Part shown: piece after piece, positions 1 through 64,000 of the stretch
Position numbering within the stretch: position 1 is the stretch's first letter
Layout: each line of letters begins with the position of its first letter
Assembly (NCBI GenBank): GCA_024220505.1
Contig: JAKZZE010000014.1
Span: 186,001 to 250,000 of the forward strand
Source: Rhizopus arrhizus
Taxonomy: Eukaryota > Mucoromycota > Mucoromycetes > Mucorales > Rhizopodaceae
Direction: 5' to 3'
DNA: 64,000 bases
Translations under genes and position numbers: made by a program
Notes under the pieces: generated by a model
Seen by the model: only the letters and a program-made list of their open reading frames with translations
Told to the model about the DNA's origin: nothing
The model's database searches: none

Positions 1-715
1 GCCCTATCACTCACTTGCCTTATGCTTTCCTTGAATCGATTTTCCAATTCCTTGAGCATATTGCCTCCATAAAGCTCCAAGACATCGCCTCCCAATACCT
101 TTATACTATTTTTAGTCAACAGCAACATTCCTCTTCTCACCTGACAGCTTTTGACAAGTATCTATGCAAACCATCCTTTGTTTACATTTTAAAAAGCAAA
201 GCATAAAAAGTTGTTACCTTGCAACCAAAGGGTGTTGTTAGTAACAAGTCAGGTATTGTTTCTACTTCCATGGCTTGAATCTGATTCTTTCCGTCTGTCA
301 ATGTCCAACGCAACATGCCTCTCGGAAAAGTAATTTGTTCGTCAATGTTCCTTTCGACATAAATCTGTCTGATGGGCGTAGCATTGGTCAAGTTGTTTAA
401 AAGTGAAAGTGCAGAATAACGAATGTCAACCGTGTCTTGGATCTGTAAAACTACACCTCCACCGTGCCGCAAATGACCCAAGGGAAATGTCTCGATGGTG
501 TTTTGACCAAAGTTTTCTGGGATAACAGCTTCTGAAGTCAAGGCAATATCTTTATGAAGAAAGTCTTGAAGGAGCTGGTCATAGGCTTCGTCTGTATCTG
601 GTAAAGGTCGTGGCTGTTCTTGGTTCCAGAAGGACTGGAGGTATTCTTTTGTTATTCTGATACCATTTTTGTCTTTACACTTTCTTTGTAAGATATAAGG
701 TATATTGACAGACAT
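1..715 (-). CDS. RMI1: RecQ-mediated genome instability protein 1 (RMI1), 3' part outside window
   Basis: RMI1 is the OB-fold subunit of the Sgs1/BLM-Top3-Rmi1 complex that dissolves double Holliday junctions in the nucleus. Exon 1 is 715..218 on the minus strand (166 codons from ATG). It ends at an AG|GTAACA donor, a 56-nt intron follows (217..162), and exon 2 runs from 161 out of the window in phase. Seen in the sequence: the N-terminal helical part, then OB-fold strands with PRGMLRWTLTDGK and, across the splice, a conserved block ending VRRGMLLL followed by VLGGDVLELYGG, which is the typical RMI1 DUF1767/OB pattern. About 219 residues are visible; yeast Rmi1 is about 240, so little is missing. 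It is next to the TENA gene in the same orientation. Family assignment is by remembered motifs. Confidence 0.82.
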
Positions 716-791
716 AAAAGTCTTTTTTTTTAAAAAAAAAGAGAGAGAAAAAGAAGGGCTTTATTAACAATAGATGGAAAAATAAAATAAA

Positions 792-1514
792 TCAGTCATA
801 AGCCATATCCCAGAATTTCACTTCGAGAGCCAAAGTGTCTTTATAGACTTTTTCAAAGCTAGCTAAGCGTTTAGGGTCATCAAAGACGAGTTCGTTCACA
901 AGCGAACCACAATCATCCACAAACTCTTTGAATTCTTCCAAGGTCCAGTTCGTCATCAGTTCATGACAGGTCTTGACATGGACCTCCTCCGAGTCCTTTC
1001 CACGGCCTGCATTGATCGTTTTGGCATGACTCCAAGCAGTGTAAAAGATGAATTCCATGGCCCACAAAACAACCAAGGCTTCTCCTAAATCATATCCACT
1101 TTCATAAGCAACCTTCTTGTGAAAATCAACATAGCGCGTCGTCCACTCCTTTTGCTCAAAGGACGTTTGAGCCGCATAAGGGGATCGACTCAGAAGGTCA
1201 GTGAAAAAATTGGATTCGCGATGCACGTTGGATAAGGCAAAGGACAAGGTCTTGATGATCCTCTGTGCTCTCTCGGGAGTATACGAAGCATCACTGTCAC
1301 CTAATTCTCGTTGTTCTTGGTAAAGAGGTAATCGAGAAATCATGATGCCCATCATCTTTATATATCCGCCTGTGTAATATCTGTCTTGAATCAACCAGGA
1401 TTTCAAATGCTCTGGCTTTATCTCGAGTGTACCGACTTGAGTCAAAAACGGATGTTGAGTGGCCTTTTCAAATTCAGATTTATTTAATGAAAGAAGGTGG
1501 TCAGTGAGTTTCAT
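792..1514 (-). CDS. TENA/THI-4 (thiaminase II-like) domain protein
   Basis: Single-exon 240-residue protein. The TENA/THI-4/PqqC fold is all-helical, and in thiamin salvage it hydrolyses aminopyrimidine or thiamin breakdown products in the cytosol. Seen in the sequence: the family-typical N-terminus with helix, HPFLTQVGTLEI and then SWLIQDRYYTGGY (the QDrxY signature). Later come YESGYDLGEALVVLWAMEF and a C-terminal helix, LVNELVFDDPKRLASFEKVY, with the conserved glutamates expected near the active site. The length matches free-standing TENA proteins (220-250). The Cys found in bacterial TenA is not obvious, so it may be the TenA_E or a fungal THI-4-like branch. The function (thiamin salvage) is inferred from the family. 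Confidence 0.82.
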   Translation of the reverse strand: MKLTDHLLSLNKSEFEKATQHPFLTQVGTLEIKPEHLKSWLIQDRYYTGGYIKMMGIMISRLPLYQEQRELGDSDASYTPERAQRIIKTLSFALSNVHRESNFFTDLLSRSPYAAQTSFEQKEWTTRYVDFHKKVAYESGYDLGEALVVLWAMEFIFYTAWSHAKTINAGRGKDSEEVHVKTCHELMTNWTLEEFKEFVDDCGSLVNELVFDDPKRLASFEKVYKDTLALEVKFWDMAYD

Positions 1515-2276
1515 GTTTGGAATTTTTTTTTTTAAAAAAAAAAGAAAGAAAGAAAATGGACAACTGTAGGTGAGGAGATCGATTACAATAGTGTTCCCAT
1601 GTTACACAATGTCATCTCTTTTTTAAAAATTCAATGACTCAACTATTAATTCATAGACTTTTACAAGATTTTCTTTTGGAGTAGTTTTAAAGGATACTAG
1701 GCTTGAAGCTTTTTTAATTTTCAAAAGTAGGTTAATTTGCATAAGGTTTTAAAACTTTGCTTAACTGAAGGGGTTTAATGTGAGCAGTCTCTGGCGTGTT
1801 GATCAAAATACTTCCATTAAAGGATGAAAAAGTAAAACTGATCCCTTTTTCAAAGACAGATCAGCATATAAATTTGTGTGTTTAGCTTTGGATAGCAGTG
1901 AAATTTATATGACAATAGTAGGAATAGAATGTTCATTCCTTTTGTTTTCTCAGTTTGAGTATTTGATAAGGAGCATAGGGACATGTACTTTATCTTTTTA
2001 TGAACATGTATCCTTATACCCTCTCTTTTCTTTAATAAGCAATAGTATTTTCAAGGAAAATTAAAGGTTGTAAAGTAATTTATATTTTCCAGCTCAAGTA
2101 ACAATAATAGCCCTTTTCAGGTAAAGATGATTGTTAACAAGGCGCTTGAGGGAATTGATCTCCCTCTATTTTTGTTTGTCAATGCCCACTCTCTTTTCAA
2201 TTTTGCAATTTCAGTTAAAATAACATGCTGCGTACTTGTAAAACGGAATAGCGTTGTTTGATTCATTTTCAATTGT

Positions 2277-2312
<36 letters not shown>

Positions 2313-2931
2313 TTAGGTGATTCTGTGGATGTGTTTATTACTAATGATTTGATGCTTTTGTAGACTTTTTACACTATTTTTGATTCATTTGAAATAAGAA
2401 TGATACAAGGTATAGGCTTGATCTTTATCTTCCTAATTGTCACTGTGAATTTGATGGCATGATTCCATTCTTTACTTTATCACCTGAGTTTCTTTCTCCA
2501 CTAAGATCCACTGTGATCTCCTTTTTGACATCTTTGATTACTTTAATCGTTGTCAAACCTCTTCAGGACGGCATTGGATAACACTTTTTGGCTGATTTTT
2601 CTTTATGCAGTGTTTCTCGATAGGAGTCATATTTCAGTTAATTTTGGAAAATGAAGAAATTAAAAGAGAGCAGGATTATAAATTGAGATGAATACAGTAA
2701 AAGAGAGTGAGAGAGTGAGAGAGACTTGGATGATTTAAAGCATTGTTATTCACTCAATTCATCAAGGCTACCATTCAGATCATCATTCACTGGCGTGAAC
2801 TCTCTTTTCCAAAAGGGATATGAGCAACAAAATAGAATCAAGAACAACTTATTTAAACTCAAACAATTCGTAAAGAACATTCTAATTCCGCCCAAAGAAC
2901 CACCATTTGCTCTTATTACAAACAACTTAAA
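1515..2931. other. Intergenic, AT-rich, with an A32 tract
   Basis: No gene supported. It contains an uninterrupted run of 32 A at 2279..2310 and a short GAGA-type microsatellite near 2700..2722. The short open frames here lack codon structure or family motifs. A minus-strand stretch around 2450..2570 stays open for about 37 codons and could be a decayed exon, but nothing in it is recognisable. Confidence 0.5.
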
Positions 2932-3800
2932 ATGAATTTTCTTGGACTGAGGTAAAGGGAAAGAGAATAAAGAACTTTGTAGAAATAACTAAAATAAGTT
3001 TAGTTTTGGGAAAAAGAATGCCAAGTCATACAAACATAAATCAGCACAACAGCAACTTTATTTAAGTGAACCTTATGTCAATCATATGCTTGTTCAAGGA
3101 AATTTTAAGACAATTGTCGAATTACCAAAATATGTAGATGTTAACGAATGGTTATCTTTTAATAGTAAGCAAAATAAAAAGCTTTTTATTTTAAAAAAGG
3201 TCTGATTTGATTTTTTAAAAAAAAAAAGCATTCGAATTCTTTAATCATCTCAACTTATTTTATGGGTCTATTACTGCCTTTTGTACACCAGAAGAATGCC
3301 CAACAATGTCTGCAGGCCCAGGGTAAGTGAGATGATTTAAAGAAAGAGAATGTTATTGACAAAAAATATAGCGTTGAATATACCTGGTCAGATTCATTAT
3401 CCAAAAAAGTTAGATTGTCAGCACCACAGTACATTGATTATATGACGACAAGCATCGAAAATACACTGAATGATGAATCTATATTCCCTACAAAATCAGG
3501 TAGAGAAAAAATAAAAAGTGAGAATGAGAGTTATTAATAAATAAGATAGGAGCTGATTTCTCTAAAGAATTGATACCAGTGATAAAAAGGATGTTTGTAG
3601 AAATGTTTAGGCTATTTGCACACATTTATCATGAACATTATGATAAAGTATTGAGTCTAAATGAAGAGCCACACTTTAATTCACTATTTGCACATTTTAT
3701 ATCATTTGCAAAAGAATTTGATTTATTAGAAAGAAAAGAATTACAGCCGTTGAGTGAATTGATCGAGGTGATGTTGAAGAATGATGTGATTTGTTTATAA
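2932..3800 (+). CDS. MOB2: MOB2-type kinase activator
   Basis: Five exons: 2932..2951, 3004..3164, 3229..3322, 3372..3499, 3550..3800 (217 residues, phases consistent). Mob proteins bind and activate NDR/LATS kinases; Mob2 pairs with Cbk1/Orb6 in polarity and septation. Seen in the sequence: YLSEPYVNHMLVQGNFKTIV, the LPKYVDVNEWLSFN block, FFNHLNLFYGSITAFCTPEE with the zinc-ligand Cys, and PTMSAGPG. Then come QYIDYMTTSIENTL and MFRLFAHIYHEHYDKVLSL with the His zinc ligands. The YLSEPxV / FKTIVxLPKYVD wording is the Mob2 rather than Mob1 subtype. All introns are 49-64 nt. Its stop codon lies 7 bp from the stop of the convergent MIT gene. The first exon is only 20 nt, and its start is inferred from the frame and a good donor. 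Confidence 0.88.
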
Positions 3801-3807
3801 TAAAATG

Positions 3808-4644
3808 TTATGATTCTTTAAATACAATCAGAGCTTTTAATACTGCAGTAATAATTGTATATAGACTTTCTGATAGAATTTCATGTAAATGATATTTCTG
3901 GTCTACTTCTAATCCAATCTTTATCATCTTTATTCCCGTCTTTTTTGCTCTATTCATCACATCATATTCTCTATCGATCCATAAACTGAACTGAAAGAAA
4001 CAACGAAAAAAGTAATTCATTAAATCTATTTTATCATCAGTAAACTTGAATCCAAGATCAGAATGATTTACCTGGAATAGGTGATTGTTTGATAAACACA
4101 GCTAATCTCACCGATCCACTCACTACAGATTGACCCAACTGTTTGAATTGAATGATGGGATCTTTATCGGTTGATGACATCACATTCTTTATTGGATCTC
4201 TACTTGACAGCAAACCAAACTTGTCTTTATCGATTCTTTCTTTTAAACTATAGAATAGGTGAGTTCAAGATCATCATCTTCTTCTTTTTACATTAAAAGT
4301 TTTTCTTTTATGGCCATCTTTGTGTCTGTTTTATCTAATCATTTTTTATTTTACAATTTATAAAGTACTTTTATTCTCTTACTTGGTAAAGCCATCATGA
4401 TTTTATCAACACCTGTCAAATAAATATCCAATGCGATCGATTCATTTCCTTGTTCATATTCATCTACTGCAATCAAAACTAATTTCATTCCTCGAGAGAT
4501 ACTTTGCTTATCCAACTTGTCCCTCACATCATTTTTTATTTTTTCAGCCAAATTGTTTATTTCTATCGTCCAAGGATCATAATAAGGTGGTGAATGATTA
4601 TTTGTACTTAATATCTTGTTTGTAATAAAAGATACAACTGTCAT
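3808..4644 (-). CDS. MIT-domain protein of unknown function
   Basis: Three exons on the minus strand: 4644..4355, 4247..4072, 4025..3808 (227 residues, phases consistent). The central part has the MIT pattern: SRGMKLVLIAVDEYEQGN, ALDIYLTGVDKIMMALPS and then a third helix after the first intron. MIT domains bind ESCRT-III tails or act in endosomal sorting. The C-terminal 90 residues form a conserved-looking helical region (RLAVFIKQSPIP, YHLHEILSESLY, VLKALIVFKES) that I do not recognise. Introns are 107 nt and 46 nt; the second is short, with acceptor AAATAG. The gene is convergent with MOB2 (7 bp between stops), so the 3' UTRs must overlap. The role is not assigned beyond MIT. Confidence 0.72.
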
Positions 4645-5742
4645 TTGTGCAGAAAGGAAAGAAAGGATTTTCCTCTCCTTTTTTTTTATTTTTATTTTTA
4701 ATTGTATTTTTCACGTGTAAATTGAATGATATTTCATTGTTCGCTCTAAGAAGAGATAAACCCTTTTTTATATATAAAATGTTGTAATATTTATCCAACA
4801 TTTATCACTGACAAACTACTACATTCGGAAATATCGGATCTCTTTCATTTGTAACACAACCTACGACAGTCTGCATATGACTTTATCTGTTTTATGTGCA
4901 CGGTCACTTTGAATGGTTACAAGTGAGTTTATCAGACAAGATACATGATTATTCTATCCACACAGAGATTAAACAAAATAGAATCTTATTCACTCTCTTT
5001 GGCTGTAGCTTGTTTTCATATTTTATAAAACATACTTTTATTTCAATCAAAATAACTTTTATCTCTTCTACTTCTTAATAAACAGGATATTCTTCATTTA
5101 TTGTTACTTTATCTGTCTTGTCAGATTGTTCTATAATAATTAGGTAGACAGAAATCATCAAACTCTTTTAATCATCTGAATCGTATTCTATAATTTCTAT
5201 TCTTACATGTCATCTGTTATTCTAGTTGAGCCTGGATATCAAATCATTTGTTGAAGTCATGTATAAAAGATGATTGATTTACTGTTGAAAAGTAAATGAT
5301 CTTACCTTCTGTGGTTTATCATTTATAGAATTAGAACCAATTCAAAGAAACTTATACACGAAACATATTGAATGTATTCTACAAGTCGGTTTATTTTAAT
5401 GATTTATAAACTAATAAAGACTATATCATCTTTCCTTCTTTAGTCATCATTCAAAAGTTTTATGCTTTTTAGTAAGGATTATTAAAGAAAATATGTAAAA
5501 TATACCTTTTTTTTTTGGCATAAAAGGAACATAAGACACAAATAGGAAATTTAATGTGGATCTCTTTTTTAATAAAGATTTCGCCTTTATTTTTTAAACA
5601 CATAATTCATAATCTCTTTTATACACGAAAAAAGATGTAAAAATCAAGCTCTTTTCATCTTATTTTGTATTCAAGAGAAAAAGACTTTTTTTGTCGACTG
5701 GAATTCAATATGAATTTGTTAGTTCATCAGGTCATAAAACAA

Positions 5743-5773
<31 letters not shown>

Positions 5774-6140
5774 TAGTATTCTAATCACATCTACATCAAA
5801 TACCTTTAGTACCCAGCATTCATTCTATTTCTAGAAATCACTCTAATAACTGTCAAATCTCAACTGTATCACTAAAACCTCACTACTTCAACCTTATCTT
5901 GACTCTGGGGAGAATGGCTGAAAGATGCGTGTACAAAGAATAAAGCGCCGCTTGTGTTGTTTGTCATGGACTCAGTCACGTGCTTCACTTTCCAAATTTA
6001 TTTGTAAATTTTGCGCAATATTTCTTTTTCTTTTTTTTTTATACTTTTCTTAAAGTAAACAACAGAAACCTTCCTCTTTTACCTTTTTTTTATTGGAAAA
6101 AAAACCCTTTTATTTTTAAACAACTAAACTAATTTAAAAA
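4645..6140. other. Intergenic, AT-rich, with an A28 tract and an E-box-like site
   Basis: No gene supported in about 1.5 kb. It includes a run of 28 A at 5746..5773. The only GC-richer patch is about 5900..5990, which contains a CACGTG palindrome near 5976, about 165 bp upstream of the GYF gene start; this could be a bHLH-type site (inference). Pyrimidine-rich stretches precede the GYF start codon. Confidence 0.45.
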
Positions 6141-9100
6141 ATGTCTACAAACATGAATTTTGGCCCTGAATGGTAAAATAAATCAAAAATATGAAAATTT
6201 TTTGACAATGACTAAACAAAACGTCAAAAAAAATTTTTTTTCTAGGATGCGTGGAGGTTTCGCTAAAAATGTCAATAGCAATAGCCGTGGTACTTTGTCT
6301 GATTTACCCTTTGAAGAAAGTAACGTGAATGCCCTTAAATACTCTAAAGAATACATGCTTAGTTTATATAAGCCATCTCCTCAATTACCCTCTGATTTTC
6401 AACAACATGAGTACGTGACTGTTGAGGAGTGCCTCACACCTCTAGCTTTTGATGAACTTACTGAGCTAGAAAAGAAGGTAAGGAACTCTTTTATGAAAAG
6501 GGAGTATATTAAAATGATATAGCTTCTTGCTGGTCCTGTTCATGTTGAAGGGTCTCGTCGTATTATTGACAAAAGACATCGAATGGGTCATGACAATAAC
6601 AATAGTCCTCTTTCTGAAAATGGTGCCAATCGATTTGGTGGACGTAAAGGTAAAGTATGAGAACAAGAGGGAATGATGATTTTTAATTGAAAGAGAATTA
6701 CGTTTAGGTCGCGATTATTTCTCAAAAGAACAGACTTTTAGACGCAATAATGATCATGGTAATTGGAAAAACATGGGAGGAATCTGTACTTGATCCGCTT
6801 ATTTACACATTCACATTAGATTTATTGAAAAAGAAAGACGTGATGGATGACTTGGCTTCACCTTTTGGAAAATCTGAAGATGAGACGCCTTGGTCCAAGA
6901 CGATGAACAATGGCTTGTTTAAGGATGAATCTCCTTTCAAGTCTGATTTTATAGCAGGCGATCTGGCTACTCCTGGCATGCCAGCACCACCTGGCATCGC
7001 TGCTAAAAAACCCGAGGATTTCAAATGGTTTTATCGCGATCCTTCCGGTCAAGTACAAGGGCCATTTGAAGCTCGCGAAATGCAAGAATGGTACAAAGCT
7101 GGATTCTTTTCTCCTACCCTTTTGCTTCGCCGTGATGATGAAACGGTGTTTGAACCGTTGATGGCCATCATTCAAAAGGTAGGAAATGATGACCAGCCTT
7201 TCTTGGTTGCTCGACCTTCGGCTGCTCCCGCGCCTGATCTCTTTGGATCTTCAGACGCGGGCATATTTGGAAGAAATGACAAGTACATGTCATTTGGTGC
7301 TCCTACGACTCCTGGAGGAAGTATTGTTGATAGCTTTTTGAGTGGGTCTTCTAGTACACCGTTATATCAAAGTCCGTATAACTCATTCGGAGGAGGTTCT
7401 TTATTAAGAGACAATTTGTGGAACAGTAATGCCTCTCAGCCTTTAAGTTCGCCTGCTTGGATGAATCATCCTACGACTGATTTGTTTGGTAATCCAACAG
7501 TTGCAGCAAATCCACTTGGTACTGCGACAGGCTCACTGGGTCTTTCATCATTTATTGGTCAGCAGCAACCTGGCTTGAATACAGTATTTGGATCCGCTGC
7601 GAACCCAAATGGCTTATTTGATTATCAACGGGCGATGAATGAGCAAATGAATCAGCAGCAGCAGTACTATCAAATGCTCAAGCAGCAGCAAACAATGCAA
7701 ATGCAGCAACAGTTTCAACACATGTCACTAACTGAACCACAGCAATCACAATTGCCTCAACAACAAGCACCACTACCACCACCATCACAACAGCAGCAGC
7801 CACAATCGCTTTCAACACCATCTCATATACCAGACCAGCATGAGCCAATCTCTGCATTTGAACCTGAAAAGATGCAAATGCCAACCGAAAAGGCTGACAA
7901 ATCTACCATTTCATTTGGGCAAAATACGCTTAAAAACCTTACGTTGGATCACATCAACAGTAACCACGCCTCTCCTGTTTTGAGAACAAACAACATCTTG
8001 GCTGGTGGTAGTGGTTGGGGATCTACTCCTGGTACACCTTTAGCTTCTGATGCTCCCTCCAGCCCTTGGGGAACCATCGGAGCTAGCGCTCTTCCCTCAA
8101 AAATTACTGATGAATTACAACCCAAAGCACCAGGCGCTCAATCTCCTAGAACCCCTTCATCACCCAAAAAGTTGACAACCGAGAAGCCTAAATTCAAGCC
8201 TGTGATTGAATCCTTTGCTGACATTCAACTGGAAGAAATGGAAAAGAAGAAGGAGGATGAAAAGATGGAAGCGGCCGTCAAGTCTGAGCCTGTGAAAGCT
8301 AAACCAGTAGCAGCCAACAAGTCAAAGGCAGAGGAAAAGTCATCTACTCCTGTTTCTGTTTCCAAGCCAGCCGTTATTTCTCTTCGTGAGATTCAGGAAG
8401 AGGAGATGAGAATTGCTAAAGAAAAGAAGGACAAACAGAGCAAGGTTGCACCTTCCACCTCTACATGGGTTGCCTCTAACTCTACACCTACTGCTCTGGC
8501 ATCTTCTACCTGGTCTCAACCTGTGATCGAAAAACCTCTTTCACTTCGCGAAATTCAAGAGATGGAAGCAAAGAATGCCGAATTAAACAAAAAGGAGACT
8601 GTTACTATCTCAGAATTACCAGTACAACCATCCAGTCAACCAACCACCTTGGCCTGGGGAGTTGTATCCCCTAAAAACAAAACAACTGCATCTAGCGTAG
8701 CCCCTACTAGCAGCACATCCTCTAATGCTGCTGCATGGACTGCTGCTTCCAATACTCCCAAAAAGACACTACGTGAAATTCAACAGGAAGAAGAATTAGC
8801 AATGAAGAAGAAGAACGCCAAGGCAGCCAAGCCTGAAGGCCCCACTGTTGCGTCCATTATTGCCCAACAAGCACCAAAGGTTGTGTCTACTGCCCCTTCT
8901 GTTGTAAGTGGTGAAGGCTGGACGACCGTTTCCCACGTTCGCATCCCTAAACCCGCCCCTGCCTCTACTCCCGCTCCCGCTCCTGTTGTAAAGGAGCCTA
9001 CGAAATGGGAGCCTGTCAAATCCACCGTTCGTACACCGACCGTTCGTGGTCCCAGTGAAGATTTCCGTCGCTGGTGCAGAAAGGCGTTACGTGGGTTGAA

Positions 9101-9359
9101 CTCGGGTGTGAATGAAGATGAGATACTTGATATGCTTCTTATGTTCCCTGTTGACAGTAGTACAGCTGAAATCATTGAAGATGTTATTTATGCCAATTCA
9201 GTAAGAATCGATGGAAAACGATTTGCTCAAGAATTTATGCGTCGCAGAAAAGCAGATTTGGCAGGCAGGTTAGATATTGTTACAGCAGGTTTAGAAGAAG
9301 AGGATGATGATGATTTCAAGGTGGTAACAAAGAAGAATAAAAAGAAGGCCTCTTCTTAG
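6141..9359 (+). CDS. GYF-domain protein (SMY2/GIGYF family)
   Basis: Exons: 6141..6172, 6246..6477, 6523..6649, 6708..6758, 6820..9359 (about 993 residues). The fourth donor is uncertain: 6759 gives a 61-nt intron, while 6786 would give a 34-nt one; some intron is needed because the upstream frame hits a TGA. GYF proteins bind PPGØ peptides and act in translational repression or ER-Golgi traffic. Seen in the sequence: GYF domain at about residues 216-262 (WFYRDPSGQVQGPFEAREM, EWYKAGFFSP; F replaces Y in the name-giving motif). A Gln/Pro-rich region lies around 7640..7800. The linker has four copies of an L-REIQ-EE(E/L) motif (near 8383, 8540, 8770 and, weaker, 8220). A conserved folded C-terminus (EDFRRWCRKALRGL) and a Lys-rich end follow. 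This matches fungal SMY2/Mpd2 layouts; the exact orthologue was not checked. Confidence 0.8.
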
Positions 9360-9451
9360 TTTATTTTTCTTGTCCAAATTCAGTCTCTTTTGTGAAATAA
9401 AATAAACAAGACACCTTACTCCTTTTTTTTTCTTTCTTTTTCTTCTTTAAA

Positions 9452-10786
9452 ATGAACTTTAATATTTTTAAAGCAAAGCAAAAAACGCCGTATGATCTTG
9501 TAAAGCATGTTAAAGATGCTATTCATAAATTGGATGGTCCTGACAGACGCAAGGTGAGAAGATAGAATAAAGAAAATGGATATATAATAAATTGGACATG
9601 TAAAAAAAAAGGCAGCAGAAGAAGTCTCGAAATATTTAGTGTTGATGAAAAACATACTTTATGGAGAAGATGGTTTTTAGTCAAAAAGGAGAAGAAGCAA
9701 ATGAGAGTATTTACTGTTTATGTCTATATAGATCATGAACCTAGCCCTGATATTATAGCTCAGTTGGCACAGGAAACATACAAAGCAGATCTATTGCAGT
9801 TGTTGATATTAAGCATTCAAAAGTTTGAATTTGAAGTAACAATAATAAAAAGCAAGAGAAAAGGGGGAATTGAATTTATAATTTTGTTTATAGACAAAGA
9901 AAGATGTATCACAGATATTCAACAACTTGTTAAAAAGACAAATTGGTTCTAGATGGCCAACAGTAGAGCATTTATGCGCTCATGAAGAGATCCTTTTCCA
10001 CTTATTAAGAGGGTAATCAGAACAAAAGAAGAGAGACTTTAATTAATTGAATGGTAGATATGAACAGCCTGAGATTGCTTTGAACTGTGGTTTAATTTTA
10101 CGTGAATGCGTTCGTCATGAAGCATTGGCAAAAATCGTTTTATATTCAAGCAAGTTTTACCAGTTCTTTGAATATGTAAGTACGAGCACATTTGATGTTG
10201 CTTCAGATGCATTTGCTTCTTTTAAGGAAGTCCTTACAAGGCATAAATCAGTGGTGAGCGACTTTATGGACGCAAATTACGATGATGTAAGTGGTTTTTG
10301 TTTTCTTGTTTTTTAATTTCTTTTATAAAAACAAAAAAGATACTAGTTCTTTGATCATTACAAGAAACTACTGCAATCTGAGAATTATGTGACCAAAAGG
10401 CAGTCTTTGAAGGTAAAGTGGATACCACAGGACTTTTTCAAATGATTAATACATGTCAGTAGCTATTGGGTGAAATACTATTGGATAGAACGAACTTTAC
10501 GATCATGACTCGTTATATTAGCAATGCGGATAACCTCAAGTTGATGATGAACTTACTTCGAGATCGCAGTAAAAACATTCAATTTGAAGCATTTCATGTC
10601 TTTAAGGTATTCGTTGCCAATCCTCACAAAACAAAGCCTATTATGGACATTTTGGTCAAAAATCAAGAAAAACTTGTTTATTTCCTTGGAAACTTTCACA
10701 ATGAAAGACAGGATGACGAACAATTTACCGACGAAAAATCGTTTCTCATCAAGCAAATCCAAGAACTACAGCCTATCCAGGATTAA
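9452..10786 (+). CDS. HYM1: Mo25/Hym1 scaffold protein
   Basis: Seven exons: 9452..9553, 9612..9672, 9732..9835, 9894..10012, 10058..10286, 10347..10412, 10463..10786 (334 residues, the family's usual length of about 340). Mo25 is an armadillo-like scaffold that activates GCK-type kinases (Kic1/Nak1, LKB1-STRAD) and feeds the RAM/MOR pathway. Seen in the sequence: [134 protein letters not shown] and [14 protein letters not shown]. These run through the whole Mo25 fold in order. Introns are 45-60 nt. Confidence 0.93.
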
Positions 10787-11519
10787 AGTAATATTGATGA
10801 AACATATACTTTATTCAATAAACTAAGCAGAGAGAAAGAGAAAATGATCCAAAAAGAGTTCATGTTAAAAATACACTTGGCTCTATCAAAATCGACTCCC
10901 TTTATTTTGATGAAATGTTTAAGCTTCTTAAATACATTATGTTGTTGGCAGATGATTTTCCTCTTAGGTTTTTTTTTTTTTCAACTGCCATGTCAAGCAA
11001 AATACGTTTCTTTTCTAAATATCTTTAATTTGCCTATAAATCTGGTAGCCGTAATTATTTTTGATACACATGTTTTTTCTTAACAAACAATTTCTGTATG
11101 CCGTAAACCATTGTTTACTCGTAATCCATTACGATATGCTTGCAAACTATTTTCATCAGGTTTCCAAGTTGAAAATGACTAGGATTGTTATATGAATTTT
11201 GAGGGAATATTGTCAACGAATGAATACACTGAAGTAACATCATGCAAGTATATTTCAAGATTCAAACTTGCTGAATTCCTATAATCTAACTCACAATTCA
11301 CAAGAGGTAAAGTCCATATGAACAGGAAAAAAAAATGACGCATAAAAACAGTGATTTGAACCTGATTGCAAGATATATAAAAGCTTCATGATAAGGATGT
11401 ATTAAATACAACCTTGATACTTGATACATAACATACACGTACTCGAATATAAATGTAAGAATTCTCTGTAGCTCTTAGCCTTTTTTTTTTTTTTTTTTTT
11501 ATTAATTTAGTTTCAAGTT
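10787..11519. other. Intergenic, no gene seen
   Basis: AT-rich spacer between Mo25 and the NmrA-like gene. A 79-codon open frame at 10844..11083 is hydrophobic and low-complexity, with no motif, and is probably not coding. A T19-20 tract at about 11481..11500 lies just before the next start codon. Confidence 0.4.
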
Positions 11520-12824
11520 ATGTCATTTTCAGAGCCTAATGCAAGCACTAAAAAAATCAAGTATATTTTAGTCACCCACGGTGATTCTTATTTAGGGCAT
11601 ATTTTGGCTATCCATCTTGCCGAAGAGATTTTTAAGCATGATAGAAAAGAGCACTGGTTTGTGAGGGTTCTTGCAAAGAAGGTACAATGTTTAGAAGAGA
11701 ATTCGAAAAGCGAGGAATTGATGTGAAGGTTGAGCTGACCATAAGATACATGTCATTTGTAATGTTAACATGAGTGTTTATTAGGAAGTGGACTATGAAA
11801 ATCAAACAATGATACATGAGGCGATGAGTGGCTATATTAAAACGATGATATTTAATCCATTTGTTGAGGACAAACGTCTTTCCATGCAAGGTATGAATGT
11901 ATTAGACGTCGCGAGAAATAAAAGAATAAAATATATTCTCATGATCTCTTCGCAAGTATCCCTTTCTTTCTTTCATATAACTTTTCTTACTTTTATTTTT
12001 CTCTCTGAAACAGGTTTGGAGCATCAATCGAAAGATCAGTGGATACATTTTCTCCTATTTCTCAATTTAGAGATATTGAAAAACATCTCGAAACTCTTGA
12101 AGAGTATAGTAAATGGATCATTTTCCGCATTCCCTTCATTCAACAATACTTGTATTTTTGGTCTAAAATGGTTCAAAGCAAAGCAGCGATGGGCATGCCT
12201 ATATCTCAAACGGATCTCTTGGAAACTGTTCATGTAAAGGATATTTGCAACTGCGTCACTCAAGTTGCTTTGACAAAGAAGTCTATGGTATGGGAAGTTG
12301 GCTATGTAAAGAAGCGAGTATATGATTTGAGAAGCACTCCGGCTTTTACCTTTCAAAGGATGACCAAATCATTATCTGATTCTCTCAAGGAAAAAGATGG
12401 AAAGAGATCTGAGATCCATTCTGTGGTTATTACGGAGGAGCAGATGGACGCTTACCTTAAAGAGCTCTCTAAAGACGTTTGCGGTCAGGGAATGGCTGAC
12501 CTCTTGAAGTCAGTCTCTATGGAGCAATTTCTTGATGCAGCAAATCCCAGCCTGATTAGAAATATGACATCTAATATTGGTAAGCTTTTCTTCGGTACCT
12601 GTCGAGCCGAAAAGGACAGTCCGCGGTGGTACCCTCACCCTAACGAGGTCTTGACTCCTTTTTGTATTCGTTTGATTACAGATCTCTTTAAAATATCTCG
12701 TAACCCTGAATGGAATCCAGTCGTTGGCGATCCAAATGACATCCGTGATATCACTGGGTCAGTTCCTATCTCTATTTCCAGCTTCTTCATGAATAATTAT
12801 CATCAATTTATAGAAGACGCCTAA
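11520..12824 (+). CDS. NmrA-like NAD(P)-binding Rossmann protein with an apparent 1-nt frame break
   Basis: Exons: 11520..11728 (frame changes inside), 11785..11951, 12014..12824; about 390 residues. NmrA-like proteins are atypical short-chain dehydrogenases that sense NAD(P) redox state or act as regulators. Seen in the sequence: Rossmann start IKYILVTHGDSYLGHILAIH, a second strand around WFVRVL, then KRGIDVK and, after the intron, VDYENQTM. The body has KYILMISS, SQFRDIEKHLETLEEYSKWI and DLLETVHVKDICN. The C-terminal part (YPHPNEVLTPFCIRLITDLF) is a lineage-type extension. Between about 11667 and 11683 the frame must step back one base to keep both conserved halves; read straight, it ends at the stop at 11724..11726. 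The second intron appears to be GC-AG (donor GCAAGT at 11952). The gene may be damaged or the base call wrong. Confidence 0.68.
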
Positions 12825-12927
12825 ACTCTTCCAAAAAAAAAGAAAGAAGTAATCATCGTACCGCTCTTTAGTTTATTGTATCTCTCTTTTCTTTTTTTAA
12901 AAAAAAGAAGGGAGGGGGTTTTTACGA

Positions 12928-13564
12928 TCAAATAAAAGAGCTTGAAGTATCTGGCTGTGTATTATCCAATGGATGAGAAGTGAGAGGCTCTGTACTCCTA
13001 AAGATAGCTGAAAGGGAAGGATCACTGCTAAAGGAGCTAAGAGAAAGCTTTCGAGTACTATTGTTATTTTTCCAATAATCCTTACGAAAGATAGCCAATG
13101 AATTGTTACTCTGGCTTGACATTGTACCGTAATGTTTTTTCTTCAAGTACTCTTTTTCGTCTTTTTCTTCGCCTTCATCATCATTATCAAATGAAAGGCG
13201 ATTTGATGAGTGATATAAGGTATCAAATGAATTAAGCGACTGTAGTGCAGTGTGGTGATCTACACTTTTTCTACCAAATAACCAAAATCCAGGATTTATC
13301 TTTTTATGAAAGTAATTGCTATCCTCTAGGCTTAATGGCCTGCCTGTAGTTGTGGTAGTACTAGAAAGACTATTTGTGCTACTTTCAATAGCCGTTGTTA
13401 GACTGACAGAGGATGTAAGTATTACGCCTCCTTGTGGCTTTGTAGGTTCTCGAAGCACACAAAGTTCGTCTACTGTTTTTTCATTCACCCAGGGCCTAGT
13501 TAGCTAAAACCAACCCGAGAATAAAAATGCTTAGTGAATACTACAATCGTGTCATCCCCTTTTT

Positions 13565-13595
<31 letters not shown>

Positions 13596-15246
13596 CTAAA
13601 TATTGTGTGACAAGACACTGCTGCATATCGATACTCAATTTTCCATATTCATCATCTTGACTACTTTTTCTAACAGCTGTAGCTGCTCTTATTGAAAATT
13701 TTGGCCTATTATAGGAAGCGATGTCTTTGGTATACGTATCTGGTAGTGCAAGGGGATAATCAGGTCTCTTTTGCATTTTTGAAAATAGTGTGATCAATTC
13801 GGTCGCCCTGGCGCCTTTCTGATCTTGAAGTTCAGCCAAATAGGTCATGTCATGAAGAAAAATACCTAAAAAGGGAACTGTAGGCTCAGACGCTTTGCTA
13901 TTTTCCAACATAACCTGCCGATACTTTTCGTAATTACAGGACTCTGACATGAGCTCATTCATGTTTTCTAAAAGTTGCATTGACTTTTTAGGCACAAATG
14001 TCCAGGACTGCTTCAAGCGTTGTATTGGAGGTGTGCCTAACGCAGAGATTATGGCTTTTAAGGTCTGATAATTTTTTAATTCATGGCATTTGCTCGCTAC
14101 TTTAATCCAATAGTTCAAGTATCGTGCTCGGTCTGATGCAGCTTGCTTGATCAATATGCCGTGTTCAATGAGTCGTGTGAGATAATTGAAAAAATCTGTT
14201 GATGTCACGATCCATTTTTGTGGCGACTTGGGTTTGTGATTCTTGAGTGCTGTTATTGTGATCTTGCGAAAGATGGAAAAATCAATCAGAGTGAGCTGAT
14301 AAGCAGTTAGTATAGGATGGAACTGGAGAACAGAGAGAACATGAATCGCTTGGAGGGCTCTTAATCTTTCAAAGGATGGATCGAATTTTTGCTGCTGTTT
14401 TAATGTGTCTGAGATAAAGTCAAATGGAGGCTGTGGTATCAAAGGTGTGTTGCTTGATGATGTATTATCAAGTCTTTTGGCACGTACACAGTGCTGGATT
14501 CGAATCGTTGCTGCCAGAAACAAGTCTTTATTGTAAGAAATTGATGGTTTAAAAGGAGTACTAGAAGCTGTATAAGGAGAAGATGAACGCCGTGGGACGA
14601 TGGCTGGTTTAATCGATGTCATCTTTATAGCAGCTGCAGTTGAAGCCTTTATCAATCCTAATAAAGCCATTTAAATTGTTTTGTTTATGAGGCAGTTGTT
14701 ATGGATAATTATTACCTGCTTTTGGCCTTTGCCCCTCACTTGATTTTAATTTTAAATGCTTTTTAGGAGGCAAAGGAGGGGGAGGAAAAGAAGATTTTGA
14801 CAAAGAAAGTGGCTTTTTAGGTAAAGGTGGAGGTCCCTTCTTTTTATATTGCACAAAAATTTGTTCTGTGTGGTTTAAGCAAGTACTTGCTAAAGCAAAA
14901 ATAATTGACAAATTATTTTCAGTGACACCTGCTTACAAAAAAAAAAAAATTAATTTCTATCATTTTAAATTTCCAAAAAGAAACTTGCGCTGATTGTTGA
15001 ATTCAAGTTTTCCTAATTCTTCAATAGCAGAAAATAAAGCCTGAATGTATAGTTGATATGAAGTCTATAATTTAACAATTTAACTATACTCCTTTGATTA
15101 TTGTGTATTTATCATTAAACCTCTTCTCTCCCTCTCTTCTTTTCTTTTTTCCCTCCTCTTTCCCCTTTTTTGATTATCCACGTTTAATTTACCTTCAATT
15201 GACCAGACTCAAAATGGCTCCACGCTTTGTGCATCAGGCTTTGCAT
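12928..15246 (-). CDS. Ras guanine nucleotide exchange factor with MIT-like N-terminus
   Basis: Five exons on the minus strand: 15246..15193, 15064..14989, 14928..14716, 14657..13597, 13503..12928 (659 residues, phases consistent). RasGEFs (CDC25 family) load Ras with GTP at membranes. Seen in the sequence: N-terminal helices (WSHFESGQLK, then LYIQALFSAIEELGKLE) resembling an MIT/TPR-like hairpin, and a Pro-rich linker (PPPLPKKP, PPPPLPPKK) suited to SH3 binding. The RasGEF core lies at about residues 205-520, with HPILTAYQLTLIDFSIF, CHELKNYQTLKAIISALGTP, IQRLKQSWTFVPKK and VPFLGIFLHDMTYL. After the last intron comes RPWVNEKTVDELCVLREP, the usual CDC25 end, then a Ser-rich tail. Intron 2 uses a GC donor (GCAAGT at 14988). 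It is divergent from the RasGAP. Confidence 0.82.
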
Positions 15247-15739
15247 TGTAGTTTCTGTTGATAAAGATATAGATAACATCTCCAATATGTTTATATATAT
15301 ATATAAGATATTTAACAGTATATATGTATTCACGCAATATATACTTATATCAATATATTCTTTCAGAGCACAGCCTTGAAAAGAAACTTTTTATGAGAAA
15401 GATAGTGCTGTCCAAGTATGAACTAAAGCAGAAGAAAGGGAAAAAAAAGATAGAGACAAAGAGATAATAAGCTAACGTCACCTTTTGTTTACCTGTGTGC
15501 ACAAATCAATATAAATAAAATCAAAAAAGGGGACAAAAAAAAAGGAGAAGGGGCCAGTTAAGGAAACAAATTGAATGAAGAAACAAGGGTAGTACTACTC
15601 CTTATAAAAGTTTAATTCTCAATCTCACTTTCTCTCAATTACTACCTAAAATGAATATGTACTAAACTTTTGTCTTCTTATATTCTTTTTCTTTTCTCTC
15701 CCTTTTTCTCTTTTTTCTTTTAAGCACTCTTTTATATAG
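15247..15739. promoter_or_regulatory. Shared divergent spacer between RasGEF and RasGAP
   Basis: 493 bp separate the two start codons, so both promoters must lie here or overlap. It holds a TA-repeat block (about 15291..15355, TATATATATATAAGATATTT-like), AT-rich DNA and a CT-rich pyrimidine tract (about 15670..15722) just before the RasGAP start. No defined factor site is recognised. Confidence 0.5.
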
Positions 15740-16352
15740 ATGGACCATTCTACTGATACATCCTTTATACACAGACAACATCATGAAGATGCATTACCAA
15801 GATCTTCAATCAGTCTTTCTACTTTACATCCATCCACACCTGCTCCCACGTCCCCACATAGTACTTCAATGCCAGTTCTACGCCAGTATGCGAGTGAGGG
15901 TAGCGCCACCAGTCTCCACAGTAGCAGGAGCAGCACGACTGCAGTGATTAGCAACAGTAGTAGTTTGAGTAGCATTATAAGCAGTGACGAGGATGATGAG
16001 CGAGGTATCGCCATATCAGGTAGAAAAGCTATCGTGCCACCTACTGTCAAAATCATACAACACAACAAAAATCAAAACAATTTGTACGAGGATATTTGGA
16101 TGGACTCTCCTATTTTTAGAGAATATTTACATACTCTAGAAAATTGGCTATCCCATTATTTAACTTGGCTAGAAAAAGTGGAACAGTGCAGACAATTGGA
16201 AATAGGTAAAGAAGTTGTAGCTGCAACTTGAGTGGAAAATCTAATCTTGTGTTTTCTAGCTTACAATAAGTCGATTTCATTGTTACACGAACAGACCAAA
16301 TTTGTATTAAGTCAGCCATTTTATACAGCAGAGGAGTGTGATAAACTGAATT
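15740..16352 (+). pseudogene. RasGAP gene, 5' fragment upstream of the DIRS insertion
   Basis: Exon 1 is 15740..16205 (phase 1) and exon 2 starts at 16260. The coding frame runs cleanly to GAGTGTGATAAACTGAATT at 16352, where the retrotransposon begins; the same frame resumes at 20753. Seen: a Ser/Thr-rich N-terminus, an acidic patch (SSDEDDERG) and the start of a helical BAR-like domain (SPIFREYLHTLENWLSHYL, SISLLHEQTKFVLSQPF). Without excision the frame reads into element sequence and stops at 16427..16429. It is called a pseudogene because the insertion is in an exon; an intact copy may exist in other nuclei. Confidence 0.8.
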
Positions 16353-16393
16353 CAAGGTCGAAGGTATTCTCGCAAGAATTACCTGAGACCGTC

Positions 16394-16514
16394 GGACAAA
16401 CACAAGGAAGAATAATATATATGCTTTAATCATCTTATTGGTTTATTGAGCGGAACGTTAAAAATAATACAAATAAAAGATAAGATTTTTATAATAATTG
16501 TTCCTTGATCATCT
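16394..16514 (+). repeat. DIRS left inverted terminal repeat
   Basis: 121 bp, beginning GGACAAACACAAGGAAG and ending GTTCCTTGATCATCT. It is the reverse complement of 20617..20737, with one mismatch noticed (GATCATCT versus GATTATCT at the inner end). The 41 bp outside it (16353..16393) are unique to the left end. Confidence 0.93.
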
Positions 16515-16559
16515 TTTCCGCTCAGGTCATTACCGTCAGATTTGATAATTCACTTACAC

Positions 16560-17534
16560 ATGTCTCATAATCAAGAAACTACTGATCTTACTACCCTGCA
16601 ACAACAATTGCAAGAAACTCGCCAACTATTAGAACAAGTAATGGCTTCACAACAGGCTGCTATGCCTCAAACCACACCGGATCCACAGATGATGATGGAT
16701 TCGTCACACCTTGCTCCAAGCCCTTGGCACTCTTTGGGTACTCGTCCCCAATTTGACTGGTCCCCTCCTGAGATTTTGGCCCAGGGCTTACAATTAGACA
16801 GAGATCTCTTCTCAACGGAGCACATCCTTACCGATGATGAACGCCGGGAGCTGATTGAAGCTTACCCTGCGCTGCGCAATGTTGAGTACAAACCTCCTTC
16901 CACCTTGCCAACGGCGCACCGTTGCATGAATAAGGCCCAACAGCTGGAGGATTCTTCCTTGCGTGATCTTCAGTACTTGCTCTCTGGTGTCTTCCGCCCC
17001 TTGGATGTCTTGGGCAATGAGATGTTGCAGTCCACCAGTGTACCTTCTGAGGCACTCGAACGCCACCTTGGCATACTCAACCACGCTCGGACATTGCTCA
17101 TCAACGCTTGTGCAACTATTACACATAATAGAAATAAAATCGCTATGCGCGCAGTAAATCCTCGTTTTACTGTCCCTGCCCCTGGTGCTCTGAAGAAATA
17201 CACTATGGCTAGTGAAGATTTTCATCAAGCAATCACACAACAGACCTCCGCAGCCAAGGCACTGCGCGAAGCTCGTATTGGTCCTCGCTATTCTAAACGA
17301 TCTCCCAATGAAAAATTTTCTCGACCTACCCAATTTGGGAATAGCACGCTCGGTACCAGCCACACTTCCTCTACTGCCGATACGCAGCCGTTTTTTCGGC
17401 CAGGTCCGTCGTCTCAGCACGGCGGTTACACGCACCAATACTCCCACTCCCGTCAACAGGGCAACCGCCAAGCAACGTCCACTGGCGCCCATCCAAAGAA
17501 CAACAATCCCTTTCGGCAACAGAGTCGCCAATAA
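16560..17534 (+). CDS. DIRS ORF1, gag-like protein
   Basis: 324 residues from the ATG at 16560; a longer in-frame upstream extension would need a non-ATG start. It begins with a Gln-rich coiled-coil-like segment (TLQQQLQETRQLLEQVMASQ), has a helical middle part (RHLGILNHARTLLINACATI) and a basic, Ser/Gly/His-rich C-terminus suited to nucleic acid binding. No CCHC knuckle is seen. Its position immediately inside the left repeat and ahead of the RT ORF is that of DIRS gag. Confidence 0.8.
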   Translation: MSHNQETTDLTTLQQQLQETRQLLEQVMASQQAAMPQTTPDPQMMMDSSHLAPSPWHSLGTRPQFDWSPPEILAQGLQLDRDLFSTEHILTDDERRELIEAYPALRNVEYKPPSTLPTAHRCMNKAQQLEDSSLRDLQYLLSGVFRPLDVLGNEMLQSTSVPSEALERHLGILNHARTLLINACATITHNRNKIAMRAVNPRFTVPAPGALKKYTMASEDFHQAITQQTSAAKALREARIGPRYSKRSPNEKFSRPTQFGNSTLGTSHTSSTADTQPFFRPGPSSQHGGYTHQYSHSRQQGNRQATSTGAHPKNNNPFRQQSRQ

Positions 17535-17539
17535 CACCT

Positions 17540-19462
17540 TTGGCGGCTCATTCCCAGCCTCCTGTAGGCGGTCGACTCCAACTGTTCTCACCCCATTGGG
17601 ATCGACTTTTTCACAACAATTGGGTGAATACCGTCGTTCAACACGGCTTCAAAATACCTTTTCACACGCTACCACCTCTCTCAACAGACTTCACCCCTCA
17701 TCAACATCAATTGTCCAACGACCAACAACTTCAATTGGACCAAGCCATTCAAGACCTACTCACCAAACAGGCGATCGAACCTGTGCCCCACCACCAACCG
17801 TCTCCAGGTTTTGTCAGCCCCATGTTTACTATCCCGAAGAAGACTGGCGGCTGTCGACCAGTGTTCAATCTGCGCACACTGAATCAATATGTAGATTGCC
17901 CTCACTTCAAGATGGAAACCATCCAGCAAGTCTCTCTTATGGTACAACCTGGCGACTACATGACATCAATCGATTTGTCCGATGCCTTTCTTCACCTTCC
18001 AGTCCACCCAGAACATCGACCCTATCTGCGCTTCCACTGGAAAGGCTCGGTCTACCAGTTCAAGACAACACCCTTCGGTCTGTCTATCGTGCCTTACTGG
18101 TTTACCAAGATAACCAAGCCCATCTTAGAGTGGGCTCGTCAGCAAGGTATCCGTCTGAGTGCTTATCTCGACGACTGGATCATTCTAGGCAAGACAAAAG
18201 CCGAAGCTATGAGGCACACACAGTTGATACTCCAATGCTTGACGTCTCTGGGATGGCTGATCAATTTGAAGAAGTCTCAGACTCAACCAACACAAACCTT
18301 AGAGCATCTTGGCTTCGAATTGGATACACAAACGATGACGGCCCGCTTGCCTGGCAAGAAGCTTCGGGATCTGCGAAAATCCATTCAGCAACTGATAAAA
18401 CAACCTACATCAACTCCCCGCACTATACAGAGTGTTATTATGCGGATACAAGCAGCAACTTTCGCGATATTTCCTGCGCGACTTTACACTCAACACTTGC
18501 TGCAATTGAAGAATCACCTCATGAAGTCTCACCCAGACTGGGATCGTCCACACTTGTTGTCCAAAGACAGCATCCAGGAACTACAATGGTGGCTCAAGAA
18601 CCTCAAACAATGGAATGGTCGATCTCTTCTTCCTTCAACACCAGAACATACACTCTATGTCGATGCCAGCAACACAGGTTGGGGAGGTGCCTATCTAACT
18701 CAACGTGCCCATGGTTATTGGACCGCCCAGGAAGCCCAGATGTCCATCAACTGGCGAGAACTGAAAGCCGCCTTCCTTGCCCTCCAAGCCTTCCCTCACT
18801 TGACCAACACAACAGTCCTGATTCGCACGGACAACACCACCTCCTTGGCTTACATCAACAAGCAAGGGGGAACGAAATCATTCAGCCTGATGACTCTTGC
18901 AACAACCCTGTGGAAGTGGTGCCTTCAACGAGGTCTAATGCTCATATCCAGCCACGTATCAGGTATACACAACTGCGAAGCGGACTACGAGTCAAGAAGA
19001 TCTTTTACAAAAAATCTTTGGCAAGTGAAACCGGAAGTGTTCAACAGCCTCCTTCAGTCTCTATGGGGTCCTCACGGGGTGGATCTATTTGCAGACAGGA
19101 CAAGCAACCTCCTAGAAAAGTACGTGTCGTGGAAACGCGATCCAGGAGCATGGAGGATCGATGCTTTCACCATTCCTTGGAACAACCTACGGAATCCGTA
19201 CGCCAACCCCCCCTGGAACCTGATCTTGCGCTGCCTGGAAAAAATTCAGAGAGAGAAAGTCCCAGTAATCACACTGGTAGTACCTTATTGGCCGACGGCA
19301 ATCTGGTTCCCCCTACTACATCGTCTAGCGCTTCATCCTCCTCTTTTCCTGTCACACAACGACATACAAACCACCACGACACTGACGCCATGGCCACTTC
19401 AGCCTCAGTGGAAGCTCTCCGTTTGGAGGCTCTCGGGGCTTCATCCTCAACACCAGGACTAA
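17540..19462 (+). CDS. DIRS ORF2, reverse transcriptase-RNase H
   Basis: Open for 640 codons in the frame +2 relative to ORF1, starting 6 bp after its stop. There is no ATG near the beginning, so expression probably needs frameshifting, reinitiation or a spliced RNA (inference). RT motifs: MFTIPKKTGGCRPVFNLRTL, DYMTSIDLSDAFLHLPVHPE, FKTTPFGLS and the catalytic box AYLDDWIILG (YLDD). RNase H: YVDASNTGWGGAY, NWRELKAAFLAL, IRTDNTTSLAYINKQGG and HNCEADYESR carry the acidic residues. The C-terminal block (DLFADRTSNLLEKYVSW, YANPPWNLI, VVPYWPTAIWFPLL) is the extra domain typical of DIRS pol proteins. There is no integrase or protease. Confidence 0.92.
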   Translation: MAAHSQPPVGGRLQLFSPHWDRLFHNNWVNTVVQHGFKIPFHTLPPLSTDFTPHQHQLSNDQQLQLDQAIQDLLTKQAIEPVPHHQPSPGFVSPMFTIPKKTGGCRPVFNLRTLNQYVDCPHFKMETIQQVSLMVQPGDYMTSIDLSDAFLHLPVHPEHRPYLRFHWKGSVYQFKTTPFGLSIVPYWFTKITKPILEWARQQGIRLSAYLDDWIILGKTKAEAMRHTQLILQCLTSLGWLINLKKSQTQPTQTLEHLGFELDTQTMTARLPGKKLRDLRKSIQQLIKQPTSTPRTIQSVIMRIQAATFAIFPARLYTQHLLQLKNHLMKSHPDWDRPHLLSKDSIQELQWWLKNLKQWNGRSLLPSTPEHTLYVDASNTGWGGAYLTQRAHGYWTAQEAQMSINWRELKAAFLALQAFPHLTNTTVLIRTDNTTSLAYINKQGGTKSFSLMTLATTLWKWCLQRGLMLISSHVSGIHNCEADYESRRSFTKNLWQVKPEVFNSLLQSLWGPHGVDLFADRTSNLLEKYVSWKRDPGAWRIDAFTIPWNNLRNPYANPPWNLILRCLEKIQREKVPVITLVVPYWPTAIWFPLLHRLALHPPLFLSHNDIQTTTTLTPWPLQPQWKLSVWRLSGLHPQHQD

Positions 19463-20457
19463 CAGCTATGTCTACTTCTCTGCTACGAGCACCACGTCTG
19501 ATGGATACTACCACCAACAAATCATATAAACGTGGTCAAATCCTTTTCATCGAGTGGGCTCTCGCTCAAGATATTTCGCTTACGTCCTTCACCGATGTTC
19601 ATCTCACCAATTTCCTTTCGGAAATGTTTCAAGTCCGTGGCTACAATCACTCCACCATTTGTCTATTCCGATCGGCAGTCACTCACTTACATGAACAGCC
19701 CTCCTCTTTACGTTCAAGCACCATCGTTAATTCGCTTGTAGCTTCTCTTAAGTCCAAGGCTCCTCCTCAGCCAATTCATCGCCCCACTGTTGATATGAGC
19801 CCTTCACTTAAAGCAGTACGCCTAATTGATATCAACGATCTGTCTACTCCGCTGCCTCATCTACAGCAAAAATTGGCGTTTCTTTTGGGTATGGCTGCCT
19901 TCTTACGGCCTTCGGACCTACACAGAATTGATTTTGCAACGGCAAATATCGAAATTGAACGCAATCGCCAGTGCCTTTCCTTTCAAGTTGTAGCACCTAA
20001 GGAACGCCGTGCTGGCCGTCGTATCATCAAACCTTTCCGCGTATACAGCCACCAAGATCCTTCATTGTGTCCTGTTGCTACTTTTCAAGCCATCAGAGAT
20101 CGTCTTGCTCACCTGATTCCCCAACCTACAGTTACTTCTTTCTTCGTCAACACCAGTATGACCACGCAAATTGTCAAGGTCACAACTATTAGTTCTTGGA
20201 TACGTCGATTGATTCGGCTTTCTACCAGCGAACCACGTGTCAACCTTCGCTCGTTGGCGTCTTCTGCTGCTCTCCGTGCTGGCATCGACCTTGATGATAT
20301 TATTACTCTTGGAAACTGGTCGTCCTCCACTGTATTCGAACAACATTATCGACGCGAGCATCTGACTAACGTCGACTTTACCAATACAGTCCTCCCAGTA
20401 CCGGAAGATCAGGAGATATTTCATGATGCAAGTTCCAATTTTGATAACAACCTCTGA
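19390..20457 (+). CDS. DIRS ORF3, tyrosine recombinase
   Basis: Overlaps the end of the RT ORF in another frame; ATG codons at 19390 and 19468 are both possible. The recombinase inserts the circular DNA copy. Seen: an N-terminal SAM-like helical part (SYKRGQILFIEWALAQDI, LTNFLSEMFQVRG), then the catalytic half with LGMAAFLRPSDLHRID (first Arg), VVAPKERRAGRRI (candidate Lys in the beta hairpin), VNLRSLASSAALRAGI (second Arg; the usual His of HxxR is Val here), LGNWSSSTVF (Trp in the second His/Trp position) and EQHYRRE (nucleophilic Tyr). The ORF ends 2 bp before the internal complementary region. The frame is open back to 17212, across the entire RT gene. Confidence 0.9.
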   Translation: MATSASVEALRLEALGASSSTPGLTAMSTSLLRAPRLMDTTTNKSYKRGQILFIEWALAQDISLTSFTDVHLTNFLSEMFQVRGYNHSTICLFRSAVTHLHEQPSSLRSSTIVNSLVASLKSKAPPQPIHRPTVDMSPSLKAVRLIDINDLSTPLPHLQQKLAFLLGMAAFLRPSDLHRIDFATANIEIERNRQCLSFQVVAPKERRAGRRIIKPFRVYSHQDPSLCPVATFQAIRDRLAHLIPQPTVTSFFVNTSMTTQIVKVTTISSWIRRLIRLSTSEPRVNLRSLASSAALRAGIDLDDIITLGNWSSSTVFEQHYRREHLTNVDFTNTVLPVPEDQEIFHDASSNFDNNL

Positions 20458-20459
20458 AG

Positions 20460-20577
20460 AAGCATATATATTATTCTTCCTTGTGTTTGTCCGACGGTCT
20501 CAGGTAATTCTTGCGAGAATACCTTCGACCTTGAATTACTATTTAGACCAGAGGACAAACACAAGGAAGAATAATAT
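20460..20577 (+). repeat. DIRS internal complementary region (ICR)
   Basis: 20460..20533 (74 bp) is the exact reverse complement of the left terminus 16353..16426. 20538..20577 (40 bp) is the exact reverse complement of the right terminus 20713..20752. Between them is AATT (20534..20537), the same 4 bp found at both insertion junctions. The ICR therefore equals the two element ends joined head to tail, which is the template logic proposed for DIRS circle formation. Confidence 0.95.
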
Positions 20578-20616
20578 CACCCACCCTCCCTTACCCTACG
20601 GTAATGACCTTCGCTT

Positions 20617-20737
20617 AGATAATCAAGGAACAATTATTATAAAAATCTTATCTTTTATTTGTATTATTTTTAACGTTCCGCTCAATAAACCAATAAGATG
20701 ATTAAAGCATATATATTATTCTTCCTTGTGTTTGTCC
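20617..20737 (-). repeat. DIRS right inverted terminal repeat
   Basis: 121 bp inverted copy of 16394..16514. The outer 15 bp (20738..20752, reading TCTGGTCTAAATAGT) are unique to the right end, as expected for the non-identical DIRS termini. Confidence 0.93.
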
Positions 20738-20752
20738 TCTGGTCTAAATAGT

Positions 20753-23700
20753 AATTGGATAGATAAAGAGAATAAAGTTGAAGATGATGACATGTGGGAT
20801 AATGAGGATATTAGAATAATTTTACGTAAAGACTATACATAAGAAGCCATATTTTTTTTATTGTTTTGATTCTCATATATTCAGTTTAGCTTATTTAAGA
20901 GAGCATGGTGCAAAAATTAAAGAAACTTTATCTGTAAGATTTGCACATTTAAACAACAACTTATAGATGATATTCATTTCTATTTTATGTAAAGTGCTAT
21001 CAAGATGTCATTTCAGCCTCTAGGACAAAATTTATTCAACTATCTCATACTTATTGTGCAATCCAAAAATCAAAAGCATCACAAAGTAATCCTAAACCGT
21101 TAGATGTGAGTTGGTGAATATATACATTTTTATTACTAAATTGGATTGAAAAAGAAAACCAACTAATTTCTTTCTCAGGAAACTGCAAATAGATTACATA
21201 AAGCAAAGCGTTCACTATCCAATTTGTTGGTAGATTATATTCGATCTTTATACAGTTTAATTCGCTCTACAAGAGAGCTACTGAATGAAAAGGTAACCCA
21301 TAGATATTAGTTTTTTTTTTTTTTTTTTTTCCTTTTTGCCTAAATTCATTCATTTTTTTTCAGTTGGCTCCTTTGTTTGAAGGATTAGAATCTGATAAAC
21401 ATAGAAATTTGAAAGCTCTAGAAGAACTTGTCTTGACTGCCACTGAGTTTATATACAATATTGATACAGAGTCCTCCTTATTTGAAGAAGAGGTAATTGT
21501 TGCAATTTGCTGTATAGCTTTAAGGATAAAATTTATTATATTTGGTTATTAGTGTAGTAGTGATCAACTATCGCTTTATATCAGTGAAAAATCGGCTTCT
21601 TATTATCGCTCGCTAAATTCGGTTAATGACAGATCATATACTATTTCTACATCATCAGACATACCATTCTCAAATAAGCCTACAGTTGTGGTAATCTCAT
21701 AGCAGCGCATTAGTATTAAAAGTTATCTCATATCTTTAATGTAGCCAAAATATAATAGTATCGAGTTGTTATTTACTCAGCAATCACAAATTATTCATCA
21801 AATGGGAACCAGAGGATATTTATTGATAAAGAAAAGAAGCACAAAAGATATAAACACAACACCAAACTATACAGGAAAATGGGAAAGGTATTTTTTTTAA
21901 TGAGTATCTTTTATTTATTCACATTTTGCTTCAAGACACTATTTTTATATATCAAAGGACGATGGATATTTAAAGCAATACAAAAATCAAAGCGTAAGTC
22001 AAATAGAAATTGAACATAGAATAGACTGTTAACAACTCATTAAGGTCTCTGTTGCTGTGGTCAACTTGAAACATGCTGCTATTCAAGCATTGGATTTTGA
22101 AAAACGAGATTATGTTATTCAAATATCAGGGGCAAGAGATAATTTTTGGTATATATAAAAAAGGATAAAAAGGAGCACTTGTTGATTTAATCTTTATGAA
22201 GTATTCAACTTCAGGCGGAAACAGCCAAAGATTATTCAGATTGGTTAAACGCGTTGAGTTCCTGGAATAGTAGTAAAATAATCAGAATGAGTTCGGTAAG
22301 TTGTATTTATTTAACCAAAACAAAAAACTGAATAATTATATTGTAGGATCTTCGATCAAAACACTCGACAACTAGTGGGAATAGATTTCTTACAAAAAAG
22401 TCAATTTTATCTGTTGAGAGTGTAGCTGCTATTGAAAGTTTGGTAATTAAAAAATAGCATGCAGAAAAGTAATAATATTTATTTAATGTTGTTTAGAGTA
22501 CAATATCATGCAAAAGCAATGGTAGCATAGACCTAGGAAGCAGTGACACTTCATTGGGTTATCCTGTTCCTATAACTGAATGTTCTGTCAATTGTTGTGG
22601 TACTACGATTGGTAACGCGACAGTACAACTCACTGGCATATTTAAAACATACAGTAAAAAAAAAAAAAACTAATATGAAACAAGGGGATAATATAAATGA
22701 CTTTTATTATTACAGAGTCATGCATCAGAAAACTAAGTTGTAGCTCTCATCACACTGGCAGTCTTTGTGTGGTTTATGTATCTTTATTAGAAAATGACAT
22801 TTTACATTTGCAAACAGAAACGGACAATAACGAATTCTTTCACAGACCCATTCATCTCTCATCTATGGCACCTCAAGACATTTATTCCTTTTCAGATTCT
22901 GTTCATCATATGCGGTATTGTATCGTTATCCGCCCATCACCCAAGGAGACATATCATTTGATGACGTGTAGTAGAGTGCAGCGAGACACATGGCTCATTC
23001 GACTCAAGCGAGGCTGTTCACAGCCTGTTGCCTTGCCTAGAAAAGTTCAATGCCTAACTATACAAATAGGCGAAGGCCGAAAGATTCAGACAAAGGATTC
23101 ATTCCTGTATTGTGATGTTGCAGTCGATCATGAAATCAGAGGACTCACTGGTTCTTTAAGAAGGATGTCTAACCTCTTTTGGAGAGAAAACTTCAAGTTT
23201 ACGTAAGCGTATATATAAACATCTTGTGTACAACAAAAGCTCAATGTGCTTTCTAGAGATATTCCACAGGTAAGCCATGGCCTTACCGTCAATCTATACT
23301 CCAAAAATTGTAAAAATGATCGAGACACAATCTATGGCCATGTCTTTATACCAGTAGACCAACTCAATTCAAGCCAAGGGATACAAGAAGAGTGGTATGA
23401 GGTTCGCAAAGATACCAATAAACACCGCACATTTGCCTCTCTGGCCGGGCTTGGCTCTGGTAGCACATCATTAGGAGAACTACGTATTAGTATTTTATTG
23501 GAAGAACACCAGGTGTTTTCATTATCCACCTATCAACCTTTGATCAATGTCTTGAAAGGATTTCATCATGAGTTGATCTATGATATGGCCAGAAAGACTT
23601 CAGACATGCAAGCATTAGCACGAAACTTGTTGAGAATCTATGAGGGAATGGGTCTTACGTTAACATGGATCAAGTCCTTGATTGACTATGAAGTTGATTC

Positions 23701-24774
23701 TCTTACTTTAGGTATACAGCTTTTAGTTTTTTTTTTTCTAACATAAAATAACAGCTCATACGACTATAGATGATGCAAATATTTTATTTAGAGGCAATTC
23801 ATTTTTTACAAAAGTGATAGACAGCTATATGAAGATGAGTGGAAGAGAATTTTTGGAAGAGGCACTTCAGTTCACGATCGAAAAAATTTGTAAATCAGGT
23901 CTTTACATTGAAGTTGAAACGTCCAGATTACCAGGCACGCCTGAAGAAGAAATCAATGAAAACTGTCGTGAGCTGTTTAAACATGTTCGAACCATTTGGA
24001 GCGAAATTCAAAGAGCAAAGACAAAATGTCCCATGTAAGTATAACTGGGGAAATAGTTAGAAAGTAAACTAAGCATGCTCTTTACAGTGAGTTTCGTCGA
24101 ATGTTTGGACATTTAAAATCTGCTATTGTGAAAAAGTTTGACTTGGAAAAAGACACACTAGAGAGGCATCATCAAGTAGCAAGATATACTTGTGTTAGGT
24201 AAAAAGCAAATATAAAAAAAGTAAAGTGTACTAATTCCAGAATAAGTGGATTCATATTTTTAAGATGGATTTGTCCCGCTATAATTTCACCTAAACAATT
24301 TGACCTTGTTCAAGATCATCCTGATGCAAACACATGTCGTACATTAACCTTGATAGCAAAATGCTTAATGACGCTCGCAAGCCATAGTACAACCGAGCAA
24401 AATACAAAGGAAGTTTGGATCAATCAGTTAAATGCATTTATTCATGTATGGAAAAAAGGGAAAATAAATATTGATTTAATCTTTTCTTTATAGATCAATA
24501 CAAACAAATTTACAGACTTCATCAACTATGTATCTGTAGGTGCTTTATTTATGTTTTGATTTATATAATGGCAACTAAACCAATAAAATAGGTTATTGTA
24601 GAAGAGCAAGATAACGAAGAATTACCAAAGGGAGAAGATACAACCGCAAATTATTTTATAGATTTACCGTACGAACTAGCTCAGCTATCACGCTGGTGTA
24701 CTGAGGAATGCACTGTAAACAACGTCATTACAAAAACATGTCATTCAATAATGAAAAAACCTCGAATGAATTAA
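20753..24774 (+). pseudogene. RasGAP gene, 3' fragment (BAR-like, PH, C2-like, RasGAP)
   Basis: Continues the gene cut at 16352. Exons: 20753..20825, 20890..20933, 21017..21105, 21179..21292, 21364..21492, 21553..21690, 21745..21887, 21936..21993, 22045..22148, 22202..22295, 22347..22442, 22497..22653, 22716..23202, 23257..23711, 23755..24034, 24088..24198, 24241..24445, 24494..24535, 24592..24774. Domains in order: helical BAR-like; PH (MGTRGYLLIKKRS, DYSDWLNALSSW); C2-like (HGLTVNLYSKNC, GHVFIPVDQL, EWYEVRKD); RasGAP with the arginine finger in ILFRGNSFFTKVID, the FLR motif in FIFLRWICPAIISPKQF, and RTLTLIAKCLMTLAS. This layout fits Ras-inactivating GAPs at the plasma membrane. The phases of the 20890..20933 and 21017..21105 exons do not match (phase 0 into phase 1), which suggests a one-base defect or a missed exon. 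Everything from the PH domain on is intact, so a truncated product from an internal promoter is conceivable. Confidence 0.82.
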
Positions 24775-24804
24775 ATAAAATCAAATAATTTTCTTTATTT
24801 TTCT

Positions 24805-26714
24805 TTAATAAGCATGTGTATGATAAGGTTGCTGTTCATCTACGTGTGCAATATTGGGCATGGGTCCAGAAACAGCAATACCATAACTTTGCTGACTAGA
24901 CCTTGAGTTGGCTCGAGACAAAGAGCTCGATGCTTTACTGGCAGCGCGTCGAATGGTTCCCATAAAACCGAGTGAACGAGAAGATCCCGAAGAATCACTG
25001 CGCTTGGGCAACTTGGCTACAGCGCCAGCAACAACGGCCATAAAGGACTGTGTACGATAACGTGTATTGAGCTCATCCGGAACTTCTTGTTCGCTTGTCT
25101 GCTCTTTGCCTTGGCGACGTTTATAAATAAACATGCCTGCTAAACCAGCTGCAGCCACACAGCCAGCGACAGCACCGACAGAGATACCAATCACTTTACT
25201 TTGAGGCTCTGCATCGACAGTTTGTCCGCTGCTGTTGGCTTGAGTGGACACTTGGTTTTCAGGTGTCAGAGTGTTTAAGCCATTGTTTGAATTACTTGTT
25301 ACAGTGGCTTCAGGGTTAATTGTGGTGTTGGATGATTCATCTGAAGAAGAGGAGTTATCAGAGTTGGCATTGTCTGAAGATTTGTCATTGAGGGCACTTT
25401 CATCAGAAGACGAATCATTAGAGATATTACTATCATTGTTGGAAGACGAATTATTAGAACTATTATCATTGTTGGAAGGTGAATTATTAGAACTGCTATC
25501 ATTATTTGAAGAGGTATTGTCAGAACTGCTATCATTGTTTGAAGAGGTATTGTCAGAAGAGTTGTCAGAGGCGTTACTGTCATTGTTGGCAGCATTCTGT
25601 TCACTGTTATTGGATGTGTCTGAAGGGTTCGACTGAGAATTTGAAGTTGGTACTATGGCGGCTACACCTGCAGAAGTACTAGTAGACTGAGCAGATGTAG
25701 CAGTAGGCTCGGGGGTTTGAAGAGTAGCCGTTAAAGATGTATCTACTACAGCTGTGGGACCACTAGACGTCGTTTGAGTAGCGATAATGGTGGGCTCAAA
25801 ACCTTGAAGGGTGATTATAATAGAATCAGGTGTAACATCAGTAGTAGTTACACTTGGAGTAGCTGAACTAACAGGTGGGACGGATACAGTCGAGGTTGCA
25901 CCAGATTTATGAGGAATTATTATAGTGCTGTGAAAAGTACTTTTAGCGCGATGTGTTGCTGTTTTACTTTGATTAATCTCTTTCGTATGGTGTGTACTAT
26001 GATGATTAGTATGGTGAGACTGTTTCTTAGTGTGATGAGTCTTTTTACTGCTATGTGACTTCTTCTTACTGTGATGAGCTTTTTTACTGCTGTGAGACTT
26101 CTTCTTACTATGATGGGCATGTTTAGATTTATAGGCCTTCTTTTTGTGATGAATTAGTGATTTGCTCGACTTCTTTGTGTGGTGGAGCTTTTTGGTATGT
26201 TGACGGTGGTGAACAGTCGAGTGGTGTTTTGTTTCATTATGATGGTTTTTACTAGCACTATGCTTCACATTGCTGTGACCATGATAGTGTTTTGCACTGT
26301 TGCTGTGGTGAGCATGTTTCTCGCTATGATAACCATGATGATGTTTTACATTACTATTAGTATGATGGCTGTGCTTGGTACTGTGGTGCTTTACACTGCG
26401 ATGTTTTGTGGTTTTTTTAGTGGTTGAGATAGTAGTGTGATGTTTAGGGCAAGTGTAAACAGTTTGAATATGTTGGTGTCTATTAATTGTTTTCAACTGA
26501 TGTTGACTTTGTCTTCTAGCCCGGTAACAATTAGCGATTGTCTTTGTGTACGTACGGGTTCCGTGATGATGAGTGCTCGTAGTAGAAGCATTTACTATAG
26601 TCAATTAAAAAGAAATAAATAACTGTATTTAATGGAGTGTCATTTGTGTGTACCTATGGCAACAAAGAAAATAACAAAGGCCAAGTAGAGCAAATGCCAC
26701 TTTGACCTTTTCAT
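24805..26714 (-). CDS. His-rich, Ser/Asn-rich single-pass surface protein (stress-sensor-like)
   Basis: Two exons: 26714..26654 and 26594..24805 (616 residues). Exon 1 encodes a signal peptide (KRSKWHLLYLAFVIFFVA); the intron is 59 nt. The mature ectodomain starts with about 200 residues extraordinarily rich in His, Lys, Ser and Thr, with repeats such as HHSKKKSHSSKKAHHSKK. A Ser/Thr/Pro-rich part follows, then tandem Ser-Asn-Asp blocks (SSNNDSSSDNT type) at about 25330..25590. One transmembrane helix (GISVGAVAGCVAAAGLAGMF, about residues 488-511) is followed by KRRQGK and a short Ser-rich cytosolic tail. This layout resembles Mid2/Wsc-type wall-stress sensors or mucin-like adhesins. The His block could bind Zn, Cu or Ni (inference). 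No enzyme domain. Confidence 0.75.
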
Positions 26715-27214
26715 GGACAAAAAAAAAAAAAAGGAAAGGAAAAGGAAAGTGAAAAAGTAAAAAAAGGGGGTTGAAAGATAGAAAAGAAGAAGAAAAAAAA
26801 AAGGACGGAAAGGACAAGCTCAATTGGGGAGCACTGACGTTTATTAAATCATGTATTTCTTGATATAATAAGGACAACATGCACGTTTACGATTAGTTAC
26901 ACAAAAGATTAATAAAGTGCCAATCTATTTCCCCGATAATTGAATAATAATTTGCTTTTGTATACTAAAAGGATTAAGGTTGTAGGGCATATGATGTTTA
27001 GTATTTTTATTATTCCTTCTTTTTTATTATTTCTTTTATTTTGAAGATAACAAAATCTTTATTGATTGTTCTTGAACACAGTTGGGGTGTACAAGAAAGA
27101 AACGGTCGATCCCTCTTCCACTATTTCACTTGAGAAAAAAAAAAGGCGCGTTTAAGCTAATGTGACTTGATCTTTTTTGTTGCTTTTTTTTTATTCATTT
27201 TTGAATATCATAGA
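26715..27214. other. Divergent spacer, His-rich protein gene / condensin gene
   Basis: 500 bp between two divergent start codons. It contains purine-rich tracts (26720..26815) and T-rich stretches and no recognisable gene; it presumably carries both promoters. Confidence 0.4.
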
Positions 27215-30200
27215 ATGCTCACTAAAGAGAACATCATTAGCTCACTAAAAACTCGTGTTCCTGAAATATTTATGGAAGCTCAAAGACCTAATGCTGTATT
27301 AAGAAAATACTCCATTAACTTGACTGAACTTCAGTTCCCTTGCTGTTTGAAAGTACCTGCAAAAAAGGGGCAACCTCAAGATATTGATTATGAGGGAGAA
27401 GCTTTGTTTACAAAGGAGGTTTTACGAAATATAAACAAGGTGCTTTCTATTAAAAAAAAGGAACCACACGCTGACAGAATTGTTCGATTCATTGCAAGCT
27501 TCTTACAATATATGCATGAATATGGTATAACGAAAATATAGTTACATGACAATATGAATAACCAAAATTACCTTTAGATAATAATTTAAAAGAAACAGAT
27601 CCACTACCATCGGAACCTATAAACGAAAAGAATGACAGCAACACCAGTAGTAGTAGTCTGGAAGAATCAGAATCAGAGTCAGAATCAGGAGAAGAAAACC
27701 AAAAAACAAGAGAGCCAACAGTTGTCATTGAAGAAGAAGAAGAAGAGGAACAGGGAGAAGAGTTTGAAACAGTGTGCTCTCGATTTGTGGAAAGTTTAAT
27801 TCGACATTTACTAAGAGGATTTACAGCAAAACGTGTCAGTGTTCGTATTCGCTGTTGTCAAATCATTGCACTAAGTATTAGTTCAATGGGTGAAATAGAG
27901 TAAGTGAATAGAAATAATTTACAACTTTTATACTTAGCTATTCTTTTTATAGTGAAGATTTGTACCAAGACTTGAAGGCAGCATTATTTGAAAGAATAAA
28001 GGATAGAGAAGCAGCAGTAAGAGTACAAGCAGCTACTGCATTATGTCGACTTCAAAGTGCGGATACCGATATTGATCCTGCTGATGGAAAAACAATACTT
28101 CAAAAACTAATGTGGGTCTTGCAACATGATACCAGCGCGTAAATTATATACACAAAATTATTGTGATGTCTTAAACTAACAAATAAGGGGGAATTTAGAG
28201 AATTGCGTCGAGTGATTTTATTTAATGTTGATCCTAATCAAGAAACGTTACCATTTATTGTTGAAAGAGCCAGAGATTTAGATGCTATCAACAGAAGAGT
28301 TGTCTATTTAAAACCATTGACCGATTTACAAGATTTTAGATTATTGACTTTTGAACAGAGAAGCAATGTATTAAAATGGGGTTTAAATGATAGAGATCCA
28401 CTTGTTCGAAAGGCAGCAGCAAAAATGTTGTCTACTAAATGGATTCAACAAGCCAACAATAATTTAATTGAATTCCTTGAAAGATTAGAGATTCTGAATG
28501 CAGGTGTAGCAGATATCGCAGAAAGTGTATTGAATGCTTTTTTTACTGAAAGAATGGACATTATTAATGAAATTACATTTGATGGTAAAAAATACAAATA
28601 GTTTATAAGCAATATTAACAAAATTCAATTTAATAGCTGAATTTTGGAAACACCTTACACCTGAAAGTGTCTTTTTAGCTAAAGTGTTTATCAAATTTTT
28701 ACAAAGCAACAATAATTTAGATGAGAGATTGGATGAAGTACTTCCTGAAGTAACAGCACACGCTATCAACTTGGAATATTACTGGGACATGTATCATTCA
28801 GCTAGTGAGGAAGATAAGGCAGAGTATGAATTCATTATATCTCAGCTTTTAGAAACCTGCATGTGCCTCGATTATGCTGACGAGGTAGGAAGAAGAAAAG
28901 TGTTTGAGCTTTTACGAGATATTTTAAAATCATCCGATATTATAAATGATCATTTATCGAGAATCATCCGACTCTTTCGACTCATTTCTTCAGATGAACG
29001 CGATTTTACTCGAACAATGATTGAAATCATATCAGATATTCAAGAACAGTTGAATCCATTTGAACTATTGGAGGAATCACCTGCAAAAAAATCAAAATTG
29101 GATAATGTTGATGAGTCTACTATTAGTTCTTCACCCCAAAGAAGTCTTAGTCCATCAGCAAATGATGGTCACATTCGACTTAAATGTCTTTCTATTTGTA
29201 AGAGTATGTTGGAAAATAGTCAAGAGGTATGCAGTATTAGTAGACGAATAATGAATGTTACTAAGTTATTTGAATAGTCATTTACAAAGAATTCCAATTT
29301 ATATGGTCTTTTGAATGATTTGATTGTACCAGCAGTTCAAAATTCAGATACAACTTTAAGAGAAATTGGATTACATTGTTTAGGTTTATGTTGTACATTG
29401 GATAGAGAGCTTGCACAACACAACACTGCTCTTTTTATTCACTGTATCAAATGTGGACATGATGAATTAAAGATAAAAGCACTTATGGTAACTATATTAT
29501 TATTATTATCATTCTATCTTAACATTATTTAAATAGATTTTGTTTGATTTATTAATGACATATGGATTACAGACCGTAACAGCACATTTGGATAGTGTAA
29601 GATGATAATGTGATACAAAGAGGTATACTTATATAATCATAGCCTGATGAGATGAAAGAAGTACTTGAATATTGTTTGGATGATAATAATGATGAAGTAC
29701 AGGCACTCGCAGCGGAAGGTATATCTAAATTGATGCTTACTCAAAGATTAAAAGATGAGAGTGTAAGTTATGATGGAAAACATTCTTTTTTTTTAAAACT
29801 CATTCTCTTTCAGCTTCTTCGTCTTTTGGTCCTCTTGTACTTTCTTCCAGTGTCAGATGAACCCAACATAAAAGTGCAGCAATGTCTTTCCTATTTCTTT
29901 CCAGCCTACAGTTTTTCATCACTTGAAAATCAAAAAGCAATGGCTGCAGTTACCATATCTGCATTAAATGAAGTATGTAATATGCACTCTGATCTTAAAT
30001 CTTATGAAACAATGATCAATCCACTTCAAATATCCGACATGCTTGCTGATTGGACAGACCCACGTAAGCTTGCAAAGTAAGGCAATAGGTCAATTCTTTA
30101 GAGAAAATGTTGACAATGATTGTATAGGCTACATATTGAAAATTTATATGAAGATGAAACAGACATGACTACTCCTGGTGTATTAGCAGAGCAAGCATTA

Positions 30201-30593
30201 GAATCAGTTTTAGAATCAACGGGTCACAAAAGAAAGACAATGTTACATTTTGTATTGAAATTATACTTGGATAAAGTGGACAAGACACGCTTGAAAAAGA
30301 TTCGTAGCCTAATTGAACGTATTAATACTGTAAATAGTGAATGATACTATTGTCAATGTACTTATTATTCATAATAGGAGCAACCTATCAAGGAATCTAT
30401 GATACGCAATGCATATAGTAAATTACTAAAGAAGATTGAAGACATATTGAAGGATGAAAGCGATGAAATATCAAGAGCAGAAGAAGAAACACAAACACCT
30501 TTGGTGAATGAAGATGACATGGCTATTCAGGATGACGTGGCTACTCAAGAAAACATGTCTAGCGAAGATGACGATATAGCGACTCAAGAATAA
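27215..30593 (+). CDS. YCG1: Condensin complex subunit 3 (Ycg1/Cnd3/CAP-G)
   Basis: Eleven exons: 27215..27524, 27578..27899, 27953..28138, 28199..28584, 28637..29226, 29278..29487, 29537..29596, 29643..29762, 29814..30076, 30128..30329, 30378..30593 (954 residues; yeast Ycg1 is about 1035). This HEAT-repeat subunit binds the kleisin and DNA in mitotic condensin. Seen: ETVCSRFVESLIRHLLRGF, VSVRIRCCQIIALSISSMGE, REAAVRVQAATALCRLQ, LRRVILFNVDPNQETLPFIV, VLKWGLNDRDPLVRKAAAKM, and later a Cnd3 C-terminal block (LREIGLHCLGLCCTLDRELA). An acidic Ser/Glu insert follows residue 115 (coding 27620..27760). The tail has short degenerate repeats (DDMAIQDDVATQ). Introns are 46-60 nt. Confidence 0.92.
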
Positions 30594-31929
30594 GGTTTAT
30601 TTTTGTATAATTAAAAAAACATTGTGTAAAATAAATTTCATGCATTAATAATAAACAAGCAACTATTTGTTATATGAATATCAACACTGTTTATCATTAA
30701 TTTTCCTAAAATCATTCCTACTGCTTTTAAAGTGTGTTAGAGCAAATGTATTACACTGATGGCTTGTAATCAATTGAATTAAAATAGTATAACATAATAT
30801 AGAAATAGATAAAATATTGTAAACTTAATTCGAATGATCACTTGGGCTGCCTTTTTGTCCCATAGTCATAGGTACATTCTGTATCATGATCAAAATGACG
30901 CTAGAATTTCTCTTTTCTTTTTTTTTTTTTTGCCAGGATCCTGTTATTGGCCTATTATTTATATACACGTAAAAACTAAATAAATTCATTGAAAAGAAGC
31001 ACTTTTGTAATATATTTTGTTCAGTTCCCATAAAGCTCCCCTCCCCTCTTAAATGTAACCAAGAAAGAACTGATGACCATTTGTTTGTGGTTGTACGAAT
31101 AAGACACGTACACAAATCATTTGTTACTAATCCCCTACAATTTTAGATAAATGGGCATAAAAAAAGGGTATCACGCGTTCAATTGTTCCCAGAAGGGCTT
31201 ACACACACATAAATAAAATTTTTTTTATATAGGCTCGGCTGTGCTATTTATGTAAAAAAGGTATTCATATTTTCTTTTTTTTATTTCATCCACATGTAAT
31301 TTATAGCTCAATATGTCTTGTTCTCTTTGAATTGAATATAAACACAATTCATTCTTTATGCCTATTTGTATGTGTACTTGGCCAGTGCGTTACATTTAGA
31401 TTGTATGAGACTGTGTGTAACTTTGCATTTACGCACATTTCCTAATAAAGTAATAGAGTCACGGGGAAAAGATTTACACCATTTTCAGTCCAACTTGTGT
31501 GGTAAAAATGATTCCACAAACCTCTGTCATACTTGTAGAGACGAAAGTTTGAAAAACAATTTAGATCAAAGAGGAATACACAATCTCTCAAATGTATTTA
31601 AAATAAAACACAGTTTTGTCAAATTCCATTAAACATTTAAAAACATCTTTGATACAAAATAGTACAGTGACATGCGCAAGTTTATATATAATATTATAGA
31701 CAATCAAGCTTAAAATAGTTGTAAAACATCCTAAATCAACCAAAGCTACTAGTTATTTGAAAAACAAGAAACATGGTTACATTAATGTCATCAGAGGCCT
31801 CAACTTATAGAATCTAAACACCTATCACAAAGCTCGCTTTATTTAATATCTTCTACAATAGCCTTTGGGAGTAGTCTATTAGTTCTATAGGTAGTTACAT
31901 CCTTGGTATCAATCTTTCTTTTTTTAATT
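30594..31929. other. Intergenic with possible decayed transposon sequence
   Basis: No intact gene. A plus-strand open frame at 31366..31632 (88 codons) contains CGKNDSTNLCHTCRDE, with four Cys in a zinc-ribbon-like spacing; it has no good start context and no family match I know. Since the next 500 bp hold transposase relics, it may be part of the same decayed insertion. Confidence 0.35.
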
Positions 31930-32415
31930 TCAATAGAGAATAGTCTTTCTTAGAGAAATATCAATAGTCCCTTGACTGGAAATAGTACCGAGATATAATA
32001 ACTGTAATTCTTTTGTTTTTTATAATTTCTGTTTGTGCTGATTCATCTACTTTTGGTTAGCCTCTTGTATGATTAATGTGAAGGTTGAAACCAGATTGAT
32101 CAATAAAGGAATAGTTCTTCTCACTGTCTGCTAGCCATGATTAAAATATAATTTTCCTTTTAAAAGACTTTTGTCTAAAGTACAACGTGCACTAAACTTT
32201 TCTAATTTCGTCAAATTTAAAGCACATTGTTCTTTGATATAGTAATAAAACTGGGCTTTGCTAATAAGAGTGCCTAGATACTTTTTCAACCAGTTGCTCT
32301 CTTATTTGCTTTAAAACCATAGATGCAAAATTATCAACAGGTTTTAAAATAAATAATATATGCTCTTCTTTCAATACTTTCTCTTTAAATCGACCTCTTC
32401 TCTTCTTCTCAGGAA
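31930..32415 (-). pseudogene. Decayed Tc1/mariner-type (DDE_3) transposase
   Basis: Minus-strand frames with several stops still spell Tc1-like blocks in the right order. An HTH region lies at about 32410..32265 (RRGRFKEKVLKEEHILFIL, MVLKQIREQLVEKVS). The first catalytic Asp block is at about 32105..32030 (FIDQSGFNLHINHTRG). A strand after it, at about 31990..31935, reads LGTISSQGTIDISLRK. At least three in-frame stops and frame changes separate them. It is a relic with no function expected. The ends and terminal repeats were not found. Confidence 0.75.
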
Positions 32416-32909
32416 CGTCTAGAGTTTCATTCCATATCTCTCGAAAGAGATAGGATCAATAATTTAAATATCAGTGTATGATCTGTAAGATGCAATAGAT
32501 TTTTCGTTGTCTTCTTTTGCGACACTTTCTAATCTAACCTTCTCTTTAATTATACAGTGAATTAAAAACTATTTAGTGCTCTCTTTAAAACAAAAGGACA
32601 AGAAGCATCGATGAACTACGAAAGAAAAGTTAAAGTCGAGTGAGGAACGTTTGATAGGGAAGTGTGTTATCAACACATGGATAGATTGTCAGTTAGAGTT
32701 CAAGCTATATTAAACATTTAAAAAAAAAAAGGTTGTTCTTATTAGATAAATTTTCTCATTCAATTGGAACTACTTTTCTTATTTTGGAAACATCTGAAAA
32801 GGCGTGATTAATTGTACAACCAAAATGCAGTCTAGTGCAACTGACGCGAGTATAGGGAGACATTCTGTATTGTAGAACCGGGTTTTTTTTACCCGCAAAT
32901 AAAGAAAAC

Positions 32910-32918
32910 TATATAAAG
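32910..32918 (+). promoter_or_regulatory. TATA box of the small Cys/His gene
   Basis: TATATAAAG, 42 bp before the ATG at 32960. It is preceded by a 5-bp inverted repeat CGGGT/ACCCG (32879..32883 and 32891..32895) around a T loop. Confidence 0.5.
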
Positions 32919-32959
32919 CGCTTGGTTTATCTTGTCTTTTTTTTCTTCTTTATTTAAAA

Positions 32960-33190
32960 ATGACTTGGAATCATCCTACACAAGCTGCTTCATCTACTAT
33001 CTATCAATTATTAAATGAAAAACAAAAGGCTCAAGATCGATTTAGTTATAGAACTTGTCCGATATGTGAAAAAAAACTTCTAGTTAGAATCAATGGTTCA
33101 TTTGTTTACAAGTGGATTAGTCAGCACTTTGCTACTTACCATCATGAATGGATGCATGTCGTTGTGAATTTACATGAATCATTCAATTAA
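32960..33190 (+). CDS. Small Cys/His protein, possible zinc finger (orphan)
   Basis: Single exon, 76 residues, good ATG and a TATA box upstream. The sequence has CPICEKK (CxxC) followed about 25 residues later by a His-rich helix (WISQHFATYHHEWMHVV), a spacing compatible with a single C2H2-like zinc site. No N-terminal signal or membrane segment. I do not recognise a family. Codon structure and the promoter favour a real gene, but it lies next to transposon relics, so it could be element-derived. Confidence 0.55.
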   Translation: MTWNHPTQAASSTIYQLLNEKQKAQDRFSYRTCPICEKKLLVRINGSFVYKWISQHFATYHHEWMHVVVNLHESFN

Positions 33191-33801
33191 TTGCCATTCC
33201 AAAAAAAAAAAAATCATTTCACACACACATTTACCCTTTTGCATGTACATATTTAAAGCACACTTAAACTCTTTCTCATAAATTATCAAATACAAACACA
33301 ATACCTCCCCTATTTCATTCATTTAAAAATTGTAAAATAAAATAAAAAAAATTAGTTTATAAAAGTTGATGTTACTGCGAACAATCATTTATGTAATAAC
33401 TGACGCCATTCTACCACTTGATACTGCCATCAACTGGTCATTTTTTTTTTCTCTTAGTTAATGAGACAATACTATCATGTCTGGTATGAATAACATAGTT
33501 GGCTACATGTTAATCTTTACAATAAAGAACATTTAATTTATAATTTTTCTTAATATTTATTCACAAGTTCTTTTTTAAACCTTCAATTCTACCTTGAACT
33601 GTTTGTCTCTCTTTTCACTATCTTCGTATCATTCACTTTTATCTCTTTGCCTAAAATAATAAATGAACTAGAAAATACCCATGATCTTTGTATCACTTTG
33701 CCTTTTACAGCATTCAACATAAAGACAATGATAATCTTAATACTCTTGTGTTAAAAAACAATAAATAAAAGCCTTTATAAATTATCTTTACAGTCTTTAT
33801 T
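33191..33801. other. Intergenic, AT-rich
   Basis: Spacer between the small orphan's 3' end and the 3' end of POL2 (convergent). Nothing coding; it probably holds both poly(A) regions. Confidence 0.4.
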
Positions 33802-36800
33802 TTAGGTATGTCTTAAACACCAATCAATGAAATCTTCCAGTGCAGAGGCATGCTGTTCCTTTGCAATCATCTTGATCACTTTAATCTTTCTTTCTAATTC
33901 TGATTTGCTTTGGGTACAAACAAATTCCCCACTGCATCTACTACAATTTTTTGTCAAATTTCCTACTCTCACTGTATGGCATCGACCACAGACTAAATCC
34001 TGGAGCTGATAAGATTTTAACCATTCTTGTACTTTTGCAATCAACAAGCCTTCAATAAACACCTTGTCATATTCTGATTGACATTGTTTACATCGCCAGG
34101 CTTTCAACTGTCCATCTTCAGACGTCATGTCTGGATCTCGGCGGAAATCCAGATCAACCACATGATTACAGTTTAAGCAGCAAACATCCACCAGCTTATA
34201 AGTTTCGATTGGGTTTTTGAATTTTGCTTGTTCAGAAAAATCACTCAAGTCTGCAGTCGCCTTTAACAGGTCGCGCTTGAGAATCAAAACAGTTTCCTCC
34301 ACTCTTCCATCAAGTTCTAAAACACCGCATACGAGCTTAATAAATTCAACAGCTTCGTTGATCAATTCAGTAGAATGGCTGGCAGTGTATTTACTAAGCC
34401 AACGAGACATCTTTCGTGTTAGGTCTATTTGTATATATTCCCTTAAATGAATCGATCTGTCATCATTCGTGGGTTCATCTGTTTCCATATCCTGTACTGT
34501 AATCTCACGAGGATACTTACGCTTGTACTGAGTCATAGTGTAAAGATAGAGTGAGGTATAGTGGCCAAATTTGGCTCTTGCTTCCACAGGTAAATGATTT
34601 TCAATATTCCACTGCTTTGTAATAGCAGGCACACCATCCACATAATTACCCACCAAGACTCCGGAAAAGTTTTTTTCGTCCATCCAAATCAGCACATCCC
34701 AATAGACTCGGTGTTTCATGACCAGTGCTTCAAACAGTTGCTTTCTATCAATCGTTCGGTAAAGATATTCAAAATAAGAGATTGCGCTTTCAGAAGTCTC
34801 CTTTGTGGCAGTAACCAAGATTCGATGAAAATTGGCAAAGACAACTTTTGCGCCTAAACGTTTCAGTTCGGCAATCAACTGCATAAAGACCTTCTTCATG
34901 AGATTATGGATTAGGTCATAAAGACAAGGATCATACATGCATGAATCAGGGCTCATCAACCATCGTTGGAAAGTGTCAGCCAAGTGCTCTCCAATCTTGT
35001 TGCCTCCTGAAATAGAATTATCCATCCAACGATGTACGGTTGACCGAAGAATATAAAGTGTTTTGCTAGACACCATCCCACCACCAAAACTAGATGCGGC
35101 GACAACTGTACCTTTTGTATATTCATCCAGTGTATGTGATGCGTTATCAAAACTATTGTTTCCTGCTGTACCCTCCAATTCATTAATCACGGGCGAAACC
35201 AACAAGGTGTTTAAACACAGCCGAGACAAATCAAAATCAGCACAGACCGTTTCGTAAGCGCCTTGAAAGTTGAGCTCTGGGTTCACAAGTTCACCTGTGA
35301 TTGAAATCGTTTCGTCTTCTTCACGACCACCCAAGTCGGGTAATTTAGTAGTTGACCACCAAATGATCATGTCGTTCTGGATCATGGTTCGAGCAAATAT
35401 GACATCAGACATAAACACATAGGGATCTTCGGGTATATTGCAAAATGGAACATTGGCATAGCGAGCTTGAGATAGTCTTTCATCCACTAAGGAACCGAGC
35501 TCCATATAGTATTTAAATACTCGCTTCAGCATTGGCTGAACCCAGTTCAGCGCGTCAAATTTCTTATCTTGCTGGGCTGTAGGAACTCTTATATAAGGAA
35601 ATTCAGAGAGCATACGGGCATATTGAATGAGGTGAACAGACGATCTTGGAGAATTGATAGCAAGAATTGTTTTTCCTCTTTTTGCATCTTGGTATTTCAA
35701 AAGAGCCTTGTTTATTGCCTTGAGTGCTTCTCGTTCATTAGAATGATAGCTTGTTTCAAAATCCATCGTATTTGGTGCTTGGACAGCATCGTCCATTGTT
35801 CTTTCTCTATTCATGGCATGGTATGCTTCTTTGTAGATACGCGCCACATTTGGCATTTGCTGACTGTTCTTGTTTAATCCTACTACAAAAATTTGGGAAG
35901 TAGCAAGCGTAGAACCAATAAGAGCAAAGAAGTGACGATTGTCAGAGTGAGCATGAAAGAGATAGAGATAGTGAAATGCTTTGGGATCACCCATATACTT
36001 GGAACTGAGTTCAGTTCTGTTTCTTAATTCAGACAAGCTGAATTGGTCATCTATGCGGCGACTTGCTGTACCACTCTTCTTCTCAAACTGACAGACAGAA
36101 CCCAAGTTTAAAATGGCACGAACAATGAGAGGTATTTGTGTTTCAAAGAAGGATTCAGTAGAAGGATGATTAAAGATGCTTGCAGATTTGGCCACTTCCA
36201 CTTGAAACTCATTTTCGGGCATTGTTACTCGGAAGAGATTCAAGCTTGTATATGATCGAGGCAACGTACGAGAGCACTTTACTAATTCACAAGTTGGATT
36301 TTGATCCTTGACTACATTATAGTTATCCTCTGTACAATTTATATAAAACATGCGTGGAATAGTCAACCTAACACTGTATAATTGATCTTCGACCATGACC
36401 CACAGCTTGCACTCTCCTGGTATGTCAGTTTCTGCGATCTGAATCACTTCCCACAAACTGTTAACAAGAGAACCGGTCTGCCTTCTAAAATAATCACCAA
36501 CACCATTGAGTGAGCTTCTAGTGACTAGCGAGCTACCCAATTCCTCTCGGTTGTATGCGCGAATCATTCTTCTTCGTTTCCATTTTCGCTTCTGAAACTC
36601 AAGCCATGCAAGGTAATCTTCTTCTATATTAGGCATATTTTCAGGTCGATCTTCTTCAGGTAAAGGTGCTCTAAGTTCTTTTGAACGTTTGATTTGAAGT
36701 GGATCATCTGTGCTGTCCGACAATTTACGCTTTTTTGTCACCCTAGCTATTTTAGGAAGAAGACCGTTGGTTGCAGTATGAGATACATTCAACTCTTCAA

Positions 36801-39800
36801 TATCATCAATATCCATACTTTCTTCAAGTAATGGCTTTTCAGCACGAGAAAAAATATCGGTAATTAAGTACTGTCTTTGTGGGTCATTTTTTATCGCAAC
36901 ACGCTTAAACAGCCAATCGGGATGTCGAACTCGAGGTACAGGATTAGAAACTTTTTGCATAGCAGCAGGGATTGTAATCAATTTTTGAATAACGGAACCA
37001 AAACGATCAAGGTAATATTCCCAGTCTAGAATATCACGAATGTCAAATGTAGTTAAAGAATTATCTCCTAACCATTTACGCAGATAATGTCTTTTCACAC
37101 TTTCTTCTGATTGGAAGATAGCAATAGGAACGGCACGCTCAGAAACAGGAAGGCCATAGGGTCGAGCTGAGATAATAAAACTACAAGCCAAACCTTTATC
37201 CTTCACCATCTGATCACCCAAGAATTCAGCAAGACGCTTAGCTGTGCTAATCGAGGTCGATTTTTGTGTACCGTATTGTGCAAGTGATTTCGACATACTT
37301 CTGTTTTCTGCAATTAGTTCAAATAACTCTTCATCACTGATGTTTACAGCTCTGCTATACAACACATCCAGCCATCGATCAGCTACTTTGGCAACTGCAG
37401 AATAGCATTCTTCCAGTGTTTTGCCTTCTAAAAATACAGCAAAGATTTCTGTCTGAAAAATTTTGATAAGTTTCAGTTCACCACGACGCTTAACTTCAAA
37501 ACCCTTCAGTTCGGCAAGTGATCCATCCATATCAAATACAGCATATCTTTTTTTTAGTAACTTGTCTTCCTCAGTAGACGAAGGTAAAATCATTGCTCGA
37601 TAAGGACCATCAATTTCAAAAAAGATACTGTTTTCTTCACTAACAGAGTATTCAAATGTTTCAGGATTCACAAGACGTTGGTATTGCTTATTTGTATATT
37701 GTGCATGTACCAAATGATTCAACATTGTACATGGGTAATAAATACGAAGAGATTTTCCATTTTTTAAAGAAAAGGTAAATGTTTCGGGAAATGATTTTGG
37801 TAAAATACACCAAATACCATCTGTATCAAGTTCTAAAGGACGACCAAGACGTTCAACCAATCTACGAGCCATTTGAATAATATTAGAACCAGTTAGACAC
37901 ACAATACCAGCCATTTCCAATGAATGCCAACGAGCACCGGGTCTCATTACATAGCCATAGAAAGAGTTTAAAATACATTTGTGAGCCAATTGAAGAGAGT
38001 CGAACAATACAATCATGTTTTTAGCCTCCCCAATCTTGGTCACAGAGCCATCCTTGATTGCTTCGTCTAATTTTCCTTTCCAAGTTTTGTGGAGTCCTTT
38101 ATATTCATAACGACGATCACGGAATGCACGTACTGTTTCAATATAAAATGGATTTTCTCTTTGACAAATAATTGATTCGCGTTCTACAACTTTAGTCTCT
38201 TTTTGTTTAGAGTGAGCTTTTTTAGAGTAGTCTTTCAAACGCGCACGCAGCAGTGTTGCCTTTTCTTGTTCGCTAAGGGAAAACCAAGTTCGGCGTTGTT
38301 GATTTGCATATTTAGGAGGAAAAGTCTCAGTAGTAAGTTGATTTTCAATCATTCGGTATTCATCACGCTCTGCTGGAATGTATTCACCACGCCACAACCA
38401 TTTCATTCGACGATCACAGCTCTTTCCCGGCACGTTAAAGTCGCAAGTTGCGCACATGGCTTCGTCAATCATGGCATCAGGTTGAAGACGGTTTGTCAAA
38501 ATAATGTTGGGATACATGGCTGCAACATCCAAGTGATAGATTAAGGGTGGTTCCTGACGTATAGGCTTGTCTCGAAGAGCTTCCAATTTTTGCACAATTG
38601 CTTGCTTAACCTCTTCATAGTTGGCAATGTCTTCTATTTTCTTCTTTTCTTCTACTTCAATTGTAAACTTTAGTGCATGGTCCAATTGATCTATTAACTA
38701 TAAATATGGATATATAAGCATACATATATTCACACATCCTTGCTGTCATTACCTCTTGTGCTGCACTGGGATCGAGTTTAAAGTCTGAATTAATATCGCT
38801 TCGAAATACGCCAGCTTCCAGCGCTTCAACGTGTCCACCAACATAAGTCTCACTTTCTAAGAGATGTCCTTCATAAAAAGAATGTGCATCATCCATATGT
38901 TTGTTTGGTATAATAACATTCACTCTATATGCCTCAACCTAGAACAACTAGAATTAATTGTATGAAATAATAACTGATGACGATATATTACCATAAGCAA
39001 CTGTTCACAAAGTGTACCTGTACCCTTTCTTAAAACCTCGTCAGGGACCAAGGGAATAATATTACAGAGGGAGAAAATAAAGGGATGAACATATTTCATA
39101 TAAAGATAGTATGTAGCTACGGCATCTGAAACTGAATATTGGGCCAGGACTTGAGGTTGCTCACTTGCAAATCTAGTCATATCTTCGGGGTCTAATTCCA
39201 GTGGATTATAACCCAATTTGATGGTTGTTACTGCTTTCAAACCTTGGCTTCCGTTAGGCAAGTATGAATCACGCTGTACCCATCTAAATGCATCCATATG
39301 TGAAGCATGTTTACATTTGTATTCATCTTCGTCATCTTTATACACACCAATTTCGTGAAACATGTCTATTCCATGTACCTTGGCTCTTCCTTCTACAAAT
39401 GGCCAATCGAAAAAGTCACCGTTATATGTTACAAAGATATTTGGTTTGGCTCTTTGAACATGTTCAAAGAATCTTCTTAAAACACCTTCTTCGTTGTCCT
39501 CATTAAAAATTGTGAATGGCCCTTCAAACTCTGGCTTTGGTGTGTATTCAAAATCCTCAATGTCTTGGCTGACGATCTCTCTGTTTGTAATTAGATAACC
39601 CTAAATAGATATTCTCAATGACTCGCATCTAAAAAAGCAATAGATATTACCCTCCCGTCAATCATATAGGAAATCATCATAATTTGATCTATTGTGACGT
39701 CTGGAAATTTCAGTGGAAGTTTTGTTGTTTCAATATCAAAAGCCAGAATAACAGGTTCCGGACGATGAACAAGATCTTTGCGGTGAATGAGTTCAACAGT

Positions 39801-40867
39801 ATTGTCATCTTGGGCTTTAACGATGTACCATAAACCAACACGAATATCTTTATGCAATTGTTAACACTGTCAATTTATTATACTTCTTTGCCACTTACCA
39901 AGATCAATTGCCATACGGATATGAAATGGAATATCATATTCACGAATATCAATTACATTTTCTAATGTTTCGTCTGGATTTCTTCGAGCTGTCGTGCGAT
40001 TTGAATTTGCATGGTTATATTTGATTCCATTTGTAGTGCTATAAATAAGAAATAATCAATAAAGCTAAATATATAGGGACGTTCTCTTCTCACATACTTC
40101 ACCATCTCTGCATAAGTGTCTACAGCGTCACGTTTTGCTTTATTTTTTTCAACAACTGGTAATAAAACTCTACGAACGGTCATCAAGTCTTTTGTATTTC
40201 GAAAAAGTAGCTGAATAAAAGTACGGGTATGACCAACTAAATGGTTTGGCTTTAAAAGAATTGTGAGTCCTAATACATGTACAATATATAATCTACATAC
40301 TTGTTTAAGATCTTCTTTTTTGACTCGTTTAAACTTTTCTATAAGTCCTTCAAATCGTCTGTGTAAATAGTCTTCCACTTCACCTTCTGTTCCAGGCTAT
40401 CAACTTTACTGTTATTTTTCTGACAGAATTGGCCTTTTTCCTCTTTCTTTTTTCTTTTTACCTTGCAGCGAATGAAATAGTATGGACTGTATGATTTGGT
40501 CGCTTTAAATGTTTCGCCATTATCATCACGGAAATAGAAATCGACAGCTGATCTTCCTCCTGGCCACTCTGAATCTTTAATTAATGTCTAATAAAAAAGA
40601 GTAAATCCATGATTTAGTTGATATTTATATGATTTCGTTTACTTGATTCATATTCAATAACCACCCTAATCGTTCTGGACCTTCTTCATATCGCTCAAAT
40701 CCAAATCGAAGTTGAATTTCATCCTCTATACGAGCGTCTTCAAATCGTTTGTCAACATTAGAAGGTGTATATACTTTGTCGCTTGAAGGTATTCCAAATT
40801 GTCGAAAAGAGGTGGTGGAAGCTACGTTTCTATTGGCGGGTTTCTTGTTATTGAAACGTGAAGACAT
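33802..40867 (-). CDS. POL2: DNA polymerase epsilon catalytic subunit
   Basis: Nine exons on the minus strand: 40867..40643, 40587..40462, 40396..40301, 40249..40098, 40038..39899, 39847..39651, 39600..38992, 38938..38753, 38697..33802 (2208 residues; family 2200-2290). It is the leading-strand B-family polymerase with 3'-5' proofreading. Exo motifs: [15 protein letters not shown] (Exo I) and [12 protein letters not shown] (Exo II), plus [20 protein letters not shown] (Exo III). Polymerase motifs: [18 protein letters not shown] (A), [15 protein letters not shown] (B) and [16 protein letters not shown] (C, DTD). The inactive second polymerase half follows. The C-terminus has two Cys4 modules ([10 protein letters not shown] with [17 protein letters not shown] with CSRCSGEF) that bind Zn/Fe-S and Dpb2. 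The intron 40250..40300 is 51 nt with an open frame, so its retention would add 17 residues. Confidence 0.96.
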
Positions 40868-42788
40868 TGTGATCGCCCCAACTTGTCAAATAAAAAGGAA
40901 GGAAAAAGCTAGGTACACACGAAGAAACGCGAAAAGTAGGTTTATAATTTTTACTAAACCCGAAACAGTCATACTCGCGTTTTTTTTTCTTTTTTTCCGA
41001 AAAAAAAAGAAATAGGTATGCGTATACGTTTAGTACTTTTATGATAAAACATATATGGTATTATCAGAAGTTAAAATAGGGATGACAGTGTTATTTTAAA
41101 TTGATAATCTAATTAAGCAAAAAAGAAAGAATAAGATGATATAAAAAGAAAAAGTAAATCACAAGAAGATGGTACCTGAAAAAACACATAGTTCTTATTA
41201 TTAGATTTAAGTAAAGGCTTACACTGTAGTTTGATCTTATTATACAACTTTTAATTAGAACTATTTACAGAATAAAAATCATGTATTACACTGTGTGGAA
41301 AAGAAAAAGGTATATTGGAGTTGTTTGTATAATTTCAAAGTAATAGAAAAACACTGTTAAAAATGAAATCAAAAGCAAATATTGTATTTTTGATGTATTG
41401 TTATTTGCATATACCAAACTACGGCTTTAGACAGTAACTATTTTAAATCGCTTGTTTGTTCTTGTGTAGAAACAATAAGAATAAACGTTACACGAGTGGC
41501 TTGATTTAAACGTGACTTGACAAACAGTACTTTTGGTACAGCATAAATCACATAAGCAAACAAAGAAACCTACCAATTTAAGAAAGTGTCTAAAATATCT
41601 CTGAATATCATTCAAAATGAGGTTTGTGTGTTTCTGAAAAGGGCTAGGCAATAGGCTTGTACTTCCGCTATGTGTTTGCCCTATGTTGGTATAGTCACAA
41701 AAGCAGCATTTTAAAAGCCTATTGTCCCACTTTGCTGCAAATAAGCTGAATGAAGAAGAACTAGCATTGCTTACGGCTAAAGAGAATAATGAAGCTGCAG
41801 TTTATTTTAGTGTGTATAATAAACAAAAAATATTTTTTAACAAAGACCCCATCTTGCTCTTGTGTGAATATCAGCTATCTAATCATATATAAACGTTTTA
41901 AGATTATGTCAAAATGTGGTAAGTTACATAATAAATCGTATCTCATGCCTTTGGTGACAAATTGTAAATTATCAATAACATCCTGACACCAACTGGAAAA
42001 ATTGCTGGGAAAGAAAATCATGTCAGAAAAGGTTACTTCGCTAACCGTATCATCAAAGCCATGATCAGAGTAAACTAGAAGCCAAAATGATAAAACATCG
42101 AAAACTTTTTAGCTTGTATCAAAACTCTTTGATATTATCAAACTTCATTTTATAAGATTCATAGATAATCAAACCCATTTTATTGTTCTTGCTTTAGTGT
42201 AGGAACCTTTAATTTTAAAAGCTAAAAGGCAATTAAAATCGCATAAGGAAAAGCCTAATACGCTTCTAAAAATAACACTTACATCAAATTATTATTAGAA
42301 GCATTATCAGCCAAGTAATCTTGTATTCTTTTTTTTTTTTCTATTGCTTTTTTCTTATTTGCATAGAACACTATTTAATTAAAGCAGCCAATAAAAAACT
42401 TATAAATAAACTTTAGGATTTATTTTGTTTATAATTGAGCCCCTTATTGTGTACCTCTTTTAATGAAAAATACAAACATTTGATCTTAGTTACTGCACAC
42501 ATTTCGTTTGATATGCTTAGAATTTTCACAAAAGTGATTTATTCGTGCAACATCAATCCAATAGATGGTTACACGATATATGAAATTCTGTCCAACATCT
42601 GCTGTTTTTAGCACAGGTTCTTTTGTTGCGCACTCCAAGCCTTAAAAAGAGAGAATAGCAAATAAATTTTTTGTTTTTTTTCCTCTTTCTCTCTTTGTGA
42701 GAGTTGTTATAAGATAAACTGTGGCTTTTGCTTATTTTGTATATTTAAGTTCTTTTTCTTTTGTTTTCTAAATCAGCATTTCGCCTTA
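40868..42788. other. 1.9-kb intergenic, no gene seen
   Basis: AT-rich. Short open frames at 41427..41651 (minus) and 41789..41986 (plus) have no motif. The first part must hold the POL2 promoter; no MCB (ACGCGT) box was noticed. CT-rich and TTTT tracts occur just before the next gene. Confidence 0.4.
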
Positions 42789-43693
42789 ATGAAATATAGT
42801 GAAACTGTATGCTGTTGTATTCCAGTACGACTTGGTGTTTTCATAATATCGCTCATAATTACCGTAAGCCATCATTTACTATTGTGGTTAACTTGACATA
42901 AACATAAATGGACACATGTATTTATATGCTTAAATAGCTTTTTTATCTATCGCTTACTGTTGTAGTATTTGTTAAAAAACAAGGTACAAACAATTAAATG
43001 AGCAATTTTCATATTTAACAATATATTTTTGAATAGACCTTGAAGACTGGTCAACTACACAACATGATGTTAATACACCACTAACAACAAAGGCATTTAA
43101 TGGTGTATTTTATTCATTTTCCATCAGTTTCATAGTATATACATTGGTATCAGTATTTGGAGTAGTTTCTATTATCTCAGTTAGTATAATTTCATTTATT
43201 TAAGAAAAGCTTGGTTGATTTTTTTTTTAGCAACATCGACGCATGGTACGAATATATCACGTCGTCAATTGGTTTTTTGTACTTTTATTGTTCACTACTT
43301 CCGTCGCATTTTGGGTTTATTTTAAGGTTAAGCAGGAGGTTTATGTTAACGACTGTCAAGCTCAGCAAAACCTTCAAAATAATGCAACTGCGAGCATTTA
43401 TTATACACAAATCTTAATTCCAGGAAAACAGTTAATTGCCCCTGGATCAGATAAAAGCGAATGCATAAATTTTATCAAAAACTTGGTCATTGCTTCAGGT
43501 GTCTGCGTTTTTGTATTCAATTTTTTGCAGGTAAAGTAAAATAGAAAAGAAATGAACTATAACATATCCTTCTAAAAACAATTTATAGCTTTACTGGGCT
43601 CGATCTATTGGAAAATATGCAACTACACTGAAAAAACATTACCAGCATCAAAGATTGGAAGTTAAGGATGAAGATTCTGTTGAAAGTGATTAA
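42789..43693 (+). CDS. Four-transmembrane protein (MARVEL/tetraspan-like), unknown
   Basis: Five exons: 42789..42863, 42938..42983, 43037..43179, 43231..43530, 43589..43693 (222 residues, phases consistent). Membrane helices: VCCCIPVRLGVFIISLIIT running into LFYLSLTVVVFV; FYSFSISFIVYTLVSVFGVV; VVNWFFVLLLFTTSVAFWV; and NLVIASGVCVFVFNFLQ. The loop between TM3 and TM4 has two Cys (NDCQAQQ, SECINF) that could form a disulfide, and the tail is charged. The cytosolic Cys triplet near the start (CCC) could be palmitoylated (inference). This layout is common among Mucoromycota plasma membrane proteins; no named family is certain. Confidence 0.7.
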
Positions 43694-43808
43694 TTACAGA
43701 TACCCCTCATGCTCGTATTATTTTTGTAAAAGTTGATTCAATACAACATCAATATATTATAGCTTACGTGAACTTTTTTGATTTAACATATTTCTTTGCT
43801 TATTCACT

Positions 43809-44530
43809 TCATGACTCATAAAACATTCCAAAACAGCTCTCTTTTCTTAAACATTGTTTGAATTCAAATACCTGATGAGTTAAAAGACCATTTTCAATAG
43901 TTGATGACCATCCTTTAAATTCAGCCAATGTCACCCACTTGGGCTGAAGGACAGCTATCTGGTCAGTTTTACTGCTATTTACATCAATAATATGAAAAAG
44001 GTAAGCAGGAATGTCAAGAGCTATTACTGTCATCAAAAAGTTCCTTTCTTTTAAGGTCGCTATTAATGCTTTTATTTTAATCCATTTTTAAACATAATTC
44101 TAACATAGGTTACTTTTATTAAATCCTTTCTTATCTTTTCATTAAGGACTTCTTTTTTACTTTTGTATTTTGGAACCTAATGCTTTTAATTTGCTTTGAT
44201 GTTCAAGTTAGAGCTCTAGAGTAGATGCAGTTGCTTTAAAAGCGCTTCCTTAGCTTCATTCATAGAAGCTTCTGTTTCTTGATGAAGCTACTTGAATAGC
44301 TTAGCGACAGACTTAAAAATGTATAACTTTAAGAGCTAAAAACTTAAATCCTTATAAAAAAGCTTAAACAGCAATTTTAAACAAGGTTTTACGTGTTCTT
44401 GTAAGTAGTATATGACTTTCTCATTTTTAAATTTCCGATACATTTGTTCTTTGGATACTAAACCGAAACTTTTCAAACAGTAAAGGATTCCAAAACTATC
44501 TTTGAATAGAAATCTATGGCTATTACTCAT
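43809..44530 (-). pseudogene. Decayed or very short orphan coding region
   Basis: Two minus-strand open stretches look protein-like but are not joined by an intact frame. 44530..44336 (ATG, 64 codons; KSFGLVSKEQMYRKFKNEKV, YYLQEHVKPCLKLLFKLFY) is one. About 44100..43878 (WIKIKALIATLKERNFLMTV, LQPKWVTLAEFKGWSS) is the other; it ends at a plausible donor, CAG|GTATTT. The part between them has several in-frame stops yet also reads as a helix (HQETEASMNEAKEALLKQLH). It is either a pseudogene or a gene with introns I could not resolve. No family recognised. Confidence 0.3.
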
Positions 44531-44778
44531 TGTACTTCACAAAAAGATATTTTGATCCTTTAGGATTTAGCGTAAATGACTTGTTACTAGAGTACAACAT
44601 GTTGTCTGGATTATTGATTGGCTGATATGGGTGGCTTATAAAGCCAAATTTTTTTCTTAGGAGAAGTGGATTCTTGGACACTTCGATTCTTTCTCTTTCC
44701 TTTTAGCTTTTGATCTAGTGAGTTGACAGAAAAATGAGCTTGTAAAGAAAAAAATTTAACCTGCTTTTAACAGCTAAA

Positions 44779-45218
44779 ATGGCCCCTGTTGCTAAGTCCA
44801 AGAAGAACGCTGAGTCCATCAACTCTCGTCTCCAACTTGTTACCAAGTCCGGTAAATACACTCTCGGTTACAAAAGCTCCTTGAAGACTATTCGTCAAGG
44901 AAAGGGTAAGTACTCAGAAAATGAAACGCTAAAAAGAAATTTTGAATGGCTTGATTTATTTCATTCGATTTTTCTTTCAATTGAAATTTGCTTGAAGTTC
45001 TTACAAAAAATTGAATAGCCAAGTTGATCATCATTGCTGGTAACTGTCCTCCTCTTCGCAAGTCCGAAATCGAATACTATGCTATGTTGTCCAAGACTGG
45101 TGTTCACCACTACAACGGTAACAACATTGACCTCGGTACTGCTTGCGGTAAGCTCTTCCGTACCAGTGTTCTCTCTATCACTGATGCCGGTGACTCTGAC
45201 ATCTTGACTGCCCAATAA
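44779..45218 (+). CDS. RPL30: 60S ribosomal protein eL30
   Basis: Two exons, 44779..44905 and 45019..45218, give 108 residues, the standard eL30 length. eL30 is a large-subunit protein with an L7Ae-like kink-turn-binding fold. Seen: [26 protein letters not shown], then [40 protein letters not shown] and [20 protein letters not shown]. Codon use is strongly biased towards C-ending codons, as expected for a highly expressed gene, unlike its neighbours. The 113-nt intron is long for this genome; yeast RPL30 autoregulates its own splicing, but no such RNA structure was verified here. Confidence 0.97.
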
Positions 45219-45521
45219 GGATCTTAGTCTTTTAAAATAAAGAGAGTTCTTTTTATCAAAAGTCGCGTTTGATTTTTGTGCAAATATTTTGGTTGTACTT
45301 CTGACAGATGAATAGGAAGGGAGACGTATATAAAAACTGTGCAGGCATGAACATGTTTTTTATCTTATATTTTTTTAAGGGCATCACTGATTAAAGACAA
45401 AATAATATAGTTTAGTGTTTTATCAAGAAAGATTGTGTAAGTTTTCTTAATAAAAAATAACAAATTTATCTTTAGTTTTTGAGTTGCTTGAATTTATTAA
45501 AAAGTAAAGCATTTAATTATT

Positions 45522-47033
45522 TTAAGTAGTGAAAGTAGAAGATGTGGATCCTTTTCTACCACCAAATATTTTCGAAAACGAGACCTTCTTTCTTACTATT
45601 GAGCGTATTTTTGAATGGCCACGTCGTTCCTTATGAGGTATAGGGGGCGGTGAGGTAGATTTTTTAAATGTTGAGACTAATGCTGATTTTGAAGGAAAAG
45701 ATCTACTTTTCATCATTTTGATGCTTGCAGGAGATTTGACGTGTTCTTTTTGTTGCAAAAAGGAGCATGCTGAGAGTCTTGCTGGTTGTTGACTTTTTTG
45801 CTGACATCTTGGTGCCAAGTTATTGCTAATAGGACGAAATGCGGATACACTTGATTCGCTACGAAGCATCATATAGGGTTTCTTGCTTTTCTCTGCTTCT
45901 TTGAGTGGTTGAATTTGCTCAAAGAACGTATTATCAGCCTCCACTTTTTCGTTGGCAAATTCTTGGTTGGTGAATATGACGGATGATTGACTTGATCTTT
46001 GATTACTTCCAAACCAACTTTTCCATTGAGCGCCTAATTGCGAGGACATAAGACTATCACTACTATAAGTACTGCAGGCATTGTACTCTGGACGAATTTC
46101 TCTCCATGAAGTAGATCGACGCAGATATTGCTTCTTTGAGTGTTCAGAAAGAGAATAGAGAGGATCCGGAGAAGATATAGAGGAATGCAAACGAGAGCTA
46201 GGCTCATGAAAAACACCGCATTCTGTCTCCTCTTCTCTTAATCTAAACCCTTCTTCTTGGTCATCAAGTAAGGACAGATGACTCGCTGACTCTGCAAGAA
46301 GATCGTCTTGCTGCTGATCTCTATATGCCGCTAGTATGGCCTCTGTTTCATCTATGCTTTCATCTTCTTCATCATATGGATGAACATACCTTTCAGAATC
46401 TAGACCACATTTCAGGTGTGCGATTATTTTTTCTTCACAGGAAGAAGAGGATACAGAATCGTAAGTGTGTCTAACAAGTAAAGGAGCGTGTACTTCATCA
46501 TCATTATCTGAACCAGCCAGAGAAAATCGTTCCTCTTTCATTTCACAGTCTTCATAAAGCCCGAAACCAACCATCATTTCTGGATCACCTAGTGCCTGAA
46601 GTAATTCTTGACGCGCATCGAGAGATCTTTGCATTGATTTTAGACTCAATACATTCATGGTATGCACAGCTTCAGTCAGGCTAAGAGAATCGCGAGCACT
46701 CCAAGCCTGTGCACATTGCAACATTTGCTTTGAATCTAACCATTGTTGATCTAAATAATGATCTATGAGTCGCATCCAGGCTAATTTCACATAATCTTTA
46801 TTAGGCGTCTTTGGTGTATTATCAATTAACTGCTGCTTCCAGGATTTTATAAGCGTTTCATATTCTTTTTCGACTACTGGATCATAAGGGTGAATGAATG
46901 GCTTTTGGACGTCCTGCGCTTCTGTATGAGTATTATAATAGAGCATAATGTTGAAAAGAGTGTAAGTAGAGCTTGAGAATAAGAATGATAAAAAGAAGTT
47001 AAATGAAAGTGGAAAAAAGATAAGTTTATTCAT
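45522..47033 (-). CDS. Ser-rich cytosolic protein of unknown function
   Basis: Single exon. The longest frame starts at 47033 (503 residues), but the ATG at 46946 (474 residues, MLYYNTHTEAQDVQ) is more likely: the extra 29 residues are hydrophobic, low-complexity and AT-coded. Seen: an N-terminal helical segment (VEKEYETLIKSWKQQLID, LAWMRLIDHYLDQQWLDSKQ, SLTEAVHTMNVLSLKSMQRS) that could be a small folded domain, then a long Ser/Glu-rich disordered part. The basic C-terminus (HKERRGHSKIRSIVRKKVSF) has Pro-rich PPPIPHK just before it. No named family; possibly a membrane-associated regulator (inference). Confidence 0.6.
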   Translation of the reverse strand: MNKLIFFPLSFNFFLSFLFSSSTYTLFNIMLYYNTHTEAQDVQKPFIHPYDPVVEKEYETLIKSWKQQLIDNTPKTPNKDYVKLAWMRLIDHYLDQQWLDSKQMLQCAQAWSARDSLSLTEAVHTMNVLSLKSMQRSLDARQELLQALGDPEMMVGFGLYEDCEMKEERFSLAGSDNDDEVHAPLLVRHTYDSVSSSSCEEKIIAHLKCGLDSERYVHPYDEEDESIDETEAILAAYRDQQQDDLLAESASHLSLLDDQEEGFRLREEETECGVFHEPSSRLHSSISSPDPLYSLSEHSKKQYLRRSTSWREIRPEYNACSTYSSDSLMSSQLGAQWKSWFGSNQRSSQSSVIFTNQEFANEKVEADNTFFEQIQPLKEAEKSKKPYMMLRSESSVSAFRPISNNLAPRCQQKSQQPARLSACSFLQQKEHVKSPASIKMMKSRSFPSKSALVSTFKKSTSPPPIPHKERRGHSKIRSIVRKKVSFSKIFGGRKGSTSSTFTT

Positions 47034-47959
47034 CTTTTGGGATATTCAATCTTGATATACAAATTAGTGTGCCAATTTTGACATATATTGCATTCCATTG
47101 AAGAATTTCAGGGTCTCCCCCAACTTTCTTTGATTTGTATATAAAAGGAAAAACAAAGGCTTTTCTTTAACCAAAAGCTAATAATATGTTACAATATGTT
47201 CTATATCTTATTCAGACTTTAATAAAAGTAACAGATGAATCAAACTGTTATAGCGTCTGATCCTTTAGATCACTTTTTATTACCTTCTTAAAAATAATAG
47301 CTTGATGAGTAATACCATGAGCTAAAAAGCGATCGATTCTATGGTACTTTTTTAATTATCTCCTCTTCATGTAATTAATGAAACAGTATAAGAAGTGTGT
47401 ACGAGAGCTTGTCTTCATATATATCTCAAGCAATCCTTCATGTGCTCAGTTTCCATGGTTTAGACATATATACTTGAGTATAGCTAACCGCTTTATACTG
47501 GGCTATCAATGAATGGTTAATTAAGGTTTAATAAAATACATTGGAAATTAGCACAAAAGTCGTAGTAGAGTACATAGACATGCCCTCCCCCCTTTTTTTT
47601 CATTAAACCTTGTGTATAACATGTAATGTGGTATTTCATACTGGTTTTAATTTTCACGAATGGCTCAAAAATTGCAAATGGTATAGCTTGCACTTAGTGT
47701 GCTCCTTAAAATATGAAGATTTGTATACTTGGTATAACTTTTTATATTTACATGTTACTAAAGCAAAGAGAATTTCTTTTATTCAAGATATTTAGAATAA
47801 GCATTCAAACTTAAAGGAATGAATGATTAAACTACTTTGATATGTAAAAAAGATATGTAAGAGAAAAAAAAAGAAAATTGTATGTGAAAAAAGTACTAGA
47901 GTGTATAGGAAGGTGAAATGAACATAAAACAAAAGAAACGGATGATGTAGTGTGACTGA
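47034..47959. other. Intergenic, no gene seen
   Basis: About 0.9 kb. A 61-codon plus-strand frame (47610..47795) lacks motifs. TATATAAAAG occurs at about 47138 in plus orientation, but no gene starts after it. The minus-strand promoter of the Ser-rich gene and the 3' region of the HECT ligase must lie here. Confidence 0.35.
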
Positions 47960-50900
47960 TTAAGAAAGCAAAAAACTATTCTGTCCTTCTTTCATCGATA
48001 TCTCTAGCTTTTGACGCATAATTTCTTTGCTGGAATATTCAGGCATCTTGAGATAGTTAGCGCATGTCATGACAGAGGGCAAATAATCGTCAGGTGATAG
48101 TGAGGATTCGGGCACTTTACGGACCACTGTGAATACAGGACGAAGGGCTTTCCAGCCACCAATAGGTAATCGTGGAGATCCGGTTGTAAACTGAAGGAAT
48201 TCACGCCTTTGGGATTTGTCCATCTCTGAAAGTATCTCCAAGAGGTACTGCACTGATTTACTTTCTATAGTGAAACCGTGGTCTGCTTTGATAGTATCTG
48301 CCAATGTAGACAAGCTCCAATCTTCCTCGGAGGTACCAAACAGAGATACAAGTTCAGAATATGTTAGCAATTTGAGGTCTTCAATTGCAAACAAATCATT
48401 AAACCCTTCCTTAAATGCTTCAATCTGCTGTGAAACGCCAGACCCAGTAACAGCATCTATTATTGCTTCAACATATTGTTCAACATTCTGGATTGTTACA
48501 GGTATTTCAGCACCATCAGGCTATAAAGTGAAAAAAATTTATAACAAGAATAAACTAAGATAATTCGACTTTCTTACTTTTAACTCATAAGTGGCATCCC
48601 CTGGGAGTGTAAAATCCAGACATAAGTCTTGTATCTGTACTCCTTCTACCTGTAAGCTTTCTATTTCTTGCATTTTTTGTGACATTGACTAAAATAGATA
48701 TTGAGTAAGGAGGATTAGGAAATCACTATAACAAACCTTAGTTTTATCAGCATATATGATATTCTTTTGTTTTATAAATAATTGTAACAAATTTAGAGAT
48801 TTTACCAATACAGGATCAATTTCCTAGTAAATTAAGAACGTTTAAGCACCTCTAACTCACCTCCATTTTCTATTTTGCTTACCATCAATAACTCATGACT
48901 TGGCTTGGCATCCTCTAAAGCAATCTTGAAGAAAGCAGAATTAAAACGTATGTCAATAATTCTAAAATCCAACATAGCCTTAGCCACAAATTGGCCAAGT
49001 GTCCTAAATAACTGAACAGTCTTTTTAACGGACTTTGAGTTCGATTTTGCTAAAGGTTTGGGAAAGAGACCAAGAGGATCATCAACGTATCCTGTTTCAT
49101 TCTTGATAGAACCACGCCACATGTTGATAGAATGTTTACTAAATTCTTTTGAAGTAGACGCATAAAACTCAAGAGTAGGCCCTAATCCAGTACCCTCTTC
49201 TCCAACATATTCTATTTCTAACACTCCAGGTGAACTTCCAAAGAGGTCAAAAATTTTGATAGCAGATTCCAACATTTGACTACGCACAATTCTAACTTTT
49301 TGTCTTTCCATACGTCCAAGGATAGGCTGCTGGGATTGATGCCCATCATCACGTGGACCATTTTGGGTGTTGTTGCGCATTTGAAGACTTTGCCAGCGAG
49401 AAATCAAACGAGAATAACCAAAAGAAGTGCTTTGGATGAAAAGGTATCTGGTTTCAAAAGGAAATAAGAAGGGAGTAGTGCTCATCAGCCAATAAGTCCA
49501 AGAAGGTAAACATGAACTAGCAACGATCAAAGGCTCTTCGAGTTGACGATTCATTTTTGCTGTCAATTTACGGTTAATAAAGTCCTGAGGTGAAATACCA
49601 ATAGATTTTTTTGTAATAGCAGTAGACAGAGCCTTCATCAGGAAAAGGACCTGAGCACAAGAAGAATCATCGGTTAGCTCTTTCGGTTGTGTAGAGTCGG
49701 TCAATTGACAAACAGCAGTTGATTTTTTAGTATCGTCCGTAGTTTCAGAATTAGATACCCAAATACGCTCAAAAGTCACAGGATAGGAAGAAGACCATAT
49801 ACTACGGCCCAATCTTGTCTGACTTGTACCTTCACGCATTTCATATTGATGTACAGCAGCATAAACGGTTGCATCATTAGATATAACGGTTCCGTTTAAA
49901 GAGAAACGGATCTTCCATTCACCATCCTTCTTTTTGGCATCACTACCAGAGCTAGTAGCATGGCTATTATCAGCTTTTACATGCTTGTCTTGAAGTGAAG
50001 ACGCTTCATCTTCATCTTCAGTATCGCCATGCTTTACTTCAACTGCTTCGCTCATTTCATCATCCTCTTCGTCTAGATCCATCTCCTCCTCTTCCTCCTC
50101 TTCTTCTAGTTCTTCCTCATCTCTGCCTTCATTCAATAGCATGTGTTCCTCATCTTCATCATCTTCCTCTTCATCTGCATCGTCATTGTCTTCTAGCACA
50201 GAAGAAACACGAATTCGTGTTAATAAGTACTCTTCCAAGACACGGAAAGTAGCTACTGCATGGGTCGATACCATGAGTTGCTTATAACTGCCAGGGATAT
50301 TGTCTCCCTTACCCGTAAGCCGCAAACGCAACTGTTTAGCAAGCATACTTGTAGGGTTTCGAAGTCCATCACTAGAAGACGATTCAAGAGGCGAAACAAC
50401 TTCAAAGGTTTCAAATCGGCTCAATATTTCATGCAATCGAATGACCAATTTCTTCAAAGAGTTGTTACAATTATCATCGATATCAGGCTTATCCATAAAA
50501 ATCTCTTCAAACATTTTCTTGCGTTCATGTAAAGATAAGTTATTAAATCCCTCTTCCAACGTCAAAAAGGAAAGCAGAGCTTTCATAAGACCAGAATTAA
50601 TAAGTTCAAAACTGCTGATGCCCGTGAGAGAAGTTTTCAAATAGGTTGAGAGTTCCACAAGTGTTTCCAAGATGGATTCTTTGTCGCCATCCATAATCTT
50701 GTTTGTAAAATCAGACACTTCCTTCAAACTGCTTCCGGGTATGCGTGAAGGAGTTCCGTCATTATTATTGATATGAAAATAATTATTTACAAAATGCTGG
50801 GCTAGTTGAATGATGTATTTACGGACTGATCCCTTTCCGACGCCCTTTTCAGATTCGCTTGAATGACGATGATGACGGCTGGTCCTTGGTGGTTGCAAAA

Positions 50901-53234
50901 GTCCATATCGCCCACGTAGCAAAGCTTGAAGATCATTTCGGTCTAGAATACGCCTTTGAGGAACACTGGATTTGTCTTGACTACTACCACCTGCAGTAGA
51001 CTCTTTTCTCTCTTCTTGCTCGCTTTCCTCTTCATCTTCACCTTCTTGTTTCTTTTCGGCATCTGTGGTGGTTGCATCGCTTTCATCAACGGTATTATCT
51101 GTTTGTGATTGTTGTGAATCATCTAGAAGCGGGAGTTTGGATAAGGATTCAATTTCGTGAAATACACCCTCTCTTTCGAATAGAACATGATAAATGTTTG
51201 GCAATTTTTTGATCAAGAGTTCAGCATGGTAAAGTGCATCAATAATAAGTCCTGATTGCTCTTGACGAGTAAGGATGCCTGATAAAAAACTTGAAAGAGA
51301 AACGTTTTTTAGTATATTTTCCAAATCTTGAGCGCTTGTATAATGTATCAATCGAAGCATTGTGTGTGTGATTAGCTGTCGAACACGTACATTGACAGTT
51401 GATGTATACATATCCAAGAAAAGTGGAAGTAGAATAGTGTCGGTACGGACTAAAAATTCAGGATTTTTTTCAAACCATTCGATGCGTGGGTCTTTAGTAA
51501 CTGTTTCAGTTTCTCCAGATACAGAAGGCAAAGCAGAGCGTGTACGACTAGCAACAGGTCCACCTTCCTTGAATCTTCGTGAGCTGAACATACCATCTTT
51601 AGGTAATGGAGGAAGTAAATCGGCCATAGTCTTGATAATGGTTGGAACAGATTCTCGCCACTTTGAATCCAAAGTAACATGTGATAATTTTGACTGCTCC
51701 GTTACGGCGGCGGAACCAGTGAGGATACGATAGAAAGTGCCAAGGATGTCCATTTTGAGTAATTCAAAACTAAGCTGAGGAGATGTTTTCGCAACGGAAC
51801 GGAAAACACGCAGAATATCTTGGAAAGTAGCAGGACGTACAGCATTTGAGTTACCAGATACTGGAATCAATCCAAATAAAGCTTTCAACAGATCCACTGA
51901 TATTACTCGTTCTAAAGACTCTCTTTGACTACGATAACTCTCCGAGATCCTTACCCAGCAAACACATGTTAATTCAACCACAGTACGATCAGAGTAGGAC
52001 ATTGCATTCATCAACGTAGGTGTTACTTCTGTTACTTGTAAAAATGACTCTTGATCAATGTTACGTAAACAATTGGACGCTGTGCGTAATGCAGTACGTT
52101 GAGCATGGACACTAAAGAAATCGAAATACATTAAAGCAGCACTGAGTCCACTTTCATGAACAACCGCACGAGGTACTTGGGCAGATATTTTCTCCAGAGC
52201 CTAAAGTGCAAATTATGTATGCACATGATTAATTAACCATACTAAATGTTTTTAGAATTGCATATAACTTACACAAAGAGCTTGCTCAGCCAAGTCTATA
52301 TACTGAATTGACTTTAATTTCTGACACAAGACTTTAATACCTCCATGGAAGACAATACTTGTTGCTGCGGTTGGCATAGCATCCAAGAGATTTGATATAC
52401 AACGACAAGCAAGCAACATAATTTCAGGGTTACCTGCATCTAAGCCTTCACTCATAGCTAAAGCTAGCATCATATCATCATCCATATCCGCTATTATTTC
52501 CGGGCCTGACATGATACGAACCAATTCCTTTACGAAGCTATCACAAGAAAAATAACCAACTAAATTGTCTTCATTACTGACAGATAATATTTCCGCCAAC
52601 TCTTGTAAAGCAACGAGTTGCATTGTTGGCTCTTCTTGGTTTTTAAGGCTTACTAATATAGACCTAAATCTACTAGAATCGGAAGATATACTACCAAATA
52701 AGTCTTCCATTTGAAGACCTAGTGCACGTCTAACTCGGCTTAATTCATTCATCATTTCTTCCTCGTCACCTTCGTCCTCTTCGTCGTCGTCGTCTTCATC
52801 GTCTTCATTTTCATGTTGTTCATGTCTGTTATCATAGTGTATATCGTCTTCCTCATGATCTCTTTCTTCCTCCTCTTCTTCTTCATATTCTAATCCAGGC
52901 ATATAAGAATTATCCTGTGAATCGTCATCCAAGTGTTGTTCTTGACTATGCAATTGACTATAATGCAATTAATATTAAAGCGATATCTCGTGCCCTAAGT
53001 GAGCTGAATTTTTTACCTTGATTCTTTATCCAATTTACTCTCTTTCTGTTTGCCTTTAGAATCCATTTTCCTTTTATTGTTTGCAATTTCTGTTTCTATT
53101 TGTTTTCTTTTCTTGGGTGTTATCTTCTTTGTTGATGACTCTTTTATGTTTCTTAAGCTGTAATGTTTGGTGTTTTTTTGTTGTTTAGAAGAAGAGCCTT
53201 TTCCTTTTGTTGATTTATTGAGCTTCTGCTCCAT
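47960..53234 (-). CDS. UFD4: HECT-type E3 ubiquitin ligase, UFD4/TRIP12 family
   Basis: Six exons on the minus strand: 53234..53017, 52957..52273, 52200..48883, 48823..48737, 48688..48578, 48520..47960 (1659 residues, phases consistent). Ufd4/TRIP12 elongates chains on N-end-rule and ubiquitin-fusion substrates. Layout: Lys-rich nuclear-type N-terminus; acidic stretch; ARM-repeat region (MQLVALQELAEILSVSNED, IMLLACRCISNLLDAMPTA); Ser/Glu-rich linkers with a poly-acidic block at about 50040..50190. The HECT domain occupies roughly the last 390 residues (IKIFDLFGSSPGVLEIEYVG, GTGLGPTLEFYASTSKEFSK, EIDPVLVKSLNLLQLFIKQK). The catalytic Cys is at about 1626 in LPSVMTCANYLKMPEYSS, and the protein ends in the typical EGQNSFLLS. 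Confidence 0.93.
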
Positions 53235-54374
53235 ATAAAGTAATCCAAAAAAAAAAAGATAAAAATGAGTCTTACTTTATCTTTTTAACTTAACTCTTTG
53301 TTGAAATGTTTAAAACAAAGAAAAAATATAAAAATTGTTGTGTTTAGTTGGAGTCTTGTAAAATCAGCTCTAATTTAGATTGAATATAAAAAAAGGGAGC
53401 TGCTTAATAGAAAATATTTGTCGTTTTCTGTTCAACTGCGAAAAGTTGAAAATAACGTGCAGTGATTTATCAGAATCTGAGTGTAAATTGTGGTCATTTC
53501 ACTTTCTAAATTATTAATCCGTAAGAGGACTTGCTACTTGTACAGCAAGAAGTAAAACATGTCTGAAACCCATGTATATTTTGATAGACAATGAAATAAG
53601 CCTACGACGACTTTAAAAAATTATGCTACTTTTCGGTTTTTGATCAACTTCTTCATTGTCTCAAAAACCCCACTCAAAAGTAATAAAAAAAATTTCTTAA
53701 GCTTTATCATATTTATAATAAATATCCAATGGCAATCCGAAAACATCTAAAGCAAACTGAACGCATTTTAAACCATGAATAAAAAATGGAAATCAGAAAT
53801 CAATTACTTAGGAGTGTAATTATAATGCTTAAGTTTATTAGCTTAAAAAAACATGAGTTTGTTGCAACTTTTACGGCTTCTTTTTTGCCATGTAGGACCT
53901 AAAAGATTCTAGGACCAACAGAAGCACCTGTAAAGGACACTTTAATAATATTTGATCATTATAATATCATAAGAAATTTAGCTATAGTAGAAAACTTGTT
54001 TGCTACGAAATCATGTAAAATAAACAGAGTTACATTGGTTTCAAGTTTAAAAGGGTTTTCAACCCATAAAATGTTACGTTTGTGCTTTGAATATAGTTAA
54101 AATAGTCTGAATTGTTGTTTGATAGACAAGTAACATAAAATATGGAGCATATTTTGTGTTTGGAGACAAAATAAAAAGCACGGCAGTCTTCTAACATCAG
54201 TTTGTTAACATTACTATGAAAGAATTGTTAACCAATAGTTTTAAGTTGAGAGCATCGAACATTTACTTTCAAAACTTGCAGTGATATGTCTATCGTGACT
54301 TTATCTTGACAGTAAAAAAAACATCAGCTCTATTTTTCTTCCTCTTCATTTAACCTCATTTTTACTCGTCACGT
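53235..54374. other. 1.1-kb intergenic, divergent promoter region
   Basis: AT-rich spacer between divergent UFD4 and NDUFAF8-like genes. No open frame of note and no tRNA or snRNA pattern recognised. Confidence 0.4.
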
Positions 54375-54615
54375 ATGAAAACAAATGTCCATGTGCGTTC
54401 AATAGCTAGTGGCATGGGTTCCTGCCCTACTCAAGCCGCAGCTTACGGAAAGTGTATTGCTTCAAATTATAAAAACGTTTCAAAAGGAATGTGCCAAAAG
54501 GAATTTGAGACATTTAAACAATGTGTTCAACGGGCTGTAAGTTGCACTTACAAAAGTTACAAATCATTGTTTCTCATTGCTGAAAACTATCTTTTAGATG
54601 AAGAAAAAGTGGTAG
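54375..54615 (+). CDS. NDUFAF8: Twin CX9C mitochondrial protein, NDUFAF8-like complex I assembly factor
   Basis: Exon 1 54375..54536 and a tiny exon 2 54598..54615 (five codons plus stop, MKKKW) give 59 residues. Two CX9C motifs: CPTQAAAYGKC and CQKEFETFKQC, separated by ASNYKNVSKGM. The wording AAAYGKC...KGMC-EFE-F-C matches NDUFAF8 (C17orf89), which is imported to the intermembrane space or matrix side and assists complex I assembly with NDUFAF5. Without splicing the frame runs to 54662, but the extension looks non-conserved. Another small CHCH protein is the alternative. Confidence 0.78.
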
Positions 54616-54896
54616 ATTCATTCAGATATACAATAAATCGTACACAATTTTTCAGTATCTAATCTGCCCATTCAAAATTCAATAGTTCAACAAATATCTC
54701 AACAGTTTTCTTTTAGATTGTAATATGTATCTGGGATCATTATAACAATCATTAAAGTCAGCTACACAATAAAGCACGCTATTATCATTTTTATTTTTTG
54801 CTTTCTGCTACTTTTGTGTTAAACCCATTTTTTAAAGCTTTTCCTTATTTCTAATTGTAACATCTACAGTGATGGAAATATTGTTAATTGTGAAAT

Positions 54897-55375
54897 TTAT
54901 CCCCTTCCAAGTTTTCTTTGAAAAGAAAAAAGGCTTTCTTCCGCTACTGCCATTGTAAAATCCTGTACCTTGATATCCCCTGGATCTGTACTTTGATATT
55001 TGGTTGCCATATTATCTGAAACGCTTGATGGTTTTTTAACAAAGTTGGAAGAGAAAACCATGTGTTTATCGAAGCCTTCTTCATCCTCCAAGTACTTGAG
55101 GCTCAGAGAGCCTCAAAGAGCTTTGGTGATGAAACCTTTAATGCCTCTGTCCAGCTTATTTTTCGTCGCAAATTCGTGGATTGCAAGACAATTAGCCTTT
55201 TCCGGGATCTAGCATATGTCTTCCTCAATAATATATTGCAGGTCTTAATAAATTCAGTAGCTAGCCTTGCTGTAACGCATAATCGGTCAATACTTTTGTT
55301 GATAGCCTCTGCAGTTTGTGCTACATTCGCTTGGTATTTGCAGAATTTTTGAGAAGAACTTGTTATTTTGTCCAT
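54897..55375 (-). CDS. Orphan helical protein (two exons)
   Basis: Exons 55375..55136 and 55094..54897 (145 residues, phases fit), with a 41-nt intron (AAG|GTTTCA ... CAAG). The intron contains a perfect 7-bp inverted repeat, GAGGCTC-TCT-GAGCCTC. The N-terminal half is helical and basic (QANVAQTAEAINKSIDRLCV, LATEFIKTCNILLRK, RSRKRLIVLQSTNLRRKISW). The C-terminal half is acidic to neutral (YLEDEEGFDKHMVFSSNFVK). No signal, membrane helix or family motif recognised. If the intron is wrong, the frame stops in the hairpin at TGA. Confidence 0.5.
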
Positions 55376-56172
55376 TTTCTGCCTTCATATTTAATGGTGA
55401 CTTTTGAAATTTTTTGAGTTTTGGTTTAAGCTTAAGGTTGAAAAGACGCTCATTTTTTTATATAGCTCTTTTGGAAATTCAAAGCAGTATATTATATTAC
55501 TCTGCCCTTTTCTTCCTTTGGATCTTTTACTGTGCCCAAGCGTAACTTGTTTTGGTCTTGTATAAGACCATTGATGCTTGTCACAGTTGTATCACATTGT
55601 ATGGTTTTGATATACATCAAAAGAAACAATTTAAAGTTACATAAACTGAAAGTATAAGCATAGACCAAATGAATTTCCGATCACATCATTCGTCTTCGTT
55701 TTGCCAACATTATTATTGGTACTGGAAGTATTATGAAAAATAAAACTGAAAGAAATTTTCTCAATGTCTTCATAGAATCAGTTTGAAGTTTTGATGAATT
55801 TGACTAACCCAAAATGACTGAGTAAATCAATATTGTAGTAGGATCTAATTTAACAAAATCTTCTACTGTTAACAATTCTTGACTATAATGTGATTACTCA
55901 CGAAAACCACTTGAATAGGCAAGCCGTAAAGTTTAGGTGATAAAAAGGCTAATTTTTATTTGATATATGCTTTTGCTTGAATTATATGATATTTGATTAT
56001 TAAAAAATAATATCCAAATCATCACAAGCTAGAGCTAGTTTTGGACTGAATAACAACTTGAGATAACTATACGATTCCCAATTATTGGCTTTTCATTATT
56101 TTTATCTTCCGCCTTATTCTGCCCACCACACCAGAATGAAATCTGCATTTGAATCTATTCGTTTTTCTTTTT

Positions 56173-56210
<38 letters not shown>

Positions 56211-56236
56211 AAAAGCTATTTGTACATAAGCCACGT
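55376..56236. other. Intergenic with a T33 tract next to the USP start
   Basis: AT-rich, no gene. An uninterrupted run of 33 T (56177..56209) ends 27 bp before the deubiquitinase ATG. Such T-tracts exclude nucleosomes and are common in fungal promoters (established for poly(dA:dT)); its role here is inferred. Confidence 0.5.
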
Positions 56237-59200
56237 ATGTCTGATAACGAAATCGACAAAAGCTCCATTTCCACTAAAAGAGCCAGGGAGTCTAGTATGG
56301 AAGATGAAGAAGAGGGTCGTGCTTTAAAGATAGATCCTAAAAATCAGGTCAAGATGATTACTCAATTGCAGCAAGATCATTTATTAGAAGGCCAAACTTG
56401 GTACCTGATCTCCAAAAGTTGGTTTACACGATGGAAACAGTATTGCTCTCGATTAAGCAGCCCTCAGCAGGATGCTAGAAAAATTGGAGAACAAACAAAT
56501 CCAGGACCTATCAATAATCAATCTATTCTTCAATCTGATGGAACATTAATGGATTCTTTGATATTAGACGAAAGCATTTTTGCAGTACCTGAAGCAGCTT
56601 GGAAGGATTTAGCGGAATGGTACGGAGTCAATTCCGAACCTATAGAACGACTGGTCATAAAGAAATCGGACGGAAGTTTGACAGTTGAACTCTATCCACC
56701 CATTTTTAAACTTTTTGTCGTTAGCGATGTCACTTTAGCATCTTTTAATCGTTCTCCTCGTTTTACTTTTTCAGAAACTTCAACAATTAGTGATCTTTTA
56801 TTGACGATCAGAGAATCACTTGATTTATCACAGAATGCAGAGTTACAGATCTGGTTATTAAGCGATGAACCTAATTCTCCTACGATTGCTTCTAGTAGCT
56901 TACAAAACGCTACTTTTATAGATACAAGCAATCAATCTGTCACTCTTTCTCGTTCAGGGCAATTCAATATTGCTGTTGTTATTAAAGGCGACGCAAGATT
57001 TCCAGCAGAAACTTTCATTAAGCAGTCAGATTCATCATCAGTTTCTTCGACTTCCAGTATATTTGCCAATGGATTTAACAGTTTAGCAGCTTCTTCCGTT
57101 GAAAGCACACCTACATCTGCCCTATATCCTAAATTCACTCGTGGAGTATGCGGCTTACATAATTTGGGAAATACGTGTTTCATGAACTCTGCACTTCAAT
57201 GTCTCAGTAATACACCTAATCTTACAAAATGGTTTTTAGGTATGGAAAAGAAAATGAGAGCTTTGGAAAAATTAATAAAATGATATATCTCTAACTTTAT
57301 CCTTTTTTTAATATGATTTAGCTGATAATTATAAAAAGAATTGAATAGAGACAATCCATTAGGAATGAATGGACAAGTAGCTGAATCTTATGGAGAATTG
57401 ATTGAAAAGTTATGGAATGGGAACGTTCAGAGCTATACCCCTCGAGACTTCAAGTATACCATAGGTAAATTCAACTCCTCTTTTTATGGATATCATCAAA
57501 ACGATACCCAGGAATTATTGGCTTTTCTTCTAGACGGTCTTCATGAAGATCTGAATAGAATTATAAAAAAACCTTATATTGAGTTACCTGATTTTGATGG
57601 TATGAAAGATAAAGAGATTGCTGAACGCAGTTGGAATTATCATCGTGCTAGAAATGATTCCGTTATTGTTGATCTTTTCCAAGGTCAATTTAAGAGTACG
57701 TTGATTTGTGCAGAATGTAAAAATGTAAGATGTTTTATACTTTTTTTTTGTCAATATTGAGATGCTGATGAAACTTGGTAGGTCTCAGTTACCTTTGATC
57801 CTTTTATGTACTTATCTTTGCCTCTTCCTATTGAGAGGAAATGCAAAAAAACGGTTGTTTACGTCCCTTATGATCCAACGCAAAGAATGCAGCGAGTAGT
57901 TCTTACGTTAAACAAGGATGCAGATATTGCTCAACTTCAAAAGGAAGTTGCAAAAATAATGTCGATTAAAGATGCATCTACAGTAAGTGCGCGATTTTCA
58001 AAACAAATCTTTTTTTATTGTTAATTCATTGCTTTTACTTAGCTTTTAGTAGTGGAGATATTTTCGCATAAGATTTATAAAGTATTCTCTCACTATGAAG
58101 CTGTAGCTAGAATTGGTAACTCAGATCTTATCTATGTCTATCAACTTCCTGGATCTGTACCATCCATTTCTAAGAAAAAAACAGTACCCTATCGACTTTA
58201 CAACCATAATGAAGATGTTTTGGACACAGTAGAAGCTGAAGATAACGACCAACTGGTTGTTTTTCCTGTATACTGCGCAACCGTCGAAAGCCATGACACC
58301 TCATCTGGCCAACCTCAGCAATTTGGCAATCCCTTTATTGTTGCTGTTTCTCGCAGTGATGCTAACAACCCAGATTCTTTGTATCATTTACTCTTACAAC
58401 ATGTGGAGCGTTATACACATTTTAAGTTGTTTGAAGAAGTAGACGAAGAACAAACGAATGATGAACTTCCAAGAGATGAAACTGTTATCAATCAAGCAAT
58501 GGATATCGACGATCAGCCACAGCAGCAGCCTATACATACTGCTGCTGCTGTTTTAGCAGCTGATGGTAAAAAGACAGAACCTACGGCTAATTTGTTTACT
58601 ATGAAAGTCTTCTCTGGTCCCCGTAGCTATGGAAAGTACACTGAAGAGTTACTGCCCTGTTCACAGAGTTGGTCTCCTTCCAGTCTGGAAGATTTACGCG
58701 AAAGAGCAGAGGAAGAGCAAAGGAGACGTGAAGAATATGAGAGACAGCAAAACGAGCCATCAGAAGAAGAGTTTGAGAACAATGATGTTGAAATGAAAGA
58801 GTCGACTGTGTTGGATAGTAAAACACAAGGCGACACAGATGATGAAGATGAAGTAGAAAATGCTGCAGCTATATTTTATCAAAGGGAGCCTAATGCATTT
58901 GCTATTGATGATGACACAGTGGTCAATGACCATAATTCTAGTTTCTCTAATAAAAACAATACCAACAGCAAACAGGAATCTCCCGTTCTCTCTGCAGCCC
59001 ATGCATATACCACACCACCTCAGACTTCGGAAGAAACGCTTGGATCCAAGACAATTCCTGCAAAGCGCAAATTGACATGTCCCCCTAGTACAATCATACG
59101 TCAAGGTGAAGGTATTTTGCTCGAGTGGAACCCAAAGAAAGCTCAACAGCTATTTGGTAAAGCACCATTCATCAGCGTTAGTGGTGTATCTGCAAGTGGA

Positions 59201-60045
59201 TGGGATGATATTGAAGAGCTTGGAGATCCTGATAATATATATACTAATCAAGCAGACCAAAAGAAAAAGCAGTTGACCCTTTCGGATTGCTTAGATGAAT
59301 TTACAAAAGAAGAAGAACTCAGCGAAGAAGATCTTTGGTACTGTCCCAAATGTAAAAAACATCAGATGGCTACAAAGAAATTTGATCTATGGCACATGCC
59401 TGAAATCCTTGTGGTTCATCTTAAACGTTTTAGCCATTCTCGTACATGGAGAGATAAGATTGATACATTGATTGATTTCCCTATTGAAGAACTTGATTTA
59501 ACGGATCGCGTGCTGAGTGTTGATAAAGAAACTGTGAATGAGGAAAACAGATTAATCTATGATTTATACGCGGTTGATAATCATTATGGCGGATTAGGCG
59601 GTGGACATTGTAGGTATTTTATATGTGGAAAGGTACAGATACTGATATTTTCTTGGGCATATAGACACAGCCTATGCACAAAATTTTGAAGATAAAAACT
59701 GGTATCATTTTGACGACTCTCATGTTTCTAAAATTGATGTAGCAGATATCAAGGTAATGCTATATATAAAAAACTGAAATCATATGTATTTTATAAACTT
59801 ATGAATTATAGACTTCTGCTGCTTATCTATTATTCTATAAGCGTAGAAGAAATCAGGGACAGGATGTTGCAAAAACTGTAGATGAAATAATCCAGGAAAA
59901 AAACGAAAAGCAGCAGGCTGCTGAAGTGAAAGAAAGCCATGAATCAGATGAAATGTCTAATGACATAAATATGCTTACAAGTAAGCAAATGTCAGACGAT
60001 GAAAATAGAAACGATGAATTTAAAGAAAAGAAACAGTTTGTTTAA
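56237..60045 (+). CDS. UBP12: Ubiquitin C-terminal hydrolase, UBP12/USP15 type, with a possible 1-nt frame break
   Basis: Exons: 56237..57239, 57339..57724, 57782..57982, 58043..59609, 59665..59753, 59812..60045 (about 1159 residues). It cleaves ubiquitin from proteins. Layout: DUSP domain ([20 protein letters not shown]), a UBL-like part, then a split USP domain. Cys box is [18 protein letters not shown] (Cys about 314), followed by [20 protein letters not shown], the zinc pairs CAEC and CPKC, [18 protein letters not shown] text, [15 protein letters not shown], and a His box (YGGLGGGH|Y, split by intron). A long acidic insert separates the halves. Exon 2 would by homology begin at 57322 (text D-N-Y-K-K before [12 protein letters not shown]), but one base is missing between there and 57341. 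The frame holds only if the AAAAAG at 57333..57338 is used as acceptor. Confidence 0.88.
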
Positions 60046-60139
60046 GTTTTATAAAGAATGTACAAAAAATGTTTCTTTTTTTTTTATTAAAAAAAGGTTA
60101 TATGGTTGTCTGTCCTTTCATCTACTTTAGTAAATCTAT

Positions 60140-60922
60140 TTAAGCAGTTTGCTTCTTAGCAGCAGCAACGGCAGAACCGAGGGCAAAGCGACGCTACAAC
60201 AAACATTAGCTTTTTTTTTTTTTCATACTATTCATAAACTTACTTGATTCTTGAACTTCAACAATTTGAAACGGTCAAAGTCAGACAAAGAAGCACGAAC
60301 GTTACGTTGTTCAATCTTCTTGGCCCAAGCGGTCTTGTTCCAGGCAGCAACAACTTCACTCTTTTCCAAAATCTTCTTGAGAGCGGTTTGACCAGCGTTA
60401 CGGGGAAGGCTCTTGAGAACAAGAGGAGTCAAGACCATACGGCGGTAAGGGAAAGCTTGACGGGCAACACCAGTAGTGGGGCCATCGATGAGAGCACGGT
60501 TATGGTCGACAATGTCAACAATGACAGCCAATTTACCGGCATCAACACCAGAGTTAATAAGAACAACACGACCAACTTCGACCTGACGCTTGAAAGTACC
60601 TTGCTATAAAAATTTCAAATGTTAATGGGACTGATCATTATACAACTGTTGAAAGGATCCAATCATGAAATAAAAATATAAAAATGTATTGATCTATATA
60701 AGTGTAATCACTGAATTTTTTACTGTTGTCTAATCCCAGGTACATGCATGCTGCATTTATTTGTAAATGAAAATTGTGTAATTTCTAAATTGTATTTCTG
60801 TCTGTCATTGTAAGAGCAGTTTTATATGTTTAACAAAAATTTGTGTTATATTTCATCCATTTTTATTTTTTATTTCATATTGAATCCATCCTTTTTCTTA
60901 GCTATTTTTTACGTACAACCAT
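60140..60922 (-). CDS. RPL14: 60S ribosomal protein eL14
   Basis: Three exons on the minus strand: 60922..60917 (only ATG GTT), 60603..60244, 60193..60140 (139 residues). eL14 has an SH3-like KOW fold at the large-subunit surface. Seen: [77 protein letters not shown] and FKLLKFKNQ, with a C-terminal Ala/Lys-rich end. Codon bias is strong, as for eL30. The first intron (60916..60605, 312 nt) is the longest in the window; the first exon is inferred from ATG GTT|GTACGT after a CT-rich tract and agrees with the short N-terminus of fungal eL14. Confidence 0.93.
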
Positions 60923-61566
60923 GTTTAACCGAAAAAGAAAAAGAGAGAGAGAGATGACAGAGGTATGCCAATAACTATATGTTTATGCTTACCCAAAGAT
61001 GTCTGTGCTTGTAAGTAGATGAATGAGTGTGTGCTTCTTGTCGGAGTGTTACACCGGACACGACCGGGATAAGAAATTTTGGGTTCTAAGTAAAAAAAAG
61101 TGTTGCATAAAGTATTCAATTTACAATAATTATTCCAAAATCAACATATTAAGAAAGTGCGTAAATAGACTCCTGAATAAATGGAGATGGTTGCTATGTT
61201 TATACTGTAGCTTATTATAGATTACTCTCTTATGTTAACACAATAAAGGTCATACACATCTGTTTGAATATATTCAGTTACAGGAAAACATTTGTCCTGA
61301 AGCTTGCAAAACTAGAGGACATACGCAGCCTTATTTCTGTACCTTTATACTACTTTTATTCAAAAAGAAGTCAATGCACTCCATAATAGAGAGTTTTACT
61401 ATCTATTAGCACGTTCCGAGTAATATTTTTAGAATTGTGTGCATTGTTTATGTCGTTAATAAAGAATCTTGAAACTGTTTTATAGTCGGCAAAGCCATTT
61501 GATTGGACAAGAAAACATCCCGACTATTTTAAAATAATCTGTTTGAAAATTGTAAGTTTCCATTTT
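60923..61566. other. Divergent spacer, eL14 / PPT1
   Basis: No gene seen. A CT/GA-rich tract (60928..60960) lies immediately upstream of the eL14 ATG, typical for ribosomal-protein promoters in fungi. Confidence 0.4.
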
Positions 61567-62875
61567 ATGCTATCATTGTTTTTATTAACCCTATACCTTC
61601 TTCCATCACTTGTATTTGCTGAAAGACCAGGTATTATACATAAATATGAAAGTAATAATAAACTGATGTTTTATAATGATTAGTGGTGCTTTGGCATGGT
61701 ATGGGAGACGATTGTTGTAATGTAGAATCCATGGGAAGAATTACTGCTTTAATTCAAAGACACTTGGGAAAAGATACATTTGTACACAGTGTTAAAATTG
61801 GTGATAGTATTAATGACGACCACAAAGCAGGATTCTTTGGTCAAATTGACCAACAGCTAGACAAAGTATGTGAAGAATTATCAAAGATACCCGAATTAAA
61901 ACATGGTTTCAACGCCATAGGATTCTCTCAGGTATGGGGGAATAACTTGTTTAAACAAATTTTATTAAATGTACCTATAGGGTGGGCTATTTCTAAGGTA
62001 AAAATTGGGATAAAATTAGAAAAAATAAGCAACAAGATTTTTTAATGCATTTCTGTACAAAAGAGGCTACGTACAAAGATGTAATCAGCCGTCTGTTCAT
62101 CGATTAATTACCTTTGGTTCTCCGCATGGAGGTTTATATTGATTAATATAGACTCCCTATATCTCCCTCACATTCATTTTTCATGTGTATTTTAGGCGTA
62201 TCGGACATTCCAAATTGTATAAATCCAAAAGACTTTACTTGCCGCTTGATGAGAACCATGGTCCACCATGGTGTCTATACGGATTATGTTCAAAATAAAG
62301 TTATACAAGCGCAATATTATAGAGATTCTTCAAATATAAAAGGTTAAAGTTAAACAATGAGAGATATTTAAGACTAAATGAATTGTATGTAGGCTATTTG
62401 AAGAGAAATAAGTTTTTACCTTATTTAAACAATGAGCTTATACACAAAGACAATGAAAGATACAAGAACAATCTAAGTTCTTTAAATAAATTTATCATGA
62501 TTCAATTTAGTCAAGATGTGATGATAAAACCAGCTCAGACATCAGTAAGTTTCTCAACTAAATAATTATGCTCTAATAACTTGTTTACAGTGGTTTTGGG
62601 TGGATGACCAAGATAACGGACTTGTACCTTTAGAAAGTCAATCACTTTACCAAGACGATTGGTTAGGCTTAAAGAAACTGAATGAGGCTGGACGTCTAGA
62701 ATTTTTAGTGTGTCCAGGGCAACATGTAAGGGAGATAAAGTTTCTTAAAAAGGGGAAAACAAAACTAAAAGGTTTAAAGATGCAAATAAGCGATGAATAT
62801 TTTGAGCAGCAAATAATAGCCAAGTATTTAATCGATGGAAATTTACAAATGATTAAGCAATATCGATTAAATTAA
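61567..62875 (+). CDS. PPT1: Palmitoyl-protein thioesterase 1
   Basis: Eight exons: 61567..61630, 61684..61931, 61981..61997, 62064..62131, 62196..62342, 62393..62544, 62591..62725, 62780..62875 (308 residues; family about 306). It is a lysosomal/vacuolar enzyme that removes fatty acyl groups from cysteines. It starts with a signal peptide (LSLFLLTLYLLPSLVFAERP). Seen: VVLWHGMGDDCCN, AGFFGQIDQQLDKVCEEL and the nucleophile motif GFSQ|GG (Ser about 103), split by an intron. Then RLITFGSPHGGVSDIPNC, FWVDDQDNGLVPLESQSLY (Asp) and CPGQHMQIS (catalytic His region). The third exon is a 17-nt microexon. Confidence 0.93.
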
Positions 62876-63064
62876 AAATGTATGTGTTAGTAGTTGTTTT
62901 CAACGAAAATAGTAATGTGGATTTTCCAAATTTGACTTTTCATTAGCAGGCATCTAAAAAAAAAAATACCTGCCCTTTTCCTTTTAGTAATTTATAAAAA
63001 AAAGTAGGTCGCTCTTTCTTTTTCTTTTTTTTTTCTCTTTTCTCCTCTCTTGTACCATAAATAA

Positions 63065-63946
63065 ATGAAAATTATCAGCTACTTGTTAACTCTTGCAATC
63101 TTTGTACAAGTTATATATAATTTACCCATCATTTTATCTTCTTCATCAAGTGTAATACTGTCATCAAATGCTTCTTTAACATCAACAGATGAAGATAATC
63201 ATCACTTAAGTTCTTCTAGTACCCAATGCCCAACAACAGAATACAGTATTGTCGTTGAACATTTTGCTCAACTGATAGCTACTCACTGGCAATTTGATCA
63301 TCTTGAACCTATTATCTCAAACACGTATCGAACAATCTCAGAACAATTTCAAAAGCACATTCAGATCACAACTCAAAAAGTGAATCGCGATACAACAGAG
63401 CAGCATTTGTTCCGCGTAAAAGTTTCGTCGGATGACAGGATGGATCTTGACATTTTGCATGCGCAAATATTTGGAGCAATACAGGCGCATACAGAAGGTA
63501 ATCTACCTCTTGCATGGGATCGTCTAGCAGATAAGCTGGGACGACCTGCCCTTGAAAGCTACATTAAAAACAAAACGCTTGAACATTGCCCTTTATCATC
63601 AGATCTGGTCAGTTCAGTTTGTTTGCAGCAGAGAGCACGTCAATTATCATCCGAGATGGAGGACTACATACATGTCAATTTGGAAAATATTTACAACCAA
63701 TTAGATAATCAAGTCTTACCAGAATTATTACAAAAGACAAGTCAAGATTTAGTGAATGTTTTAAATTACTTCAATAGAATATTTTCATTTAGAGACAATG
63801 AACGATTTTCACTAACCGTGATACCTTGGAAACGAGAAAAAGAAGAAACTTCCTTGAAATCAAAGTTGATTCCGTTATTATTAACCCACAATGATGACCA
63901 TCCTACTGATTTCTTTTCTCATTATGCTTGTTTATCAAGAGCATAG
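63065..63946 (+). CDS. Secreted protein of unknown function
   Basis: Single exon, 293 residues. A signal peptide (KIISYLLTLAIFVQVIYNLP) is followed by a Ser-rich stretch and a mostly helical domain (HFAQLIATHWQFDHLEPIIS, LHAQIFGAIQAHTEGNLPLA, LSSEMEDYIHVNLENIYNQL). Four mature Cys (TQCPTT, EHCPLS, SVCLQQ, YACLS) could form two disulfides. No membrane helix or GPI site is evident. No family recognised; possibly a lineage-specific secreted protein of early-diverging fungi. Confidence 0.65.
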   Translation: MKIISYLLTLAIFVQVIYNLPIILSSSSSVILSSNASLTSTDEDNHHLSSSSTQCPTTEYSIVVEHFAQLIATHWQFDHLEPIISNTYRTISEQFQKHIQITTQKVNRDTTEQHLFRVKVSSDDRMDLDILHAQIFGAIQAHTEGNLPLAWDRLADKLGRPALESYIKNKTLEHCPLSSDLVSSVCLQQRARQLSSEMEDYIHVNLENIYNQLDNQVLPELLQKTSQDLVNVLNYFNRIFSFRDNERFSLTVIPWKREKEETSLKSKLIPLLLTHNDDHPTDFFSHYACLSRA

Positions 63947-64000
63947 TATCTATTGTCACATAAAAAAATAATGTATTATACTCTTTCTCATAATAAAAAA

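Follow-up and report, generated by a model that had tools for sequence, protein, structure and literature searches.

DIRS1-like retrotransposons of the Mucoromycotina have been described as RoDIRS1 from Rhizopus oryzae and MciDIRS1 from Mucor circinelloides (PMC3266345). Shared with the element reported here are an ATT start, an AAT circular junction and an internal complementary region (ICR) whose sequence is complementary to that of the two ends; they also have extensions on the left and on the right, inverted repeats and overlapping ORFs, as it does (PMC3266345). The mechanism stated there is recombination of a double-stranded circle through a 3-bp junction that is identical in the target (PMC3266345). 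For DIRS-1 of Dictyostelium, the available text of PMC5633606 proposes that the ICR remakes missing ends, in a model that has circular cDNA, and cites a preference of the element for its own copies as targets.

We analyzed a DIRS1-like element in the window, i.e. the whole 64-kb stretch of DNA studied here, together with related copies in the same genome (50.3 Mb in 41 contigs). Integration of DIRS elements is unsettled, the published circle with its 3-bp junction standing against a linear single-stranded cDNA, which one paper is said to have proposed. With many young copies in one genome, the exchange point could be fixed, the regularly shared sequence cut to one base, and loops recognized that mark one strand. 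Single-strand recombination on folded DNA occurs in integrons and some phages. In the integron reaction of attC with attI, as described in the available parts of PMC2727003, a structured single strand with little sequence conservation and with strand-marking mismatches is recognized, exchange takes place at one point and replication completes the product; a likeness of DIRS integration to this reaction is proposed below. The attC sites differ in having extrahelical bases (PMC2727003), whereas the site described here has 3x3 G.A loops, belongs to the recombinase of a fungal retroelement and would act as a single strand by our reading; neither attC boxes nor extrahelical bases were noticed in its folds.

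Anatomy of the element and its ICR

The features of the element in the window are as follows.

16351..20754, plus strand: DIRS1-like retrotransposon, 4404 bp by flush accounting; the crossover position, A^TT, comes from this and related copies (47 left ends, 36 right ends)
16349..16352, no strand: AATT at the left host junction; 16349-16350 on the host side, 16351-16352 on the element side; the A at 16350 is the ambiguous shared base
16353..16426, plus strand: left terminus, 74 bp, exact partner of ICR 20460-20533
16394..16509, plus strand: exact part of the left inverted terminal repeat, 116 bp
16560..17534, plus strand: first ORF, in the gag position and in a frame that is open from 16509; nothing matched in Pfam
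17345..19462, plus strand: second open frame; reverse transcriptase match, with RNase H and Dam methyltransferase below cut-offs
17194..20457, plus strand: third open frame; its last part, 19381-20454, matches tyrosine recombinases
20460..20577, plus strand: ICR, 118 bases, reading reverse complement of left end-AATT-reverse complement of right end
20468..20577, plus strand: predicted ICR hairpin, stems 20468-20492/20553-20577, 20496-20500/20545-20549 and 20504-20510/20533-20539
20534..20537, no strand: AATT within the ICR; crossover point 20535/20536
20622..20737, plus strand: exact part of the right inverted terminal repeat, 116 bp
20713..20752, plus strand: right terminus, 40 bp, exact partner of ICR 20538-20577
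20753..20756, no strand: AATT at the right host junction; 20753-20754 on the element side, 20755-20756 on the host side

The original prediction, made from the window alone, held that this is a DIRS element whose ICR copies its joined ends, with two arms of 74 and 40 bp that meet at AATT and the same AATT at both host junctions. Alignment within the window bore this out: the reverse complement of 16353-16426 lies at 20460-20533 and that of 20713-20752 at 20538-20577, each exact and each occurring only once in the window, and AATT stands at 16349-16352 and 20753-20756. With AATT included, the exact matches grow to 78 bp between 16349-16426 and 20460-20537 and to 44 bp between 20713-20756 and 20534-20577, which is far above chance expectation for 4.5 kb. 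The predicted circle junction had been given as left end-AATT-right end; in element orientation it should read right end-AATT-left end. The inverted terminal repeats are exact over 116 bp (16394-16509 with 20622-20737). The element and its ICR are of a known kind, inverted terminal repeats and an exact copy of both ends that overlaps at the circular junction being expected of DIRS1-like elements, and by its published description MciDIRS1 is 4402 bp with an ICR of 75-42, against about 4404 bp and 78-44 here (PMC3266345). No further copy was found in the 64-kb window apart from the element's own repeats, and an Rfam search of 16300-20800 gave no match at E up to 1.

The three open frames of the element overlap. 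Pfam identified a reverse transcriptase in the second frame (PF00078, E 4.7e-22), together with a weak RNase H match (PF00075, E 9.4e-4) and a Dam methyltransferase match (PF05869, E 0.0023), both under their cut-offs; reverse transcriptase and RNase H are features of DIRS1-like elements. The third frame matched Phage_integrase (PF00589) at E 0.03, under the Pfam cut-off, and had 109 homologues, among them proteins of 44-95% identity that either carry PF00589 or have Tyr recombinase domain-containing as their name. Those that bear names are mostly Mucorales proteins, the best being from Rhizopus arrhizus (95% identity over 92%), and the host is a Rhizopus-like fungus. The third frame thus encodes a predicted tyrosine recombinase, as is characteristic of DIRS1-like elements; a search of IMG/VR with this recombinase returned no relative.

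Copies elsewhere in the genome were assigned to group 1, which is the window's wider group, or to a second DIRS group, group 2, whose recombinases are 22-25% identical to that of the window. The original prediction also expected the ICR arms of other copies to match their own termini, and they did so: among 26 copies, the right arm (32 bases) equaled the copy's own right end in 25, the exception being the recombinant L092, and the left arm (54 bases) equaled its own left end in 24, L058 differing at 12 bases and L053 being unscored. This agreement is in line with the existing proposal that both ends are templated by the ICR. The central four bases of the ICR were AATT in 18/18 group 1 copies and, by family, GATT (3) or TATT (5) in 8 group 2 copies, irrespective of the host bases. 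Judged from these comparisons, the ICR is inherited and not acquired from the target.

The exchange point in host DNA

The window family has five copies in this genome, and over the 2874 element bases compared, those in the window, C20 and C25 were identical while that in C18 differed at one. Their left/right junctions read AATT/AATT in the window, C25 and C19, TATT/AATT in C20 and GATT/AATA in C18, so that 2/5 lack AATT at one or both junctions, which the original prediction had named as counting against it. Because the C20 and C18 junctions differ from AATT, the four bases are not a shared core. The crossover does lie inside AATT, as had been predicted, and can be placed at AA^TT (16350/16351, 20535/20536 and 20754/20755) with one shared base. 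An empty site of the window copy itself was not found in the genome, where its flanks are single-copy.

We numbered the junction p1 p2 ^ p3 p4 (in the window, A A ^ T T) and read it at 47 left ends (19 from group 1 and 28 from group 2) and 36 right ends (23 and 13, respectively), which cover part of the end matches listed in the genome. The left ends are what remained of 60 candidate rows after 13 that lay inside coding sequence were dropped, and they take in the left tips of the rearranged L134 and of two short insertions, L101 and L109. Left-end pieces L066, L070, L082 and L083 were dropped as having no match to the ICRs used, and L110, L111 and L115 as yielding no left end to the pattern. 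L069, read by BLAST only with a match that starts at p2, was not counted, and L130 was omitted as its flank repeats that of L129. These two DIRS left ends with a common host flank lie on one contig (C37:727818 and C37:657601) and reflect a segmental duplication or a repeat. The right ends take in L101, L109, L121, L135 and the irregular L092, while L086 and L090 were excluded as irregular; L014, L020-L023 and L030 are ICRs and not ends, and recombinase loci L035, L036, L037, L042, L050, L055, L056, L057 and L060 have no usable right end.

At the left ends, p3 p4 was TT, the element's own, in 46/47, and p2 was A in 46/47, whereas A makes up 42% of the flanking sequence (P about 2e-16); p1 was variable (A26 G12 T5 C4, n=47). 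The right ends (n=36), which were found by ICR match and read with family motifs containing the p2 A, such that ends without A would be missed, extended to that A and were followed by host T in 23, A in 12 and G in one. TT followed the right-end A in 19/36 and was absent from 17/36. The exceptions were L127 (G at p2), L103 (TG for TT) and L052 (G after the right end), besides the irregular L086, L090 and L092. From a single copy, the A at p2 is not assignable to host or to element. Relative to the flanks, the right junction has an excess of TT and p1 an excess of A, suggesting that some preference for a longer match persists. Altogether, these counts indicate that both junctions fall at one point, A^TT, and that the sole base regularly common to element and host DNA is this one A. 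A lox-like double-stranded site at the left end (GGTCGA..TATTC / GAATT..GAGACC) was also considered as the place of exchange and was rejected, as no junction fell in its spacer.

Three related copies, which sit in repeated DNA and belong to related families (none being the window family), could be compared with empty sites: GCTGA^ATTTGG for C39:1250k, TAAAA^ATCC for C12:1994k and TTTAA^ATCT, read in L050, for C6:1075k. In each case, rejoining was exact with no duplication and no loss, and the absence of a target site duplication is as in DIRS1-like elements. The C39 target shares just the crossover A, though AATT stands one base further along. The C39 and C12 copies are inserted in the same host repeat, which has 21 matches of at least 96% identity, its own place included. 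This repeat, struck twice by DIRS copies (C12, C39; L077, L078, L079), has parts in inverted pairs. For the copy at C1:496k, no continuous empty copy was found, only partial matches beside its own flanks.

The junction hairpin and the use of the ICR

Folding of six single strands, drawn from three relatives and from the window family, gave z-scores of -3.9 to -5.5, to which the inverted repeats as such contribute. In the window element, the crossover falls in the innermost ICR stem (20504-20510/20533-20539), and in group 1 this stem varies between GTAATTC/GAATTAC and GCAATTC/GAATTGC. Among nine group 1 junctions, 92.6% of cells were paired. Covariation in this group was weak: its score was reached by 12/500 shuffles, the number of doubly changed pairs by 90/500 and the number of pair types by 491/500, and the outermost pair of the crossover stem was broken in four families and the next pair in two.

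For group 2, 26 ICRs were prepared, leaving 22 distinct sequences once identical ones were removed, and the consensus fold consists of 9 bp, a 3x3 loop, 4 bp, a 3x3 loop, 2 bp, a 3x3 loop and 6 bp. With the outer 9 bp excluded, 93.9% of cells were paired over the inner 12 pairs, compared with at most 42.8% when partners were slid 1-3 columns as a control, and the double-change score was 2.17 versus a shuffle mean of 0.36 and was reached by 0/1000 shuffles. The consensus is without the innermost crossover stem, which single folds show in L084 and L087 and not in L091. The group 2 loops are themselves conserved: on the ICR strand, 162/198 loop cells were G.A or A.G, 12 had the potential for standard or wobble pairing, and each loop most often read GGA opposite GAA (9, 10 and 16 of 22). 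In group 1, GA stood opposite GA in 6/9 families as judged by eye. In loops of this type, sheared G.A pairs that follow one another are known to be stable, and on the complement strand the mismatches become C.T. RNA energies favored the ICR strand in 30/32 entries (the complement in L141 and L145), and DNA energies favored it in 28/32, with small margins in group 1 (the complement in F, G, L142 and L151). These alignments and folds show the ICR strand as a predicted, covarying hairpin with conserved G.A loops, strongly in group 2 and weakly in the window's group; we infer that its working form would be DNA and not RNA. A third, more distant DIRS family (L094, C13:758780-759380; 30% recombinase identity) has an ICR that folds into a long hairpin, and its right end stops at CTA^TTATAC.

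Four short non-autonomous insertions with differing flanks (L116, L117, L118 and L119, in C9, C18, C31 and C39) have right-type tips at both ends. When both strands were compared, the stretch of full-length copies that they matched began at the ICR crossover and extended through the right end to its final base. Both limits were exact in L116 (98.5% over 272 bases), whereas those of L117 (96.7% to its best copy), L118 (93.5%) and L119 (90.7%) lay within a few bases, being blurred by tip differences or chance host matches. In L101 (C18:456499-456782) and L109 (C41:569652-569926), from two families, a left tip is joined to an inverted 3' stretch that runs from the ICR crossover to the right end. 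The short right-right insertions derive from at least two families. Furthermore, a worn, 5'-truncated copy (L036/L014, C38:2045072) has the exact ICR crossover base as its 3' boundary. Since the short insertions end at the ICR crossover, the ICR itself serves as a recombination site.

Two other loci may be mentioned here. L120/L121 in C37 also has right-type tips at both ends, in a pair that lies further apart. In the old copy L028 (C14:759769), the right end comes almost directly after the recombinase frame, as though the DNA that separates two 33-bp direct repeats (window 20460-20492 and 20705-20737) had dropped out.

Readings of the exchange

We give a probability of about 0.5 to a joint explanation of these results that combines a template ICR, a flush one-base exchange at A^TT, a selected hairpin and, most likely, exchange of a folded single strand. 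In this explanation, the ICR would be the template that remakes both element ends in each round of retrotransposition, as in the published DIRS model, and the tyrosine recombinase would link the right end-AATT-left end junction with the host sequence at A^TT. The exchange would be flush on either side and share a single base (A) with the target, nothing being duplicated or lost. The junction would have been selected as a hairpin, with compensatory changes in the arms, G.A mismatch loops kept and the crossover in the innermost stem. Its working form would most likely be a folded single strand, namely first-strand cDNA in which the ends are joined and the junction has a sequence like that of the ICR strand; one strand would be exchanged, and replication would complete the product, as in integrons. 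The ICR-type strand would be cut AA^T, and a T that the target matches would follow the cut, as suits cleavage of this strand. If a tyrosine recombinase exchanged both strands across several bases, either edge of the gap should appear as the crossover in different descendants; one edge was seen, and a folded single strand that is exchanged once and completed by replication gives a single flush point.

Two integron-like features were observed, i.e. a single flush exchange point on both sides, which a stagger of 0-1 bp would explain too, and a site conserved as a folded strand, clear in group 2 and weak in group 1. We put forward, tentatively and at somewhat less than even odds, that DIRS integration resembles that of integron cassettes: a folded cDNA hairpin marked by G.A would be cut once at AA^T, one base would be tested and replication would complete the product, with the ICR acting both as end template and as a second site that yields short right-right elements. 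If true, single-strand recombination on folded DNA would extend from integrons and some phages to eukaryotic retroelements. In the accessible portions of the open-access literature, including PMC3266345, PMC3783388, PMC9210276, PMC5633606 and PMC6681497, we found no description of a one-base flush exchange, a G.A hairpin or insertions bounded by the ICR crossover, and titles and abstract openings there gave no link of DIRS with hairpins or attC.

Exchange of both strands, with a stagger of 0-1 bp or with an ordinary stagger and a uniformly repaired heteroduplex, would leave the hairpin to work in RNA, for packaging or end copying, and is an unlikely explanation that nevertheless deserves some weight. 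A 1-bp overlap yields junctions identical to those observed, the ICR lies in the sense strand and RNA energies favor that strand, as given above. However, known tyrosine recombinases cut 6-8 bp apart, and this reading does not explain why, in the window family, the crossover is located within an inner stem that is paired.

The published circle model, with a 3-bp junction (here ATT/AAT) identical in the target, gains from the right ends that do have TT after A and from the NTT reported at the start and end of 23/28 elements (PMC3266345). As a strict rule, it is contradicted by the 17/36 right ends without TT, and the C18 copy (GATT/AATA) is incompatible with any 3-bp core; where three bases shared with the target are stated for the published elements, ours regularly share one. 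At the C39 empty site, the nearby AATT went unused, which argues against a homology-seeking core of 3 or 4 bp, since such a core would be expected to use it. Of the elements in Table 3 of PMC3266345, 10/28 have a start triplet unlike their end triplet, and a 3-bp junction is thus not a safe defining feature. Among these ten entries, the first base is equal in eight while later bases differ (CTT/CAT, TTT/TGT, GTT/GAT), and 7/8 have a start that is exactly complementary to the ICR triplet, the remaining one being given with two bases; AcasDIRS1 and AmDIRS1 do not fit. An equal first base is expected if only that base is common, and the table, as far as its entries go, agrees with the one-base reading (PMC3266345). 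Altogether, we regard the 3-bp circle as rather improbable for these copies.

Similarly doubtful is the proposal that the stem covariation merely reflects inverted-repeat ends bound as double-stranded half-sites by the same recombinase. The stems do sit in the divergent part of the inverted repeats, according to the available text of PMC3266345, but half-sites fail to predict the non-complementary loops with their 162/198 G.A cells, and conservation of loops that do not pair is unexplained by homogenized repeats or duplex half-sites. Finally, a 4-bp AATT core common to element and target, as the original prediction had it, is very improbable and is refuted as a requirement by C20, C18 and the presence of A at p1 in just 26/47 left ends, although AATT is found at both junctions in 3/5 family copies (window, C25 and C19).

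Elsewhere in the window, long frames on the minus strand at 33802-39600 resemble a B-family DNA polymerase by eye.
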